A stretch of 64,000 nt of DNA, taken from Bradyrhizobium oligotrophicum S58. GTDB lineage: Bacteria; Pseudomonadota; Alphaproteobacteria; Rhizobiales; Xanthobacteraceae. Positions 1 to 64,000 of this stretch are shown here, one piece after another (the first letter of the stretch is position 1; every line of letters begins with the position of its first letter). A program made the translations under genes and the position numbers. The notes under the pieces are model-generated. The model saw only the letters and a list, made by a program, of their open reading frames with translations, was not told where the DNA came from and searched no databases. The stretch lies in contig NC_020453.1 of NCBI RefSeq assembly GCF_000344805.1, positions 6,543,001 through 6,607,000 of the forward strand. Direction: 5' to 3'.

Positions 1-373
1 GCTCGACCGGCATGGTCGCAAACCAGGCCGCGAGCCATTGGTACAGCTTCACATTGAGCGCGCGGTCCGGCAGCAGCGCGATGGTCTCGGGCAGAAACAC
101 GGTGGCGCCGTCGCGCCCGGCATGGTCGAGGCATTCGTCACCGAGCCCGATGCGCTGGCGCCAGCCGAGCCGGTGGCCCGACTTGCGCGCCTTGGCCCCT
201 GCGATCTGCACGCCGGTCTCGCCGCCGAGCGCGCGGAACATCACGGCGACGCGGCCGCTGATGTCGGCGAGCGCCACAGCATGCTCGGGATGGACCGGAT
301 AGCTCGACGTGCTGCCGACAAGGCGATGCCAGGCGCGGCCGACGGTCTCCTCCAGTTCGAGGAAGTCGAGCAT
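1..373 (-). CDS. norD: NorD, nitric oxide reductase activation protein (3' part outside window)
   Basis: This is the N-terminal 124 residues of a minus-strand gene that starts at the ATG complementary to 371-373 and continues off the left edge. It begins MLDFLELEETVGRAWHRLVG and has no stop within the window. NorD proteins are large (about 600 residues) with a C-terminal von Willebrand A domain. They work with the NorQ AAA+ ATPase to insert metal or activate the NorCB complex. The VWA part is not visible here, so the call rests on gene order (norC-norB-norQ-this gene, 4 bp after the norQ stop) and on the N-terminal sequence. Confidence 0.88.
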   Translation of the reverse strand, partial: MLDFLELEETVGRAWHRLVGSTSSYPVHPEHAVALADISGRVAVMFRALGGETGVQIAGAKARKSGHRLGWRQRIGLGDECLDHAGRDGATVFLPETIALLPDRALNVKLYQWLAAWFATMPVE

Positions 374-377
374 TGGC

Positions 378-1193
378 TCACCCGATCACGGCGTGCGCGA
401 CCTCGCGCAAGCCAGCCTTGACGTCAGCGTCATCGGTCAACGGCTCGATCATCGCCGCAAGCACGGCGTCGGCGACCGGCGTGCCGGCCGCGATCAGGGT
501 CGCGCAATAGACCAGGAGCCGGGTCGAGACGCCCTCCTCCAGATCATGGCCCTGCAGCGCACGGAAGCGATGCGCGAGCGCCACCAGCGGCCGCACGCGC
601 TCCGGCGACAGCCCGCTCTCGGCCGCGACCACCGCGATCTCCTGCTCGGCCGGCAGGAAGCCGAACTCGATCGCGATGAAGCGCTGCCGCGTCGACGGCT
701 TCAGCGCCTTGTGCAGCGACTGATAGCCCGGATTATACGACACCACGAGCATGAAGCCGTCGGGCGCAATCAGCTCCTCGCCGGTGCGCTCCAGGGGGAG
801 GATGCGGCGATCATCGGTGAGAGGATGCAGCACGACGGTGACGTCCTTGCGCGCCTCGACCACCTCGTCGAGATAGCAGATGCCGCCCTCGCGCACCGCG
901 CGGGTCAGCGGGCCGTCGGTCCACACGGTGTCGCCGCCCTTGAGCAGATAACGCCCGGTCAGATCGGCGGCGGTGAGATCATCGTGACAGGCTACGGTGT
1001 GCAGCGGGAGGCCGAGCCGCGCCGCCATGTGGGCAACGAAGCGGGTCTTGCCGCAACCGGTCGGGCCCTTCAGCAGCACCGGCAGGCGATGCCGGAACGC
1101 ATGTTCGAACAGCGCGCATTCATTTGAGGTCGGCGTGTACGAGGGAAGCGAAAGGGCGGTATCGATCGCGTGCAGCGCGGGCTTCATGATCAC
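378..1193 (-). CDS. norQ: NorQ, AAA+ (MoxR-type) ATPase for nitric oxide reductase activation
   Basis: This 271-residue cytoplasmic ATPase is of the CbbQ/NirQ/NorQ family. The Walker A motif GPTGCGKT lies at residues 43-50 and the Walker B stretch ICYLDEV near residue 105. A sensor-type segment VVSYNPGYQ follows. The family remodels or metallates partner enzymes together with a VWA protein, here NorD. The gene follows norB by 54 bp and precedes norD by 4 bp, so it belongs to the nor operon. The length fits NorQ (about 260-275 residues). An in-frame ATG two codons into the protein is an alternative start. Confidence 0.95.
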   Translation of the reverse strand: MIMKPALHAIDTALSLPSYTPTSNECALFEHAFRHRLPVLLKGPTGCGKTRFVAHMAARLGLPLHTVACHDDLTAADLTGRYLLKGGDTVWTDGPLTRAVREGGICYLDEVVEARKDVTVVLHPLTDDRRILPLERTGEELIAPDGFMLVVSYNPGYQSLHKALKPSTRQRFIAIEFGFLPAEQEIAVVAAESGLSPERVRPLVALAHRFRALQGHDLEEGVSTRLLVYCATLIAAGTPVADAVLAAMIEPLTDDADVKAGLREVAHAVIG

Positions 1194-1247
1194 TCTCCGT
1201 ATCAGGGGGATGCAGGCGGCGGCATCGAGGCCGCCGCCTGCGGGATT

Positions 1248-2594
1248 TCACTCCGCCGGCTGCAGCGCGCCGGGGAGCGCAGCCTCCTTGGTGCGGCCGG
1301 GCACCAGCACGGCCCAGACGAACATCAGCGCCGCGATCGCCACGAACACGCCCGAGCCGAGCCGCACCCAGTAGAACATCGCGAGCTGGTCCTGCACGTC
1401 CATGTAGCTCTGGCCGAGCACGCGCTGCAGATGCACCTGGATGATGCCGGCGAAGGTGAGCGCGAAGGTCATCACCATCATCGCCGTGCACATGATCCAG
1501 AAGCTCGCCATCGAGAGCCACTGGTTGTAGGGCGCACGCTGGCGCAGCTGCGGCACCGCATAGGCCATCACGGCGAGGTTGAGCATCACATAGGCGCCGA
1601 AGAAGGCGAGATGGCCGTGCGCCGCGGTGACCTGGGTGCCGTGGGTGTAGTAGTTCACTGATGACAGCGTATGCAGGAAGCCCCACACGCCGGCGCCGAG
1701 GAACGCCATCACCGAGCAGCCGACCGACCACAACAGCGCGGCACGGTTGGGATGCCTGCGGCCGGCCTTGAGCGTCATCTGCACCGTGAAGACGACCATG
1801 GTGAAGAACGGCGCGACTTCGAGCGTGGAGAACAGCGAGCCGATCCACTGCCAATAGCCGGGGGCGCCGATCCAGTAGAAGTGATGGCCGGTGCCGAGGA
1901 TACCCGAAAACAGGGCCAGCCCGACGATGACATAGAGCCACTTCTCGACCACCTCGCGATCGATGCCGTTGAGCTTGATCATCAGGAAGGCCAGCACCGA
2001 GGCCATGATCAGCTCCCAGACGCCCTCGACCCATAGATGCACGACGTACCACCAGTACATCTTGTCGACCGAGAGATTGGCCGGGTTGTAGAACGCGAAC
2101 AGAAAGAACAGCGCAACGCCCCACAGGCCGAACAGCAGGATGTTGGTCACCGTGGTCTTGCGGCCCTTGAGGGCCGTCATCGTCACGTTGAACAGGAACA
2201 TCAGGCAGACGACGACGATGCCGACCTTGATGATGAAGGGCTGCTCGAGGAATTCGCGGCCTTCATGGTAGTGGAAGAGGTAGCCGACCACGGCGACGCC
2301 GGCCGCGCCGAAGAACAACCAGAACTGGATCTTGGCGAGCAGCGGGCTGTAGAGCTCGGTCTCGGTCTCCTCGGGCAGCAGAAAATAGGTCGCGCCCATG
2401 AAGCCGATCAGCGACCACACGATCAGTGCGTTGGTGTGGATCATGCGGACGATGTTGAACGGCAGCAGGACCGACAGCGTGTTCGGCAGCACGTAGATCG
2501 TGCCGGCAAGCAGGCCGAAGATGACCTGGGCGAGGAAGAGCGTCAGCGCGCCGTAGAAATACAGCATCGCGACCTTCTGGGTCTCATATCTCAT
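1248..2594 (-). CDS. norB: Nitric oxide reductase subunit B (cNOR catalytic subunit)
   Basis: This 448-residue, 12-helix membrane protein is of the heme-copper oxidase superfamily. It reduces two NO to N2O at a heme b3/non-heme FeB centre, taking electrons from NorC. Visible family marks include the helix-II heme ligand region IRMIHTNALIVW, the HLWVEGVWE segment with the FeB-side histidine and the conserved glutamates, GTGHHFYW, and the proximal-histidine segment AAHGHLAFFGAY. It has no quinol-oxidising N-terminal extension, so it is the cytochrome-c-dependent type paired with NorC, whose gene ends 37 bp upstream. The start gives the expected length. Confidence 0.97.
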   Translation of the reverse strand: MRYETQKVAMLYFYGALTLFLAQVIFGLLAGTIYVLPNTLSVLLPFNIVRMIHTNALIVWSLIGFMGATYFLLPEETETELYSPLLAKIQFWLFFGAAGVAVVGYLFHYHEGREFLEQPFIIKVGIVVVCLMFLFNVTMTALKGRKTTVTNILLFGLWGVALFFLFAFYNPANLSVDKMYWWYVVHLWVEGVWELIMASVLAFLMIKLNGIDREVVEKWLYVIVGLALFSGILGTGHHFYWIGAPGYWQWIGSLFSTLEVAPFFTMVVFTVQMTLKAGRRHPNRAALLWSVGCSVMAFLGAGVWGFLHTLSSVNYYTHGTQVTAAHGHLAFFGAYVMLNLAVMAYAVPQLRQRAPYNQWLSMASFWIMCTAMMVMTFALTFAGIIQVHLQRVLGQSYMDVQDQLAMFYWVRLGSGVFVAIAALMFVWAVLVPGRTKEAALPGALQPAE

Positions 2595-2631
2595 CGCGAA
2601 TCTCTCTCATGATGGAGGGCGGGATGCCGGC

Positions 2632-3084
2632 TCAGCCGGCCTTGTTCGGCGGCCAGTCCTGGCGCTTGATCGAATTGGCCCATTGCAGGAAGTCGGCGAG
2701 ATCGTTGAGCTCCTGGTCGGACAGGTTGAACTGCGGCATCTGCCGCCGGCCGGGCGCGCCCGAGGGCTGCGACTGCATCCAGGATTTCAGCATCTCGCGT
2801 GCCGCGGCCGGATCCTCCTTGCCGCCCCAGCGGTCCCAGACATTGCCGACCTCGGGTGCGAAATACGCGCCTTCGCCGAGCAGGGTATGGCAGTTGATGC
2901 AGGAGTTGCGCTCCCAGACATGCTTGCCGCGGGCGACGCCGTCCGAGAGCGTGGTGGCGTTGGTCGAGGTCGTGACCATGTAGTAGTGGCTGTGCGCGGT
3001 CAGCCCGAGGAAGATCGCAAAGAAGAAGGCCGAACCGCCGTAGAAGACGTTCCGCGCGGCCGACTTGGTCAGGCGTTCCGCCAT
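2632..3084 (-). CDS. norC: Nitric oxide reductase subunit C (membrane-anchored cytochrome c)
   Basis: This 150-residue monoheme cytochrome c passes electrons from periplasmic donors to NorB. One N-terminal membrane anchor spans roughly residues 13-36. The heme c motif CINCH is at residues 62-66, followed by TLLGEGAYFAPE, a typical NorC stretch. A likely axial methionine lies in the RRQMPQF segment. It is the first gene of the norCBQD part of the cluster. A TTG-N8-CAA box lies about 70-85 bp upstream of its ATG, separating it from norF. Confidence 0.97.
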   Translation of the reverse strand: MAERLTKSAARNVFYGGSAFFFAIFLGLTAHSHYYMVTTSTNATTLSDGVARGKHVWERNSCINCHTLLGEGAYFAPEVGNVWDRWGGKEDPAAAREMLKSWMQSQPSGAPGRRQMPQFNLSDQELNDLADFLQWANSIKRQDWPPNKAG

Positions 3085-3152
3085 GACACATCCTTTCCGG
3101 TTGGTGAAAGCCGATGAAGTGGAACCAATCTACCGGCAACGCCGAAAGCCTC

Positions 3153-3168
3153 TTTGTCGCGGCGCAAC
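3153..3168. promoter_or_regulatory. Putative NnrR/FixK-type (CRP/FNR family) box upstream of norC
   Basis: The sequence TTTGTCGCGGCGCAAC has the TTG-N8-CAA core of NnrR/DNR/FixK sites. It lies 69-84 bp upstream of the norC start. A second box of almost the same sequence sits upstream of norE at 4082-4097. In related rhizobia, norC is controlled by NO-responsive NnrR within the FixLJ-FixK2 cascade. Which CRP/FNR member binds here is inference. Confidence 0.7.
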
Positions 3169-3187
3169 GAGCGCGGCGATCGGCCGA

Positions 3188-3451
3188 TCAGACCAGCGCG
3201 CGGATCGCGACTGCGAGCCCGGCAAGGGCGATGAGGCCGGTCAGCCATGCCGTCAGCAGGCCGCGCCACAACGCCGGGGCGTGGCGCAGGCCGAGATAGT
3301 CCAGCATGATCGCCCTGCCCTTCGCGGCGGCGAGCGCGAGGACGAGCGCGTCGACCAGCCACCTGCCGGGCAGCAGCAGCGAGGCTGCGAGGGTGGCGAT
3401 GGCGAGACCGAGCAGCTGGAGCCAGGCCAGGGTGAGACGATCGCGGACCAT
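3188..3451 (-). CDS. norF: NorF-type small membrane protein of nitric oxide reductase cluster
   Basis: This 87-residue hydrophobic protein has three likely membrane segments (about residues 8-28, 32-50 and 62-86), resembling the subunit-IV-like NorF proteins. It starts 3 bp after the norE stop and is on the same strand, so the two are probably translated together. NorE and NorF assist NOR activity or stability but are not catalytic. No metal-binding residues stand out. The assignment rests on position between norE and norC, size and hydropathy. Confidence 0.75.
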   Translation of the reverse strand: MVRDRLTLAWLQLLGLAIATLAASLLLPGRWLVDALVLALAAAKGRAIMLDYLGLRHAPALWRGLLTAWLTGLIALAGLAVAIRALV

Positions 3452-3454
3452 GGC

Positions 3455-4030
3455 TCAGCGCACCAGATAGAGGATCGGAAACATCACGATCCAGACCAGA
3501 TCGACCATGTGCCAGAACGCGGCCCCGGTCTCGACGCCGTTGGCGGTGGCGCCACGGGCAACGATCGCCAGGATCACGATGCCGAGCAGAACGTGCAGCA
3601 GGTGAAATCCCGTCAACAGAAAGTAGAGCGTGAAGAAGGAAGAGGTCTCCAGACCCGCGCCGGCGGCAATCTCGCCGCCATATTCGGTCAGCTTGATCGC
3701 GATGAACGCGGCGCCGAGCAGCATCGCCAACGCGATCCAGCGGCGCGCAATGATCGGCGATGCGTTCCGCGCTGCCGCGGCGCTGCGCGCGGCCGCCCAG
3801 CCACTGGTGACGAGCACGATGGTGTTCGCGGCGGCGAGCCGACTGTCGAGCATCGCCTGGCCGGCCGTGAAAACAGCGGGGTGGACGGCCCGTGCCACCA
3901 CGAACGCTCCCAGCAACAGGCCGAAAGCGACGAGCTCGCTGAAGATCAGCACCCACATCATGGGATCTCCGGGCAGGCCGTCGAGCACGCCCCAGCGTTC
4001 CTGCTCCTCCTCCCCCACGATTGCCGACAT
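3455..4030 (-). CDS. norE: NorE, cytochrome c oxidase subunit III-like protein
   Basis: This 191-residue membrane protein is of the COX3/CyoC superfamily with about five helices. The conserved subunit-III segments LYFLLTGFHLLHVLLG and AAFWHMVDLVWIVMFPILYL are clear. NorE supports NO reductase assembly or activity. I chose the ATG at 4028-4030 because a GGAGG ribosome site lies 5 bases ahead. An upstream GTG two codons earlier is possible but overlaps that site. It heads a norE-norF pair in front of norCBQD and has its own TTG-N8-CAA box about 52 bp upstream. Confidence 0.9.
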   Translation of the reverse strand: MSAIVGEEEQERWGVLDGLPGDPMMWVLIFSELVAFGLLLGAFVVARAVHPAVFTAGQAMLDSRLAAANTIVLVTSGWAAARSAAAARNASPIIARRWIALAMLLGAAFIAIKLTEYGGEIAAGAGLETSSFFTLYFLLTGFHLLHVLLGIVILAIVARGATANGVETGAAFWHMVDLVWIVMFPILYLVR

Positions 4031-4081
4031 TTCCACCTCCGGTTGGACGCCGGCAAGCTAGTCAGGGAAGCAGACGTCCTC

Positions 4082-4097
4082 TTTGTCGCTGCACAAA
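4082..4097. promoter_or_regulatory. Putative NnrR/FixK-type box between norE and a divergent 51-codon gene
   Basis: The sequence TTTGTCGCTGCACAAA is an imperfect palindrome with the TTG-N8-CAA core of CRP/FNR-family sites. Ten of its first eleven bases match the box in front of norC. It is about 52 bp from the norE start and about 52 bp from the small plus-strand gene at 4149, so it could serve both directions. Confidence 0.75.
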
Positions 4098-4148
4098 CTG
4101 CGCGGCGCCCGGACACGCTAAAGACGAGCCACCTTCAGGAGCAGCCCC

Positions 4149-4304
4149 ATGACCGAAGCGCAGCTCGGGCTCGTCACCGCCACGCCCATCATCATCGTGT
4201 TCGCGGCCGCGCTGTGGCGCATGGGCGTGCTGTCGACAACCGGTACGGTGTCGGCCATCGTAGCCTCAGTTGCGATTGCGGTGGTCCTGTTCACCACGCA
4301 ATAG
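4149..4304 (+). CDS. Small membrane protein (51 aa) divergent from norE
   Basis: This short gene reads MTEAQLGLVTATPIIIVFAA and continues to a TAG at 4302-4304. An AGGAGC ribosome site lies 6 bases before the ATG. The protein has two hydrophobic stretches (about residues 7-22 and 33-49) separated by a short WRMGVLSTTG turn, suggesting a two-helix membrane peptide. It is transcribed away from norE and shares the TTG-N8-CAA box at 4082-4097, so it is probably induced with the nor genes. I do not recognise a named family. It could be an accessory peptide for NO reductase or for another respiratory complex. Confidence 0.6.
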   Translation: MTEAQLGLVTATPIIIVFAAALWRMGVLSTTGTVSAIVASVAIAVVLFTTQ

Positions 4305-4356
4305 CGGGCTTGGAACCTTCGCGGCGCCTGGACGTAACCTCGTCCGGAGGTGCCGC

Positions 4357-4545
4357 ATGGATGACAACCGCTTCGCAGAGCTGCTCGGAAACGCTGCCAT
4401 CAGTGTCTGGGGCGACATGCCGCGCGATATCCAGGAGGCTCTGTTCGAGACCGCGATGCGCGGCCACGACGATCTGCGCCATCAGTTCGCAAGGCTGCTG
4501 CACGACCGTCATCCGCGCACGGAGCATCCGCCGCGGCCGGCCTGA
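4357..4545 (+). CDS. Conserved small soluble protein, unknown function
   Basis: This 62-residue protein starts at the ATG at 4357, behind a GGAGG ribosome site 5 bases upstream. It is acidic to neutral, with a helical centre (DIQEALFETAMRGHDDLRHQF) and a proline/arginine tail. It follows the 51-residue membrane peptide by 52 bp on the same strand, so the two may be co-transcribed. I recognise no domain. The clean ribosome site and codon pattern favour a real gene. Confidence 0.55.
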   Translation: MDDNRFAELLGNAAISVWGDMPRDIQEALFETAMRGHDDLRHQFARLLHDRHPRTEHPPRPA

Positions 4546-4551
4546 ACGGTC

Positions 4552-4797
4552 TCAATCCGGATGATCGTCAGCCCGGAATTGCGACGGCTCGTCGTAACCC
4601 TTGCGGCTGCTGTAGAACAACAGCACCATCAGCCCGATCCCCACGATCAGCGAGAACACGACGCCGAGCGTGAGCGCGATCCATCCTTCTCGCGGCATCG
4701 GATCGCCGGGCAGGGTCATGCCTTGATAGGCAAAGACGACGGCACCTGCGAGAATCAGCAGCAAGGCCACGATGATCGCGATCGGTCCTGCACGCAT
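4552..4797 (-). CDS. Small two-helix membrane protein, unknown function
   Basis: This 81-residue protein has two strong membrane segments (about residues 5-24 and 39-63) and a charged C-terminal tail (SSRKGYDEPSQFRADDHPD). It converges on the 62-residue gene, with 6 bp between stops. The sequence resembles short uncharacterised membrane proteins of rhizobia, and I cannot assign a role. Confidence 0.65.
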   Translation of the reverse strand: MRAGPIAIIVALLLILAGAVVFAYQGMTLPGDPMPREGWIALTLGVVFSLIVGIGLMVLLFYSSRKGYDEPSQFRADDHPD

Positions 4798-5099
4798 GGC
4801 GTTGGGCGCTCCTGGTCAGCGAGAACCGGGCCGGCCTCCGATCGTTCCTGGATTGACGCGGTAACGACGCACAGTGGCAGTTCCGAAATGTGAGAACGCG
4901 GGGCAGCTCGCCCTACGCTGCGCCGCCAAAAACATCGCGCTGCACCCAATCGTAGCATCATTTGCTCAAAGGATAATACGCCGTCCTGCGGCTGGGCAGA
5001 TGCCGCATGGCTGCTCCCGGCGGCGGTCGCTAGGCGTTCGGGAACTTAGCTGATAACCCTGACCGCTTCCCAATCGGCAGCACAGGACAAGGACCGGAG
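4798..5099. other. Intergenic region, no gene seen
   Basis: This 302-bp stretch separates the small membrane protein gene from the M20 hydrolase gene. I see no open frame with a ribosome site and no strong palindrome. It must carry the outward promoters of both neighbours. An AAGGA ribosome site precedes the start at 5100. Confidence 0.5.
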
Positions 5100-6518
5100 A
5101 TGGACAACCGTAGCGAGATCTGGCGCGGCGTCGACGCGATCAAGACCCGTTTCATCGAGCTCAGTGACCGGGTCTGGGGCATGCCCGAGGTCTGCTACAC
5201 TGAGGCCCGCTCCGCGGCCGAACATCTTGCCGAACTGAAGCACCAGGGTTTTCGCACGACGGAAAAGGTGGCGGGCATCCCAACCGCAGTGATGGGAGAG
5301 TGGGGCACGGGCGGCCCGGTGATCGCCTTCATGGGCGAATACGACGCCCTGCCCGGCCTCAGCCAGGAGGCTGGTGTCGCCGAGCATCGCCCGATCGAGA
5401 GCGGCGGCCACGGTCACGGCTGCGGCCACAATCTGCTCGGCTCGGCGGCGCTGCTCGCCGCCACCGCCGTGAAGGACTGGCTCGCGGCCAACAAGGTTCC
5501 AGGGCGCGTGCGCTATTATGGCTGCCCCGCGGAAGAAGGCGGCGCGGCAAAGGCCTTCATGGTGCGGTCGGGCGCGTTCGAGGATGCCGACATCGCGATC
5601 ACCTGGCATCCGTCGAGTTTCTGGGAAGTGGTGATGACGCCATCGCTCGCCAACACGCGCGCCGACTTCATCTTTACCGGCCGCACCTCGCATGCCGCTG
5701 CATCACCGCACCTCGGCCGTAGCGCGCTCGACGCCGTCGAGCTGATGAATGTCGGCGTCAACTACATGCGCGAGCACATGCCGAGCGACGCCCGTGTGCA
5801 CTACGCACTGCTCGACACCGGCGGCATCGCCCCCAACGTCGTGCAGGCCCACGCCCGCGTGCGCTACTCCATCCGCGCCCGCGATCTGCCCGGGATGAAC
5901 GAACTGGTCGGGCGCGTCCACAAGATCGCGCAGGGCGCGGCGCTGATGACCGAGACCAAGGTCGAGATGAAGATCATCTCCGCGGTCTCGAACATCCTGC
6001 CCAACACGCCGCTCGAAGAGGCGCTGTATGGAATCATGGAAGAGCTCGGGCCGCCGCATTTCGACGCGACCGACAAGGATTTCGCCGGGCAGATCCAGGC
6101 CACCTTGACCGACAAGGATATCGCCTCGGTCTATTACAGCATCGGCATGGATCCGACCGAGAAGCCGCTCGCCGACTTCCTCGTGCCGCTGGATGCCAAG
6201 CGCAATCCGCAGATAGGATCGACTGACGTCGGCGACGTCAGCTGGGTGGTGCCGACGGTGCAGGTACACGCGCCGACGGTCGCGATCGGCACGCCGTTCC
6301 ACACCTGGCAGGTCGTCGCCCAGGGCAAGTCGCCGGGCGCGCACAAGGCCATGGTGCAGGCCGCCAAGGCGATGGCGGGCCTCGGCATCAAGGCGCTCAA
6401 CGAGCCCGGCCTGATCGCAGCTGCCAAGGCCGACTTGAAGAAGCGGACCACGCGCACGCCCTATGTCAGCCCACTGCCTGACGACGTCGAGCCGCCGCTG
6501 ACGATGTCCGTGGCTTGA
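5100..6518 (+). CDS. M20 family metallo-amidohydrolase (AbgB-like)
   Basis: This 472-residue cytoplasmic hydrolase is of the M20D peptidase/amidohydrolase family. Metal-binding marks are the GHGHGCGHN segment near residues 102-110 and the EEGGAAK segment near residue 146, which supplies the catalytic glutamate. A dimerisation/lid region with TGRTSHAAASP follows. The sequence is closest in feel to AbgB-type p-aminobenzoyl-glutamate hydrolases or indole-3-acetyl-amino-acid-type hydrolases. It is followed after 24 bp by an amidase, so the pair may remove amide groups from one imported substrate. The actual substrate is unknown. Confidence 0.85.
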   Translation: MDNRSEIWRGVDAIKTRFIELSDRVWGMPEVCYTEARSAAEHLAELKHQGFRTTEKVAGIPTAVMGEWGTGGPVIAFMGEYDALPGLSQEAGVAEHRPIESGGHGHGCGHNLLGSAALLAATAVKDWLAANKVPGRVRYYGCPAEEGGAAKAFMVRSGAFEDADIAITWHPSSFWEVVMTPSLANTRADFIFTGRTSHAAASPHLGRSALDAVELMNVGVNYMREHMPSDARVHYALLDTGGIAPNVVQAHARVRYSIRARDLPGMNELVGRVHKIAQGAALMTETKVEMKIISAVSNILPNTPLEEALYGIMEELGPPHFDATDKDFAGQIQATLTDKDIASVYYSIGMDPTEKPLADFLVPLDAKRNPQIGSTDVGDVSWVVPTVQVHAPTVAIGTPFHTWQVVAQGKSPGAHKAMVQAAKAMAGLGIKALNEPGLIAAAKADLKKRTTRTPYVSPLPDDVEPPLTMSVA

Positions 6519-6542
6519 GGCGGAAACCGGGGGGAAAAGACA

Positions 6543-8117
6543 GTGGTGAAGACAGCGAAAGTCAAAAAGCCGGCCGCGAAAACCGTGAAGCCGGGCCCGA
6601 AACGCGCGGCCGCACGTGCCGCGAAGAAGAAGCCTGCGCCCAAGACCAGGACGCAAGCGACGTCTCAGCCGAAGGCGGCCACTCCGAAACAGCGGCTGCC
6701 GAAGGGGCCGATCTGGCAGTGGTCGGCGATGGATACTGCTGCGGCGATCCGCGCCGGTGGCGTGTCCGCGGTCGAGGTGACCGAGGCGCACATCGCGCGC
6801 ATGCACGAGGTCAATCCGAAGCTCAACGCGGTCGTCGTCGATCTCTCCGAGGAGGCATTGAAGGCGGCACGTGCGGCCGACAAGGCGCGCGGCAGAAAGG
6901 GCGAGCTTGGTCCGCTGCACGGTGTTCCCGTGACGATCAAGGAAAACGTCGACTACGAAGGCCGGCCCAATCCGAACGGCGTGCCGGCCCAGATGAGCGT
7001 GATCGCGCCGTCGGACGCGCCGGTGGTGCGCAATCTGAAGAAGGCGGGCGCCATTGTGCTCGGCCTCACCAATACGCCGGAATTCTCGTTCCGCGGCTTC
7101 ACCGACAATCCGCTGCACGGACTGACGCTGAACCCGTGGGATCCCGAGATCACCTGCGGCGGCTCGTCTGGAGGAGCCGGCAGCGCGGTTGCCGCAGGCA
7201 TCGGCACCATCGCCCATGGCAACGACATCGGCGGCTCGCTGCGCTGGCCGGCGCATTGCAACGGCGTCGTGACCATCAAGCCGACGCAAGGCCGCATCCC
7301 GGCCTACAACGAAAGCGCGGCGGCCGAGCGGCCGATGCTGTCGCATCTGATGTCGTCGCAGGGCCCGCTCGCGCGCAGTGTCGCAGACGTGAGACTGGCG
7401 CTCGAAGTGATGAGCCGGCGCGATCCGCGTGATCCCTGGTGGGTACCAGCGCCATTAGAAAGCGAGAAGCCAAAGCGGCCGATCAAGGTCGCGCTCGCCA
7501 AAATCCCTGATGACATGGACGTCGATCCCTCGGTGCATGCCGCGCTCCGGCAGGCCGCGGATCATCTGGAGCGTTCGGGCTACCGGGTCAGCGAGGTCGA
7601 GGTGCCCGACATTTCCGGTGTCTGGCAGACCTGGTGCGACATCATCACCAACGAGGTCGTGGTGATGCAGGAAGCCAAGATGCTGGCGGTCACCTCCGAG
7701 GACTTCCACAAGGCCTGGGGCGGGATGCGGGCCAAGGCCGAGATGCTCGACCTCGCCGGCTGGATGCAGGCGACGGCACAACGCTCGACGCATATCCGGG
7801 CCTGGCAGCTGTTCTTCGAGGAGTACCCGGTGGTGCTGGCGCCGACGACGGTCAAGCCGACGCCGGGTCCGCGCGAGGACACTGTCAGCGCCGAGCGCGT
7901 GCGCGAGATCTTCTTCAACGAAATCCGCTTCATCTCGGCCATCAATGTCCTCGGCCTGCCCGGCGCGGTGGTCCCGGTCGCGGTGCACCAGGGCCAGCCG
8001 ATCGGCGTGCAGCTGATCGCCGGCCGTTATCGCGAGGACCTCGCGCTCGATGCCGCCGCGGCGATCGAGAAGCGCGCCGGCATGCTGGTGCGACAGCTCT
8101 GGGACAAGATGGCCTGA
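6543..8117 (+). CDS. Amidase-signature family hydrolase with basic N-terminal tail
   Basis: This 524-residue amidase-signature enzyme hydrolyses amides to acid and ammonia. The Ser-cisSer-Lys triad is complete: Lys133 (VTIKENVD), Ser208 in GGSSGGA and nucleophile Ser232 in DIGGSLR. The 75- and 24-residue spacings are those of the family. Residues 1-55 form a lysine/alanine/proline-rich tail resembling histone H1-type sequence, and the usual amidase fold starts near PIWQWSAMD. The GTG start at 6543 has a GGGGGGA ribosome site about 8 bases ahead. A start inside the tail cannot be excluded, but no better ribosome site is evident. It is probably co-transcribed with the M20 hydrolase. Confidence 0.9.
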   Translation: MVKTAKVKKPAAKTVKPGPKRAAARAAKKKPAPKTRTQATSQPKAATPKQRLPKGPIWQWSAMDTAAAIRAGGVSAVEVTEAHIARMHEVNPKLNAVVVDLSEEALKAARAADKARGRKGELGPLHGVPVTIKENVDYEGRPNPNGVPAQMSVIAPSDAPVVRNLKKAGAIVLGLTNTPEFSFRGFTDNPLHGLTLNPWDPEITCGGSSGGAGSAVAAGIGTIAHGNDIGGSLRWPAHCNGVVTIKPTQGRIPAYNESAAAERPMLSHLMSSQGPLARSVADVRLALEVMSRRDPRDPWWVPAPLESEKPKRPIKVALAKIPDDMDVDPSVHAALRQAADHLERSGYRVSEVEVPDISGVWQTWCDIITNEVVVMQEAKMLAVTSEDFHKAWGGMRAKAEMLDLAGWMQATAQRSTHIRAWQLFFEEYPVVLAPTTVKPTPGPREDTVSAERVREIFFNEIRFISAINVLGLPGAVVPVAVHQGQPIGVQLIAGRYREDLALDAAAAIEKRAGMLVRQLWDKMA

Positions 8118-8127
8118 CGCTCGGACG

Positions 8128-8164
8128 GCCCTGAGGATCGGCCGATCTTCAGGGCTGTCGTTTT
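8128..8164 (+). terminator. Rho-independent terminator after the amidase gene
   Basis: A 12-bp stem with one mismatch (GCCCTGAGGATC against GATCTTCAGGGC, loop GGCC) begins 10 bp after the amidase stop. It is followed closely by TTTT at 8161-8164. It closes the M20 hydrolase-amidase unit ahead of the molybdate genes. Confidence 0.8.
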
Positions 8165-8272
8165 CTCGACACTGCCTTGCAGCGATTGTCGCGTGTCGAA
8201 CACTGACGCGCGTGACGGCCGCACGAAATCGCCTCGGGTTGACGGCAACTGGCGGACCCGTCTATTTTGATG

Positions 8273-8292
8273 TATACGAATGGATATAGCAC
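8273..8292. promoter_or_regulatory. Putative ModE box upstream of modA
   Basis: TATA-N8-TATAGCAC lies about 80 bp upstream of the modA ATG. The same TATA-N8-TATAGCA pattern occurs at 11249-11268 in front of the molybdenum accessory operon, which itself encodes a ModE-like protein. ModE represses molybdate-uptake genes when molybdate is plentiful. The left half-site here is weaker than in the second box. Confidence 0.65.
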
Positions 8293-8371
8293 GGCGTATG
8301 GCACCGGCCCGTGCGCCGGAATGAGACTTGCAATTCACCGAAACGGCCCCCTCGGTGGAAAGGACAATTTG

Positions 8372-9139
8372 ATGAGATTGATGCGCTTCGTCGCCGCCGC
8401 CCTGTGCGCGGCAGCCACTTTGCTGACTAGTGCGAGTGCCTTCGCCGCCAGCGCCAACATTGCCGTGGCGGCCAACTTCACCGAGCCGGCCAAGGAGATT
8501 GCGGCACTGTTCAAGGCCAAGACCGGACACGAGCTGGTGCTGAGCTTCGGCGCATCCGGACAATTCTACACCCAGATCAAGGAAAACGCGCCGTTCGCGA
8601 TCCTGCTGTCGGCCGATGACGAGAGGCCGAAGAAGCTGGTCGATGAGGGCCTCGGCGTCGCCGACAGCCGCTTCACCTACGCGATCGGCAAGCTCGTGCT
8701 GTGGAGCAAGGATCCGAACACGATCAAAGGCGAGGAGACCCTGAAGGCGAACGCGTTCAACAAGCTGTCGATCGCCAATCCCGCCGCCGCGCCCTATGGC
8801 GCCGCGGCGGTCGAGACGCTGAAGGCGCTCAAGCTCTATGACACGATCCAGCCCAAGATCGTGCAGGGCAACACCATCTCGCAGGCCTTCCAGTTCGTCG
8901 ATACCGGCAATGCCGAGCTTGGCTTCGTCGCGCTGTCGCAGCTGATGCCGAACGCTGGCGGCTCGCGCTGGCTGGTGCCGCAGAGCCTGTATAGCGAGAT
9001 CCGGCAGGATGCCGTGCTGCTGAAGGCCTCCGCCGGCAACGAGGCCGCGACCGCATTCCTGACCTTCCTCAGGAGCCCGGAAGCCCGTGCGGTGATTGAG
9101 AAGTTCGGCTATGCTCTGGACCCGAAGTCGGGCACCTGA
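8372..9139 (+). CDS. modA: Molybdate ABC transporter, periplasmic binding protein
   Basis: This 255-residue binding protein has a cleaved signal peptide (hydrophobic stretch ending SASAFA near residue 23). It then reads SANIAVAANFTEPAKEIAALF, the usual ModA opening with the oxyanion-binding serine. The SFGASGQFYTQI and NPAAAPYGAAAVE segments also match ModA. The ATG at 8372 is preceded by GGAAAGGA. A longer in-frame start at 8267 would place 35 residues ahead of the signal peptide and would overlap the ModE box, so it is rejected. modB follows after a 283-bp gap that holds an interspersed repeat. Confidence 0.95.
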   Translation: MRLMRFVAAALCAAATLLTSASAFAASANIAVAANFTEPAKEIAALFKAKTGHELVLSFGASGQFYTQIKENAPFAILLSADDERPKKLVDEGLGVADSRFTYAIGKLVLWSKDPNTIKGEETLKANAFNKLSIANPAAAPYGAAAVETLKALKLYDTIQPKIVQGNTISQAFQFVDTGNAELGFVALSQLMPNAGGSRWLVPQSLYSEIRQDAVLLKASAGNEAATAFLTFLRSPEARAVIEKFGYALDPKSGT

Positions 9140-9196
9140 GGTTGAATGAGCGAGACGCGATGCAGCATGATCGGATCGATGCGGCATCCACGATTT

Positions 9197-9370
9197 CCCC
9201 ACCCTCCCCTGGAGGGGGAGGGTCGGTTGCGAATGCAATGAGCAATCGGGGTGGGGTGACGGCGCTGATGATTCGCCCGCGATATCGGTCCGAGGAGATT
9301 CACCCCACCCCGCCTCGCATTCCGCTCCGCTTCATGCGAGGCGACCCTCCCCCTCCAGGGGAGGGTGAAG
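9197..9370. repeat. Interspersed palindromic repeat between modA and modB
   Basis: Two arms (near 9201-9224 and 9343-9367) are near-perfect reverse complements built around CCCTCCCCTGGAGGGGGAGG. A second nested pair, GGGGTGGGGTGA (about 9248-9259) against TCACCCCACCCC (about 9300-9312), lies inside. The whole could fold into one long hairpin of about 170 nt. Elements of this look are common between genes in Bradyrhizobium (from memory). It lies within an operon-like gene order, so the modA-modB transcript may be processed or attenuated here. Confidence 0.85.
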
Positions 9371-9422
9371 GTCATTCCGAGATGAGGACCGCAGACCTCA
9401 TCTCGATCAAGACGTCGCACGC

Positions 9423-10112
9423 ATGAACCTCCACGTCTCGGCCGACATCTGGCAACCGGTCCGGCTGACCCTCGAGCTCGCGGCGCTCACGACCGTCATC
9501 TTGATGATCGTGGGCACGCCGATCGCGTGGTGGCTGGCGCGGTCGCGGGCGTGGTGGAAGGAGGCGGTCGCAGCGCTGGTGGCCATTCCGCTGGTGCTAC
9601 CGCCGACCGTGCTCGGCTTCTATCTGCTGGTCGCACTCGGCCCGAGCGGCCCCGGCGGTGCGCTGGCCTCGCTATGGGGCGCGCGCACCCTCGCCTTCAC
9701 ATTTCCGGGCCTCGTCATCGGCTCCGTGCTGTTCTCGATGCCGTTCGTGGTGCAGCCGATCCGCAATGCCTTCGAGGCGATGGGCGAGAAGCCGCTTGAA
9801 GCGGCCGCCACCTTGCGCGCCTCGCCCTGGCGCGCGTTCTGGACCATCGCGGTGCCGCTCGCGAGCCCCGGCTTTCTCACCGGAGCGATCCTCGGCTTTG
9901 CCCACACCGTCGGTGAGTTCGGCGTCGTGCTGATGATCGGCGGCAACATTCCCGGCAGGACCAAGGTGCTGTCGGTCGCAATCTTCGACTATGTCGAGAC
10001 CTCGCAATGGGCCGAGGCCTCGGTGCTGGCGCTCGGCATGGTCGTGTTCTCGTTCTGCGTCATTCTCACGATGATGCTGATCGAGAAGAAGATGACGCGA
10101 AGCGCGTCATGA
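9423..10112 (+). CDS. modB: Molybdate ABC transporter permease
   Basis: This 229-residue inner-membrane permease has about five helices. The cytoplasmic coupling segment [20 protein letters not shown] (residues about 121-140) is the EAA loop that docks on ModC. The sequence [19 protein letters not shown] is typical of ModB. The length matches the family. Its stop overlaps the modC start (ATGA), so the two are translationally coupled. Confidence 0.96.
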
Positions 10113-11206
10113 GCACCGTCAAGGTCGATTTTAGCGGCACGCTCGGACGGTTCGAACTGAACGCGCGCTTCGAGGTCCCGGCGCGCGGCGTCACCGCGAT
10201 TTTCGGCCCCTCCGGCTGCGGCAAGACCGCCGTGATGCGCTGCATTGCCGGCCTCAATCGCCTCGCCGGCGGGCTGTGCTCGGTCGCCGGCGACGTCTGG
10301 CAGGACGAGAAGACCTTCCGCCCGGTGCACCAGCGGCCGATCGGCTACGTGTTCCAGGAAGCCAATTTGTTTCCGCACCTCTCGGTCCGTCGCAACCTGA
10401 TGTACGGCCATCCCGGTACGACAGGCCCCGCCGCGATCGGCTTCGACGAGGTCGTCGCGCTGCTCGGGATCGAGACCCTGCTGGAGCGCTCGCCGCGGCA
10501 TCTCTCGGGAGGGGAGCGGCAGCGCGTCGCGATCGGCCGCGCGCTGCTCAGCCAGCCGAAGCTGCTGCTGATGGACGAGCCGCTCTCGGCGCTCGACCAG
10601 ATCACCAAGGACGAGATCCTGCCCTATCTGGAGCGGCTGCACGCCGCGCTGGACCTGCCGATCCTCTACATCAGCCACGACATCACCGAAGTCGAGCGGC
10701 TCGCCGATCAGCTGGTGCTGATGCGCCAAGGCGCCGTGCTCGCGTCCGGCCCCCTGTCAGAGCTTCAGGCCGACCTGTCGCTGCCACTCGCGTCGTCGCG
10801 CCATGCCGCCGTGAGCCTCGATGCCACCGTGCGCGATCAGGACCCGACCGACGGCATGGCGACGCTTGACGTGCCCGGCGGCCAGTTCCTGCTGCCGGCC
10901 GAGCCGCTCGCGCCGGGCTCGCGCCGCCGCCTGCGCGTGCTCGCCGACGACGTCAGCCTCGCACGGGACGTGCCGAGCCGCAGCACCATCGTCAACGTGC
11001 TGCGCGCGAAAATCCTCGAGATCCGCAGCCAGTCGGACCACCGCGTTACCGCCCTGCTCGGCCTCGGCGAGAATGGTGAGGGCGCGCGGCTGCTGTCGCG
11101 CGTCACCCAGCGCTCGTGGAACGAGCTCGGCCTGCACGCCGGGCTTCCCGTCTACGCCCAGGTGAAGGGCGTCGCCCTGGTTCGCCGCGAAGATCCTGCC
11201 AGCTGA
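10109..11206 (+). CDS. modC: Molybdate ABC transporter ATP-binding protein
   Basis: This 365-residue ATPase powers ModAB. Walker A is GPSGCGKT near residues 33-40, the signature is [15 protein letters not shown] and Walker B is [12 protein letters not shown]. After about residue 235 comes the C-terminal Mop/TOBE regulatory region that senses oxyanion. I use the ATG at 10109 that overlaps the modB stop. An upstream in-frame start at 10007 lies inside modB and adds an unrelated arginine-rich stretch. The molybdenum accessory operon begins about 200 bp downstream. Confidence 0.96.
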
Positions 11207-11242
11207 TCGAACGCGCCTGGCCCAATCCACGACATCGCTGCC

Positions 11243-11279
11243 ATGTTATATACACGACAATATAGCATCCGATGTTATA
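11243..11279. promoter_or_regulatory. Putative ModE box upstream of molybdenum accessory operon
   Basis: The half-site ATGTTATA (11243-11250) is followed by TATAGCAT (11261-11268), whose reverse complement ATGCTATA differs at one base. A third copy ATGTTATA lies at 11272-11279 in direct orientation. The core TATA-N8-TATAGCA is shared with the site before modA. The operon it heads encodes a ModE-like protein, so autoregulation is likely. Confidence 0.75.
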
Positions 11280-11414
11280 TCTTAAACAATACAGCTAAAG
11301 GCAGATCAAGGTCGTGCCTACCTGATTTTCATCAACGTAATGAGAGAGTTGACCGGCGAACGGCCGTCTGGCCCGGCGCTTGCTAATTTGATCTCGCAAC
11401 ACGAGGTCATCAGC

Positions 11415-12275
11415 ATGAAAGCCGCCGTCACCTGGCATCCGAACGCGCCCAAGCCGCTCGCGCTGGTGCTCGGCACCAACGAGATCGCCTCCGCCGTCGC
11501 GGCCAGGCTGAGCCACGCCCGCTTCGCGCTCGTGCTCTGCCACGACGCGTTCCCTCCGGTGATCCGGCGTGGCATGGCTTTCCACGACGTCCTCTATGGC
11601 GAGACGCGCGACATCGACGGCGTGATCGGCTGCCGCGCCGAGGGGATCGCGGATGTCGTGCGGATCCATCGCGAGCCCGGCCAGGTCGCGGTGACCGGCC
11701 TGCATCTCACCGACATCATCGCCTATCGCTACCCGGCGGTCATCGTCGACGCCCGCATGCAGAAGCATCTGGTGACGCCGGATCTGCGCGGCGTCGCGGG
11801 TGTTGCGGTGGGCCTCGGGCCACGCTTCGCGGTCGGACGCAATTGCGACGTCGCGATCGAGACCCATCCCTGCGAGACCGGTGCGATCGTGGCGCAGGGG
11901 ACGACGCGGAACGCGGACGGCAAGGCGCGCGATCTCGGCGGCGCGGGGCGCGAGCGCTTCGTGTACTCGGACCAGGACGCCGTCTGGCACACGCCGCTCG
12001 ACATCGGCACCCGCGTCTACAAGGGGCTGCAGCTCGGCTCGCTCGGCGGCTCCCCGGTGCTCGCGCCGCTGGATGGCGCGTTGCGCGGCATCGCGCGTGA
12101 CGGCGTCCGCGTGCCGGCCAACGTCAAGCTGCTCGAGATCGATCCGCGTGGCCGTCACGCCGCCTGGACCGGGATCGATGAGCGCGGTCAGGCGATCGCC
12201 GCGAGCGTGGTGTCGGCCGTCCACGAGATCATGCAAACCGGTCGGAAGGCGGGCCGCGTCTCCGCCAACGTATGA
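11415..12275 (+). CDS. YqeB/EF2563-type molybdenum hydroxylase accessory protein
   Basis: This 286-residue protein resembles the family annotated as selenium-dependent molybdenum hydroxylase system protein YqeB (EF2563). It opens with a Rossmann-like LALVLGTNEIASAVAARL segment, then the family stretch RRGMAFHDVLYGE. Further on are GLGPRFAVGRNCDVAIET and a C-terminal barrel-like part with VLAPLDGALRGIARDGVRVP. Members associate with maturation of Mo-containing hydroxylases such as xanthine dehydrogenase; the reaction is not settled. I prefer the ATG at 11415 (purine-rich stretch ahead) over the ATG at 11340, which has no ribosome site. The gene lies behind a ModE box and before a DUF2478 gene and a ModE-like gene. 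Confidence 0.75.
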   Translation: MKAAVTWHPNAPKPLALVLGTNEIASAVAARLSHARFALVLCHDAFPPVIRRGMAFHDVLYGETRDIDGVIGCRAEGIADVVRIHREPGQVAVTGLHLTDIIAYRYPAVIVDARMQKHLVTPDLRGVAGVAVGLGPRFAVGRNCDVAIETHPCETGAIVAQGTTRNADGKARDLGGAGRERFVYSDQDAVWHTPLDIGTRVYKGLQLGSLGGSPVLAPLDGALRGIARDGVRVPANVKLLEIDPRGRHAAWTGIDERGQAIAASVVSAVHEIMQTGRKAGRVSANV

Positions 12276-12286
12276 GGAGGACTGCG

Positions 12287-12874
12287 ATGGGTATATCCGA
12301 CGTCGGGACTTGTCAGATCGTGGCGCTGCAGGGGGCCGCGTCCAGCGTGATCCAGGAGATGCTCGCCGAGTTTGCTACGCGGCTCGTCGATACGGGCCTG
12401 CGCGTCTCCGGCGTAATCGAGAGCAGCGCGGACAAAGCGAAGCCGTGCAAATCCATGATGCTGCGCAGTCTCGATGATAACAGCCTGTTCTCGATCTCGC
12501 AGGATCTCGGCTCGGGATCGCAGGCCTGCAATCTCGATCCGGAAGGCCTGGCGCTCGCCTGCGCCGCCGTGCAGCGGTCGATCATCAGCGGCACCGACGT
12601 CGTCATCCTCAGCAAGTTCGGCAAGCAGGAAGCGACCGGCGGCGGCCTTGCCGACGCCTTCGGCTCGGCCATCGCTGCGGGGCTTCCGATCATCACGGCG
12701 GTCTCGCCGGCTATGATGGAGGCGTGGGTGGGCTTTGCCGGGGCGTTCGCCGAATGCGTCCACGTCGATGTCGCGCGCGGCCCTGGCTGGGTCGAGGCGT
12801 GGTCCGGCCGCGTGACAGCGCCAACCGCTCGTGACATGATCGGCTTTCAACGCGAGCGGATCGGAATGGGATGA
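12287..12874 (+). CDS. DUF2478 family protein, molybdenum-linked
   Basis: This 195-residue protein is of the DUF2478 type, a nucleoside-triphosphatase-like fold often found beside molybdate genes. The first strand and loop (QIVALQGAASSVIQEMLAEF) sit where a P-loop would be but lack GxxGxGK[ST], so classical ATP binding is doubtful. Later segments DVVILSKFGKQEATGGGL and GLPIITAVSP are family-like. The ATG at 12287 has an AGGAGG site 6 bases upstream. An ATG at 12272 overlaps the previous stop and would include that ribosome site in its codons. Its end overlaps the ModE-like gene by 4 bp. Confidence 0.75.
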   Translation: MGISDVGTCQIVALQGAASSVIQEMLAEFATRLVDTGLRVSGVIESSADKAKPCKSMMLRSLDDNSLFSISQDLGSGSQACNLDPEGLALACAAVQRSIISGTDVVILSKFGKQEATGGGLADAFGSAIAAGLPIITAVSPAMMEAWVGFAGAFAECVHVDVARGPGWVEAWSGRVTAPTARDMIGFQRERIGMG

Positions 12875-13293
12875 AGCGCGAAGCTCAGATCGCATTGACT
12901 ATCAACTTCGGCAATGGCGGCAGCCTGTCGCCCGAGGATCTGCTGCTGATCGACTTCATCCGCAAGGAGCGCTCGATCCTGGGTGCCGCGCGCGCGAGCG
13001 GCATTTCCTACCGCAAGTGCTGGCTGATGGTCGATGCGCTCAACCGCACCTTCGAGACGCCGGTGTTCGAGACCCATCCCGGCCGCCGCGGCGGCGGCGC
13101 CGAGATCACGCCGTTCGGCGAGCGGCTGATCGCGCTGTATCGATCGATGGAGCGGCGCACGCGCACCGCCACGGCCGCAGCACTCGGCGAGCTGCAGAAG
13201 GCTACGGACCGTCACTATCAGAAGCGGGCCAGCGGCGCGGCCGAGGCAGCTCCGAAGGCCGAACCGCGCCGGGCCCGATCGCGACGCTCTTGA
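12871..13293 (+). CDS. ModE-like winged-helix regulator without molybdate-binding domain
   Basis: This 140-residue protein carries the N-terminal ModE/LysR-like helix-turn-helix: LLLIDFIRKERSILGAARAS, then GISYRKCWLMVDALNRTF, and the wing GGGAEITPFGERLIALYRSM. E. coli ModE has two C-terminal Mop domains for molybdate; here the remainder (about residues 95-140) is a basic, alanine-rich tail. So it either senses metal differently or relies on a partner. It overlaps DUF2478 by 4 bp (ATGA), and its 3' end overlaps the opposing di-Mop gene by 92 bp. Likely targets are the two TATA-N8-TATAGCA boxes. Confidence 0.85.
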   Translation: MKREAQIALTINFGNGGSLSPEDLLLIDFIRKERSILGAARASGISYRKCWLMVDALNRTFETPVFETHPGRRGGGAEITPFGERLIALYRSMERRTRTATAAALGELQKATDRHYQKRASGAAEAAPKAEPRRARSRRS

Positions 13294-13681
13294 TCATCGC
13301 CCAGGCGGACAAGTCCGGCTCCAGCGCCAACCGCTCGACCGACTCCAGCGTCACCAGCGCGTGCAGCTTCGTCGCGCCGAGATCGAAGGTGACGCGCACA
13401 TAGGGGGACTCGAGCGGCAGGATCTGCTCGATCCGGCCCGGCAGCCGGTTCGTAATCGAGACGTCCATCGGACGCGACAGCGCGATCGACACGTCCCGCG
13501 CCTCGATGGTCACGGAGACGCCGGCATCGATCGGGGCATCGACCATCGGAACCCGCAACTCGCCGTCGGCAAAGAACAGCGTCGACATGCCATATTGCGG
13601 ATCATGGCGCAGCACGCGCGCCGGCACGGTCGTGCTGAGAACGACAGATGGGGCTGAAGCCGATGGAGACTTGGCAGTCAT
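13202..13681 (-). CDS. Free-standing di-Mop/TOBE protein like the C-terminal part of ModC
   Basis: This 159-residue protein matches the C-terminal regulatory half of ModC without any ATPase domain. A first Mop-like unit (about residues 15-70, with PARVLRHDPQYGMSTLFFAD and VTIEARDVSIALSRP) is followed by a second (about 72-138, with NRLPGRIEQI and AWAMIKSVAI). Such domains bind molybdate or tungstate; ModG and Mop proteins store it. It starts 21 bp after the serA stop on the same strand. Its 3' end overlaps the ModE-like gene on the other strand by 92 bp. It may be a molybdate buffer, a detached sensor for the truncated ModE, or a remnant of a second modC. Confidence 0.75.
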   Translation of the reverse strand: MTAKSPSASAPSVVLSTTVPARVLRHDPQYGMSTLFFADGELRVPMVDAPIDAGVSVTIEARDVSIALSRPMDVSITNRLPGRIEQILPLESPYVRVTFDLGATKLHALVTLESVERLALEPDLSAWAMIKSVAIGPGAVRPSELPRPRRWPASDSDGP

Positions 13682-13702
13682 CGCGCAACAGCCCCCGTCA
13701 TC

Positions 13703-14950
13703 TCAGGGCCGGTCGTGGTCGTACAGCACGCGCACGCGGATGGTACCTTCGACCGCGCGCAGCTCCGCGAGCAGCTCCTCGCCCTCACCGCCGACCACAT
13801 CGGTTTCCAGCACGACATAACCGACCTCGGGATCGGTCTGCAGATATTGCGCGAGGATGTTGATGTTGTGCCGCGCCACCGCCTCGTTGACCTGCCGCAG
13901 CACGCCCGGGACGTTACGGTGGACGTGGATGAAGCGCGTGCCGGTGGGGCGAGCCGGCAGCTGCACCTGGGGGAAATTGACGGCGCCGAAGGTCGAGCCG
14001 ACGTCGGAGTAGTCGATCAGCTTGCGCGCGACCTCGCCGCCGATGCGGTCCTGCGCCTCCTCGGTGGAGCCGCCGACATGCGGCGTCAGGATCACGTTGG
14101 GCAGTCCCTGCAGCGGCGACACGAAGGGATCGGCATTCGAGGCCGGCTCGACCGGAAACACGTCGACCGCGGCGCCTGCGAGCTTGCCGTCGCGCAGCGC
14201 GCTGGCCAGCGCCTCGATGTCGACGACCGTGCCGCGCGAATTGTTGATCAGATAGGCGCCGTCCTTCATCTGCCGGAGCTGGCGCTCGCCGATCATGTTC
14301 GCGGTCGCCGGCGTCTCCGGCACGTGCAGCGAGACGACGTCGCTGCTGGCGAGCAGCTCGTCGAGGCTTTCGACCGGCTCGGTGTTGCCGTGGCGCAGCT
14401 TGTCGGTGAGGTCGAAGAAGATCACCCGCATGCCCATGGTTTCGGCGAGGTTCGACAGCTGCGAGCCGATGTTGCCGTAGCCCACGATGCCCAGCGTCTT
14501 GCCGCGCACCTCGCGGCTGCCATTCGCCGACTTGTCCCAGCCACCGGCATGCGCCGAGACCGAGCGCGGGAAGATGCGCCGCATCAGCATCACGACCTCG
14601 GCAATGGTCAGCTCGGCGACGCTGCGCGTGTTCGAATAGGGCGCGTTGAAGACGGGAATGCCGAGCCGCCGCGCCGCGTCGAGCTCGACCTGGTTGGTGC
14701 CGACCGAGAAGCAGCCGACCGCCATCAGCCGGTCCGCCGCCTGCAGCACCTCCGCGGTCAGATGCGTGCGCGAGCGAATGCCAAGCATGTGCACGCCCGA
14801 CAGCATCCGCTTCAGCTCCGCCGAGCCGAGCGCCTTCGGCAGCCGCTCGATCTCCGTATAGCCATTGGCCTCGAACATGCGGACGGCCGAGTCGTTCACG
14901 CCCTCCAGGAGCAGAACGCGGATCTTTTGCTTGGGCAGCGATAGCGGCAT
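13703..14950 (-). CDS. serA: D-3-phosphoglycerate dehydrogenase
   Basis: This 415-residue NAD-dependent enzyme makes 3-phosphohydroxypyruvate from 3-phosphoglycerate, the first step of serine synthesis. The NAD fold motif GIVGYGNIGSQLSNLAE is clear. The catalytic Arg/Glu/His set falls in NNSRGTVVD, the glutamate region near FPVEP and LTPHVGGST. A C-terminal ACT domain follows (about residues 335-415, FIHVHRNVPGVLRQVNEAV). The length is that of the E. coli type, without the extra intervening domain of long SerA proteins. It is transcribed away from the monooxygenase gene across a 290-bp gap. Confidence 0.93.
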   Translation of the reverse strand: MPLSLPKQKIRVLLLEGVNDSAVRMFEANGYTEIERLPKALGSAELKRMLSGVHMLGIRSRTHLTAEVLQAADRLMAVGCFSVGTNQVELDAARRLGIPVFNAPYSNTRSVAELTIAEVVMLMRRIFPRSVSAHAGGWDKSANGSREVRGKTLGIVGYGNIGSQLSNLAETMGMRVIFFDLTDKLRHGNTEPVESLDELLASSDVVSLHVPETPATANMIGERQLRQMKDGAYLINNSRGTVVDIEALASALRDGKLAGAAVDVFPVEPASNADPFVSPLQGLPNVILTPHVGGSTEEAQDRIGGEVARKLIDYSDVGSTFGAVNFPQVQLPARPTGTRFIHVHRNVPGVLRQVNEAVARHNINILAQYLQTDPEVGYVVLETDVVGGEGEELLAELRAVEGTIRVRVLYDHDRP

Positions 14951-15240
14951 GGGCCTGGCCTAAATCGATCGTGGATGTGGCGTAGTGTAGCGGTTGTTAC
15001 AGTCGCGATGCGTTGAAACTTGGTGAATGCGACGCGGTAAGATCGCTTTCTGTCGCTTTCTCAGAGGTTTGTCCACTCCGCACCGGGGTTTTGACCGGCG
15101 ATGCAAAATCGGCGCCTGGCATACCGACCGCGCTGCACGATCCGCACTGCAACAACCGCAGATCGTTGTTTTGGCTGCTGACAAACCATGCGAGCATGAG
15201 CTAGCCTTTCGACCAATCACAAAATCATCGGGAGGTCAGC

Positions 15241-17895
15241 ATGTCAGACGGAATGGTCGAGGCAGGCGCGTCGGAATCGACTCAAGGCGAAGTTCAGACG
15301 GTCGATGTCGGCGTCGTCGGCGCCGGATTTGCGGGATTGTACCTGCTGCATCGCCTGCGCAAGGCCGGTCTCTCGGCGGTGGCGCTGGACACCGCCAACG
15401 ATGTCGGCGGCACCTGGTACTGGAACCGCTATCCCGGCGCGCGCTGCGACATCCAGACCGTCGACTACAGCTACACCTTCGATCCCGAGCTCGAAACCGC
15501 CTGGCAGTGGTCGGAGAAATACGCCACCCAGCCGGAGATCCTGCGCTATCTCGGTTTCGTTGCCGATCGGTATGATCTGCGGCGGGACATCCGTTTCGGC
15601 ACCCGCGTCCTCGGCGCCGCCTGGGACCAGTCCAAGGAGCGCTGGCTGCTCACGACCGACAAGGGCCCTGCCGTCTCCTGCCGCCACTACGTCATGGCGA
15701 CCGGTTGCCTGTCGCAGCCGAAGCCGCCGGAAATCGACGGCGTCCAAGACTTCAAGGGCGAGATCTACTTCACCAGCCGCTGGCCGCATGACGGAGTCGA
15801 TCTCAGTGGCAAGCGGGTCGCCGTGATCGGCACCGGCTCGTCCGCGATCCAGTCGATTCCGATCATCGCCGAGCAGGCGTCGCAGCTGACGGTGTTCCAG
15901 CGCACGCCGAACTTCGCGCTCCCTGCGCACAATGGCCCGCTGCCGGCGGATCGCGCCGCACAGCTCGCGCAGGATCGCAATGCGCTTCGCGAGCAGGCGC
16001 GCTGGTCGCTGACCGGGGTGCCGATTCCGCCGGCCACGGAGTTCAGCTGGCAGATGACCGAGGCCGAGCGCCGCGAGCGCTTCGAGAAGCTGTGGGCCTC
16101 CGGTGATCTCGTCGGCATGCTGACGCAGCTCTGGGCCGACCAGGGCGTCGACGCGGACGGCAATGCTCTGCTCGCAGACCTGATCCGTGAGAAGATTCAT
16201 GAGATCGTCAAGGATCCCGAGACCGCCGAAGCGCTGACGCCCCACGACCATCCGTTCGGCGCCAAGCGTCCGTGCCTAGACACCAACTACTATCAGACGT
16301 TCAACCGTCCCAACGTCACGCTGGTCAATCTGCGCCAGGAGCCGATTGCGTCCATCACCGCGAACGGCATCAAGACGGAGAAACGCAGCTTCGACATCGA
16401 TGTCATCGTGTTCGCGACCGGCTTCGATGCCATGACCGGTGCAATCCGCGCCGTGCATCCGATCAAGGGACGCGGCGGCAAGTCGCTCGACGACAGCTGG
16501 GCGAACGGTCCGGAGACCTATCTCGGGCTGACCGTCGCCGGCTTCCCCAATCTGTTCCTCATCACCGGTCCCGGCAGCCCATCGGTGCTGTCGAACATGG
16601 CCGTGTCGATCGAGCAGCATGTCGACTTCGTCGTGGATCGCCTGTCAGCGATGCGCGAGGGCGGCTTCACGACCATCGAGCCGACGGACACCGCACAGGC
16701 CGGCTGGATGCGCCACATGGCGGACTGTTCGACGGTGACGCTGCATCGGCTCGCCAACACCTGGTACACGGGCGCCAACGTGCCGGGCAAACCGCAGACA
16801 TTGATGCCCTATACCGGCGGCGTGGGCCCGTATCGCGGCATCTGCAACGAGATCGTCAGCCGCGGCATGCTCGGCTTCAAGCTGACCGGTCCGAACGGCG
16901 CAACCCAATGCAACGACGGCGAGATCGTGAAGCTGCAGCCGGATGTCCGGCTGGTGCTGAACATGCTGACCGAGATGAACCTGCCGCCGATCGAATCGAT
17001 GGGCGCGCAAGGCGCACGCGACTTCATCGCCGAGTTCAATAAGACCCGGCCGCCGGGACGCCCCGTGGGTGAAGTGAAGGACGGCACGCTGCAAGGCGCC
17101 GACGGTCCGCTGCCCTACCGGCTTTATCGTCCGGCCACGCCGGGACCGCATCCGATCGTCGTCTACTTCCATGGCGGCGGCTGGGTGCTCGGCGACGAGC
17201 AATCGGACGATCCGTTCTGCCGCGACATGTGCCGCCGCTCCGACATGATCTTCGTCAGCGTCGGCTATCGCCATGCGCCGGAGCATCGCTTCCCGGCAGC
17301 CGCCGAGGACGGCTACGCGGCGACGCGCTGGGTGTCCGAGCACGCCGCCGAACTCGGCGGCCGGGAGGGCCCGGTGCTGGTCGCGGGCTGGAGCGCGGGC
17401 GGCAACATCGCTGCAGTCACCTGTCAGCTCGCGCGCGACCGCGGCGGTCCCGTGATCGGCGGCCAGCTGCTGGTGTGCCCGGCCACCGACTGCAGCTTCG
17501 ATCGCCCGTCCTACACGGACAACGCCACGGGCTACTTCCTGACGCGCTCGTTGATGTTCTGGTTCTGGGACATCTACTGCTCGCCGGCCGATCGCACCGA
17601 CCCGCGCGTGTCGCCCTTGCGCGGCAAGCTTCAGGGCCTGCCGCCGGCCTATGTCGTCACCTGCGAGTTCGATCCGCTGCGCGACGAAGGCATCGCCTAT
17701 GCGGACGCCCTCGCCGCGGCCGGTGTGCCCGCCGGGCAGCTCAAGGCGCGCGGCCATTTCCATTCGTCGTTCATGATGGTCGACATCATCATCACCGGCG
17801 TCGGCGGCCGCATGCAGATGGCGGAGGCGCTGCAGGCGTTCACACAACCGGCGGAAGAAGGCGGATCGCCGGAGATCAACGCCGCCGCCAGTTGA
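15241..17895 (+). CDS. Baeyer-Villiger monooxygenase fused to HSL-type esterase
   Basis: This 884-residue natural fusion has a flavin monooxygenase N-terminal part (about residues 18-545). It shows GAGFAG (27-32), the [15 protein letters not shown] motif and a second nucleotide site GTGSSA. The C-terminal part (about 565-884) is an alpha/beta hydrolase of the hormone-sensitive-lipase group, with oxyanion HGGGW near residue 643 and nucleophile Ser718 in GWSAGGN. The likely route is ketone to ester with NADPH and O2, then ester to acid plus alcohol in one polypeptide. The fingerprint FxGxxxHxxxW reads [11 protein letters not shown], with phenylalanine in place of histidine. No transporter or regulator for it is adjacent. 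Confidence 0.9.
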
Positions 17896-17985
17896 GCAGC
17901 GGAGGCCGCGGCTGATCGGACGGCCCGCTGGTCTGCGGGTCGTCGTGGCGATCCGCAGCTCGCGCTGGAATGACGACTTCGGCCC

Positions 17986-18624
17986 TCACGCCGACGCCGT
18001 GGCTTCGTCATAGGCGCGCACGGATGCGCGCGCGGTCGCACGCACATCGCTCGCAGTCATGCCCGGCTTGTACAGGCTCGAGCCGAGACCGAAGGCGCGC
18101 ACGCCGGCCGCGACGTAGGAGGCGAGATTGGTGTCCGACACGCCGCCGACAGCGCCGACCACGACGCCCTTCGGCAACACGGCGAGTTGCGCCGCAATTC
18201 CCGACGGGCCGAGCACCGAGGCCGGGAAAAACTTCAGAGCCGAGGCGCCGCAGCGCAACGCGAGAAATGCTTCGCTCGGCGTGAGCACGCCGGGCATCGT
18301 CACCATGTCGTAGGCCTGCGCCGTCGCCAGCACTTCCGCATCGACGTTCGGACTGACCATCAGGCGGCCGCCGGCCTCCGCGACCCTTACGCAGTCCGGC
18401 GCATTGACGACCGTCCCTGCGCCGATCAGGCACTGCTTGCCGAACCGTGTCGCCAGGCGCTCGATCGAGACGAACGGATCCGGCGAGTTGAGCGGAACCT
18501 CGATCATCTCGAAGCCTGCCTCGATCAGGACATCGACGATCCCTTCCGCCTCGTCGGGCTTGATGCCGCGCAAGATCGCAACCAGGGACCGCTTCACAAC
18601 CGGCCAGGCAACGGACTGTGTCAT
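17986..18624 (-). CDS. dgoA: 2-dehydro-3-deoxy-6-phosphogalactonate aldolase
   Basis: This 212-residue class I aldolase of the KDPG/KDPGal family splits 2-dehydro-3-deoxy-6-phosphogalactonate to pyruvate and glyceraldehyde 3-phosphate. The Schiff-base lysine is in ALKFFPAS, and the catalytic glutamate region is FEMIEVPLNSPDP. LVAILRGI and GAGTVV are family segments, and the NSPDP stretch favours the galactonate enzyme. It starts directly after the dgoK stop on the same strand, so they form one transcript. Confidence 0.92.
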   Translation of the reverse strand: MTQSVAWPVVKRSLVAILRGIKPDEAEGIVDVLIEAGFEMIEVPLNSPDPFVSIERLATRFGKQCLIGAGTVVNAPDCVRVAEAGGRLMVSPNVDAEVLATAQAYDMVTMPGVLTPSEAFLALRCGASALKFFPASVLGPSGIAAQLAVLPKGVVVGAVGGVSDTNLASYVAAGVRAFGLGSSLYKPGMTASDVRATARASVRAYDEATASA

Positions 18625-18625
18625 A

Positions 18626-19558
18626 TCAAAAACGCGCTCCCCAGATCTGCCGCGCGGCCTTGATCAGGCCGCGGCGCGACGCCTGCTCGGCATCGCATTC
18701 GTTCACGTCGAAACCAGTCACAGCCAGCGCCTCACGATAGAGCTGGCCGAGCCGGCCTGCTCCGATCAATCGCAGCGGAAGCTCGGCACCGAAGCGCGCG
18801 CGAGCATCGGCGATCTCGGCACCGATCAGAAGTCCCGAGAGCCGTGCAGCTCCATCCGACCGCTGCTCGAAGCCGAGCAGTTGCGCCGCGCGCAGCCGAA
18901 ACAGCGCGCTGGTCAAGCTGGTCGGCGCAGCCAATATCGACGCAAGGCCCGCGCGGAACGGCCCGCCGTCCTCCGCGCCTGATCCACCGGGCTCGACGGC
19001 GTGCACCAGGATGCTGTGCTGGGAGATGACCGCGAACAACTCTCCCGTCATATAGGTGGCGAAATCGATCACCGCGCCGGCGTCGATGCGGATCCACTTG
19101 CTATGGGTCCCGGGGATGCAGACGATCCCGCTGAAATCCGGCTCGGTGACGCCAAGGAGTTGGGTTTCTTCGCCGCGCATCACGTCCGGCTGATCCGGCC
19201 GCGCCTGCGCGAGCCCCGGCAGGATCCTGACATCGCCGTCCGTGGCGACGCGGATCGCGCCGGCGTGCAGCGCATCGAGACGGGTGGGCGTGTGCAGGTA
19301 CGGTGCCTCGGCCCAGCCTTGCCGTGCGCCGGCCATGCCGCAGATCAGCACCGGCACATCGGCCGATGCGCCGAGCTTCGCCAGATGATCGGCCAGCACT
19401 GGCGCGAAGCCGGATGTCGCGCAATGCAACATGCCCTCGCCACCACGGCTCTCGGCCAACTCCGTCCCGTCGCCAGCCATCAGCCAGGCGCGAAAGCTGG
19501 AGGTTCCCCAGTCGACGGCGACAAAGGCCGGCGCTGCTGACGAATAGACCGCGGTCAC
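18626..19558 (-). CDS. dgoK: 2-dehydro-3-deoxygalactonokinase
   Basis: This 310-residue sugar-acid kinase phosphorylates 2-dehydro-3-deoxygalactonate at C6 with ATP. The N-terminal ATP/phosphate-binding segment AVDWGTSSFRAW and the downstream ICGMAGARQGW, PGTHSKWI and TYMTGELFAV segments are DgoK-like. I place the start at the GTG complementary to 19556-19558, giving MTAVYSSAAPAFVAVDWG. The open frame runs further upstream but with arginine-rich, non-homologous sequence and across the intergenic operator. Its gene precedes dgoA. Confidence 0.9.
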   Translation of the reverse strand: MTAVYSSAAPAFVAVDWGTSSFRAWLMAGDGTELAESRGGEGMLHCATSGFAPVLADHLAKLGASADVPVLICGMAGARQGWAEAPYLHTPTRLDALHAGAIRVATDGDVRILPGLAQARPDQPDVMRGEETQLLGVTEPDFSGIVCIPGTHSKWIRIDAGAVIDFATYMTGELFAVISQHSILVHAVEPGGSGAEDGGPFRAGLASILAAPTSLTSALFRLRAAQLLGFEQRSDGAARLSGLLIGAEIADARARFGAELPLRLIGAGRLGQLYREALAVTGFDVNECDAEQASRRGLIKAARQIWGARF

Positions 19559-19630
19559 ACCCTGCTCCCGAACAGTTCGACGTGCTGGCAATGGCACGCC
19601 CGGCGGGCCGCGCAAACAACAAATTGCGCG

Positions 19631-19668
19631 ATGCACGATTATGCACGTTGTCATTCTCGTTTGTGCAT
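19631..19668. promoter_or_regulatory. Putative operator between dgoK and the DeoR-type regulator gene
   Basis: Two ATGCACG copies in direct orientation (19631-19637 and 19641-19647) are followed by the inverted GTGCAT at 19663-19668. They lie in the 124-bp divergent promoter region just ahead of the regulator start. DeoR-family proteins bind such repeated hexamers, so this is the likely galactonate-responsive site. Confidence 0.5.
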
Positions 19669-19682
19669 GATATCGAGGCGAC

Positions 19683-20456
19683 ATGTCGGACCTTCCATTG
19701 GCTCGCCGCGACCAGATCGCCGGTCGCCTCTCTGCGGGGCAAGCGGTCATCGCCGCCGCCCTCGCCAACGAATTCGGCGTCTCCGAGGATGCGATCCGGC
19801 GCGATCTGCGCGCGCTGGCTGCCGAGGGACGCTGCCGCCGGGTGTATGGCGGCGCATTGCCCATCGCCGGCGGCATGACACCGATGGCGGCGCGGATCGG
19901 GCAGGACCGCGAACGCAAGCTGGCGCTCGCCCGGACGGCCGTCCGCAGCATCGCGCGCGGCGAATTTCTCTTCCTCGACAGCGGCAGCACCAATCTCGCA
20001 CTCGCTGAGGTCCTACCCGACGATTTCGACCTCACCATCGCGACCAACGCCGTCGACATTGCCGCGGCCGTGCTGCACCGGCAGGACCTGCATCTGATCG
20101 TGATCGGCGGCTCCGTTCACGCCGCAGTCGGCGGCTGCGTCGACGCTGACGCCCTGATGCAGGTGCAGCGCTTGAACATCGACCGCTGCTTTGTCGGCGC
20201 CTGCGCGGTGTCGGCGCAAGGCGGCATCAGCGCGCTTGATCCGACGGACGCAGCCTTCAAGCGGACGCTGCTGTCGCTGAGCCGCGTGAGCGTCGCCATG
20301 GTCACAAATGAGAAGCTCGAAACCCGGGCGCCTCACCGGATCGCCGCCGCCAAGACGATCAGCCAGACAATCGTCGAGCATGACGCGCCGGCGGCCCGGC
20401 TTGCCCTGCTCAGACGGGCGGGAGCCACGATCGTGACGGCCAGCCCGCCCGCATGA
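19683..20456 (+). CDS. DeoR-family transcriptional regulator of galactonate genes
   Basis: This 257-residue regulator has an N-terminal DeoR helix-turn-helix (RRDQIAGRLSAGQAVIAAAL, then FGVSEDAIRRDLRALAAEG) with the RRVYGGA sequence that ends the domain. The C-terminal DeoR sensor domain (about residues 75-235, with FLFLDSGSTNLALAEVLP and TIATNAVDIA) binds a sugar phosphate in this family. It is divergent from dgoK-dgoA and overlaps the MFS gene downstream by 4 bp. In E. coli the corresponding regulator DgoR is a GntR protein, so this is a different solution. Confidence 0.88.
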   Translation: MSDLPLARRDQIAGRLSAGQAVIAAALANEFGVSEDAIRRDLRALAAEGRCRRVYGGALPIAGGMTPMAARIGQDRERKLALARTAVRSIARGEFLFLDSGSTNLALAEVLPDDFDLTIATNAVDIAAAVLHRQDLHLIVIGGSVHAAVGGCVDADALMQVQRLNIDRCFVGACAVSAQGGISALDPTDAAFKRTLLSLSRVSVAMVTNEKLETRAPHRIAAAKTISQTIVEHDAPAARLALLRRAGATIVTASPPA

Positions 20457-21625
20457 CGGCGCCTTCCAGAGTTTCAGGAACCCTCCAAATGACTTCTGAT
20501 CACCGCGCGGCGCGGCTCGCGACCCGCCTGGCCTTTTTCGTCGCCGGCTTCGGCATCGCCTGCTGGGCACCGCTGGTGCCGTTCGCCAAGCAGCGGCTCG
20601 GCGTCGATGATGCGACGCTCGGGCTGCTGCTGCTCTCACTCGGCGTCGGCTCGGTCGCATCGATGCTGGCCGCCGGACTCCTGAGCGCCCGTTACGGCAG
20701 TAGGCCCGTCATCATCGTCAGCGGCATCGGGCTGCCACTGTTCCTGCCGCTGCTGGCGATTGCAGCAACGCCGGCGACACTCGCGCTCGCATTGTTCGCA
20801 TTCGGCGCGGCGCTGGGCTCGCTCGACGTCGCCGTGAACATCCAGGCAATCGAGGTCGAGCGGCTCAGCGAGCGGCCGCTGATGTCCGGCTTCCACGCGC
20901 AGTTCAGCATCGGCGGCTTTGCAGGCTCCGGCGTGATGACCGCGCTGCTCGCGGTCGATGTCGCGCCCCTGCCCGGCACGCTGGCCTGCTGCGCGCTCGC
21001 CCTGGTCGCGATGATTGTCGCGGCCCCACGCCTGGTGGCCAACAAACCCGCTCAGTCGGGTCCTCTGCTCGTGCTTCCACACGGCGCGGTGCTGCTGCTG
21101 GCCGCGCTGGCTGCGATCATGTTCCTGGTCGAAGGTGCGATGCTCGATTGGAGCGCATTGCTGCTGACCGGCTCGGGCCGCCTGCCCGCTGCTCAGGCCG
21201 GGCTCGGCTACATCATGTTCTCGATCGCGATGACCGCCGGGCGTCTCGTCGGCGATGGCGTCGTCGCAAGGGTCGGCGATCGCGCGACGTTGCTGTGGGG
21301 TAGCGCCATCGCGATCGTGGGCTTCGTCCTGCTGCTGACGGTTCCCTCAGTTCTGACTGCCATGGCAGGCTTTGCACTGATCGGCCTCGGCGCGTCGAAC
21401 TTGGTCCCGGTGCTGTTTCGCCGGGCCGGCGCACAGACCGCGATGCCGGTCGGCCTTGCAGTCGCTGCCGTCACCACCGCCGGCTACTCCGGCGTGCTAC
21501 TCGGGCCGGCCGGCATCGGCTTCGTCGCGGCGGCGACCAGCCTGCCGGCTGCATTCTGGATCCTGGCCGCACTGCTCGTCATCGTGCTGCTGAGCGCGCC
21601 TTTGGTCGCACGAACGCAGCCTTAG
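20453..21625 (+). CDS. MFS transporter (YbjJ-like), possibly sugar-acid related
   Basis: This 390-residue protein has about 12 hydrophobic segments and resembles the YbjJ/FucP-like branch of the major facilitator superfamily. The loop after helix 2 reads LSARYGSRPVII. I keep the ATG at 20453 because it overlaps the regulator stop (ATGA). An ATG 36 bp further in (MTSDHRAARL) is an equally plausible start. Context suggests uptake of galactonate or a related sugar acid, but E. coli galactonate is carried by a different MFS group, so the substrate is uncertain. Confidence 0.8.
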   Translation: MTAPSRVSGTLQMTSDHRAARLATRLAFFVAGFGIACWAPLVPFAKQRLGVDDATLGLLLLSLGVGSVASMLAAGLLSARYGSRPVIIVSGIGLPLFLPLLAIAATPATLALALFAFGAALGSLDVAVNIQAIEVERLSERPLMSGFHAQFSIGGFAGSGVMTALLAVDVAPLPGTLACCALALVAMIVAAPRLVANKPAQSGPLLVLPHGAVLLLAALAAIMFLVEGAMLDWSALLLTGSGRLPAAQAGLGYIMFSIAMTAGRLVGDGVVARVGDRATLLWGSAIAIVGFVLLLTVPSVLTAMAGFALIGLGASNLVPVLFRRAGAQTAMPVGLAVAAVTTAGYSGVLLGPAGIGFVAAATSLPAAFWILAALLVIVLLSAPLVARTQP

Positions 21626-21686
21626 GAACGAGCCGCCCCTGCTCGGTTTGACCCGGCACCTCATGCCTCGGCCAAGGAGCAGAACC

Positions 21687-21926
21687 GTGCGCGCACTCAA
21701 CATCGTGACTCTCATTCTCGTCATCGTCGGAGGATTGAACTGGGGCCTCGTCGGCCTGTTCGACTTCGATCTCGTCACCGCGATCGTCGGCAACGGCGCC
21801 GCAGAAACCGCGACGTCTTCCCCTATCGCCAGGGTCGTCTACGTCCTCGTCGCTCTCTCCGCGATCTACCAGATCGGCATGTTGGTGCGGCTTACGTCGG
21901 CACGCAGCGACGTGGTCTACCGCTAA
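21687..21926 (+). CDS. DUF378 family small membrane protein
   Basis: This 79-residue protein begins RALNIVTLILVIVGGLNWGL after the start codon and has two membrane segments, matching the DUF378 (YuzA-like) family. The GTG at 21687 has an AAGGAG site 7 bases ahead. A TTG-initiated longer frame from 21648 is less likely. The function is unknown. It ends close to the converging CDF gene. Confidence 0.8.
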   Translation: MRALNIVTLILVIVGGLNWGLVGLFDFDLVTAIVGNGAAETATSSPIARVVYVLVALSAIYQIGMLVRLTSARSDVVYR

Positions 21927-21931
21927 CGACC

Positions 21932-22894
21932 TCAGGCGGGAGCCGAACCATCATGCAGCCGGCGTTCGCGTAGTTCCTGGAAGCGAACGCTGGTCTGCGG
22001 CTTGACGAACAGCGCCGCAATGACCGGATGGCGGGCCCTGAGCTCGGTCTCGATCGCGACGACGGCACGTTCGATGTCGTCCGCGCGCATATCATCGGCG
22101 AACTCGATGCTGAGCGCGACCACGACCTGCTGCGGCGACAGTTGCACAGTAAGTAGACCATTCGCGGCACGCACCCCCTTCACGTGCCGCGCAATCTCGA
22201 TGACCGAGCGCGCCAGCTCCGGGTCCGCCGGCTCGCCGATGAGAAGGCTCTTGCTTTCTCGCGCCAGTACGATCGAGGTGACCGCAAGCACCAGTCCGAT
22301 GAGGATCGAGCCGATACCGTCCCATGCCGGCTCCTCGAAGGCCACGGCCGCCGCAGTCGCCGCAGCGGCAATGAGGATGCCGATCAATGCGGCACTGTCC
22401 TCGAATACGACCATGAAGGCTGGCGGATCCTTGCTGCGCCGGAAGGCCTCGACATAAGACAGGCCCGGGGCAGCCGCGCGAAAGCGCCGCACCGCCACCC
22501 ACCACGAGCCTGCCTCGAACACAAATGAGAGGCCAAGCACGACGTAGCTCACCGTCGGGCTCTCGATCGGAACGGGCTGCATCAAATGCGCGACGCCCTC
22601 GTACAGCGAGACGCCCGCCCCCAGCGCGAACAGCAGCAGCGCGACGATGAAGCTCCAGAAGTAGAGTTCACGCCCGTAACCGAGTGGATGCAGCCGATCC
22701 GGCGGGCGGCTTGCGCGATGAAATCCATACAGCAGCAGCAGCTCGTTCGAGGTATCGACGACCGAGTGGATCGCCTCGCTCATCATCGCCGAACTGCCGG
22801 TCCAGACGGCCGCTGCAATCTTCGTGCAGGCCACCAGGACGTTGCCGACAAGCGCGGCATAGACGGCGATCTTGGAATCTGCGTTTGCCGCCAT
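21932..22894 (-). CDS. Cation diffusion facilitator (CDF) family metal exporter
   Basis: This 320-residue inner-membrane protein has about six helices and a cytoplasmic C-terminal domain. The metal-site residues HSVVD in helix 2 (MMSEAIHSVVDTSNELLLLYG) and HPLGYGRELYFWS in the following loop are the usual CDF signatures. Members exchange Zn, Fe, Mn or Co for protons; the metal here cannot be told from sequence. It is divergent from the deaminase gene at 23021 and is probably singly transcribed. Confidence 0.88.
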   Translation of the reverse strand: MAANADSKIAVYAALVGNVLVACTKIAAAVWTGSSAMMSEAIHSVVDTSNELLLLYGFHRASRPPDRLHPLGYGRELYFWSFIVALLLFALGAGVSLYEGVAHLMQPVPIESPTVSYVVLGLSFVFEAGSWWVAVRRFRAAAPGLSYVEAFRRSKDPPAFMVVFEDSAALIGILIAAAATAAAVAFEEPAWDGIGSILIGLVLAVTSIVLARESKSLLIGEPADPELARSVIEIARHVKGVRAANGLLTVQLSPQQVVVALSIEFADDMRADDIERAVVAIETELRARHPVIAALFVKPQTSVRFQELRERRLHDGSAPA

Positions 22895-23020
22895 TTCGCC
22901 TGCCTGCCATCCGCGCTCTTGGTGCGCCGGGAAACGCGAGTTGCGGGCATCGGTTCCGCCACGCTTGCGCAGCTCGTCTCGTGAGCGCAGGATCGCTCAA
23001 TCCGCGAATGGGTCCAGGCG

Positions 23021-23545
23021 ATGACGGCACAGACAGACGAGGCAGGAGATGAACGGGGGCTGTCCGGCACAAGCGAGCGCGATATGCGTTTCCTGCGCCA
23101 CAGCTTCGCGGTCGCCCGCCGCGCGATGTCGCACGGCAATCATCCGTTCGCTGCCGTCCTCGTCGATGCCGACGGTCACGTGCTGATCGAAGCTGAAAAC
23201 GGCTACATGCCAGGACGCGATGCCACGGCGCATGCCGAGCGGCTGCTCGCGACCCAGGCCTGCACGACGATCGCGCCCGAGATCAGGGCCGCGTCGACGC
23301 TGTATTCTTCAGCCGAGCCCTGCGCGATGTGCGCCGGCGCGATCTATTGGGCAGGCGTCGGGCGTGTGGTCTATGGGCTGAGCGAACGGCGGCTGCGCGA
23401 CTTCACCGGCGACCATCCGGAAAACCCGACGCTCGACCTGCCCTGCCGCGACGTCTTTGCGAGCGGACAGCGCAGGACGGAGGTCGAGGGTCCGCTGCTG
23501 GAGGACGAAGCCGCCGCGCTGCATGAAGGCGTCTGGGACAGATAG
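23021..23545 (+). CDS. Nucleoside/base deaminase (CDA/TadA-guanine deaminase fold)
   Basis: This 174-residue zinc deaminase has ligands His71 with proton-shuttling Glu73 (HAE) and Cys101/Cys104 (PCAMC). The length and the AMCAGAIYWAG motif fit the guanine deaminase/TadA-like branch, and tRNA-specific residues are not obvious. It could deaminate guanine, a cytosine-like base or another purine. The purine island begins on the other strand just downstream. A shared bidirectional terminator follows. Confidence 0.83.
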   Translation: MTAQTDEAGDERGLSGTSERDMRFLRHSFAVARRAMSHGNHPFAAVLVDADGHVLIEAENGYMPGRDATAHAERLLATQACTTIAPEIRAASTLYSSAEPCAMCAGAIYWAGVGRVVYGLSERRLRDFTGDHPENPTLDLPCRDVFASGQRRTEVEGPLLEDEAAALHEGVWDR

Positions 23546-23546
23546 A

Positions 23547-23578
23547 GAAGGCGCCGCGACCCGGGTCACGGCGCCTTC
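23547..23578. terminator. Bidirectional terminator between deaminase and porin genes
   Basis: A 10-bp perfect stem (GAAGGCGCCG against CGGCGCCTTC) with a 12-nt loop lies between the two converging stops, 2 bp after the deaminase stop. The strand toward the deaminase ends in TTCTTC, and a GA-rich flank lies on the other side. It likely ends both transcripts. Confidence 0.75.
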
Positions 23579-23598
23579 TTCAGTTCCTTCGATCGGTA

Positions 23599-24693
23599 TC
23601 AGAACTTGACGGTCACGCCGCCATACACCGTTTCTTCGGTACAGCTCGCATTTCCGACGCAGACCGCGCTGGCCTTGTGGTCGAGACCAAACTTGTTCTG
23701 CCAGTAACGATAGGCCACCCAGACGTCCACGAAGTGGGAGTACTTGTCCCCCATGAAGGCCTTGGAAGCATCAAAGGTCAGACGAATCGGCTCCGAGTTG
23801 AACTCGATCGCAGTCTTCGTGCCAGGCAGCGGGCTGTTCTCGTTGCCCTTCTCGCCATACCAGGCGGCGCGGCCGCTGATCGACCAGAACTGCATGTTCG
23901 GGGGCAGGAAGCCGAGATCCATGTAGTAGTTCAGCTCGAGGGCCCAGGTTGGATTGAAGCTGCGGTTGCCGTCGTTCAGGCAGTTCACACCCGGAACGGC
24001 CGCAGCCGGAAGCTGCCAACCGGCGCCACACTGCGTGAAGGCATTGCGATTGTAGAACTCATAGTAAAGCAGCGGAGCGGCGTTGAAGTAGCCCTTGTAA
24101 GGCAGGTCGAATGCGAACTGCAGACCGGCAACCATCGAGCGCTTGGCCGGCGAGAGATAGTTGTTCTCGGTGTTGGCGTCCATGCCCACCTCGAACGAGA
24201 TGTTGTGCAGCGGCCCCATCGTGAAGGCGTTGGTGTTGAAGATCTGATTCCAGCCGAATGTCGAGCGGAACAGGCCGTAGATCTCGGTAGCACCTTCGCA
24301 CGAGGCGGGCGTAGCTACGCCTGTGCCGGGATTGAAGATCACGCCGGCATTGGTGCAGGGGTTGGCGGGATCGTTGTGATCCGACTTGAACATCGAGATG
24401 GTGAAGAAGTTGGTCCCGTACTGCCAGACGTCGAAGTGGCTGAACGAATAGACCTGTTTGGCCGTGGTGCTGTTGATGCCGCCGCCCGGCCGCGTCGAAA
24501 ATACGCCAGGATCCGTCCCCTTTGGCATCCAGGAGAAGCTGACGCGGTTGTCGACGACGAGAAAGAACGGCAGGTCCGCCGCCTTCTTCGCGACCGCCTT
24601 GGCCGGCAGATCGGCCGCTCCGGCGGGAGCCGCGGACGCCAGGACTGCCGCGCCGAGCGCAATGGCAGCGGCAATGGATTTATAGAACGACAT
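23599..24693 (-). CDS. Outer-membrane beta-barrel protein, possibly Tsx/OmpK-like nucleoside channel
   Basis: This 364-residue exported protein has a signal peptide ending AAPAGA (about residue 26), aromatic-rich alternating strands and a C-terminal phenylalanine (GGVTVKF), as in outer-membrane barrels. Strand-like segments with SFSHFDVWQYGTNFFTIS recall the Tsx/OmpK family, and the neighbouring nucleoside importer supports that, but the family call is tentative. Four cysteines in loops (for example CTN, CEG) may pair. I use the ATG giving MSFYKS, which has a GGGGG ribosome site; an upstream ATG adds five residues. It is divergent from the BMP importer. Confidence 0.6.
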   Translation of the reverse strand: MSFYKSIAAAIALGAAVLASAAPAGAADLPAKAVAKKAADLPFFLVVDNRVSFSWMPKGTDPGVFSTRPGGGINSTTAKQVYSFSHFDVWQYGTNFFTISMFKSDHNDPANPCTNAGVIFNPGTGVATPASCEGATEIYGLFRSTFGWNQIFNTNAFTMGPLHNISFEVGMDANTENNYLSPAKRSMVAGLQFAFDLPYKGYFNAAPLLYYEFYNRNAFTQCGAGWQLPAAAVPGVNCLNDGNRSFNPTWALELNYYMDLGFLPPNMQFWSISGRAAWYGEKGNENSPLPGTKTAIEFNSEPIRLTFDASKAFMGDKYSHFVDVWVAYRYWQNKFGLDHKASAVCVGNASCTEETVYGGVTVKF

Positions 24694-25263
24694 GTAGAAC
24701 ACCCCCAATTAGCAAGCACCGATTCCGGACTTGCATGCACACTTGCCCGGTTGCTTCAGCGCGAGAAGCCTCAACTTTTTCCAGGCATTGCCCGCACTTT
24801 GATCAAGCTTCCGCCGCATTGCGGCGGCGCGGGCATCCATCGGGTTCCAGGAGATGGGACGATTGGCCGCGGCTCCGGCTCACGCCCAATCAATCTTGCC
24901 GCTTCACAATGTTGAGGTTTTTCTGGCCGACAGGGCGCGGCCTTCGAACCGCATCCGCGAACGATCGGGTCACTGGGCGCGGCGCGCGCCACGCATTGAA
25001 TGACGCTGCTCATCCAACGGGCAGACTGCTGCGGTGGACGGATTTCCGCAAACTGTCGTAAAAGTGCCACACGTCAGCTCGCCGACCTCCCTAAGCGATC
25101 GATTGCAGCGCGAGAGCTCTGCAACCACCAGCGCACCGCAGTGTTGCAGGGAGGGCGAGCCGTCTTGTGCAAGAGTTGGGCAGAGGATGGCGCTTTTCGC
25201 CTCTTACGCACAGCCGCAAATTAGCTCACAATTGAGGCAGTTCCATTCCCTGCCACGAAGCAA
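24694..25263. other. Long divergent intergenic region, no gene seen
   Basis: This stretch of about 570 bp between the outer-membrane protein and the BMP importer holds no convincing gene. The only clear structure is a 7-bp hairpin, CCGCCGC/GCGGCGG, at 24811-24827. It must carry both outward promoters. I see no recognisable purine riboswitch or operator, although the length leaves room for one. Confidence 0.5.
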
Positions 25264-26815
<1,552 letters not shown>

Positions 26816-26832
<17 letters not shown>

Positions 26833-27907
26833 GAAACGCGCCGAGCGCTCGCGCGCCATTGCGCTCGTCTCACCTCTGATCGCGATCGGCCTCACGCTGG
26901 TGACCATGAGCGTGCTGTTCGCCCTGCTCGGCAAGAATCCGATCACCGCGCTCGGCGTCTACTTCATCGCGCCGCTCACCGACAGCTATTCGCTGCAGGA
27001 GATCGCGTTGAAGGCGACGCCGCTGGTGATGATCGCGATCGGGTTGTCGCTGTGCTATCTCGCCAACGCCTGGAACATCGGCGCCGAAGGCCAATTCCTG
27101 ATCGGCGCCGTCGCCGGCAGCTGGATCGCCGTGGCGACGCAGGGCACCGAGGCCGGACATTGGGTGCTCCCGGCGATGCTGATCGCAGGCGCCGTCGCCG
27201 GTGCGCTCTACGCGCTGATCCCGGCGCTGTGCCGTGTGAAGTTCGGCGCCAGCGAAATTCTCACTAGCCTGATGCTGGTCTATGTTGCCGACCTCCTGCT
27301 CGACTATCTCGTGCGCGGACCCTGGCGTGACCCGGCCGGCTTCAACTTCCCGACGACGGCGGAGTTCGATCCGGTCGCGACGGTGCCGGTCCTGATCGAG
27401 GGCGGGCGACTGCATCTCGGCAGCATCATCGCGCTGATCGTCGTCGCCGGGGCCTTCGTGCTGCTCGAACGGACGATCAAGGGTTTCGAGATCCGCGTCG
27501 TCGGCGTGGCGCCTCGCGCCGCGCGCTTCGGCGGCTTCAACGCCAACCAGCTGATCCTCCTGACCTTCGCCGCATCCGGCGCGCTCGCCGGCCTCGCCGG
27601 CATCATCGAGGTGGCGGGACCGATCGGGCATCTGCAACCGGGCATCTCGCCAGGCTACGGCTTCACCGCAATCATCGTCGCCTTCCTCGGGCGGCTCAAT
27701 CCGGTTGGAATATTAATTGCAGGACTTTTCCTCGCGCTGACGTTCATTGGGGGGGAGCAGGCCCAGATCACGATGAAGATTCCGCTCGATGTGACCAAGG
27801 TGTTCCAGGGCATCCTGCTGTTCTACGTGCTCGCCTGCGATTCCCTCATCCTCTACCGGTTCAAGCTCGTGTTCGCATCGCGGCAGGTTCAAAGTGGTGC
27901 TGGTTGA
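26816..27907 (+). CDS. BMP-type nucleoside ABC importer permease 1
   Basis: This 363-residue inner-membrane permease has about nine to ten helices and belongs to the RbsC/YufP-like group. Marks are NAWNIGAEGQFLIGAVAGSW and the later GFNANQLILLTFAASGALAG. It overlaps the ATPase gene by 17 bp and the second permease by 14 bp, so translation is coupled. It probably forms a heterodimer with the second permease. A purine nucleoside substrate is inferred from neighbours. Confidence 0.9.
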
Positions 27908-28811
27908 AGCAATCATCCTGTCGGTGCTGGCTGCATCGACGCCGCTGCTGCTGGCAGCGACCGGTGAACTCGTCACCGAGCGCGCGGGCGTTCTCAACCT
28001 CGGCGTCGAGGGCATGATGATCGTGGGTGCGGCCTGCGGCTTCGGCGGCGCATGGCTCTCAGGATCAATCATCGTCGGCGCGCTCTGCGGCATCGTGGCC
28101 GGCATGGCCATGTCGCTGATCTTCGCATTCATGACCCTCGGCCTTGCCGTGAACCAGGTGGCGACGGGCCTGGCGCTGACCATTCTCGGAATCGGCCTGT
28201 CCGGCCTGATCGGCGCGCGTTTCGTCGGCGAACGCATCACCAGCGCGCCGCACCTCTCCATTCCCGGCCTCAGCGACATCCCGCTGATCGGCCGCATCCT
28301 GTTCGGGGAAGACGCCTTCGTCTATTTGTCTCTGGCCTTGATCGTCGCGGTCTGGTGGTTCCTCTATCGCAGCCGCGCGGGTCTCGTGCTGCGAGCCTGC
28401 GGCGACAATCACGTCTCGGCCCACGCGCTGGGCTATCCCGTGCTGCGCATCCGCATGCTGGCCGTGCTGTTCGGCGGCGGCTGCGCGGGCCTCGCCGGCG
28501 CCTATCTGCCGCTCGCCTACACGCCGTTCTTCATTCCGGGCATGACCGCAGGCCGCGGCTGGATCGCGCTGGCGCTGGTCGTGTTCGCGTCGTGGCGGCC
28601 GGGCCGCCTCGTCATCGGCGCCTATCTGTTCGGCGCGGTGACCATCCTGCAGCTGCATGCGCAAGGGGCCGGCGTCGGCATTCCGTCGCAGTTCATGTCG
28701 GCGCTGCCCTATCTCGCCACCGTGATTGTGCTGGTGCTGCTGTCGCGCGCCCGGACCGGCGGTTCGACCGCGCCTGCCGCGCTGGGAACGGTGTTCGTGC
28801 CGGATCGCTGA
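27894..28811 (+). CDS. BMP-type nucleoside ABC importer permease 2
   Basis: This 305-residue permease is paralogous in type to the first (YufQ-like). The segment TERAGVLNLGVEGMMIVGA is characteristic, and FGGGCAGLAGAYLPLAY is the later family motif. It starts with GTG at 27894 (a second GTG follows immediately). It has about eight helices and ends 80 bp before the binding-protein gene. Confidence 0.9.
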   Translation: MVLVEAIILSVLAASTPLLLAATGELVTERAGVLNLGVEGMMIVGAACGFGGAWLSGSIIVGALCGIVAGMAMSLIFAFMTLGLAVNQVATGLALTILGIGLSGLIGARFVGERITSAPHLSIPGLSDIPLIGRILFGEDAFVYLSLALIVAVWWFLYRSRAGLVLRACGDNHVSAHALGYPVLRIRMLAVLFGGGCAGLAGAYLPLAYTPFFIPGMTAGRGWIALALVVFASWRPGRLVIGAYLFGAVTILQLHAQGAGVGIPSQFMSALPYLATVIVLVLLSRARTGGSTAPAALGTVFVPDR

Positions 28812-28891
28812 CGACTTCATCCGGGCGCCAGCGGTGGGGCGCGACGCTCGGGATCACCCAGTTTTCCCCTCACTGTTTGGAGATATTGACG

Positions 28892-29974
28892 ATGATGATG
28901 AAAAGGCTTCTGGGGGCTGCCGCCGCGCTGGTGCTGGTGGGAAGCATCGCCGCAACAGCTCACGCCGAAGACAAGCTGAAGGTCGGATTCATCTATCTCG
29001 GACCGATCGGCGATCTCGGCTGGACCTATCAGCACGAACTGGCGCGCCAGGCGCTGGTGAAGGAGTTCGGCGACAAGATCGAGACGACCTATCTGGAGAA
29101 CGTGCCGGAAGGCCCCGACTCCGAGCGCGCCATCGAGCAGCTGGTCCGCGCCGGCAACAAGCTGATCTTCACGACCTCGTTCGGCTACATGGATCCGACC
29201 CTGAAGGTCGCCAAGAAGTACCCCAACGTGCATTTCGAGCACTCGACGGGCTACAAGCGCGACAAGAACATGTCGACCTATTCGGCGCGCTGGTATCAGG
29301 GCCGCTACATCCAGGGCCAGATTGCGGCGAAGATGTCGAAGGCCGGCGTGCTCGGCTATATCGGCTCGTTCCCGATTCCCGAAGTCGTCTCGGGCATCAA
29401 CGCCACGATGCTGGGCGCGCAGTCGATCAATCCCAACATCAAGGTCAAGATCATCTGGGTGAACACCTGGTTCGATCCGGGCAAGGAGGCGGACGCCGCC
29501 AAGGCGCTGCTCGACCAGGGCGCCGACATCATCATGCAGCACACCGACAGCCCGGCGGCAATGCAGGTCGCGGCCGAGCGCGGCAAGCTCGCCTTCGGCC
29601 AGGATTCCGAGATGATCAAGTTCGGCCCCAAGGCGCAGCTGACCTCGATCCTCGACACCTGGGGCCCCTACTACATCGCCCGCGTCAAGGCCGAGCTCGA
29701 CGGCACCTGGAAGTCCGAGGACACCTGGGGCGGCCTGGACTCCAAGATGTTCGAGATGGCGCCCTATACCAACATGCCCGACGACGTGAAGAAGATGGCG
29801 GAGGAGACCCAGGCGGCGATCACCGCGGGCAAGCTGCATCCGTTCAAGTGCCCCGTGCTCGGCCAGGACGGCAAGGAAGTCGAGTGCAAGGGCGGCGCGA
29901 ATCTCGCCGACGGCCAGATCCTCGGCATGAACTTCTACGTCAAGGGCGTCGACGACAAACTCCCCGGCAAGTAG
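28892..29974 (+). CDS. BMP family (PnrA-like) periplasmic nucleoside-binding protein
   Basis: This 360-residue binding protein has a signal peptide ending TAHA near residue 24. There is no lipobox cysteine, so it is free in the periplasm. The opening KVGFIYLGPIGDLGWTYQHE and the segments IFTTSFGYMDP and YIGSFPIPEVVSGINA are typical of the Bmp family. The conserved aromatic and Asp residues (GDLGW) cup a purine nucleoside in PnrA. The ATG at 28892 follows a GGAG site; two further in-frame ATG codons follow at once. It is the last gene of the importer operon. Confidence 0.92.
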   Translation: MMMKRLLGAAAALVLVGSIAATAHAEDKLKVGFIYLGPIGDLGWTYQHELARQALVKEFGDKIETTYLENVPEGPDSERAIEQLVRAGNKLIFTTSFGYMDPTLKVAKKYPNVHFEHSTGYKRDKNMSTYSARWYQGRYIQGQIAAKMSKAGVLGYIGSFPIPEVVSGINATMLGAQSINPNIKVKIIWVNTWFDPGKEADAAKALLDQGADIIMQHTDSPAAMQVAAERGKLAFGQDSEMIKFGPKAQLTSILDTWGPYYIARVKAELDGTWKSEDTWGGLDSKMFEMAPYTNMPDDVKKMAEETQAAITAGKLHPFKCPVLGQDGKEVECKGGANLADGQILGMNFYVKGVDDKLPGK

Positions 29975-29988
29975 TCGAAGTAGACGAC

Positions 29989-30022
29989 CGATCACCCTGC
30001 CGGGCTCGCGGCAGGGTGATCG
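29989..30022 (+). terminator. Strong hairpin after the nucleoside importer operon
   Basis: A 13-bp perfect stem (CGATCACCCTGCC against GGCAGGGTGATCG, 8-nt loop) begins 15 bp after the binding-protein stop. No T-run follows, so it may stabilise the 3' end or act as a weak terminator. Confidence 0.65.
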
Positions 30023-30035
30023 CTACTCGCGCATG

Positions 30036-30065
30036 AGTTGGACCTTTTGCTAGTTGGACCTTTTG
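30036..30065. repeat. Tandem 16-bp direct repeat ahead of the dpp-type operon
   Basis: AGTTGGACCTTTTG occurs at 30036-30049 and again at 30052-30065 with a 2-base spacer. It sits about 80-110 bp upstream of the binding-protein start at 30145, where an activator or operator could lie. It may also be a simple duplication. Confidence 0.6.
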
Positions 30066-30144
30066 TTGCGGCGGATGATGCGGTACATCATTACCCGATC
30101 GCATCGTGTGGCACGGCCGTCAGCCGTAACCCGGAGTTCCAACC

Positions 30145-31743
30145 GTGAACAGATCCATCCTGCTCGTTGCTATCTGCACGTCGGCGCTACTGACTGCTCC
30201 GGCCGCCTTCGCCAAGACCCTGGTTTTCTGCTCCGAGGGCAGCCCGGAGAACTTCTATCCCGGCATCAACACGACCGGGACGTCGTTCGATGGCAATGAG
30301 CCGATCTACAATCGCATCGTCGAGTTCGAGCGCGGCGGCACGCAGGTCGGGCCCGGCCTCGCCGAATCATGGACGATCTCGCCCGACGGCACCACCTACA
30401 CGTTCAACCTGCGCAAGGGCGTGAAATGGCATGCGACCTCGAAGTCGTTCAAGCCGACACGCGACTTCAATGCCGACGACATTCTGTTCTCGATCGAGCG
30501 GCAATGGAAGGAAGAAAATCCCTATTTCAAGGTGACGAGCCCGAACCATTCCTATTTCGGCGACATGGCGATGCCGAAACTTTTGAAGTCGGTCGAGAAG
30601 ATCGACGACTATACGATCAAGGTGACCCTCAATCAGCCGGAAGCTCCTTTCCTCGCAGATCTCGCGATGCCGTTCGCCGCGATCCAGTCGAAGGAATATG
30701 CCGATGCGATGCTCAAGGCCGGCACGCCCGAGAAGATCGACCAGGATCCGATCGGCACCGGTCCATTCTATCTGGTGCAGTACCAGAAGGATGCCGTGAT
30801 CCGGTACAAGGCATTCCCGCAATATTGGGGCGGCAAGGCCAAGATCGATGACCTCGTCTATGCGATCACGCCGGATGCATCCGTTCGCTGGGCCAAGCTG
30901 CAGAAGGGCGAATGCGACGTGATGCCCTATCCGAACCCGGCCGATATCGACACGATCCGGAAGGACCCGAACGTCACCGTGCTGGAGCAGCCAGGCCTCA
31001 ACGTCGGCTATCTCGCCTTCAATACGCAGAAGAAGCCGTTCGACGACGTGCGCGTGCGTAAGGCGCTGAGCATGGCGATCAATAAGAAGGCGATCATTGA
31101 CGCCGTCTATTTGTCGACCGGCATCGCGGCCAAGAATCCGATCCCGCCATCGATGTGGTCGTACAACGATGCCGTCAAGGACGATCCCTATGACCCCGAG
31201 GCGGCGAAGAAGCTGCTGGCCGATGCCGGATTCCCGAATGGCCTTGAGACCGATCTGTGGGCCATGCCGGTGCAGCGGCCCTACAATCCGAACGCCAAGC
31301 GCATCGCTGAGCTGATGCAGGCCGACCTCGCCAAGATCGGCGTCAAGGCCGAGATCAAGTCGTTCGAATGGGGCGAATACCGCAAGCGCCTGCAGGCCGG
31401 AGAGCACCAGATGGGCATGTACGGCTGGACCGGCGACAATGGCGATCCCGACAATTTCCTGCACACCTTGCTTGGCTGCGCCTCGGCGTCGGGATCGGGA
31501 TCGAACATCGCCAAATTCTGCTACAAGCCGTTCGACGATCTGGTCATGAAAGCCAAGACCGTCAGCGACCAGGCCGAGCGCGCCAAGCTCTACGAGCAGG
31601 CCCAAGTTGTCTTCAAGGAGCAGGCACCGTGGTTCACCATCGCCCATGCGGTGCAGTTGAAGCCCGTCAGCAAGCGCGTGATCGACTTCAAGCTGTCGCC
31701 GTTCGGCCGCCACAGCTTCTATGGTGTGGACGTCAAGGACTAG
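30145..31743 (+). CDS. Dpp/Opp-type periplasmic peptide-binding protein
   Basis: This 532-residue class C substrate-binding protein (SBP_bac_5) has a signal peptide ending AAFA near residue 23. Family segments include LAESWTISPDGTTYTFNLRKGVKWH, GTGPFYLVQYQKD and RVRKALSMAINKKAIID. It is closest to DppA, which binds dipeptides and in some bacteria heme precursors. Four Dpp-type transport genes follow after a 309-bp gap with an interspersed repeat. Its position inside a purine island raises the chance of a non-peptide ligand, but nothing in the sequence proves it. Confidence 0.9.
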   Translation: MNRSILLVAICTSALLTAPAAFAKTLVFCSEGSPENFYPGINTTGTSFDGNEPIYNRIVEFERGGTQVGPGLAESWTISPDGTTYTFNLRKGVKWHATSKSFKPTRDFNADDILFSIERQWKEENPYFKVTSPNHSYFGDMAMPKLLKSVEKIDDYTIKVTLNQPEAPFLADLAMPFAAIQSKEYADAMLKAGTPEKIDQDPIGTGPFYLVQYQKDAVIRYKAFPQYWGGKAKIDDLVYAITPDASVRWAKLQKGECDVMPYPNPADIDTIRKDPNVTVLEQPGLNVGYLAFNTQKKPFDDVRVRKALSMAINKKAIIDAVYLSTGIAAKNPIPPSMWSYNDAVKDDPYDPEAAKKLLADAGFPNGLETDLWAMPVQRPYNPNAKRIAELMQADLAKIGVKAEIKSFEWGEYRKRLQAGEHQMGMYGWTGDNGDPDNFLHTLLGCASASGSGSNIAKFCYKPFDDLVMKAKTVSDQAERAKLYEQAQVVFKEQAPWFTIAHAVQLKPVSKRVIDFKLSPFGRHSFYGVDVKD

Positions 31744-31821
31744 CGGACCGCGGGAGAAGCGGACGAAGTTGCTCCGCCGCTTGCCCGCTGAGAGCTAAGC
31801 TGTAGTGCAGGAGACGGTAGG

Positions 31822-31990
31822 CTCCCTCTCCCCGTTCTTCACGGAGAGAGGGCTGGGGTGAGGGGCAGACGCGCGAGCGGTGCAAGTTGGTTAGACCTGT
31901 ATCCCCTCACCCGGATTGCATCTGACGATGCAATCCGACCTCTCAGCGCGAGCGAAGCTCGTCGCGGCCCCGCAAGCGTGGAGAGGTGAA
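31822..31990 (+). repeat. Interspersed palindromic repeat, family A copy 1
   Basis: The element opens CTCCCTCTCCCCGTT, runs through GGGGTGAGGGGCAG and a small internal hairpin (GGATTGCATCTGACGATGCAATCC), and ends GAGAGGTG. The same architecture recurs at 42910-43075 and, inverted, at 54649-54791. In this copy the right arm contains an extra hairpin, AGCGCGAGCGAAGCTCGTCG. It separates the binding-protein gene from its permease genes. Confidence 0.85.
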
Positions 31991-32052
31991 CACCGAGTCC
32001 GCCGCGACATGTCTGCACGACCTAGCCCTTCCGGGAAATCACAGAGAACGGC

Positions 32053-33063
32053 ATGCTTCGCTTTGCTTTCACCCGACTCAGCCTCGTGGTTCCGACCTTC
32101 ATCGGCATCACGCTGCTCGTGTTCGTGCTGATCCGCCTCATCCCCGGCGATCCGATCGAGACGATGGCCGGCGAGCGCGGCATCGATCCGGCACGCCTCG
32201 CGCAACTGCGCAAGGACTACGGCTTCGATCGGCCCGTGCTGGTCCAATATGGTTTCTATCTGTCGCGGCTGGCGCATGGCGACCTCGGCCGTTCGATCGT
32301 CACCCATGAGCCGGTGATTGCCGAATTCCAGACCTTGTTCCCCGCGACGGTGGAATTGTCGGTTTGCGCGATCCTGTTTGCGCTCTGCGTGGGGCTGCCG
32401 GCCGGCATCATCGCTGCGGTCCGGCGCAATTCGATCTTTGACCACGGCGTGATGGGGGTCTCGCTCACCGGCTATTCGATGCCGATCTTCTGGTGGGGGC
32501 TGCTGCTGATCCTGCTGTTTTCAGTGCAGCTTGGCTGGACGCCGGTGTCGGGCCGGATCGCCGTGCAGTACTACATCGAACCGGTCACGGGCTTCCTGCT
32601 GATCGATACGCTGCTGGACGGCGATGTCGGCGCGTTTCGTTCGGCCCTGGCGCATCTCGTCTTACCGACGATCGTGCTCGGAACGGTGCCACTCGCGGTG
32701 ATCGCCCGCATGACGCGGTCCGCCATGCTGGAGGTCCTCGGCGAGGACTACATCCGAACCGCCCGTGCCAAGGGGCTGCCACCCATCCGCGTGATCGCGA
32801 TCCACGCCTTGCGCAATGCGCTGATCCCGGTGGTGACGGTGATCGGGCTGCAGGTCGGCGTGCTGTTCACGGGCGCCATTCTCACCGAAACCATCTTTTC
32901 CTGGCCGGGCGTGGGCAAATGGCTGATCGAGGGCATCAACCGCCGCGACTATCCGGTGCTGCAGGGCGGCACGCTGTTGATCGGCGCGATCGTCATGACC
33001 GTCAATCTGCTGGTTGACATCGCCTATGGCCTGATCAATCCCCGCATCCGGTACACGCGATGA
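32053..33063 (+). CDS. dppB: Dpp-type ABC transporter permease B
   Basis: This 336-residue permease has an N-terminal helix followed by the usual five-helix core. The opening FAFTRLSLVVPTFIGITLLVF and the segment RLIPGDPIETMAGERG are DppB-like. The EAA loop reads DYIRTARAKGLPPIRVIAIHALRNALIPV. It overlaps the next permease gene by 4 bp. It pairs with DppC to form the membrane channel. Confidence 0.93.
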   Translation: MLRFAFTRLSLVVPTFIGITLLVFVLIRLIPGDPIETMAGERGIDPARLAQLRKDYGFDRPVLVQYGFYLSRLAHGDLGRSIVTHEPVIAEFQTLFPATVELSVCAILFALCVGLPAGIIAAVRRNSIFDHGVMGVSLTGYSMPIFWWGLLLILLFSVQLGWTPVSGRIAVQYYIEPVTGFLLIDTLLDGDVGAFRSALAHLVLPTIVLGTVPLAVIARMTRSAMLEVLGEDYIRTARAKGLPPIRVIAIHALRNALIPVVTVIGLQVGVLFTGAILTETIFSWPGVGKWLIEGINRRDYPVLQGGTLLIGAIVMTVNLLVDIAYGLINPRIRYTR

Positions 33064-33971
33064 GCGCCGAGAACCTCCCATCACACATCGTCGTGGCGCC
33101 GGCAGGCGCGCCGCCATCCCCGTTGCTGGAGTTCTGGCACGACTTCACGAAAAATGCGGGAGCCGTGGCCGGGCTCGTCGTGATCGCAGTGCTGATCCTG
33201 CTTGCGCTGTCGGCCGATGGCGTCGCGCCGCATTCGCCTGTTCTCACCAACAATGCGGTGTTCCTGAAGCCTCCGTTTTGGCAGCAGGGCGGTTCGCTCA
33301 GCTACCCGCTCGGCACCGACGCAATCGGGCGCGATATCCTGTCCCGTCTCATCCATGGCGCGCGGCTTTCGCTGCTGATCGGCATCGCCGTGGTGACGTT
33401 GTCGGTGATAGCGGGCACCATCCTCGGCCTGGTCGCAGGCTTTTTCCGCGGCGTGACCGAGATCGCGATCATGCGACTGATGGACATCACGCTGACCTTG
33501 CCGAGCCTTCTGCTCGCGATCGTGATCGTCGCCATCCTGGGGCCGGGCCTGATGAATGCCATGCTGGCGGTCGCGATCGTGCTGCTGCCGCACTACGTAC
33601 GGATCGCGCGCGCCGCCGTGATCACCGAGGTCTCGAAGGACTACGTCATCGCGGCCAAGGTCATGGGCGCCGGCCGGCTGCGCCTGATGTTCAAGGAGGT
33701 TCTGCCGAATTGCGCGGCTCCGCTGATCGTGCAGGCGACACTCGGTATTTCCACCGCGATCCTGGATGCGGCCGCGCTCGGTTTCCTTGGTCTCGGCGCG
33801 CAGCCGCCGTCGCCCGAATGGGGAACCATGCTGGCGGACGCCCGCGAATTCGTGCTGCGAGCCTGGTGGGTCGTCACCTTGCCCGGCCTTGCGATTCTGG
33901 TGACCGTGCTGGCCTTCAACCTGTTCGGCGATGGCTTGCGCGACGCGCTCGATCCCAAGCTCAAACGATGA
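33060..33971 (+). CDS. dppC: Dpp-type ABC transporter permease C
   Basis: This 303-residue permease has a cytoplasmic N-terminus, one helix and a five-helix core. The segment GTDAIGRDILSRLIHGARLSL is the DppC/OppC signature, and the EAA loop is DYVIAAKVMGAGRLRLMFKEVLPN. It overlaps dppB by 4 bp (ATGA) and is followed after 27 bp by the first ATPase gene. Confidence 0.93.
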   Translation: MSAENLPSHIVVAPAGAPPSPLLEFWHDFTKNAGAVAGLVVIAVLILLALSADGVAPHSPVLTNNAVFLKPPFWQQGGSLSYPLGTDAIGRDILSRLIHGARLSLLIGIAVVTLSVIAGTILGLVAGFFRGVTEIAIMRLMDITLTLPSLLLAIVIVAILGPGLMNAMLAVAIVLLPHYVRIARAAVITEVSKDYVIAAKVMGAGRLRLMFKEVLPNCAAPLIVQATLGISTAILDAAALGFLGLGAQPPSPEWGTMLADAREFVLRAWWVVTLPGLAILVTVLAFNLFGDGLRDALDPKLKR

Positions 33972-33998
33972 TGCACCCAGGAGAGTGAAGGCGATCCG

Positions 33999-35033
33999 AT
34001 GCCGCTTCTCGAGATCGAAAATCTGTCGGTCGCATTTCCGTCGCGGAACGGCATGGTCCGCGCCGTGGATGGCGTCAGCATCACGCTCGACAAGGGCGAG
34101 GTGCTGGGGATCGTCGGCGAGTCCGGGTCCGGCAAGAGCGTCGGCATGCTGGCGCTGATGGGACTGGTGCCCTACCCCGGCCAGGTCCAGGCCGACAAAT
34201 TGCTGTTCGAGGGACGTGATCTGCAGACCTTGTCCGACCGCGAGCGGCGCGCCCTCACCGGCAAGGACGTCGCGATGATCTTCCAGGAGCCGACGACGTC
34301 GCTCAATCCGTCCTTCACGATCGGCTATCAGCTGGCCGAGACGCTGCGCATCCACGAGGGAATGGATCGCAAGGCGGCGCGGCGGCGGGTGATCGAATTG
34401 CTGGAGCAGGTCGGCATTCCCGCCGCAGAGAGCAGGCTCTCCGCCTATCCGCACCAACTCTCCGGCGGCATGAACCAGCGCGTCATGATCGCGATGGCGA
34501 TCGCCTGCAATCCGAAGCTCCTCATTGCCGACGAGCCGACGACGGCGCTCGACGTCACCATCCAGGCCCAGATCCTCGATCTCCTGCTGTCGCTGCAGCG
34601 CGACCGCGGCATGGCGCTGATCCTCATCACCCACAACATGGGCGTGGTCTCGGACACGACCGAACGGGTCGCGGTGATGTATGCGGGGCAGATCATGGAG
34701 CAGCGCCCGACTTCGAGCCTGTTCGCCTCGCCGCAGCATCCCTACACGGCCGCCTTGCTGGCGGCGCGCCCGGAAGCGAGCGACGGCGGGCGACTCGCCA
34801 CCATCCCCGGCGTGGTGCCCGGCGCCTACGACCGGCCGCCCGGCTGCCTGTTCAGCCCGCGTTGTATCTATGCGACCCCGCTGACCGATGAGGTGCGTCC
34901 CGAGCTGCGTCCCTGGAGCGATGGCCTGGTGCGTTGTCATTATCCCCTCGGTGATCCGACGCGAGAGGAGCGGATCGCGACCGATCGGCGCCGTGCCGGC
35001 GCGACGATCCAGCCACGCGAGACCGCGTCATGA
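33999..35033 (+). CDS. dppD: Dpp-type ABC transporter ATP-binding protein D
   Basis: This 344-residue ATPase has Walker A GESGSGKS near residues 38-45, signature [15 protein letters not shown] and Walker [13 protein letters not shown]. The C-terminal oligopeptide-transporter extension (about 230-320) includes [10 protein letters not shown], with the cysteines that in some family members hold an Fe-S cluster. Its end overlaps dppF by 4 bp. Confidence 0.93.
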
Positions 35034-36007
35034 CGGCGCTCGTCACCGCCGACGGGCTCAAGCGCAGCTACGAGGTCAAGCAGGGCCTGTTCCGCGCCCC
35101 GGCGCAACTGCAGGCCGTCGGCGGCGTGTCCTTCGCCATCGACGCCGGCAAGACGCTGGCGGTCGTCGGCGAATCCGGTTGCGGCAAGTCGACTCTCGCG
35201 AGGCTCGTCACGCTCATCGAGAAGCCGAATGCCGGCACGCTCACGCTCGACGGGCTCGACGCCGTCCATCCTCCGGCAAGCGCTGCAAAGACCTTGCGGC
35301 GCACCGTGCAGATCGTGTTCCAGAATCCGTATGGCTCGCTCAATCCGCGCAAGCGGGTCGGCGCCATTCTCGAGGAGCCGCTGGTCATCAACACCAGTCT
35401 GTCGAAGCAGGAGCGGCGCGCGCAGGCGCTCGACATGATGGCCAAGGTCGGACTGCGGCCTGAGCATCATGGCCGTTATCCGCACATGTTCTCCGGCGGC
35501 CAGCGGCAGCGCATCGCGATCGCGCGTGCCTTGATGTTGCGGCCGAAGCTTTTGGTCGCCGACGAGCCGGTCTCCGCGCTCGACATGTCGGTGCAGGCGC
35601 AGGTGCTCAACCTGCTGGCTGATCTGCAGCGCGAGCTGGGGCTCGCTTATCTCTTCATCTCGCACGACCTCGGCGTGGTCAGGCACATCGCCGACGACGT
35701 GCTGATCATGTATCTCGGGCTTGTGATGGAGCACGGGCCGAAGGAGCGCATCTTTGCCCGCCCGCTGCATCCCTATGCGCAGGCCCTGGTCGACGCGACG
35801 CCGGGCCTCGGCCGCAAGCGTCAGCGCATCGTGCCCAAGGGCGAGTTGCCCTCGCCGCTCGACCCGCCGGCCGGCTGCGTGTTTTCGACCCGCTGCCCCT
35901 ATGTGACCGATCTCTGCCGCACGCAGCGCCCGCCGCTGCGTCCGCTCGACGGCCGCCTCGTCGCCTGTCATTACGCCGAGCGCTTCCTGGACACGGAGGT
36001 GGCCTGA
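35030..36007 (+). CDS. dppF: Dpp-type ABC transporter ATP-binding protein F
   Basis: This 325-residue ATPase has Walker A GESGCGKS, signature [15 protein letters not shown] and Walker [13 protein letters not shown]. The C-terminal extension contains [10 protein letters not shown] and a further cysteine. It is the last gene of the dpp-type operon and converges on the 8-oxoguanine deaminase gene, with 9 bp between stops. Confidence 0.93.
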
Positions 36008-36016
36008 CAATCGTCT

Positions 36017-37363
36017 TCACCCCGCCTGCATCCGACTCGCCGCCGCGCTGTGGCGCCGGATCAGCCCGGTGACGTCGAGCCCCGGAATGGCGCCGTCGAT
36101 CACCGTCCAGCGGCCACCGACCATGACGCGATCGGCGCGATGCGCGCCGCACAGCACGAGTGCTGCGATCGGGTTGCCGGCCCCGGAGAAGCGCAGCTCG
36201 TCGAGCTTGAACAGCGCTAGATCCGCCGCTTTCCCCACCGAGATCTCGCCAAGCTCAGGCCGGCCGACGCAGGCCGCCGAGCCCTTCGTCGCCCAGCGCA
36301 ACGCATCCTTGTGGCTGATCTTCCCGACGCCATAGCGCGCCCGCTGCAGCAGGAACGCCGCGCGTACCTCCTGCATCAGGTTGGAGCCGTCGTTGGAGGC
36401 CGAGCCGTCGACGCCCAAGCCTATTCCAACGCCAGCCTCTTCCATCTCGCACACCGGACAGCAGCCGGAGGCGAGCAGCTGGTTCGAGCAGGCGCAGTGG
36501 CTGATGGTGGTGCTCGCTTTGCCGAGCCGCTTCATCTCGTCGGCATTGAAGAAGATGCCATGCGCGAGCCAGGTACGCGGACCGAGCCAGCCGTTCTGCT
36601 CGAGATAATCCAGCGGACGGCAACCGAACATCGCCTCGCAGAAGCGGTTCTCGTCCTCCGTCTCTGCCAGATGCGTGTGCAGGCGCAGGTCGAGTTTGTC
36701 GGCGAGTGCAGCCGTCTTCTGCATCAGGGATCCCGTCACCGAGAATGGCGAGCACGGCGCCAGTGCGATCTGCACCATCGCGTCCGGCCCGCGCTCGTGA
36801 TATTTCGCGACCACGCGCTCACTGTCGGCGAGGATCGTGTCCTCGTCCTGCACCACGCTGTCCGGCGGCAGGCCGCCGTCGCGCTCGGACAGATTCATCG
36901 AGCCACGGGTCAGCAGCACCCGGATGCCGAGCCGTTTCGCGGCGGCGACCTCGATGCCGACGGCATCCTCGAGGCCGGCGGGAAACACGTAATGATGGTC
37001 GGTCGTCGTGGTGCAGCCCGACAGCATCAGCTCCGCCATGGCGACGGTGACCGCCGCATCCAGCGCCTCGGGCGTCAGCTTCGCCCAGATCGGATAGAGC
37101 GCCTTCAACCAGGGGAACAGCTCGCGATCCATCGCGGCCGGCAGCGCCCGCGTCAGCGTCTGGTAGAAGTGATGATGCGTGTTGATCAGCCCGGGGATGA
37201 CGACATGCGCGCTGGCATCATAGGTCACCGCGCCCGGCGTGGCAGGCTCGGCGCCGGCCGGGACAAGCTCGACGATGCGGCCGTCCTGCACGACGACGCC
37301 ACGTTCCGCGCCCTCGGCCAGGATGGCGAGCGGGTCCTTGATCCAGATCGGCGCGTTGCTCAT
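36017..37363 (-). CDS. 8-oxoguanine deaminase (amidohydrolase family)
   Basis: This 448-residue amidohydrolase is of the cytosine deaminase/atrazine chlorohydrolase group. The first metal-binding motif is NTHHHFYQTLTRA, the later histidine region is LHTHLAETEDEN, and ACSNQLLASG plus GLGVDGSASNDGSNL are marks of 8-oxoguanine deaminases. It would convert 8-oxoguanine to urate plus ammonia, feeding PuuD. Other members act on hydroxyatrazine-like rings, so the substrate is inferred from similarity and neighbours. The ATG complementary to 37361-37363 gives the standard length; the open frame upstream is non-homologous. It is divergent from the xanthine dehydrogenase-like genes. Confidence 0.88.
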   Translation of the reverse strand: MSNAPIWIKDPLAILAEGAERGVVVQDGRIVELVPAGAEPATPGAVTYDASAHVVIPGLINTHHHFYQTLTRALPAAMDRELFPWLKALYPIWAKLTPEALDAAVTVAMAELMLSGCTTTTDHHYVFPAGLEDAVGIEVAAAKRLGIRVLLTRGSMNLSERDGGLPPDSVVQDEDTILADSERVVAKYHERGPDAMVQIALAPCSPFSVTGSLMQKTAALADKLDLRLHTHLAETEDENRFCEAMFGCRPLDYLEQNGWLGPRTWLAHGIFFNADEMKRLGKASTTISHCACSNQLLASGCCPVCEMEEAGVGIGLGVDGSASNDGSNLMQEVRAAFLLQRARYGVGKISHKDALRWATKGSAACVGRPELGEISVGKAADLALFKLDELRFSGAGNPIAALVLCGAHRADRVMVGGRWTVIDGAIPGLDVTGLIRRHSAAASRMQAG

Positions 37364-37513
37364 GGCTGTATCTCGCTGCGGAGGCGTTCGCGTTTGCTGG
37401 TCACTTGTGCTGGTCACTTGCAAGCGAAGGGCCAAGGTCATCCTATTGCCAGTTGGCGCTGGTCTTGCAAGGATTTCACCGGCGAAACTGTTCGCCGGCG
37501 AGCCTGCGTCACC

Positions 37514-38341
37514 ATGGATCTGAACACCATTGCCGAGGTCGTGCGACCGAGAACGCGGGCTGAGCTGCCCGCCTGGCAGGCAGGCGATGCCTGGCTGGCC
37601 GGCGGGACCTGGCTGTTCTCGGAACCCCAGGTGCATCTGTCGCGGCTGATCGACCTGACCGATCTCGCCTGGCCGACGCTCGCGGTCAGCGACAGCGGCC
37701 TCACGGTCGGGGCCACTTGCACCGTCGCAGAACTCGACGCCCTGCAATGCCCTGCCGACTGGACGGCTGCTCCGCTGATCGACCAATGCTGCCGCGCGTT
37801 CCTGGCCTCGTTCAAGATCTGGAAGACCGCGACCGTTGGCGGCAACCTCTGCATGTCGCTCCCGGCCGGCCCGATGATATCGCTGCTCGCAGCACTCGAA
37901 GGGGTCTGCACGATCTGGAAGAGCGACGGCAGCGAGCAGCGCATCGGGGTCGCCGACTTCGTCACGGGCAATAACGGCAACGTTCTCGGTCGTGGCGACC
38001 TGCTGCGCCAGATCGACATCCCGCTTGCGGCGCTGAAGCGGCGCACCGCGTTCCGCCAGATCGCGCTGACGCCGGTCGGCCGCTCCGGCGCGCTGCTGAT
38101 CGGCACGCTGGGCCGCGACGGCGACCTGCTGCTCACCGTCACCGCGTCGACCGTGAAGCCGTTGCAGCTGCGCTTTGCTGCCATGCCCGGCACAGACGAG
38201 CTGCGCTCGGCCATCACGCACGACATTCCCGATGCGCTTTATCATGATGATGTCCACGGCAAGCCTGCCTGGCGCAAGGCCATGACCTTGCGCCTCGCCG
38301 AGGAAATCCGCGCTGAACTTGCGGGCGGTGCGCGCCCATGA
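37514..38341 (+). CDS. Xanthine dehydrogenase-type FAD-binding subunit
   Basis: This 275-residue flavin subunit is of the molybdenum hydroxylase family. The FAD-binding segments AGGTWLFSEPQ (near residue 28) and the second site TATVGGNLCMSLPAGP (near residue 115) are present. The C-terminal CO-dehydrogenase-flavoprotein-like domain is short. It overlaps by 4 bp the next gene, which carries the Fe-S and Mo domains, so the holoenzyme has two gene products. The ATG at 37514 gives the usual start; the ribosome site is weak. Confidence 0.88.
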   Translation: MDLNTIAEVVRPRTRAELPAWQAGDAWLAGGTWLFSEPQVHLSRLIDLTDLAWPTLAVSDSGLTVGATCTVAELDALQCPADWTAAPLIDQCCRAFLASFKIWKTATVGGNLCMSLPAGPMISLLAALEGVCTIWKSDGSEQRIGVADFVTGNNGNVLGRGDLLRQIDIPLAALKRRTAFRQIALTPVGRSGALLIGTLGRDGDLLLTVTASTVKPLQLRFAAMPGTDELRSAITHDIPDALYHDDVHGKPAWRKAMTLRLAEEIRAELAGGARP

Positions 38342-41052
38342 GCGTGATCGTCAACGGCAAGGCGGTCGATGCCGCGCCGCGCCCAGGGCAATGCCTGCGC
38401 ACGCTTCTGCGCGACACCGGCCATTTCGGCGTCAAGAAGGGCTGCGACGCCGGCGACTGCGGCGCCTGCACCGTGCTGCTCGACGGCGAGCCGGTGCACA
38501 GTTGCCTGATCCCGGCATTCCGCGCCGATGGCAAAGTGGTGACGACGGTCGAAGGCCTCGCCACCGACGACGGACTGCATCCGATGCAGCAAGCCTTTCT
38601 CGACGCGCAAGCCTTTCAATGCGGCTTCTGCACCGCCGGCATGATCGTCACCTGTGCCTCGCTGAACCAGGCGCAGAAGAAGGATCTCGGCGCGGCGCTG
38701 AAGGGCAATCTGTGCCGCTGCACCGGCTATCGCGCGATCGAGGATGCGCTGCTGGGCCGCACCAATATCGAAGAGGTCGCGGCCGGCGAAGCTTTTGGCC
38801 GCAGCCTGCCCGCGCCGGCAGGGCCGGATGTCGTCCGGGGACGGGCGCACTACACGTTCGATACGGCGATCGAGGGCCTGCTGCGTATCAAGCTGCTGCG
38901 CTCGCCGCATGCTCACGCGCGCATCGTCGGCATCGACAAGACGGCCGCGCTGGCCGTGCCCGGCGTGCACGCGGTGCTGACGCATGAGGATGCGCCGGCG
39001 ATGCTGTTCTCGACGGCGCGCCACGAGCAGGCCTGGATGGATCCGGCCGACACGCGCGTGCTCGACGACGTCGTCCGCTTCATCGGCCAGAAAGTCGCGG
39101 CCGTCGTCGCCGAAAGCGAGGCCGCCGCCGAAGAAGGCTGCCGGCGGCTCGTCGTCGACTACGAGATCCTGCCTGCCGTCGTCGATCCCGCCGCAGCGAT
39201 CGCGCCCGGTGCACCGGTGATCCACGCCGGCCGCGGCAGCGAGCATCGCATTGCCGACGTCCATCGCAATATCGTCGCCGAGACCCACGGCGAGTTTGGC
39301 GACGTCGCCACCGCGCTCGCGGCTTCTGCCGCGACCTACGAAGGCACCTTCACGACGCAACGTGTCCAGCATGCCGCGCTGGAGACCCACGGCGGTCTCG
39401 CCTGGCTCGACGACGCCGGCGTCCTCAACGTCCGTTCCAGCACACAGGTGCCCTTCCTGACGCGGCGGGCGCTGTGTGAGATCTTCGCGCTCGCGCCCGA
39501 CAAGGTCCGCGTGTTCTGCGAGCGCGTCGGCGGCGGCTTCGGCGGCAAGCAGGAGATGTTCGTCGAGGACATCCTGGCGCTCGCAGCGTTGAAGACCGGG
39601 CGCCCCGTCAAGCTCGAATTCACCCGCGAGGAGCAGTTCATCGCCACCTCGACGCGTCACCCGATGCGCGTCACCGTCAAGGCCGGCGCCGACAAGGATG
39701 GCAAGCTGACCGCGCTGCAGCTCGATGTACTCTCCAACACCGGCGCTTACGGCAATCACGCCGGGCCCGTGCTGTTTCACGCCTGTGCCGAGTCGATCTC
39801 GGTCTACAATTGTCCGAACAAGAAGGTCGACGCGGTCGCGGCCTACACCAACACGGTGCCGGCCGGTGCCTATCGCGGCTACGGCCTGCCACAGACGACC
39901 TTTGCGGTCGAAGCGGCCATCGACGAGCTCGCGATCCAGCTCGGCATCGACCCCTTCGAGATACGACGCCGCAACATGGTCAAGTGCGGTGATCCCATGC
40001 TGTCGCCGCCGGGCTCCGAGCATAGCGACGTGCTGTACGGCTCCTACGGGCTCGACCAGTGCATCGATCTGGTCGAGCGCGCCATGGCCGAGCCGACACC
40101 CGCGCCGGACTTGTCTGCGGACTGGCTCAAGGGAGACGGTATCGCGCTGACGATGATCGACACTGTACCGCCCGATGGCCACATCGCCGATACGACCATC
40201 AGCCTGCGCGGCGACGGCGGCTTCGTGCTCACGGTGGGCACCGCCGAGTTCGGCAACGGCACCAGCACGGTGCATCGCCAGATCGCCGCGACCGTGCTCG
40301 GCACGACGGTCGACCGTATCGCGCTCGCGCAGTCCGACACCGCTCATGGCGGCCACGACACCGGCGCCTATGGCTCGACCGGAACATTCGTCGCCGGCCG
40401 CGCCACGCAAGCTGCAGCCGAGGCGCTTGCCGGTAAGCTCAAGAGATTCGCTGCCGATCGCTGGAACGTCGGTGCTGCAGAGTGCCAGGTCGCCGATGAC
40501 GCGGTCATCTGCGGCACGCGGCGCCTCTCGTTCGTTGGTATCGCCGGGACGACCGGAACGCGGCTTTCCGCCAGCGGCAATTCGCAAGGCACGCCGCGCT
40601 CGGTCGCGTTCAATGTCCAAGGCTTTCGCGTTGCCGTGAACAAGCACACCGGCGTGATCAGGATCCTCAAGAGCGTGCAGGCGGCGGATGCCGGCCGCGT
40701 CGCCAACCCGATGCAGTGCCGCGGCCAGGTCGAGGGCGGCGTCGCGCAAGCGCTGGGAGCTGCGCTGTACGAGGAGATCGTGATCGACGACACCGGACGC
40801 GTGGTCAATCCGCGCTTTCGTGACTATCATCTGCCGTCCTACGCCGACGTGCCACGCACCGAGGTGCTGTTCGCACAGACCACCGATGCCATCGGGCCGC
40901 TCGGGGCGAAGTCGATGAGCGAGAGTCCGTACAATCCAGTGGCGGCCGCGCTCGGCAACGCCCTGCGCGCGGCGACCGGCGTCCGCTTCACGGCGACGCC
41001 ATTCAAGCCGGACCGGCTGTTTCCGCAGCTTCGGCAGACGTTTGGCGACTGA
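38338..41052 (+). CDS. Xanthine dehydrogenase-type enzyme, fused 2Fe-2S and molybdopterin subunits
   Basis: This 904-residue protein carries two [2Fe-2S] clusters at the N-terminus: Cys36, Cys41, Cys44 and Cys56, then Cys95, Cys98, Cys126 and Cys128. From about residue 160 follow the two molybdopterin domains (RGRAHYTFDTAIEGLLRIKL, then GGGFGGKQEMF). The catalytic glutamate of this superfamily fits GAKSMSESPYNP near the C-terminus. With the preceding FAD subunit it makes a complete electron chain Mo, Fe-S, FAD. The likely reaction is hypoxanthine and xanthine to urate. Fusion of the Fe-S and Mo parts with a separate FAD gene is uncommon for xanthine dehydrogenases, so an isoquinoline or aldehyde-type substrate remains possible. 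Confidence 0.88.
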   Translation: MSVIVNGKAVDAAPRPGQCLRTLLRDTGHFGVKKGCDAGDCGACTVLLDGEPVHSCLIPAFRADGKVVTTVEGLATDDGLHPMQQAFLDAQAFQCGFCTAGMIVTCASLNQAQKKDLGAALKGNLCRCTGYRAIEDALLGRTNIEEVAAGEAFGRSLPAPAGPDVVRGRAHYTFDTAIEGLLRIKLLRSPHAHARIVGIDKTAALAVPGVHAVLTHEDAPAMLFSTARHEQAWMDPADTRVLDDVVRFIGQKVAAVVAESEAAAEEGCRRLVVDYEILPAVVDPAAAIAPGAPVIHAGRGSEHRIADVHRNIVAETHGEFGDVATALAASAATYEGTFTTQRVQHAALETHGGLAWLDDAGVLNVRSSTQVPFLTRRALCEIFALAPDKVRVFCERVGGGFGGKQEMFVEDILALAALKTGRPVKLEFTREEQFIATSTRHPMRVTVKAGADKDGKLTALQLDVLSNTGAYGNHAGPVLFHACAESISVYNCPNKKVDAVAAYTNTVPAGAYRGYGLPQTTFAVEAAIDELAIQLGIDPFEIRRRNMVKCGDPMLSPPGSEHSDVLYGSYGLDQCIDLVERAMAEPTPAPDLSADWLKGDGIALTMIDTVPPDGHIADTTISLRGDGGFVLTVGTAEFGNGTSTVHRQIAATVLGTTVDRIALAQSDTAHGGHDTGAYGSTGTFVAGRATQAAAEALAGKLKRFAADRWNVGAAECQVADDAVICGTRRLSFVGIAGTTGTRLSASGNSQGTPRSVAFNVQGFRVAVNKHTGVIRILKSVQAADAGRVANPMQCRGQVEGGVAQALGAALYEEIVIDDTGRVVNPRFRDYHLPSYADVPRTEVLFAQTTDAIGPLGAKSMSESPYNPVAAALGNALRAATGVRFTATPFKPDRLFPQLRQTFGD

Positions 41053-41082
41053 GACGATCATGGGGACGATCTGGGGGGAGAC

Positions 41083-42480
41083 ATGAGCGACAAGATTCAT
41101 CCGGTCGACGAGATGCTGCCGGTGCCGAAGCTGCTCGCGCTCGGGCTGCAGCACGTGCTGGTGATGTATGCCGGCGCCGTCGCCGTGCCGCTGATCATCG
41201 GCCGCGCCTTGAAGCTGCCGCCGGAGGACGTCGCCTTCCTGATCAGCGCCGATTTGTTCGCCTGCGGCCTTGCCACGCTGGTGCAGTGCATCGGCTTCCC
41301 CGGCGTCGGCATCCGGCTCCCGGTGATGATGGGCGTCACCTTCGCCTCCGTCGGCCCGATGCTGTCGATGGCCACCTCCCCCGAAGTTGGACTGCTCGGC
41401 ATCTACGGCTCGGTGATCGCGGCCGGCATCTTCGGCATCATCGTTGCGCCGTTCGTCAGCCGGCTGCTGCCGCTGTTCCCGCCGGTGGTGACCGGCACCA
41501 TCATCCTGATCATCGGCATCTCCCTGATGCGGGTCGGCATCAACTGGGCGGGCGGCGGCCTGCCGACCATCAACAAGATCGTCGACGGCGTGCAGGGCGC
41601 CTTCCCCAATCCCAACTACGGCCAGCTCCAGGGCCTGGGCATCGCGCTGTTCGTGCTGCTGTTCATTCTCGGCCTGATCAAATGGGGCGCCGGCTTCGTC
41701 GCCAACGTCTCGGTGCTGCTCGGCATCGTCGCCGGCACAATGCTGGCGACCGTGCTGGGCGTGATGCATTTCGAGAAGGTCGCCGCTGCGCCTTGGGGCG
41801 CACTGGTGTTCCCCTTCAAGTTCGGCATTCCGCAATTCCACACCGTGCCGATCATCACGATGTGCATCGTCATGATCGTGGTCATGATCGAATCCCTCGG
41901 CATGTTCCTGGCGCTGGGCGAAATGACCGGCAAGCCCGTCGATCGCGAGGCGCTGTCGCGCGGCCTGCGCGCCGACGGCGTCGGCACACTCCTGGGCGGC
42001 ATCTTCAACACCTTCCCCTACACCTCGTTCTCGCAGAATGTCGGCCTCGTCTCCGTCACCGGCGTGCGCTCGCGCTGGGTTACGATCACCGGCGGCGTCA
42101 TCATGCTGCTGCTCGGGCTGCTGCCGAAGATGGCCGCGCTCGTCGAGGCCGTGCCGCAGGTCGTGCTCGGCGGCGCCGGGCTCGTGATGTTCGGCATGGT
42201 CGCGGCGACCGGCGCGCGCATCCTCGCCAATGTCGACTTCAAGACCAACCGCTTCAACCTGTTCATCGTCGCGATCTCGGTCGGCTTCGGCCTGATCCCG
42301 CTCGCCGCGCCCGGCTTCTTCCACAACCTGCCGCGCGAGCTGCAGCCGCTGCTGGACTCCGGCATCCTGCTGTGCGCCATCGTCGCCGTGCTGCTGAACG
42401 CGTTCTTCAACGGGCTGGGCAGCGGCAAGACGGCAGAGGCCGACGCGGCCTCCGCCGCATCGTCGGCGCAGCACGTGTGA
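41083..42480 (+). CDS. NCS2 family xanthine/uracil permease
   Basis: This 465-residue transporter has about 14 helices and is of the nucleobase:cation symporter-2 family. The helix-1 motif LALGLQHVLVMYAGAVAVPLII and the substrate region IESLGMFLALGEMTGKPVDREALSRG, then NTFPYTSFSQNVGLVSVTGVRSR, are typical of xanthine/urate-type members (PbuX/PucJ/UacT). A GGGGGGA ribosome site precedes the ATG at 41083, 30 bp after the xanthine dehydrogenase gene, so it is in the same operon. Confidence 0.93.
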   Translation: MSDKIHPVDEMLPVPKLLALGLQHVLVMYAGAVAVPLIIGRALKLPPEDVAFLISADLFACGLATLVQCIGFPGVGIRLPVMMGVTFASVGPMLSMATSPEVGLLGIYGSVIAAGIFGIIVAPFVSRLLPLFPPVVTGTIILIIGISLMRVGINWAGGGLPTINKIVDGVQGAFPNPNYGQLQGLGIALFVLLFILGLIKWGAGFVANVSVLLGIVAGTMLATVLGVMHFEKVAAAPWGALVFPFKFGIPQFHTVPIITMCIVMIVVMIESLGMFLALGEMTGKPVDREALSRGLRADGVGTLLGGIFNTFPYTSFSQNVGLVSVTGVRSRWVTITGGVIMLLLGLLPKMAALVEAVPQVVLGGAGLVMFGMVAATGARILANVDFKTNRFNLFIVAISVGFGLIPLAAPGFFHNLPRELQPLLDSGILLCAIVAVLLNAFFNGLGSGKTAEADAASAASSAQHV

Positions 42481-42497
42481 GGCGACGGATGGCTGCG

Positions 42498-42803
42498 CTA
42501 CTGCTTGGGCCGGCGATCGTAGGACCAGCCGAACAGGCCGCCCCGCTCGGTCTCGGGCTCTGGCTCGGCGGCCGGCGCGGACTGCGCCGGCTGGGCTGCG
42601 GCTTGCGGCGGCGCGACCGGCTTCGGGATGCTCTCGCACTTCATCGAGTAGACGAGCTTGCCGTCCTCGGTGCGCCCGATCGGCGCGCAGGCATCGGCGC
42701 GCTTGGTGTTTCCCTTCGGCGCGGGCGCCGTCTGTGCCATTGCCGCTTGCGTCAGTGCAGTCTGCACCGCTACCAAAATGATCAGACCCAGTCTCTTCAT
42801 CAC
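42498..42803 (-). CDS. Small exported proline/alanine-rich protein, unknown function
   Basis: This 101-residue protein has a clear signal peptide (MMKRLGLIILVAVQTALTQA, cleaved after AMAQ near residue 24). The mature part holds two cysteines (CAP and CES) and a proline/alanine-rich linker, ending GLFGWSYDRRPKQ. It converges on the permease gene with 17 bp between stops. I recognise no family; similar short secreted proteins are common in rhizobia. Confidence 0.7.
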   Translation of the reverse strand: MMKRLGLIILVAVQTALTQAAMAQTAPAPKGNTKRADACAPIGRTEDGKLVYSMKCESIPKPVAPPQAAAQPAQSAPAAEPEPETERGGLFGWSYDRRPKQ

Positions 42804-42909
42804 AACCGCCTCGCGTCACTACCAGCCGCATTGAACGCAATCGAGACCTCGAAGTCTACCTCATCATGCGCGCATGATGATCCGTGTCCTTTGCTACGCG
42901 AACAGTGCA

Positions 42910-43075
42910 CTCCCTCTCCCCGGTCTTACGGGGGCGCGACGAGCTTCGCTCGCGCTGAGAGGGTTGGGGTGAGGGGCAGACGCACGGGAGGTATTCGTGG
43001 AAACACCTGTACCCCTTCACCCGGATTGCATCTTCGATGCAATCCGACCTCTCCCCGCAAGCGGGGCGAGGTGCA
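42910..43075 (+). repeat. Interspersed palindromic repeat, family A copy 2
   Basis: This copy has the same plan as 31822-31990: an opening CTCCCTCTCCCCGG, GTTGGGGTGAGGGGCAG, ACACCTGTACCCC, an inner hairpin GGATTGCATC/GATGCAATCC and the end hairpin CCCCGCAAGCGGGG. Here the extra hairpin (CGACGAGCTTCGCTCGCGCT) sits in the left arm, while in copy 1 its reverse complement sits in the right arm. The repeat lies ahead of puuD. Confidence 0.85.
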
Positions 43076-43131
43076 TCGCGCAAGCGGCGAGATATTTGCT
43101 CCAATGACCTGCACAAGGAGATGAGCGCGCG

Positions 43132-44316
43132 ATGTGGGCTTCGATCATATCGGAATGGCTGAGCCTGATCTTCCGCTGGCTGCACGTAATCACTGCGGTG
43201 GCCTGGATCGGCAGCTCGTTCTATTTCATCGCGCTGGATCTGAGCCTGAAGCCGCGCGAGGGGCCGCCGCAGGGCGTGATGGGCGAGGCCTGGCAGGTCC
43301 ATGGCGGCGGCTTCTACCACATGGTCAAATATCTGGTGGCGCCAGCGCAGATGCCGAGCGAGCTGACCTGGTTCAAATGGGAGGCCTACACCACCTGGCT
43401 GTCCGGCTTCGTGCTGATGATCGTGGTGTATTATCTCAACGCCGACCTGTTCCTGGTCGACAAGTCGATCCTCGATCTCACGCCGGTTCAGGCCGGCCTG
43501 TTCAGCTTCGGCTCGCTGGCGCTGGCCTGGCTGCTCTACGAGGCGGCCTGCCGCAGCGGGCTTGCGAAGCATGAGCTGCCGTTCGCGATCGGCGGCTATG
43601 TCTTCCTGGTCGCGCTCACCTTCGCCTTCACCCATGTGCTGAGCGGCCGCGGCGCCTTCAACCAGATCGGAGCCATCATCGGCACCATCATGGTCGCCAA
43701 CGTGTTCACGCTGATCATCCCCAACCAGAAGAAGATCGTCGCCGCGCTGCTCAGAGGCGAAACGCCGGACCCCAGGCTCGGCAAGGCGGGCAAGGAGCGC
43801 TCGGTCCACAACAACTATCTGACGCTGCCGGTGGTCGTGCTGATGATCAGCAACCATTATCCGCTGCTGTTCGGCACCCGCTATAACTGGGCGATCGTCG
43901 CCATCGTGCTGGCGCTCGGTCCTGTGATCCGGCACTTCTTCAACGAGCGCCACAAGGGCAATCCATCGCCGTGGTGGGTGTGGGGCGTGGCGGCGGCGGG
44001 CATGATCGCGATCCTGCTGTTGTCGGCCGCCGGCCCGCGCGACGCCAAGGCGGCCGCGAGCGCGCAGCCGGCCTTCGCCCAGGTCGAGGAGATCGTGACC
44101 TCCCGCTGCAGCATGTGTCATGCGGCAGAGCCGGTGTGGGACGGCATCGTCACGGCGCCCAAGGGCGTGCTGCTCGACAGCACCGACAACATCCAGCGCA
44201 ATGCGCGGCTGATCGCGCGCAACGCGGCGTGGTCGAGCGCGATGCCGCCCGGCAACATCACCGAGATCACCGGCGAGGAGCGCGCTGTGCTGGCGGCGTG
44301 GGCCGGCGCGCAATAG
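43132..44316 (+). CDS. puuD: Membrane-bound urate hydroxylase with cytochrome c domain
   Basis: This 394-residue inner-membrane protein has about eight to nine helices and a C-terminal c-type cytochrome domain with the heme motif CSMCH at residues 326-330. The N-terminal ISEWLSLIFRWLHVITAVAWIGSSFYF and the VHGGGFYHMVKYLVAP segment are PuuD-like. PuuD oxidises urate to 5-hydroxyisourate and passes electrons to the respiratory chain rather than to O2. It follows the xanthine dehydrogenase-permease genes and completes the oxidation step. The hydrolase and decarboxylase that act next on 5-hydroxyisourate are not in this window. Confidence 0.93.
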   Translation: MWASIISEWLSLIFRWLHVITAVAWIGSSFYFIALDLSLKPREGPPQGVMGEAWQVHGGGFYHMVKYLVAPAQMPSELTWFKWEAYTTWLSGFVLMIVVYYLNADLFLVDKSILDLTPVQAGLFSFGSLALAWLLYEAACRSGLAKHELPFAIGGYVFLVALTFAFTHVLSGRGAFNQIGAIIGTIMVANVFTLIIPNQKKIVAALLRGETPDPRLGKAGKERSVHNNYLTLPVVVLMISNHYPLLFGTRYNWAIVAIVLALGPVIRHFFNERHKGNPSPWWVWGVAAAGMIAILLLSAAGPRDAKAAASAQPAFAQVEEIVTSRCSMCHAAEPVWDGIVTAPKGVLLDSTDNIQRNARLIARNAAWSSAMPPGNITEITGEERAVLAAWAGAQ

Positions 44317-44490
44317 CAGCTCACCTTCGCTGTCCTGCTTCACGTGTCAAACAGCAGGTCTCGTCGAGACCATTCGCCAGAGCGAACTCGTACGTTCTGA
44401 AATCTTGGCGGGAAGAAGACGCACCATCGCGTCTCCGCGACGCGATGCGCCCGGATCGTGCGGCATACCTGCCCTCCATCAAGCGAGAGG

Positions 44491-44597
44491 GCGCAGGGAA
44501 GGCCGGACCTCGGCTGAGGCCCGTGGCCCCCGTGCGAAAAAAAATGCACGGGGCAGGAACCACAGGTACAGCCGGACAGACCCGGCCCTCCCTGCGC
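44491..44597. repeat. Large imperfect inverted repeat downstream of puuD
   Basis: The outer arms GCGCAGGGAAGGCCGG and CCGGCCCTCCCTGCGC pair with one mismatch. Inside is a 7-bp hairpin, CCCGTGC/GCACGGG, around a loop containing eight consecutive A residues. From memory, this arrangement is a widespread Bradyrhizobium intergenic repeat. Confidence 0.75.
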
Positions 44598-45071
44598 GGC
44601 AGTTTTCACGCTTATGTTACGCTCTCCCCGGTGTCCGGCTGTTTAGCCACCGTCGCCTTCGGGGATTATCATCCCCAAGACTTGACGCCAGCATCGGGGC
44701 GCCAGGACCACGCAATTTCACGTCTGCGCCGAACAGCGCTCGTCGCGCACTGCCGTTCGCAGCCACCGCTCCCCACCTCACATATCGTGACGACGCGTAC
44801 GTCCCTCTTCACGAGGCGGGATGGCGAGAGACAACCACATATTCTGATAAAACGAAAGAAGAATATTTTTTGCTGAGGGACTGGACAGGCCAAATCAGGT
44901 TGAAGGGACTTGCGAAATCAGTTTTTCGGGGCACGGGCTCGAGCATGGGTTTGGTACGCAACAACCGCTCCACCGCGAGCGTCCCAGCGAAAGCGTTGGG
45001 ACCCATTGCGCGGATGCTATCAAGGGATGCTGCTGGTCGTTGCCCGCCTCATCGCGGCCGGTGGCTATGGA

Positions 45072-45120
45072 TCCCGGATCTGCGCTCGCCGACGCTTTGC
45101 GTCGGCGGGCTTGTCCGGGA
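45072..45120. repeat. Short interspersed hairpin repeat
   Basis: TCCCGGATCTGCGCTC and GGGCTTGTCCGGGA flank a perfect 9-bp stem (CGCCGACGC against GCGTCGGCG, TTT loop). Sequences of the form TCCCGGATCTGCGCTC...TCCGGGA are, from memory, scattered through Bradyrhizobium genomes. Confidence 0.65.
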
Positions 45121-45579
45121 CGACAGCGGAGTGTGTGACGGGATCGTACCTCATCGCACCGCCGTCTTCACGGCGAATGCCGAGACACATACCGCGTCAT
45201 GTCGCGATCGATTCCGAACTGGCCCTTGTCCCTCAAATTCCGTTCGGTGGTCATGAGCGCCGGCTCGGCGCTCGCACGACGCGGCGCATGCACGCTGCAA
45301 CAGTTCGCGTGGCGGAGACGACATCTATGAGCGACGCTCTTCGTCGAAACATTCTTTGCAGCGTCCGCGACGAATGCGTGAAGCAGACGCCACGACAACC
45401 GGGCCCGCGCAACGCGAAGTTGCGTTCCGATGTGCCCAGCTACGATCGAGTTGGAGCCCGTTCGATTGTCGCCATGACCTTGCAGTAAAATTTACCACCG
45501 ATCGGGACGCGGCTTGGCCGCGCGGAAGATGCCGCTAGAGTGACGTGAACAACCAGCTCTCAGCGAAACGCCCCTCACG

Positions 45580-45879
45580 ATGTCGATCTCCGTCAAAGGC
45601 CGGCTGGCCATTGTCGCGCTCATTGCGCTTGCCTGCTTCGCAAGCTCGGTGCTGAAGCTCTATCTCGGGCTGTTGTGCATTTCCCTGCTCGTGAGCTTCG
45701 TCGCGGTTGGCGTCGTCGCCTGGCTCGTCGAAAGGCTGGCCAACAAGCGCCATCGCGGTCCCGAGAGACGGCAGGGGCGGCGTCGCCGTTGCTCCACGCT
45801 CATCGACGACTCTCGACCGCTGTCGATCCCGACGGTGGATCATGTCGATACACCTTCGACGGCGGGACACCTGCAATGA
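45580..45879 (+). CDS. Small membrane protein, unknown function
   Basis: This 99-residue protein has one long or two short membrane segments (about residues 8-50) and a basic, arginine-rich middle (KRHRGPERRQGRRRR), then a polar tail. No named family is recognised. Its TGA stop overlaps the start of the next gene (ATGA), which supports real translation of both. The ribosome site is weak. Confidence 0.55.
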   Translation: MSISVKGRLAIVALIALACFASSVLKLYLGLLCISLLVSFVAVGVVAWLVERLANKRHRGPERRQGRRRRCSTLIDDSRPLSIPTVDHVDTPSTAGHLQ

Positions 45880-46580
45880 GAAAAATGCGTGCGGCCGCAC
45901 CGGCCGCGTTCTTCTGTCTGATCAGCAGCGTGGTGGCCGGCGCCGAACGACCTCCGTTCTCCGTCGTGGATCATCCCTCACAAGACGGGCGCTGCGTTGA
46001 CGATAACGGCAAGGGCGATCTCGATCGATCGGAGCCGGCCTGTCTCGCCCAGATTCCGGATCTCGCGCAGCGCCAGGGCTCCGGACTGCAATTGACCTTT
46101 CGCAATGGCCGCAAGCGCGTCTATCGCAATCAGGATGCCAAGTGTGCCAGCGACGAGGCCAAAGGTTGCGTCAAGTATCAGCTGACCGGCTATTTCCCCG
46201 GCGATGACCTGATCTTGATCGAGCGCGGCCACTGGGAAGGCGTCGACTGGCTTCTGGTGCGCGCCGACAGTGGAGATGAAATCGGCATCGTCGCGCCGCC
46301 GCATTATTCGCCGGAAAAGCGCTGGCTCGTGTCGGCCGCGTCCAGCCTCGGTCCGTCCGGCCCGCCTGACGGCATCGACATCGTCGCGGCGAAACACGAT
46401 CGAGCCTTGAAGGATTGGCATTATCGCACGCCGGACGACGGCAAATGGGGCTACGAATTCGAACGCTGGGACAGCGAGGATCAGATCGTCCTGTCGGCCA
46501 AGCCCGTCGGAGACGCCGCACCGCGCCCGGTGACTATCCTCCGGAAAAAGAACGAATGGCTGTTCAAGGAGCCGCGCTGA
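45876..46580 (+). CDS. Exported protein of unknown function
   Basis: This 234-residue protein has a signal peptide (hydrophobic stretch ending SVVAGA near residue 22). The mature protein contains four cysteines that could form two disulfides (RCVDD, PACLAQ, KCASDE, GCVKY) and several tryptophans, suggesting a small beta-rich periplasmic domain. I recognise no family. The start at 45876 overlaps the preceding membrane-protein gene by 4 bp, so the pair is probably one transcript. It converges on the TetR gene. Confidence 0.7.
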   Translation: MRKMRAAAPAAFFCLISSVVAGAERPPFSVVDHPSQDGRCVDDNGKGDLDRSEPACLAQIPDLAQRQGSGLQLTFRNGRKRVYRNQDAKCASDEAKGCVKYQLTGYFPGDDLILIERGHWEGVDWLLVRADSGDEIGIVAPPHYSPEKRWLVSAASSLGPSGPPDGIDIVAAKHDRALKDWHYRTPDDGKWGYEFERWDSEDQIVLSAKPVGDAAPRPVTILRKKNEWLFKEPR

Positions 46581-46600
46581 TCGCGTGACCGAACTCCCCC

Positions 46601-47239
46601 TCAGCCCTTCGCCCGCTTCCGCTTCGCCTCCAGCGCGATCAGATAGGAGGCCATCATGTCCGGCAACGCGGCGACGACGACGTCGCGGCTGCGCGGGTCC
46701 TGCTCACGCGTGAACAGCAGCGTGCCGAGCACGACGGCATCGAGAGTGGTCGCCGCCTGCGCACCCAACTCCTCGCCGAGCTTGGCGCGCATGACGCGGT
46801 CGATGACGGCCTTGAACTCGGCATGCATGGTCTGGTCGTGCAGATCGAGGGTCGCCAGCGCATCGGGATGGCGGACGAAGTAGCGGATCGCCCACCCGAT
46901 CAGTTGCTCGATGATGTCGGCAGGCGACAATGCCGCCCATTCGGCATCGCTCCGCTGCAGCACGCGGTCGAAGGCCGGCTGCAGCTCTGCGTCGTGGCGC
47001 TCGGCGAGCGCATCGAGCATCTGATCCTTGTCGCGGAAGAAGTGATAGACCGAGCCGATCGAGGCGCCGGCGCGCTCGGCGGCCGCGTGCATGCTCACGG
47101 CCGCGAGCCCGGATTCGGCGATGAGGGTCGCGGCCGCATCCAGCAACTGCTCGCGACGCTCGCGCCCGCGCGCCTGCCGTGGCGCACGGGGCGTGGTCCG
47201 CGCCGGGGCTTTCGGATTCGTCACATCTTTCCGTCGCAC
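46601..47239 (-). CDS. TetR/AcrR family transcriptional regulator
   Basis: This 212-residue repressor has an N-terminal helix-turn-helix domain (about residues 25-72: REQLLDAAATLIAESGLAAV, then AAERAGASIGSVYHFFRDKDQML). A variable ligand-binding C-terminus follows. It is divergent from the RND efflux operon at 47589, the standard arrangement for a local repressor of a drug pump. A start at the GTG 15 bases in would give VTNPKAP; either is possible. Confidence 0.88.
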   Translation of the reverse strand: MRRKDVTNPKAPARTTPRAPRQARGRERREQLLDAAATLIAESGLAAVSMHAAAERAGASIGSVYHFFRDKDQMLDALAERHDAELQPAFDRVLQRSDAEWAALSPADIIEQLIGWAIRYFVRHPDALATLDLHDQTMHAEFKAVIDRVMRAKLGEELGAQAATTLDAVVLGTLLFTREQDPRSRDVVVAALPDMMASYLIALEAKRKRAKG

Positions 47240-47359
47240 GTCTCGTTCAAGCTCTCGTTCCGATCTTCCGCAAAGCCGATCCCTGGGACCTGAATCCCTT
47301 CCTCTCGGGTCGGCTGGCCCCTGGACCTCCCAAACCTAGACCCGCCACGGGAATGTTAC

Positions 47360-47399
47360 TAGACATTTTTTTCTAGAAACGATTGTCTAATTCACGCGC
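47360..47399. promoter_or_regulatory. Putative TetR operator in the regulator-efflux promoter region
   Basis: TAGACA (47360-47365) and TGTCTA (47394-47399) form an inverted repeat around an inner palindrome TTCTAGAA (47371-47378). The stretch is AT-rich against a GC-rich background. It lies between the TetR gene and the efflux operon, where both promoters are expected. Confidence 0.6.
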
Positions 47400-47588
47400 T
47401 GTCAAGGGGATGATGCTCAGCTTGTTCCCGGAAGCCGTGATCCCAACGGGCGACAGCCGGTCCGGGTTCATCGGCCTGATCTGCAGCGACCGTCCCGCAA
47501 CGTCGGACGCGTATAAGACGGCCGACGGTCCACGACCGCAGCCGGTTCGACGAACGTCAAACACCGCTCTGGGCCCGAACGTGCAACC

Positions 47589-48710
47589 ATGATCTCATCG
47601 ACGCGATCTCCACCTTATCCCAGCAGCTCAGGCCGAGGCCTGCTGGTCATCGGCTGTGCTGCGATCGGGCTGCTGCTTGCGGGCTGCGAGCAGAAGACGG
47701 CCGTGGCCCCGCAACCATCCCGGATGGTTCGAACCGAGGTCGTGAAGCTGTCGGAGCGGCGGCAGTCGATCACGCTGACCGGCGATGTCCAGGCGCGCGT
47801 GCTCGCGGACCTGTCGTTCCGGGTCAGCGGCCGCGTTACCGAGCGGCTCGTCGAGGTCGGTGCGCACGTCAAGGCCGGGCAATTGCTCGCCAAGATCGAT
47901 CCGGCCGAGCAGCAGGCCGATTTGGATTCTGCCGAGGCCGCCGTGACCGCCGCGGAGTCGCAGGTCAAGGTCGCGACCTCGAATTTCAACCGGCAGCAGA
48001 CCTTGCTGACCAGCGGCTTCACGACGCGCGCGACCTTCGACCAGGCCCAGGAGAACCTGCGCACGGCGGAAGGTTCGCTGGAATCCGCCAGGGCTCAGCT
48101 TGGCACGGCCAAGGACGCTCTGACCTATACCGAGCTGCGCGCCGACGCCGACGGCACCATTACCGCGCGCAACATCGAGGTCGGTCAGGTCGCACAGGCC
48201 GCGCAATCGGTGTTCACGCTCGCGCATGACGGCGACCGCGATGCCGTGATCGATGTCTACGAGGCGGCGCTGTCGCTCAAGTTCGACGGCAACAAAGCGG
48301 CGCTGGCGCTGCTCTCGGATCCCTCGGTGACGGCCAAGGGACAGGTGCGCGAGGTCTCGCCGACCATCGATCCCAAATCCGGGACGGTGCGGGTCAAGAT
48401 GGCGATCGAGAATCCTCCCCCCGAGATGAGTCTCGGCAGCGCCGTGAGCGTCACCGGCTTCATCAAGCCGGAGCAGCGCATCGTGCTGCCCTGGAGCGCG
48501 CTGACCGCAGCCGGCAAGACGCCCGCGGTGTGGCTGGTCGATGCCGCCGACAAGTCGGTCTCGCTCAAGCCGATCACGATCGAGGACTATGAGACCGGAG
48601 CGTTCGTCGTCTCCACCGGGCTCAAGCCTGGTGATCGCGTCGTCACCGAAGGCGGCAAGCTGCTGAGCGTCGGACAAAAGATCACATTCAACGAGGAGAC
48701 GCGGTCGTGA
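47589..48710 (+). CDS. RND efflux periplasmic adaptor (first of two)
   Basis: This 373-residue membrane-fusion protein has a lipoprotein signal with lipobox LLAGC near residue 33. Domains in order are a barrel-sandwich part (FRVSGRVTERLVEVGAHVKAGQLLAKIDP), a coiled-coil hairpin (about residues 105-165), the second sandwich half (LRADADGTITARNIEVGQ), then beta-barrel and membrane-proximal domains. It overlaps the second adaptor gene and lies in one operon with the RND pump. Its substrate is unknown. Confidence 0.92.
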   Translation: MISSTRSPPYPSSSGRGLLVIGCAAIGLLLAGCEQKTAVAPQPSRMVRTEVVKLSERRQSITLTGDVQARVLADLSFRVSGRVTERLVEVGAHVKAGQLLAKIDPAEQQADLDSAEAAVTAAESQVKVATSNFNRQQTLLTSGFTTRATFDQAQENLRTAEGSLESARAQLGTAKDALTYTELRADADGTITARNIEVGQVAQAAQSVFTLAHDGDRDAVIDVYEAALSLKFDGNKAALALLSDPSVTAKGQVREVSPTIDPKSGTVRVKMAIENPPPEMSLGSAVSVTGFIKPEQRIVLPWSALTAAGKTPAVWLVDAADKSVSLKPITIEDYETGAFVVSTGLKPGDRVVTEGGKLLSVGQKITFNEETRS

Positions 48711-49783
48711 TGACGCCGATGCGTTGTGCCATTCCGTTCGGCGCGCTCGCTTTGCTCGCCGGCTGCAACGAGAAGGCTGCAGTTCCCGAGCCGGTCCGGC
48801 CGGTGCTGTCGATGAAGGTCGAGCGGCAGACGGCCAACGCCTCGACCGTCACCGGCACGATCGAGCCGCGCTACAAGGCCGATCTGAGCTTTAGGGTGCT
48901 GGGACGGCTGATCGCGCGGCCGGTGTTCGTCGGCGACATGGTCAAGCAGGACCAGGTGGTGGCCGCCATCGACCCGGCGGCGCTCGAGCTTGCGGTGCGC
49001 GCGTCGGCCGCCGAGGTCTCGCGCAGCCAGGCGCAGCTGATCAATGCAACGGGGACCGAAGGCCGGCAACGCACGCTGCTGGAGACCGACGCCACCACCA
49101 AGGCAACGCTGGAGAGCGCCGAGCAGTCGCGCGCGGCCGCCCAGGCTTCCGTCGTCAAGGCGCAGTCCAATCTCGCCAAGGCGCGCGAGCAGCTCGGCTA
49201 CGCGCAGCTGAAGGCGGATTTCGCCGGCATCGTCACGGCCGTCGGCGCCGAAGTCGGCCAGGTCGTCTCGCCGGGCGTGAGCGTCGTCACCGTCGCACGG
49301 CCCGACGTCCGCGAAGCGGTCATCGATGTCGGCGACGACATCGCGGGCGGCCTGCAGGTTGGCACGCCGTTCACGATGCGGCTGCAGGTCGATCAGACCA
49401 TCAGCACCACCGGCAAGGTGCGCGAGATCGCGCCGCGCGCCGATGCCACCACGCGCACCCGTCGCATCCGTATTACGCTCGACAACCCGCCCGAGACCAT
49501 GCGGCTCGGCACCACGGTCACCGCGACCGTCAACGCCGAGCAGAGGACCGTCATCCAGCTGCCGCGCACGGCGATCCTGGAGCAGAACGACAAGAGCTTC
49601 GTCTGGCTGGTCGATGCCGCCAGCAAGACCGTCAAGCGGCAGGAAATCACGATCGCCCGCAACGAGGACGGCAGCGTCCGCGTCACCGGCGGTCTCGAAG
49701 CCGGGCAGCGCGTGGTCACCGCCGGCGTGCACAGTCTCAAGGACGGCCAGTCCATCCGCATCGATCAGGAATCTCAGCCGTGA
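48710..49783 (+). CDS. RND efflux periplasmic adaptor (second of two)
   Basis: This 357-residue membrane-fusion protein is paralogous to the preceding one, with lipobox LLAGC near residue 17. It has the same domain order: FRVLGRLIARPVFVGDMVKQDQ, a coiled-coil hairpin, then KADFAGIVTAVGAEVGQ. The ATG at 48710 overlaps the previous stop (TGATG); a GTG one codon earlier is equally possible. Its end overlaps the pump gene by 4 bp. Two different adaptors before one pump suggest a hetero-oligomeric adaptor ring. Confidence 0.9.
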   Translation: MTPMRCAIPFGALALLAGCNEKAAVPEPVRPVLSMKVERQTANASTVTGTIEPRYKADLSFRVLGRLIARPVFVGDMVKQDQVVAAIDPAALELAVRASAAEVSRSQAQLINATGTEGRQRTLLETDATTKATLESAEQSRAAAQASVVKAQSNLAKAREQLGYAQLKADFAGIVTAVGAEVGQVVSPGVSVVTVARPDVREAVIDVGDDIAGGLQVGTPFTMRLQVDQTISTTGKVREIAPRADATTRTRRIRITLDNPPETMRLGTTVTATVNAEQRTVIQLPRTAILEQNDKSFVWLVDAASKTVKRQEITIARNEDGSVRVTGGLEAGQRVVTAGVHSLKDGQSIRIDQESQP

Positions 49784-52700
49784 AATCCTTCAACCTCTCC
49801 GACTGGGCGCTCGAGCATCGCTCGCTGGTCTGGTATTTCATGATCGCCTTCATGGCCGCGGGCCTGTTCTCCTACCTGCATCTCGGCCGCGAGGAGGATC
49901 CATCCTTCACCATCAAGACGATGCTGATCCAGGCCAAATGGCCGGGCGCCTCGGCCGAGGAGATGACGCGGCAGGTCACCGACCGCATCGAGAAGAAGCT
50001 CGAGGAGCTGCCGGCGCTCGACTACACCAAGAGTCTGACCGTGCCCGGCCAGACCACCGTGTTCGTCAACCTGCGCGACACGACCAAGGCGCGCGACGTC
50101 GTCCCGACCTGGCTGCAGGTGCGCAACCTGATCAACGACATCAAGGGCGACTTTCCGTCCGGCGTGGTCGGGCCGGGATTCAACGACCGCTTCGGCGACG
50201 TGTTCGGCAACATCTATGCCTTCACCAGCGACGGATTGAGCCAGCGCCAGCTGCGCGACCGCGTCGAGGAGGTCCGCGCCAAGGTGCTGACGGTGCCCAA
50301 TGTCGGCCGCGTCGACATCGTCGGTGCCCAGAACGAGGTGATCTATCTCGAATTCTCCACCCGCAAGGTCGCAGCGCTCGGCATCGACCAGCGCACCATC
50401 CTGACCGCGCTGCAGGCGCAGAACGCGATCTCGCCGTCCGGCGTGCTGCAGGCCGGCCCCGAGCGGATCGCGGTGCGCGTCTCCGGCCAGTTCACCTCGG
50501 AAGAGAGCCTCAAGGCGATCAACCTGCGCATCAACGACCGCTTCTTCCCGCTGACCGACGTCGCCACCATCACCCGCGGCTACGAGGATCCGCCGACGTC
50601 GCTGTTCCGCTTCAACGGCCAGCCCGCGATCGGACTTGCCATCGGCATGAAGGCCGGCGCCAATCTGCTGGATTTCGGCGATGCGCTGAAGGCGGAGATG
50701 ACCAAGGTCATCGCCGACCTGCCGGTCGGCGTCGGCGTGCACCTGGTTTCCGACCAGCCGAAGATCGTCGATGAGGCGGTCGGCGGCTTCACCAGGGCGC
50801 TGTACGAGGCCGTCATCATCGTGCTCGCGATCAGCTTCGTCAGCCTCGGCGTCCGCGCCGGCCTCGTGGTCGCGATCTCGATCCCGCTGGTGCTCGCCAT
50901 CACCTTCCTGGTGATGGCCTATACCGGCATCTCCCTGCAGCGCATCTCGCTCGGCGCGCTGATCATCGCGCTCGGCCTGCTGGTCGACGACGCCATGATC
51001 GCCGTCGAGATGATGGTGGCGCGGCTCGAGGTCGGCGATTCCTTGCGCAAGGCGGCGACCTATGTCTACACCTCGACCGCGTTCCCGATGCTGACGGGCA
51101 CGCTGGTCACGGTCGCCGGCTTCATTCCGATCGGCCTCAACAACAGCGCGGCCGGCGAGTTCACCTTCACGCTGTTCGTCGTGATCGCGGTGTCGCTGGT
51201 GGTGTCGTGGATCGTCGCGGTGCTGTTCACGCCGCTGCTCGGCGTCACCATCCTGCCCGCGACGCTGCCGAGCCATCACGCCGAGGGCGGCCGGCTGACG
51301 CGGATGTTCCGCGCCACGCTCAATGCCTGCATGCGCAACCGCTGGGCCACCATCATCGTCACCATCCTGATCTTCGCGCTCTCGGTGTTCGGGATGGGCT
51401 TCGTGCAGCAGCAGTTCTTCCCTTCTTCGGACCGCAACGAGCTGGTCATCGACTTCAACCTGCCGCAGAACTCCTCGATCGCGGAGACCAATGCGCAGAT
51501 GGCGCAGTTCGAGCAGGAGGCGCTGAAGGGGAATCCCGATATCGACCATTGGTCCACCTATGTCGGATCCGGCGCCCAGCGCTTCGTGCTGTCGTTCGAC
51601 GTGCAGCCGGCCGACCTGTCGTTCGGCCAGGTCATCATCGTGACCAAGAGCCTCGAGGCGCGCGACCGCGCCCGCGCCAAGCTGCAGGCCTATCTGACCA
51701 AGACCTTCCCCGGCACCGACGCCTATGTGCATCTGCTCGACATCGGCCCGCCGGTGGGTCGTCCCGTGCAGTACCGCGTCAGCGGCCCCGACGTGGCCAG
51801 GGTGCGCGAGACCGCCCAGCAGGTCGCGGGCGTCATGCGCGGCAATTCGCATCTCGGCGCCGTCGTGTTCGACTGGATGGAGCCGGCGCGCGTGGTGAAG
51901 GTCGACGTGCTGCAGGACAAGGCGCGGCAGCTCGGCGTCACCTCCGAGGACATCGCCAACGCGCTGAACGGCGTGCTCGACGGCACCTCGATCACGCAGG
52001 TGCGCGACGACATCTATCTGATCGACGTGCGCGGCCGCGCCAAGGCCACCGAGCGGCAATCGCTGGAGACGCTGCGCGACCTGCAGCTGTCCGGATCGAA
52101 TGGCCAGTCGATCCCGCTCGCGGCGCTGGCGACGTTGCGCTACCAGATCGAGCAGCCGGAGATCTGGCGCCGCTCGCGGCAGCCGACGCTGACCCTGAAG
52201 GCCAGCGTGATCGATCAGGTGCAGCCGAACACGGTGGTCGATCAGCTCAAGCCGGAGATCGCAGCCTTCAACGCCAAGCTCCCGGCCGGCTATCAGGTCG
52301 TTACCGGCGGCAGCGTCGAGGAAAGCGCCAAGAGCCAGGCGCCGATCATTGCGGTGGTGCCGATCATGCTGTTCGCGATGGCCACGATCCTGATGCTGCA
52401 GCTGCAGAGCTTCCACCGCCTGTTCCTGGTGTTCGCGGTGGCGCCCCTGGCGTTGATCGGCGTCGTCGCGGCGCTGCTGCCGAGCGGTGCACCGCTCGGT
52501 TTCGTCGCCATCCTCGGCGTGCTGGCGCTGATCGGCATCCTGATCCGCAACTCGGTGATCCTGATCGTGCAGATCGAGCATCTGCGCGAGGAAGGCCGGC
52601 CGCCGTGGGAGGCCGTGGTCGAGGCGACCGAGCACCGCATGCGGCCGATCATGCTGACGGCGGCGGCCGCCTCGCTCGCGCTGATCCCGATCGCCCGCGA

Positions 52701-52857
52701 GGTGTTCTGGGGCCCGATGGCGTACGCGATGATGGGCGGCATCATCGTCGGCACCGTGCTGACCTTGCTGTTCCTGCCGGCGCTCTACGTCGCCTGGTTC
52801 CGCATCAAGGCGCCGGAGACGACGACGGCTGCCGAGGTCACGCCGCACGGGGCCTGA
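49780..52857 (+). CDS. RND family efflux pump (AcrB/HAE1-type)
   Basis: This 1025-residue proton-driven inner-membrane pump has 12 helices and two large periplasmic loops. The start SDWALEHRSLVWYFMIAFMAAG and the LGREEDPSFTIKTMLI loop are typical of the subgroup related to MdtBC/OqxB-like and HAE1 pumps. The proton-relay aspartates are in helix 4 (ALGLLVDDAMIAVEMM). No outer-membrane TolC-type gene is next to it, so a shared one must serve. The preceding TetR gene probably controls it. The substrate cannot be told from sequence. Confidence 0.93.
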   Translation: MKSFNLSDWALEHRSLVWYFMIAFMAAGLFSYLHLGREEDPSFTIKTMLIQAKWPGASAEEMTRQVTDRIEKKLEELPALDYTKSLTVPGQTTVFVNLRDTTKARDVVPTWLQVRNLINDIKGDFPSGVVGPGFNDRFGDVFGNIYAFTSDGLSQRQLRDRVEEVRAKVLTVPNVGRVDIVGAQNEVIYLEFSTRKVAALGIDQRTILTALQAQNAISPSGVLQAGPERIAVRVSGQFTSEESLKAINLRINDRFFPLTDVATITRGYEDPPTSLFRFNGQPAIGLAIGMKAGANLLDFGDALKAEMTKVIADLPVGVGVHLVSDQPKIVDEAVGGFTRALYEAVIIVLAISFVSLGVRAGLVVAISIPLVLAITFLVMAYTGISLQRISLGALIIALGLLVDDAMIAVEMMVARLEVGDSLRKAATYVYTSTAFPMLTGTLVTVAGFIPIGLNNSAAGEFTFTLFVVIAVSLVVSWIVAVLFTPLLGVTILPATLPSHHAEGGRLTRMFRATLNACMRNRWATIIVTILIFALSVFGMGFVQQQFFPSSDRNELVIDFNLPQNSSIAETNAQMAQFEQEALKGNPDIDHWSTYVGSGAQRFVLSFDVQPADLSFGQVIIVTKSLEARDRARAKLQAYLTKTFPGTDAYVHLLDIGPPVGRPVQYRVSGPDVARVRETAQQVAGVMRGNSHLGAVVFDWMEPARVVKVDVLQDKARQLGVTSEDIANALNGVLDGTSITQVRDDIYLIDVRGRAKATERQSLETLRDLQLSGSNGQSIPLAALATLRYQIEQPEIWRRSRQPTLTLKASVIDQVQPNTVVDQLKPEIAAFNAKLPAGYQVVTGGSVEESAKSQAPIIAVVPIMLFAMATILMLQLQSFHRLFLVFAVAPLALIGVVAALLPSGAPLGFVAILGVLALIGILIRNSVILIVQIEHLREEGRPPWEAVVEATEHRMRPIMLTAAAASLALIPIAREVFWGPMAYAMMGGIIVGTVLTLLFLPALYVAWFRIKAPETTTAAEVTPHGA

Positions 52858-52959
52858 GGCCCTGCGAATCGCAGATAATTGCGTGGGATAAGCCGTTCGC
52901 GTGGGTTAAACGCCACGCGGCGGCCGGTTAGATTCGGCCCTCATGGAAGGATGCGAATC

Positions 52960-54234
52960 ATGACCGATCCTCAGATCGTCTGCCCCTCCTGCCGCACCGA
53001 GATCAAGCTGACCGAGCAGCTCGCAGCGCCTCTGATCGCGGAGACGCGCCGGCAGTTCGAGAAGCAGCTCCAGGCCAAGGAGGCCGATTTCGGCCGCCGC
53101 GAGGCGCAGCTCAGGGCGGCGCAGGAGCAGATCGCCCAGGCCAAGGCCGCGATCGACCAGCAGGTCGCTGCCAAGCTGAAGGCCGAGCGCGCCGCGATCG
53201 CCCAGGCCGAGGCTGCGAAAGCGCGCGAGGCGGTGGCCGATGAGATGAGCAATCGCGATCGCCAGCTGGCCGAGCTGCACGAGGCCATCGTCAGCAAGGA
53301 CGCCAAGCTCGCCGATGCGCAGAAGGCGCAGGCCGAGATGATGCGCAAGCAGCGCGAGCTCGACGAGGCCCGCCGTGAAATCGATCTCACGATCGAGAAG
53401 AAGGTGCAGGAGAGCCTCGTCGCCGTGCGCGACAAGGCGCGGCTCGAAGCCGAGGATTCGCTGAAGGCCAAGGTCGCCGAGAAGGAGACCCAGATCGCCG
53501 GCATGCAGCGCCAGATCGAGGAGCTGCGCCGCAAGGCCGAGCAAGGCTCGCAGCAGCTGCAGGGCGAGGCGCTGGAGATCGAGCTGGAATCGCAGCTGCG
53601 CGCGCGGTTTCCGCGCGACCTGGTCGAGCCGGTGCCGAAGGGCGAGTTCGGTGGCGACGTGATCCATCGCGTGATCGGTCCGGGTGGCCAGGCCTGCGGC
53701 GCGATCCTGTGGGAGTCCAAGCGCACCAAGAACTGGAGCGATGGCTGGCTGGTGAAGCTGCGCGACGATTTGCGCGCGGCGAAGGCCGACATCGCGCTGA
53801 TCGTCTCGACCGCGCTGCCGAAGGGCGTCGACGGATTCGACCTGATCGACGGCGTCTGGGTCGCCGAGCCGCGCTTCGCGCTGCCGCTGTCATTGGCGCT
53901 GCGGCAGTCGCTGATCGACGTCGCCTGCAGCAAGCTCGCGCAGGAGGGCCAGCAGACCAAGATGGAGATGGTCTACGCGTACCTGACCGGGCCGCGCTTC
54001 CGCCACCGCATCGACGCCATCGTCGAGCGCTTCACCGAGATGCAGTCGGATCTCGACCGCGAGCGCAAGACCATGATGCGGCTGTGGGCCAAGCGCGAGG
54101 AGCAGCTGCGCGGCGTGCTGGATTCGACGGCCGGGCTGTATGGCGACCTCCAGGGCATCGCCGGCCGTGCCATGCAGGAGATCGAGAGCCTGGACATCCT
54201 GCTGATCGAGGGCAAGAGCGAGGCCGCGGAGTAG
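52960..54234 (+). CDS. DUF2130 coiled-coil protein
   Basis: This 424-residue protein opens with a CPSC pair (residues 8-11, half a zinc knuckle). A long charged coiled coil follows (about residues 30-215, rich in Glu, Lys, Gln and Ala). The C-terminal DUF2130 domain contains GGDVIHRVIGPGGQACGAILWESKRTKNWSDGW and DIALIVSTALPKG, which resembles a PD-(D/E)xK nuclease core (E...K near WESKRTK). The function is unknown; the architecture suggests a DNA-associated or repair-related protein. An AAGGA site 9 bases before the ATG at 52960 favours that start over the ATG at 52951. Confidence 0.85.
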   Translation: MTDPQIVCPSCRTEIKLTEQLAAPLIAETRRQFEKQLQAKEADFGRREAQLRAAQEQIAQAKAAIDQQVAAKLKAERAAIAQAEAAKAREAVADEMSNRDRQLAELHEAIVSKDAKLADAQKAQAEMMRKQRELDEARREIDLTIEKKVQESLVAVRDKARLEAEDSLKAKVAEKETQIAGMQRQIEELRRKAEQGSQQLQGEALEIELESQLRARFPRDLVEPVPKGEFGGDVIHRVIGPGGQACGAILWESKRTKNWSDGWLVKLRDDLRAAKADIALIVSTALPKGVDGFDLIDGVWVAEPRFALPLSLALRQSLIDVACSKLAQEGQQTKMEMVYAYLTGPRFRHRIDAIVERFTEMQSDLDRERKTMMRLWAKREEQLRGVLDSTAGLYGDLQGIAGRAMQEIESLDILLIEGKSEAAE

Positions 54235-54388
54235 TCGCGCGTCACCTGCGCCGATCCGAGGTGCGCCAGCACCGCAGCTCGCTTATGCCTTTCCTATGCG
54301 GCCGCATCTCGCCGCGTCTCGCATTCCTATGGCATGCGGATGCATATCCATCGCATCGAAGGCCGGCTCGCCGACCTTGTCATGCCGG

Positions 54389-54595
54389 ATGGATCAGATG
54401 TCCCTTCTCACCGCTCCTCACGCCCACCTTCACCGCGCGTCGTGGTCTCGTCGTGATCAGCGGGCCGATACCGGGACGCGGGCCCTGCTCGGCCAGCTCA
54501 CGCGCTTCGCACTGGCGCTGACCGGCGCCTGCGGCCTGCTGACGTTGATGGTCGTGCTGAAGACTGCAGCTTATTTATCGCATCATCCGATGTGA
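54389..54595 (+). CDS. Possible small membrane protein
   Basis: This possible 68-residue protein starts MDQMSLLTAPHAHLHRASWS, with one membrane segment near its end (LTRFALALTGACGLLTLMVVL). A second ATG three codons in is an alternative start. No ribosome site stands out and no family is recognised. It lies in the gap between the DUF2130 gene and an interspersed repeat, and may be spurious. Confidence 0.35.
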   Translation: MDQMSLLTAPHAHLHRASWSRRDQRADTGTRALLGQLTRFALALTGACGLLTLMVVLKTAAYLSHHPM

Positions 54596-54648
54596 TGATC
54601 AGATCGCTCTCAGCTTGATGTGAGCCCACATCTCGCGGCTCGCGCAGG

Positions 54649-54791
54649 TGCACCTCGCCCCGCTTGCGGGGAGAGGTCGGATTGCATCGCAAGATGTAAT
54701 CCGGGTGAGGGGGTACAGGTCTAACCATTCACACTTCCCGTGCGGCTGCCCCTCACCCCGACCCTCTCCCCGTAAGAACGGGGAGAGGGAG
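54649..54791 (-). repeat. Interspersed palindromic repeat, family A copy 3 (inverted)
   Basis: This is the reverse orientation of the elements at 31822 and 42910. It reads CACCTCGCCCCGCTTGCGGGGA first, then GGATTGCATC with an imperfect GATGTAATCC partner, GTACAGGT, CTGCCCCTCACCCC and finally TCTCCCCGTAAGAACGGGGA. Both arms are the short form, without the extra hairpin seen in the other two copies. It lies just downstream of regR. Confidence 0.85.
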
Positions 54792-54835
54792 CGCACCGAT
54801 CGTGCGGCGGCTGCGGTGCGACTAACTAACTGTCA

Positions 54836-55381
54836 CTACTTCACCGGCCGCTTCTCCAGCTTGCGCGCCAATGTCCGGCGGTGCATGCCGAGTCTTCTTG
54901 CAGCCTCCGAGATGTTGAAATCGGTCTCGATCAGGGTCTGGTGGATGCGTTCCCATTCCAGCGTCTTGATCGAGGTGGAACGCTCGGCCAGCGCGACCTG
55001 CGCGTTGCCTTGCGCCTTGCGGAAGGCTTCCTCGATGTCGTCGGTGTTCGAGGGCTTGGCGAGATAGTGGCAGGCGCCGAGCTTGATGGCCTCGACGGCG
55101 GTCGCGATGCTGGCAAAGCCGGTGAGCACCACGATCAGCATCTCCGGATCGTGCGCATGCAGCTTCTCGACGCAGACGAGGCCGGATCCGCTGCCGAGCT
55201 TGAGGTCGACCACGGCGTAGCCGAACGTCTTCGCTTTCAACGCTTCGTCGACCTCCTCGAGCGCGCTCGCGATCACCGCATCATAGCCACGCCGTTCGAA
55301 CGAGCGCTTCAGGGTGCGCGCAAAGCCGTCGTCGTCCTCGACGATGAGGAGAGAGCGTTCAATCTCCACTGGGCTCTCCAA
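54836..55381 (-). CDS. regR: RegR/RegA-type redox response regulator
   Basis: This 181-residue regulator has a receiver domain (residues about 10-125) with phospho-acceptor Asp59 in YAVVDLKLG, the acidic pair EDDD near residue 16 and the conserved lysine in YLAKPS. A short Fis-type helix-turn-helix at the C-terminus (NISEAARRLGMHRRTLARKL) is nearly invariant in RegA/ActR/PrrA proteins. The family activates respiratory, nitrogen-fixation and denitrification genes under low oxygen. It follows regS with a 23-bp overlap, so the pair is coupled. The nor and cyo genes in this window are candidate targets. Confidence 0.93.
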   Translation of the reverse strand: MESPVEIERSLLIVEDDDGFARTLKRSFERRGYDAVIASALEEVDEALKAKTFGYAVVDLKLGSGSGLVCVEKLHAHDPEMLIVVLTGFASIATAVEAIKLGACHYLAKPSNTDDIEEAFRKAQGNAQVALAERSTSIKTLEWERIHQTLIETDFNISEAARRLGMHRRTLARKLEKRPVK

Positions 55382-56708
55382 TCACAAGCGTCGACAATGG
55401 CAGCGACAGCCGCACCGTCGCCCCCCGTCCCCGGTGATTCCAGGCCGAAACGCTGCCGCCGAGCTTGCGGATCACGTTGACCACCAGGAACAGGCCAAGA
55501 CCGCCGCCCGGACGTCCCTTGCTGGACTGATAGGGCCGCCCGAGCTGCGACAGAATGGCCGGATCGAAGCCGGGACCGCGATCGCTGATCGTCAGCAGCA
55601 GCATGTCGCCGTCGCGCTCGGTGACGAACTCCACCCAGTCGCGCGACACCTCGAAGGCATTGTCGAGCACGTTGACGATGGCCTGCTTCAGCGCGACGTC
55701 GGAGACGATCGCAGGATCCGAGCCGAACTCGTTGCGAAACATCAGATTGCGGGCCGAGCGCGCCGTGCTCCATTCGGCCACCAGCGTGGTCAGGAACACT
55801 TTCAACGTCGTCGGCGCCGAGCCTTCGCCGCGGGCCTGCCCGGCCGAGACCAGGATGTCGGTGACGATCGACTTGCAGCGCTGCACCGCGGCTTCCATTT
55901 CGGCGAAATCATCCGCGAGCGCCGGGTCGGCCGCGATCGCCGTCATGCGCCGCCAATCATTGAGGATCACCGACAGCGACGCCAGCGGCGTACCGAGCTC
56001 GTGCGCCGCCCCCGACGCGAGCAGGCCCATGCGGATGATGTGATCCTGCTCGACCGCATGCTGGCGCAGATCGGCGAGCTTGGCGTCGCGCTCGCGCAAA
56101 TTCCGGTTGATGCGGGTGACGAATACGACGAGCAGCACGGCGTCGAGCACGAAGCCGACGAACATGCCGGTGACGTGCAGGCTGAAGGGATCGCTGACGT
56201 GATGGTGCGGCAGCGCCAGTGGACGGTACTCGATGGTGAGCCAGATGAAGCTGAGCGCGGTGAGCGCGACCAGCGACCACGACGAGCGCGCATCGAGCAG
56301 CACGGCCCCCAACGTGACCTGCAGCAGATAGAGGCAGGTGAACGGATTCGAGGCGCCGCCGGTGAGATAGAGCTCCGAGGTGAGCGCCACCACGTCGAGC
56401 ATCAAGGCGATCAGCAGATGACGGTTGCCGACGTCGTCGCGATGGCGCAGCCAGATATGGCTGCCGACGTTGAGCGCCACCAGCGCGCAAATGATGCCCA
56501 CCATCGGCATAATCGGCAGCGCAATGCCGAACCAGAACGTGACGAAGGCGATGGTGACGATCTGGCCGACGACCGCGATCCAGCGCAGCTGGATCAGCAG
56601 CACCATGTTCTTCCGGTTCGTCGCATCCCTGGTCGGCGGCGCGTTGATCTCCGGCGTTGCGATCGCGGCCACGGCTCCGATCGGCAGGTTCGGGGCCTCG
56701 TTCCTCAT
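55359..56708 (-). CDS. regS: RegS/RegB-type redox sensor histidine kinase
   Basis: This 449-residue kinase has six membrane helices (about residues 35-200). The quinone-site heptad GGASNPF lies at residues 117-123. The H-box ASGAAHELGTPLASL places the phospho-acceptor at His236. Cys278 (AVQRCKSIV) fits the redox-active cysteine that lies about 40 residues after the histidine in R. capsulatus RegB. The N- and G-boxes (NVLDNAFEVS, SDRGPGFDP, GGGLGLFL) are complete. The ATG complementary to 56706-56708 gives the family-like MRNEAPNL start. The gene follows surf1 by 43 bp. Confidence 0.93.
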   Translation of the reverse strand: MRNEAPNLPIGAVAAIATPEINAPPTRDATNRKNMVLLIQLRWIAVVGQIVTIAFVTFWFGIALPIMPMVGIICALVALNVGSHIWLRHRDDVGNRHLLIALMLDVVALTSELYLTGGASNPFTCLYLLQVTLGAVLLDARSSWSLVALTALSFIWLTIEYRPLALPHHHVSDPFSLHVTGMFVGFVLDAVLLVVFVTRINRNLRERDAKLADLRQHAVEQDHIIRMGLLASGAAHELGTPLASLSVILNDWRRMTAIAADPALADDFAEMEAAVQRCKSIVTDILVSAGQARGEGSAPTTLKVFLTTLVAEWSTARSARNLMFRNEFGSDPAIVSDVALKQAIVNVLDNAFEVSRDWVEFVTERDGDMLLLTISDRGPGFDPAILSQLGRPYQSSKGRPGGGLGLFLVVNVIRKLGGSVSAWNHRGRGATVRLSLPLSTLVIGEPSGD

Positions 56709-56751
56709 TGGCCTGCGCCCGAGATCCGCGGCGACGTCGGGGCTCGATCCC

Positions 56752-57597
56752 TCAAGAGGCCGACGCTCCGTATCCGCGCATGTCCTGCTGCCGCTGATCG
56801 CATTCCACATCCTGCGCTGCCGGCGAACCGGGATCGCCATGCGCGCGGCGCAGCCGCTGCAGCCCGGCGCCGGCCAGCATCAAGGCCAATGTAAACCACG
56901 TCAGCGCGTAAACCAGATGGTTGTTCGGGAACGCGATCACGGTCAGCCCGCCGATCGGGAGCCCACCGGGATGGGGCGTCGCATCGGCATCGACGAAGAA
57001 CGGGGCGACATTGGACAGGCTGCGCGCCGCCGCGATCGCCGCGACATCACGTGAATACCAGCGGTCTGCTGCCGGATCATTGTGGCGCAGGAAACCGCCG
57101 CCGGGCTCCGAGAGGCGCAGCAATCCGGTCACGCTGACGGGGCCCTCCGGGTTCCCGGCGCGACGGCTCGCCGGGTCGCGGCGATCCGTCGGCACGAAGC
57201 CGCGATTGACCAGCACGACGCCGCCGGCGGTCTGCAGCGGCGTCAACACCCAGTAGCCCGGCCCTTCGATCGTGAGCGCCTGGACCAGCGTCTCGCGATC
57301 GTTGAGCAAACGACCGCTCAGCGTGACGCGCCTGTATTCGTCATCGCTGCGGTTGGTGGTCGGCCACGCCGCCGGTCCGGGAGCCGGCACCGCCTCGGCA
57401 TGAACACGGCGCTCGACGCGGTCGATCAGATCGAGCTTCCAGGCCCGGCGCTCGACCTGCCAGATGCCGAGCGCCAGCAGGACCGCGACGCAGGCGGCCC
57501 AGGCTGTCGCAAGCGCGATCGTCGCAGGCCGCAGCGCGCCAGCTTGCCCGCGGCGCGGCGCGCCATCTCCTGCCCTGCTGGCAGGATCTGATATCAC
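56752..57597 (-). CDS. SURF1 family oxidase assembly protein
   Basis: This 281-residue membrane protein has two helices (about residues 24-45 and 225-247) flanking a periplasmic domain. Family marks are LLALGIWQVERRAWKLDLI, VLVNRGFVP and PNNHLVYALTWFTLAL. SURF1/Shy1 proteins help insert heme into subunit I of terminal oxidases. Its start overlaps cyoD by 4 bp, so here it likely serves the quinol oxidase. A glutamine/charged C-terminal tail is longer than usual. Confidence 0.9.
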   Translation of the reverse strand: MISDPASRAGDGAPRRGQAGALRPATIALATAWAACVAVLLALGIWQVERRAWKLDLIDRVERRVHAEAVPAPGPAAWPTTNRSDDEYRRVTLSGRLLNDRETLVQALTIEGPGYWVLTPLQTAGGVVLVNRGFVPTDRRDPASRRAGNPEGPVSVTGLLRLSEPGGGFLRHNDPAADRWYSRDVAAIAAARSLSNVAPFFVDADATPHPGGLPIGGLTVIAFPNNHLVYALTWFTLALMLAGAGLQRLRRAHGDPGSPAAQDVECDQRQQDMRGYGASAS

Positions 57598-57953
57598 GGT
57601 GTCTGGCCCATCTCGTGCATCGGCATCATGTTGGTGGTCAGATGATGCATGACCCAGAGCGAGCCCGAGAGCGCGATCACCACCATGATGATGGTGAAGA
57701 TCAGCGCCATCATGCTCCAGCCGCCCTCGGCCCGGGTGTTCATGTGCAAGAAGAAGATCATGTGGACGAAGACCTGCGCGGCGGCGAAGGCCATGATGAT
57801 CAGCGCCGTCGCCTGCTTGTCGAACGCGCCGCTCATCACCAGCAGAAACGGAATCGCCGTCAGGACGACGGAGGCGCCGAAGCCGATCAGCTGGCCCTGG
57901 CGGGTGCCGGCATGGGCATCGGCCGCGCCGTGCGCGTGTGCATCAGAGCTCAT
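57594..57953 (-). CDS. cyoD: Cytochrome bo3 quinol oxidase subunit IV
   Basis: This 119-residue protein has three helices and a histidine/alanine-rich N-terminus ([15 protein letters not shown]). The segments GFGASVVLTAIPFLLVM and AAAQVFVHMIFFLHM match CyoD. It is a non-catalytic subunit that stabilises the CuB site. It overlaps cyoC by 4 bp and surf1 by 4 bp. Confidence 0.92.
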   Translation of the reverse strand: MSSDAHAHGAADAHAGTRQGQLIGFGASVVLTAIPFLLVMSGAFDKQATALIIMAFAAAQVFVHMIFFLHMNTRAEGGWSMMALIFTIIMVVIALSGSLWVMHHLTTNMMPMHEMGQTP

Positions 57954-58579
57954 CGAAGCATTCCCATCAGATAGACGAAGGTGAAGACACCGATCCAGAT
58001 GACGTCGAGAAAGTGCCAGAACATGCTCAGGCAGACCAGCCGGCGCCGGTTGGCCTCGATCAGGCCGAAGCGCTTCACCTGCACCATCAGGGTGACCAGC
58101 CAGACCAGACCGAACGTCACGTGCAGGCCGTGGGTTCCAACCAGGGTGAAGAACGACGACAGGAAGGCACTGCGCTGCGGCGTCGCGCCCTCATGGATCA
58201 TGTGCGCGAATTCGGTGAGCTCGATGCCCAGGAAGGCGAGACCGAACAGCCCGGTGACGACGAGCCAGGCCTGCATCGCCTTGAGGCGGTTCTGCTGCAT
58301 CGACAGCATCGCAAAACCATAAGTCAGCGACGACAGCAGCAGGAACGAGGTGTTGACCGCGACCAGCGACAGGTCGAACAGGTCCTTCGGCGCAGGGCCC
58401 GCGGCATAGCGGCCGCCGAGCACACCATAGACCGCGAACAGGATCGCAAAGATGAGACAGTCGCTCATCAGATAGATCCAGAAGCCGAGCATCGTGCTGT
58501 CGCCCTCGGCGTGCTCGTGCTCGTCGACGACGTAGAACACCGGCTCGCCGGCCTTCATGGTGCCCATCGCAACGGTCAT
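57950..58579 (-). CDS. cyoC: Cytochrome bo3 quinol oxidase subunit III
   Basis: This 209-residue protein has five helices and is of the COX3 superfamily, CyoC branch. The segments [22 protein letters not shown] and [19 protein letters not shown] are typical. It overlaps cyoB and cyoD by 4 bp each. Confidence 0.94.
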
Positions 58580-60585
58580 GCCTTGGCTCCTGCTGCGAGC
58601 AGCTCGGTCCGCGCGCGCTCGGCGCTGACGACCTCATCGGCGGGAATGTGGAAGCTGCGGTGATAGTTGAAGGTGTGGGTGATCGCCACCGCGAGCAGCG
58701 CGACGAAGCTGCCGGCGGCCATCCACCACATGTACCAGATCAGGCCGAACGCCATGGTGGTGCTGAGCCCGGCAAGGATCACGCCGGTGCCGGTGTTGCT
58801 TGGCATGTGGATCGCCTTGAAGCCGGCCAGCGGACGGATATAGCCGCGGCGCTTCATGTCCCACCAGGCGTCGTTGTCGTGGACGACAGGCGTGAAGGCG
58901 AAATTGTAGGCCGGTGGCGGCGACGACGTCGCCCACTCCAGGGTGCGCGCATTCCAGGGATCGCCGCTGATGTCGGCGAGCTGCTCGCGGCGCAGGATGC
59001 TCACGGCGATCTGGATCAGGAAGCTGGCGATGCCCAGCAGGATCAGGAACGCGCCAATGCCGGCGATGACGAACCAGATCTGCAGGCTCGGATCATCGAA
59101 GGTGCGCAGGCGCCGCGTCACGCCCATCAGACCGAGCACGTACAGCGGCATGAAGGCGAAGTAGAAACCCACGGTCCAGAACCAGAACGACAGCTTGCCC
59201 CAGAACGGATCGAGCCTGAAGCCGAACGCCTTCGGGAACCAGTAGGCAATGCCGGCGAACAGGCCGAACAGCACGCCGCCGATAATCACGTTGTGGAAAT
59301 GCGCGACCAGGAACAGGCTGTTGTGGAGCACGAAGTCGGCCGGCGGCACCGCCAGCAGCACGCCGGTCATGCCGCCGATCACGAAGGTCAGCATGAAGGC
59401 GATGGTCCACATCATCGGCAGCTCGAAGCGGATGCGGCCGCGATACATCGTGAACAGCCAGTTGAACATCTTCGCGCCCGTCGGGATCGAGATGATCATG
59501 GTGGTGATGCCGAAGAACGAGTTGACGCTGGCGCCCGACCCCATCGTGAAGAAGTGGTGCAGCCAGACCAGATACGAGAGGATGGTGATGACGACGGTGG
59601 CGTAGACCATCGAGGTGTAGCCGAACAGGCGCTTGCCCGAGAAGGTCGAGGTCACCTCGGAGAAGATGCCGAACGCCGGCAGGATCAGGATGTAGACCTC
59701 CGGATGGCCCCAGATCCAGATGAGGTTGACATACATCATCGGATCGCCGCCAAAATCATTGGTGAAGAAGTTGGTGCCGACGTAACGGTCGAGCGACAGC
59801 AGCGCCAGCACGGCGGTCAGCACCGGAAAGGAGGCGACGATCAGCACGTTGGTGCACAGCGAGGTCCAGGTAAACACCGGCATCTTCATCATGGTCATGC
59901 CGGGCGCGCGCATCTTGACGATGGTGCAGATCAGGTTCACGCCCGACAGCAGCGTGCCGACGCCGGCCACCTGCAGCGCCCAGATGTAATAATCGACGCC
60001 GACATCCGGACTGTAGGAGATGTTCGACAGCGGCGGATAGGCCAGCCATCCGGTGCGCGCGAACTCGCCGACGAACAGCGAGCACATCACCAGCACCGCG
60101 CCTGACGTCGTCATCCAGAAGCTGAAATTGTTGAGGAAAGGAAACGACACGTCGCGGGCACCGATCTGGAGCGGCACGACATAGTTCATCAAGCCGGTGA
60201 CCAGCGGCATCGCCACGAAGAAGATCATGATCACGCCGTGGGCGGTGAAGACCTGGTCGTAATGATGCGAGTTGAGGTAGCCCTCGGAGCCGTTGAAGGC
60301 GATCGCCTGCTGCAGCCGCATCATCAGCGCGTCGGCAAAGCCGCGCAGCAGCATGACGATGCCGAGCACCATGTACATGATGCCGATGCGCTTGTGGTCG
60401 ACGGTGGTGAACCACTCCTTCCACAGATAGCCCCACAGCCGGAAATAGGTGATGGCGCCGAACAGCGCCGCGCCGCCGACCGCTACCATCGCGAAGGTGC
60501 CGATGATGATCGGCTCGTGCAGCGGCAGCGAGTCCAGCGTCAGGCGGCCGAAGATGAACCTGGTGATATCTGACGTGTCGAACAT
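58576..60585 (-). CDS. cyoB: Cytochrome bo3 quinol oxidase subunit I
   Basis: This 669-residue protein has about 15 helices and is the catalytic subunit with heme b, heme o3 and CuB. Key segments are the heme ligand region ...[16 protein letters not shown], the CuB/cross-link motif [12 protein letters not shown], the CuB pair LVWLHHFF and the heme-ligand segment [12 protein letters not shown]. It reduces O2 to water with quinol electrons and pumps protons. The ATG at the minus-strand position 60585 gives [15 protein letters not shown]; the upstream frame is arginine-rich and non-homologous. Confidence 0.96.
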
Positions 60586-60595
60586 GATCGTACCC

Positions 60596-61771
60596 TCACG
60601 AATCCGACTTCGAGGCTGGCCCCGTGATGAATGATGCCTTCGACGGCCGCATCGGGCCGGGCCGCTCCAGCCCGCGGCCCTGCAGCGGCGTCCAGTCGCG
60701 CGGCGCCAGGATGGTGGGCGACGAATCATCCGACATCCGCACGTTCTGATCGCCCGGCAGGCAGACGCCGCCGGTCACGAAGCTCGGCTCGACGCCGAAC
60801 ACCGCGCCGCGGGCGGCGAACTTGTCGTAGGCGAGCGGCAGCGTGTTGCGGACGCCCGCCATCCCCATGCCGCCCCTGGCGTCGATCGCCATCATCTCGC
60901 TCATGCACATCTTGCCGGTTTCGACGCACATGTTGAGGATGGCGCGGAACAGGTCGCTGTCGATCGACGCGTAGTAGCGAACCGGCTCGTTGGCGCTGGG
61001 ACGTTCCAGCGTCAGGTAGTCCGGCTTGCCGAGCCGGCTGCCGCTCGCCTTGGCCTTCTCGATCCAGCCGGCGAACTCGGCATCGGACAGGCCATGGAAC
61101 GCGAAGCGCATGCCGGAGAAGCCGGCGCCGCTGTAGTTCGCCGAGAAGCCGCGATAGAGTCCGGGCTTGTTGATGACGGCGTGAAGCCGGCTCTGCATGC
61201 CCGGCATCGCGTAGATCTGGCCGGCGAGTGCCGGAATGTAGAACGAGTTCATCACCGACGAGGCCGTGATCTTGAAATCGAGCGGCCGGTTCACCGGCGC
61301 AGCAAGCTCGTTCACGGTCGCGATGCCATATTCGGGATAGATGAACAGCCACTTCCAATCGAGCGCGACGACGTTGACCTCGAGCGGCTTGTCCTGCGCG
61401 GTCACCGGACGATCGGCCGCGATGCGGCCAAGCGTGCGATAGGGATCGAGCAGATGCGTGCCCATCCAGGTCACGGCGCCCAGGCAGATGATGATCAGCA
61501 GCGGCGCGGCCCAGATCAAGAGCTCGAGCTGGGTCGAGTGATCCCAGTCCGGCGTGTACGTCGCCGCGTCGTTCGACTGGCGGTAGCGCCAGGCGACGAC
61601 GGCGGTCGCCGCCATGACCGGCACCACGATCAGCAGCATCAGCACCGTGGCGATGATCACCAGATCGCGCTGCTGGGCCGCGACGTCCCCGGAAGGCGCC
61701 AGCACGACCAGATTGCAGCCGCCGAGCGTGAGCCCCAGCGGCAGCAGAGCCAACAATTTCCAGTAGCGCAC
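60596..61771 (-). CDS. cyoA: Cytochrome bo3 quinol oxidase subunit II
   Basis: This 391-residue lipoprotein subunit has a signal and lipobox GLTLGGC near residue 19, two helices (about 37-63 and 80-100) and a periplasmic cupredoxin domain. The CuA-binding cysteines are absent ([12 protein letters not shown]), as expected of a quinol oxidase. I use the GTG at minus-strand 61771 with an AGG site ahead because it puts the lipoprotein signal at the N-terminus. An ATG at 61840 falls inside the operator palindrome. The C-terminal extension (about 75 residues beyond E. coli CyoA) is rich in proline. First gene of cyoABCD-surf1-regSR. Confidence 0.93.
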
Positions 61772-61835
61772 GCTCAACCTCGTCGAAAGGCGGATTTCTG
61801 AACGAGGCCTGAGGTAGCGGCGAGACGACGTGCCC

Positions 61836-61860
61836 GACATTGGACAATTTGTCCAATGTC
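61836..61860. promoter_or_regulatory. Perfect 12-bp inverted repeat between cyoA and MFS gene
   Basis: The arms GACATTGGACAA and TTGTCCAATGTC are exact reverse complements around one central T. The site is 65 bp upstream of cyoA and 66 bp upstream of the divergent MFS start. It is the strongest operator-like palindrome in the window. The spacing does not fit TTG-N8-CAA, so a CRP/FNR protein is not the obvious partner. The binding protein is unknown. Confidence 0.75.
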
Positions 61861-61926
61861 GGTGCGGCGCCTGGGCAGACAATGACGGGTGCAGATCGAA
61901 GGCGTAAAAGGACTGCAGGCAGCGCG

Positions 61927-63237
61927 ATGACACAGGCAGCGGCGACCGCCGACGGCGAAACCAACCTCTCCCGCTCGCATGAGGCGCATCCGGGCGAGAT
62001 CGCGATCGGCGTGGTCATCGGCCGCACGTCGGAGTTCTTCGACTTCTTCGTGTTCGCGATCGCCTCGGTGATCGTGTTTCCGCGGCTGGTGTTTCCGTTC
62101 GCCGACGAGCTGACGCAGACGCTCTATTCCTTTGCGCTGTTCGCGCTCGCCTTCATCGCCCGCCCGTTCGGCAGCGTGATCTTCATGGCGGTCGACCGCC
62201 GCTACGGCAAGAGCGCCAAGCTGATCACGGCGCTGTTCCTGCTGGGCACCTCGACCGTCGCGATCGCCTTTCTGCCGAGCTATCACACCGTCGGCGCCGC
62301 CGCGATCTGGCTGTTGGCGCTGGCGCGGATCGGCCAGGGCCTTGCCTGGGGCGGCGCCTGGGACGGGTTGGCGTCGCTGCTCGCCATGAACGCGCCGGAG
62401 CATCAGCGCGGCTGGTACGCGATGATCCCGCAACTCGGCGCGCCGCTTGGGCTGATCGTCGCCAGCGTGCTGTTCGCATTCTTCGTCGGCAATCTCTCGG
62501 CCGCAGACTTCTTCGACTGGGGCTGGCGCTATCCGTTCTTCGTGGCGTTTGCCATCAACGTCGTGGCGCTGTTCGCGCGGCTGCGCATGGTGGTCACGCC
62601 GGAATATGACGAGCTGTTCCACTCCCGAGAACTGCAGCCGGCCCGGGTCGTCAACACCATCCGGCATGAAGGCCGCAACATCGTGATCGGCGCATTCGCG
62701 CCACTGGCGAGCTTTGCGCTGTTCCACATGGTGACGGTGTTTCCGCTGTCCTGGGTGTTCCTGTTCACCAAGGAGACGCCGGCGCGCTTCCTGATCATCG
62801 AGGCGGTCGGCGCGGTGTTCGGCGTGGCCGCGATCGTCGCCTCCGGCATGCTCGCCGACCGCATCGGGCGCAAGTCGCTCTTGATCGGCTCGGCGATCGC
62901 GATCGCGGTGTTCTCGGGCTTCGCGCCGCAGCTGCTCGACGCCGGCGCGGTCGGCGAGACCGTCTACATGGTGCTCGGCTTCATCCTGCTCGGCCTGTCG
63001 TTCGGCCAGTCGTCGGGCGCCATCGCGTCGAATTTCGCACCGACCTTCCGCTACACGGCGTCGGCGCTGACGGCCGACCTCGCCTGGCTGTTCGGCGCCG
63101 GCTTCGCCCCGCTCGCCGCACTGGTGCTGGCGGCCAATCTCGGCCTGCTCTCGGCCGGCGGCTATCTGCTGTCCGGCGCGGTGTGCACGTTGCTGGCGCT
63201 ATGGCTCAGCGCGCCGCGGCAGTTGCAGCAGGTGTGA
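61927..63237 (+). CDS. MFS transporter, metabolite:H+ symporter type
   Basis: This 436-residue protein has 12 helices. The start region GEIAIGVVIGRTSEFFDFFVFAIASVIVFP and the loop ARPFGSVIFMAVDRRYGKSAKL are typical of the metabolite:H+ symporter family (ShiA, KgtP, ProP relatives). A repeat of the loop motif occurs in ASGMLADRIGRKSLLIGS. I use the ATG at 61927; a start at 61840 would lie within the operator. It is divergent from cyoA, so its expression may follow redox state. The substrate is unknown. Confidence 0.88.
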   Translation: MTQAAATADGETNLSRSHEAHPGEIAIGVVIGRTSEFFDFFVFAIASVIVFPRLVFPFADELTQTLYSFALFALAFIARPFGSVIFMAVDRRYGKSAKLITALFLLGTSTVAIAFLPSYHTVGAAAIWLLALARIGQGLAWGGAWDGLASLLAMNAPEHQRGWYAMIPQLGAPLGLIVASVLFAFFVGNLSAADFFDWGWRYPFFVAFAINVVALFARLRMVVTPEYDELFHSRELQPARVVNTIRHEGRNIVIGAFAPLASFALFHMVTVFPLSWVFLFTKETPARFLIIEAVGAVFGVAAIVASGMLADRIGRKSLLIGSAIAIAVFSGFAPQLLDAGAVGETVYMVLGFILLGLSFGQSSGAIASNFAPTFRYTASALTADLAWLFGAGFAPLAALVLAANLGLLSAGGYLLSGAVCTLLALWLSAPRQLQQV

Positions 63238-63255
63238 GCACACGACGCGTTGGGG

Positions 63256-63364
63256 CCTCATGGTTCGAGACGCGCCGCCAGCGGCGCTCCTCACCATGAG
63301 GGTTAGCATCTCACCGCAAGTCGGCCCTCGTCCTGAGGAGCCCGCCGGAGGCGGGCGTCTCGAA
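63256..63364. repeat. Interspersed palindromic repeat, family C
   Basis: The outer arms TTCGAGACGC (63264-63273) and GCGTCTCGAA (63355-63364) are exact reverse complements. They enclose the hairpins CGCCGCCAGCGGCG and CCCGCCGGAGGCGGG and the paired words CTCACCATGAGG and GTCCTGAGGAG. From memory, such units are scattered in Bradyrhizobium. It lies between two converging genes. Confidence 0.8.
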
Positions 63365-63412
63365 CGACGGTGACAGCCCCGCTGCTCGCTACAAACGCCT
63401 TCAGGCCACCAA

Positions 63413-64000
63413 CTAAGTCCCCCGCCACTTCCGCTCCGCCTCGTCCCAGGCGGCGAGCGGCTGCAGGTCGGGGACCCAGGCGAGGCCGGTCTTGGCGTCG
63501 GAGGAGACGGCCTCCGGCGTCACCACCATGTCGAGCAGCGCCGGACGGTTGGCCAGCGCGCGCTTGATTGCAGGCGCGAGCTGCTCTTCGGTCTCCACCC
63601 GCTCGGCATGCATGCCGAAGGCGCGCGCCATGGCGGCGTGATCGGCGAATTGCAGCTTGGTGCCGACGACCTTGCCGTGCGTCACGGTCTGGTCGTGCAC
63701 CTCGATCTGCCAGGCGCCGTTGTTGGCGACGACGATCAGGACCGGCGCCTTGTGGCGCACGGCGGTGTCGACCTCGATCGCGTTGAAGCCGAACGCGCCG
63801 TCGCCGGTCGCGACCACCACGGGCTTGTCGGGGAAAGCAAGGCTTGCGGCGATGCCATAGGGCACGCCGATGCCGATGCAGCCGAACGGGCCGGGATCGA
63901 GCATCAGCGGCGCGCTCAGGCCGACGCGGGCAAACGAGAGGAAATCTCCGCCATCGGTGATCACGACAGCGTCGTTGCCGATGGCGTCCTGCAGCGCCGA
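63413..64000 (-). CDS. Thiamine-diphosphate enzyme of acetolactate synthase family (5' part outside window)
   Basis: These are the C-terminal 195 residues of a ThDP-dependent enzyme. The diphosphate-binding motif GDGAFGFNAIEVDTA...VVANNGAW is complete, preceded by LDPGPFGCIGIGVPYG. The tail PLAAWDEAERKWRGT resembles the acetolactate synthase-like/oxalyl-CoA decarboxylase-like branch rather than biosynthetic IlvB. The start is beyond the right edge. With the N-terminal half missing, the substrate cannot be assigned. Confidence 0.85.
   Translation of the reverse strand, partial: SALQDAIGNDAVVITDGGDFLSFARVGLSAPLMLDPGPFGCIGIGVPYGIAASLAFPDKPVVVATGDGAFGFNAIEVDTAVRHKAPVLIVVANNGAWQIEVHDQTVTHGKVVGTKLQFADHAAMARAFGMHAERVETEEQLAPAIKRALANRPALLDMVVTPEAVSSDAKTGLAWVPDLQPLAAWDEAERKWRGT

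Follow-up and report, generated by a model that had tools for sequence, protein, structure and literature searches.

The gene at positions 15241..17895 (+) of the window, which is the whole analysed stretch of 64,000 nucleotides from Bradyrhizobium oligotrophicum S58, carries in one chain a Baeyer-Villiger monooxygenase (BVMO)-like flavin domain and an esterase of the hormone-sensitive-lipase family, and its product is likely to be a catabolic enzyme of two successive steps, predicted to convert a ketone into an ester and the ester into an acid and an alcohol. In the proposed reaction, FAD bound by the N-terminal domain would be reduced by NADPH; a peroxyflavin would then form and be kept in place by R343 together with NADP+, oxygen would be inserted into a hydrophobic ketone, and the resulting ester would be hydrolyzed by the C-terminal domain with its S718-D811-H841 triad and HGGG oxyanion hole. 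What we infer here are the two activities, the use of NADPH, a ketone as substrate and the link between the two steps.

Architecture of the fused protein

The original prediction that a single protein houses both domains holds, as the open frame runs unbroken through 884 codons plus stop and corresponds to a chain of about 95 kDa. The BVMO-like flavin domain (15298..16887, residues 20-549; 17-550 by wider limits) is followed by an interdomain join of about 11-15 residues (16888..16932, residues 550-564), placed by the ends of the two fold matches, and by the esterase domain (16933..17847, residues 565-869; 561-869 by wider limits); these and all motifs given below lie on the + strand. Fold matching of the predicted model found both folds complete in the 884-residue protein, and the model confidence is somewhat lower around the short join.

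The C-terminal domain matches Pfam PF07859, adopts the fold of Est8 (PDB 4ypv), and possesses the alpha/beta hydrolase features of the hormone-sensitive-lipase family, namely the oxyanion-hole motif HGGG (17170..17181, residues 644-647, with H644), the nucleophile elbow GWSAGG (17386..17403) containing Ser718 (17392-17394), and, at the other triad positions, Asp811 (17671..17673) and His841 (17761..17763). HGGG, Ser718, Asp811 and His841 are kept in all fused esterase rows scored, comprising 66/66 rows of the forward (BVMO-esterase) order, with the query entered twice, and 6/6 of the reverse order. The LipP1 family NF058653 heads the NCBIfam list with 335.7 bits, which is under its curated cutoff of 350. 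While the whole fold, HGGG and the Ser-Asp-His triad are common to the bacterial Est8 family, the fused esterase differs by its position behind a BVMO and by the residue preceding the nucleophile in the elbow, which is Trp instead of the usual Asp/Glu. This residue is Trp in 63/66 and Glu in 3/66 forward fusions, and Asp in 6/6 reverse fusions. The unfused esterases scored have mostly Asp/Glu in place of the Trp of GWSAG, and an altered alcohol or acyl preference is possible.

The original prediction had suggested a search of genomes for this domain order; with a threshold of E<=1e-220, the fusion was matched in 167 of the 195 Bradyrhizobium genomes searched, and among the matches listed at this threshold all cover at least query residues 12-868 in a single open frame with no stop. 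At E<=1e-100, a match was obtained in 194 of the 195 genomes, a number that includes unfused paralogues, and B. oligotrophicum S58 itself has one match to the fused protein. A homologue from Bradyrhizobium sp. BTAi1 (L001) shares 93% identity. The BVMO-esterase order also occurs in records labelled Sphingomonadales, Reyranella, Aquabacterium or Acidimicrobiia (L036), as well as in Aciditerrimonas ferrireducens (L043). By the evidence of these sequence comparisons, the fusion is old and widespread. Comparison of the query with 13 homologues (Nei-Gojobori) gave dN/dS values of 0.063-0.267 for the BVMO part (residues 20-549), 0.070-0.233 for the esterase part (residues 601-850), 0.032-0.360 for the join region (residues 550-600), where they are low in most pairs, and 0.053-0.496 for the tail (residues 851-884). 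Purifying selection keeps both catalytic halves, the tail less so.

A frameshift or assembly error that joined two genes is ruled out by the low dN/dS and by independent genomes with an uninterrupted fusion, the listed matches running in one open frame between the limits given above; its probability is practically nil. Broken frames in two relatives demonstrate that errors happen, but in the opposite sense. These two (L033, L041) belong to the main fused clade, one coming from a MAG and one from Bradyrhizobium macuxiense, and their frames may have been broken by sequencing error or decay. Cleavage of the chain in vivo to give two ordinary enzymes would fit the short join and the lowered model confidence nearby; against it, most comparisons show purifying selection on residues 550-600, and the fusion has been retained across the genus Bradyrhizobium, so that we consider such cleavage very unlikely.

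The oxygenase domain and its fingerprint histidine

In translation, the N-terminal domain displays the FAD-binding motif GAGFAG (15319..15336, residues 27-32) and the NADPH-binding motif GTGSSA (15829..15846, residues 197-202). The type I BVMO motif [A/G]GxWxxxx[F/Y]P[G/M]xxxD is found at residues 56-70 (15406..15450), and Lys342-Arg343 (16264..16269), equivalent to K336-R337 of phenylacetone monooxygenase (PAMO), is invariant in the fused rows; the active-site Asp and Arg of type I BVMOs (PAMO D66, R337) are kept as D70, the last residue of the first motif, and R343. The equivalents of PAMO D66, K336, R337, R217 and W501 are invariant in 65/65 forward-fused rows, with the query entered twice, and in 6/6 reverse-fused rows; D66 and R337 appear in PDB titles, and K336, R217 and W501 are the PAMO numbers of the other three. 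The second BVMO fingerprint (15751..15786, residues 171-182) deviates from the strict form FxGxxxHxxxW[P/D], in which His is required by a BVMO census (PMC4498894), by having Phe177 (15769-15771) in place of the His.

By the strict motif the N-terminal domain is BVMO-like, and by fold, tree position and the other residues checked it goes with the type I BVMOs. The score against the pentalenolactone D synthase PtlE family NF045818 was 308.2 bits, under the curated cutoff of 1100. Steroid monooxygenase and PAMO (PDB 4ap3, 1w4x) have the same fold, FAD/NADPH motifs and catalytic Asp/Arg, and query residues 11-549 align with them; they differ from the fused protein in being single-domain enzymes of about 540-550 residues rather than two-domain ones, and steroid monooxygenase has the fingerprint His where the fused protein has Phe177. 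The expectation that both active sites are intact holds for the catalytic triad of the esterase and for Asp and Arg at the flavin site, but not for the BVMO fingerprint His.

In a survey of 149 BVMO rows, five others having been dropped (L041, L042, L046, L048, L067), the His is absent from all 70 fused rows (64/64 forward, 6/6 reverse). The replacements are F (53), V (3), S (1), R (5) and T (2) among the 64 forward fusions, and V (3) and I (3) among the six reverse fusions. The His is kept in 53/59 BVMOs with no esterase found alongside, a class limited by the DNA examined (often 1.5 kb per side), and in 14/20 with an adjacent esterase frame, adjacent pairs being enriched because 14 plasmid regions were chosen among matches covering both halves. 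Once near-copies were taken out, which left 84 rows, the His is present in 0/22 fused, 36/42 no-esterase and 14/20 adjacent rows. No His trend was seen for linked (fused or adjacent) versus unlinked BVMOs, nor for adjacent versus unlinked ones among the unfused rows.

The oxygenase half is probably functional, because BVMOAf1 from Aspergillus fumigatus, a fungal enzyme in which Gln replaces the His, is active but slow (PMC3762062). BVMOAf1 makes lactones and sulfoxides with a kcat of about 0.5 per s that does not depend on the substrate and a KM for NADPH of <5 uM, and the authors suggest that the rate is limited by a step preceding or following oxygenation; their survey, which tolerated the change of His to Gln, yielded an active BVMO (PMC3762062). 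BVMOAf1 resembles the fused protein as a 905-residue chain with a BVMO, a further C-terminal domain and a replaced His, but it has Gln, not Phe, it carries a putative polynucleotide synthase domain where the fused protein has the esterase, and the assays were made with the truncated BVMO part only. The effect of the His-to-Phe exchange is probably not a loss of activity but a slower or differently timed step apart from oxygen transfer. Against an active oxygenase stand the replacement of the His, which is a defining feature of BVMOs, and the Gln, rather than Phe, of the precedent. On the other hand, the oxygenase may have lost Baeyer-Villiger activity together with the His and now act as an NADPH oxidase, an S or N oxygenase or a structural partner, leaving the useful work to the esterase. 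Such a loss would be in line with the absence of the His from every fused row and with the title of a paper on cyclohexanone monooxygenase histidines, which speaks of a critical role; it is nevertheless unlikely in view of the invariance of all other catalytic residues checked in the fused rows, the strong selection on the BVMO domain and the activity of the Gln variant (PMC3762062).

Separate origins of the fusion

On the BVMO tree of 84 domains, built without the fingerprint columns, the fused state has to change three times. Of the fused groups, the first comprises the main BVMO-esterase clade, including the query; its sisters are L040, with a separate neighbouring esterase and Gln at the His position, and L045, with no esterase found alongside and Phe at this position. 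The second is a reverse esterase-BVMO clade, represented in the tree by L087, L093 and L124 (with the near-copies L090, L095 and L125); it adjoins L047, which has the His and encodes its esterase and its BVMO in two separate stop-to-stop frames that overlap. The third is a second BVMO-esterase clade with L086, L089 and L114, the last from a Bradyrhizobium plasmid. Pfam places both domains in 8/8 proteins scanned from the fused groups, in three of them in reverse order. On a tree of 56 rows (28 of the 84 having been removed for speed, long branches or as near-copies), one common origin is rejected both when all fused rows are taken together (p-AU 0.010) and when the forward fusions are taken alone (p-AU 0.026), p values weakened by the groups having been picked after an earlier tree had been seen; the forward fusions are united in 0% of 200 bootstrap trees. 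The three groups are separate in the esterase tree, too, with an SH-aLRT of only 93 for the third. The trees point to fusion having taken place independently about three times, once with the domains reversed. As regards the direct transfer of the ester that the original prediction held plausible, the two domain orders argue mildly against one fixed channel.

The His state changes ten times in all on the 84-row tree, and the His has also been lost without fusion (L040, L045, L061, L064, L109, L115 in its 8950 frame, L129, L133, L135, L136, L137 and L145). Since L040 and L045, both His-less and unfused, branch as sisters to the main fused clade, the loss probably preceded fusion there. A Pagel-type model gives its best fit (likelihood ratio 11.3, nominal p 0.024) when the origin of fusions is restricted to lineages without the His, the test being a custom script that is overconfident with few events, here about three fusions; independent-pairs tests of fusion versus His loss comprised 2-3 pairs only and had no power. 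An association between fusion and His loss, resting on about three events, is therefore no more than suggestive.

That bacterial BVMOs are often encoded beside esterases, as the original prediction had it, was confirmed by separate adjoining genes in other bacteria, among them plasmid-borne pairs from Rhodococcus, Cupriavidus, Roseomonas, Pararhizobium, Novosphingobium, Polaromonas and others; the proposed order of ketone, ester and hydrolysis agrees with this pairing and with the identities predicted for both domains. The same two families adjoin, unfused, in L047, L049, L113, L115, L141, L145 and L146. Hormone-sensitive-lipase-family esterases are often broad, and both domain orders exist, as might be the case if the two halves were active on unrelated substrates and the fusion set only their ratio or joint expression. 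We regard this as improbable, given that separate BVMO and esterase genes repeatedly adjoin and that fusion took place about three times, as would be expected if both steps belong together.

The reading of a tandem ketone-cleaving enzyme can be extended, although on balance the extension is doubtful: about three fusions in both orders, arising in His-less BVMO lineages, could represent a recurrent enzyme of this kind, in which an altered coenzyme or gating step suits the passage of the ester to the tethered hydrolase, and which was overlooked by surveys selecting for the His.

Known systems and genomic surroundings

Both domains and the pair of reactions are already known, and in the cases found ketones are degraded by a BVMO and an esterase that are separate enzymes. 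In Sphingobium yanoikuyae DN12, BpfC and BpfD, a BVMO followed by an alpha/beta hydrolase, act on ketone and ester in sequence (PMC12724174), but as two separate proteins, unlike the fused enzyme. No report of a natural BVMO-esterase fusion, of its several origins or of the missing His was found among the papers listed by searches of open-licence full texts, which is not proof of absence. The census cited above (PMC4498894) demanded both fingerprints, with the His, of every sequence it retained, so that the fused group would have been left out, and searches of this type would miss it entirely. If the two-step reading is true, a widespread natural single-chain version would be a ready tandem catalyst. 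Furthermore, the fused enzymes allow a test of the role of the His, as they have Phe, Val, Ile, Ser, Thr or Arg there with the other catalytic residues kept.

Within the window the fused gene stands alone between oppositely oriented genes, and the genes around it differ among relatives; no pathway therefore supports a guess at the substrate, and comparison of the neighbourhoods among relatives for a substrate clue gave varied pictures, none decisive. Judged by eye from translations, a SerA-like dehydrogenase gene (window 13703-14950, -) and a KDPG-aldolase-like gene (17986-18624, -) flank it, and genes resembling those of the molybdate transporter ModA, ModB, ModC and of molybdenum-binding proteins lie to its left (8267-13681). 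Among 46 loci compared, a TctC-type transporter receptor gene lies beside the fused gene in 14 and a LysR regulator gene in 12 (e.g. L009 2475-4618 for these neighbours), a recurrence seen in one Bradyrhizobium subgroup and absent from the window, one representative each having been scanned. In nine Bradyrhizobium loci (L013, L014, L016, L017, L020, L021, L026, L030, L035) the fused gene is followed within a few kb, on the opposite strand, by another BVMO gene, whose product is unfused and has the canonical His (FKGRSFHTFYWP or FKGRSFHTFHWP). The forward fusion of the third group on the plasmid of Bradyrhizobium sp. CB82 (L114 8019-10496) lies amid muconate cycloisomerase, ring-cleavage dioxygenase and P450 genes, and L139 (1501-4296, -) contains a frame of 932 residues in which the BVMO domain occupies only residues 380-931.
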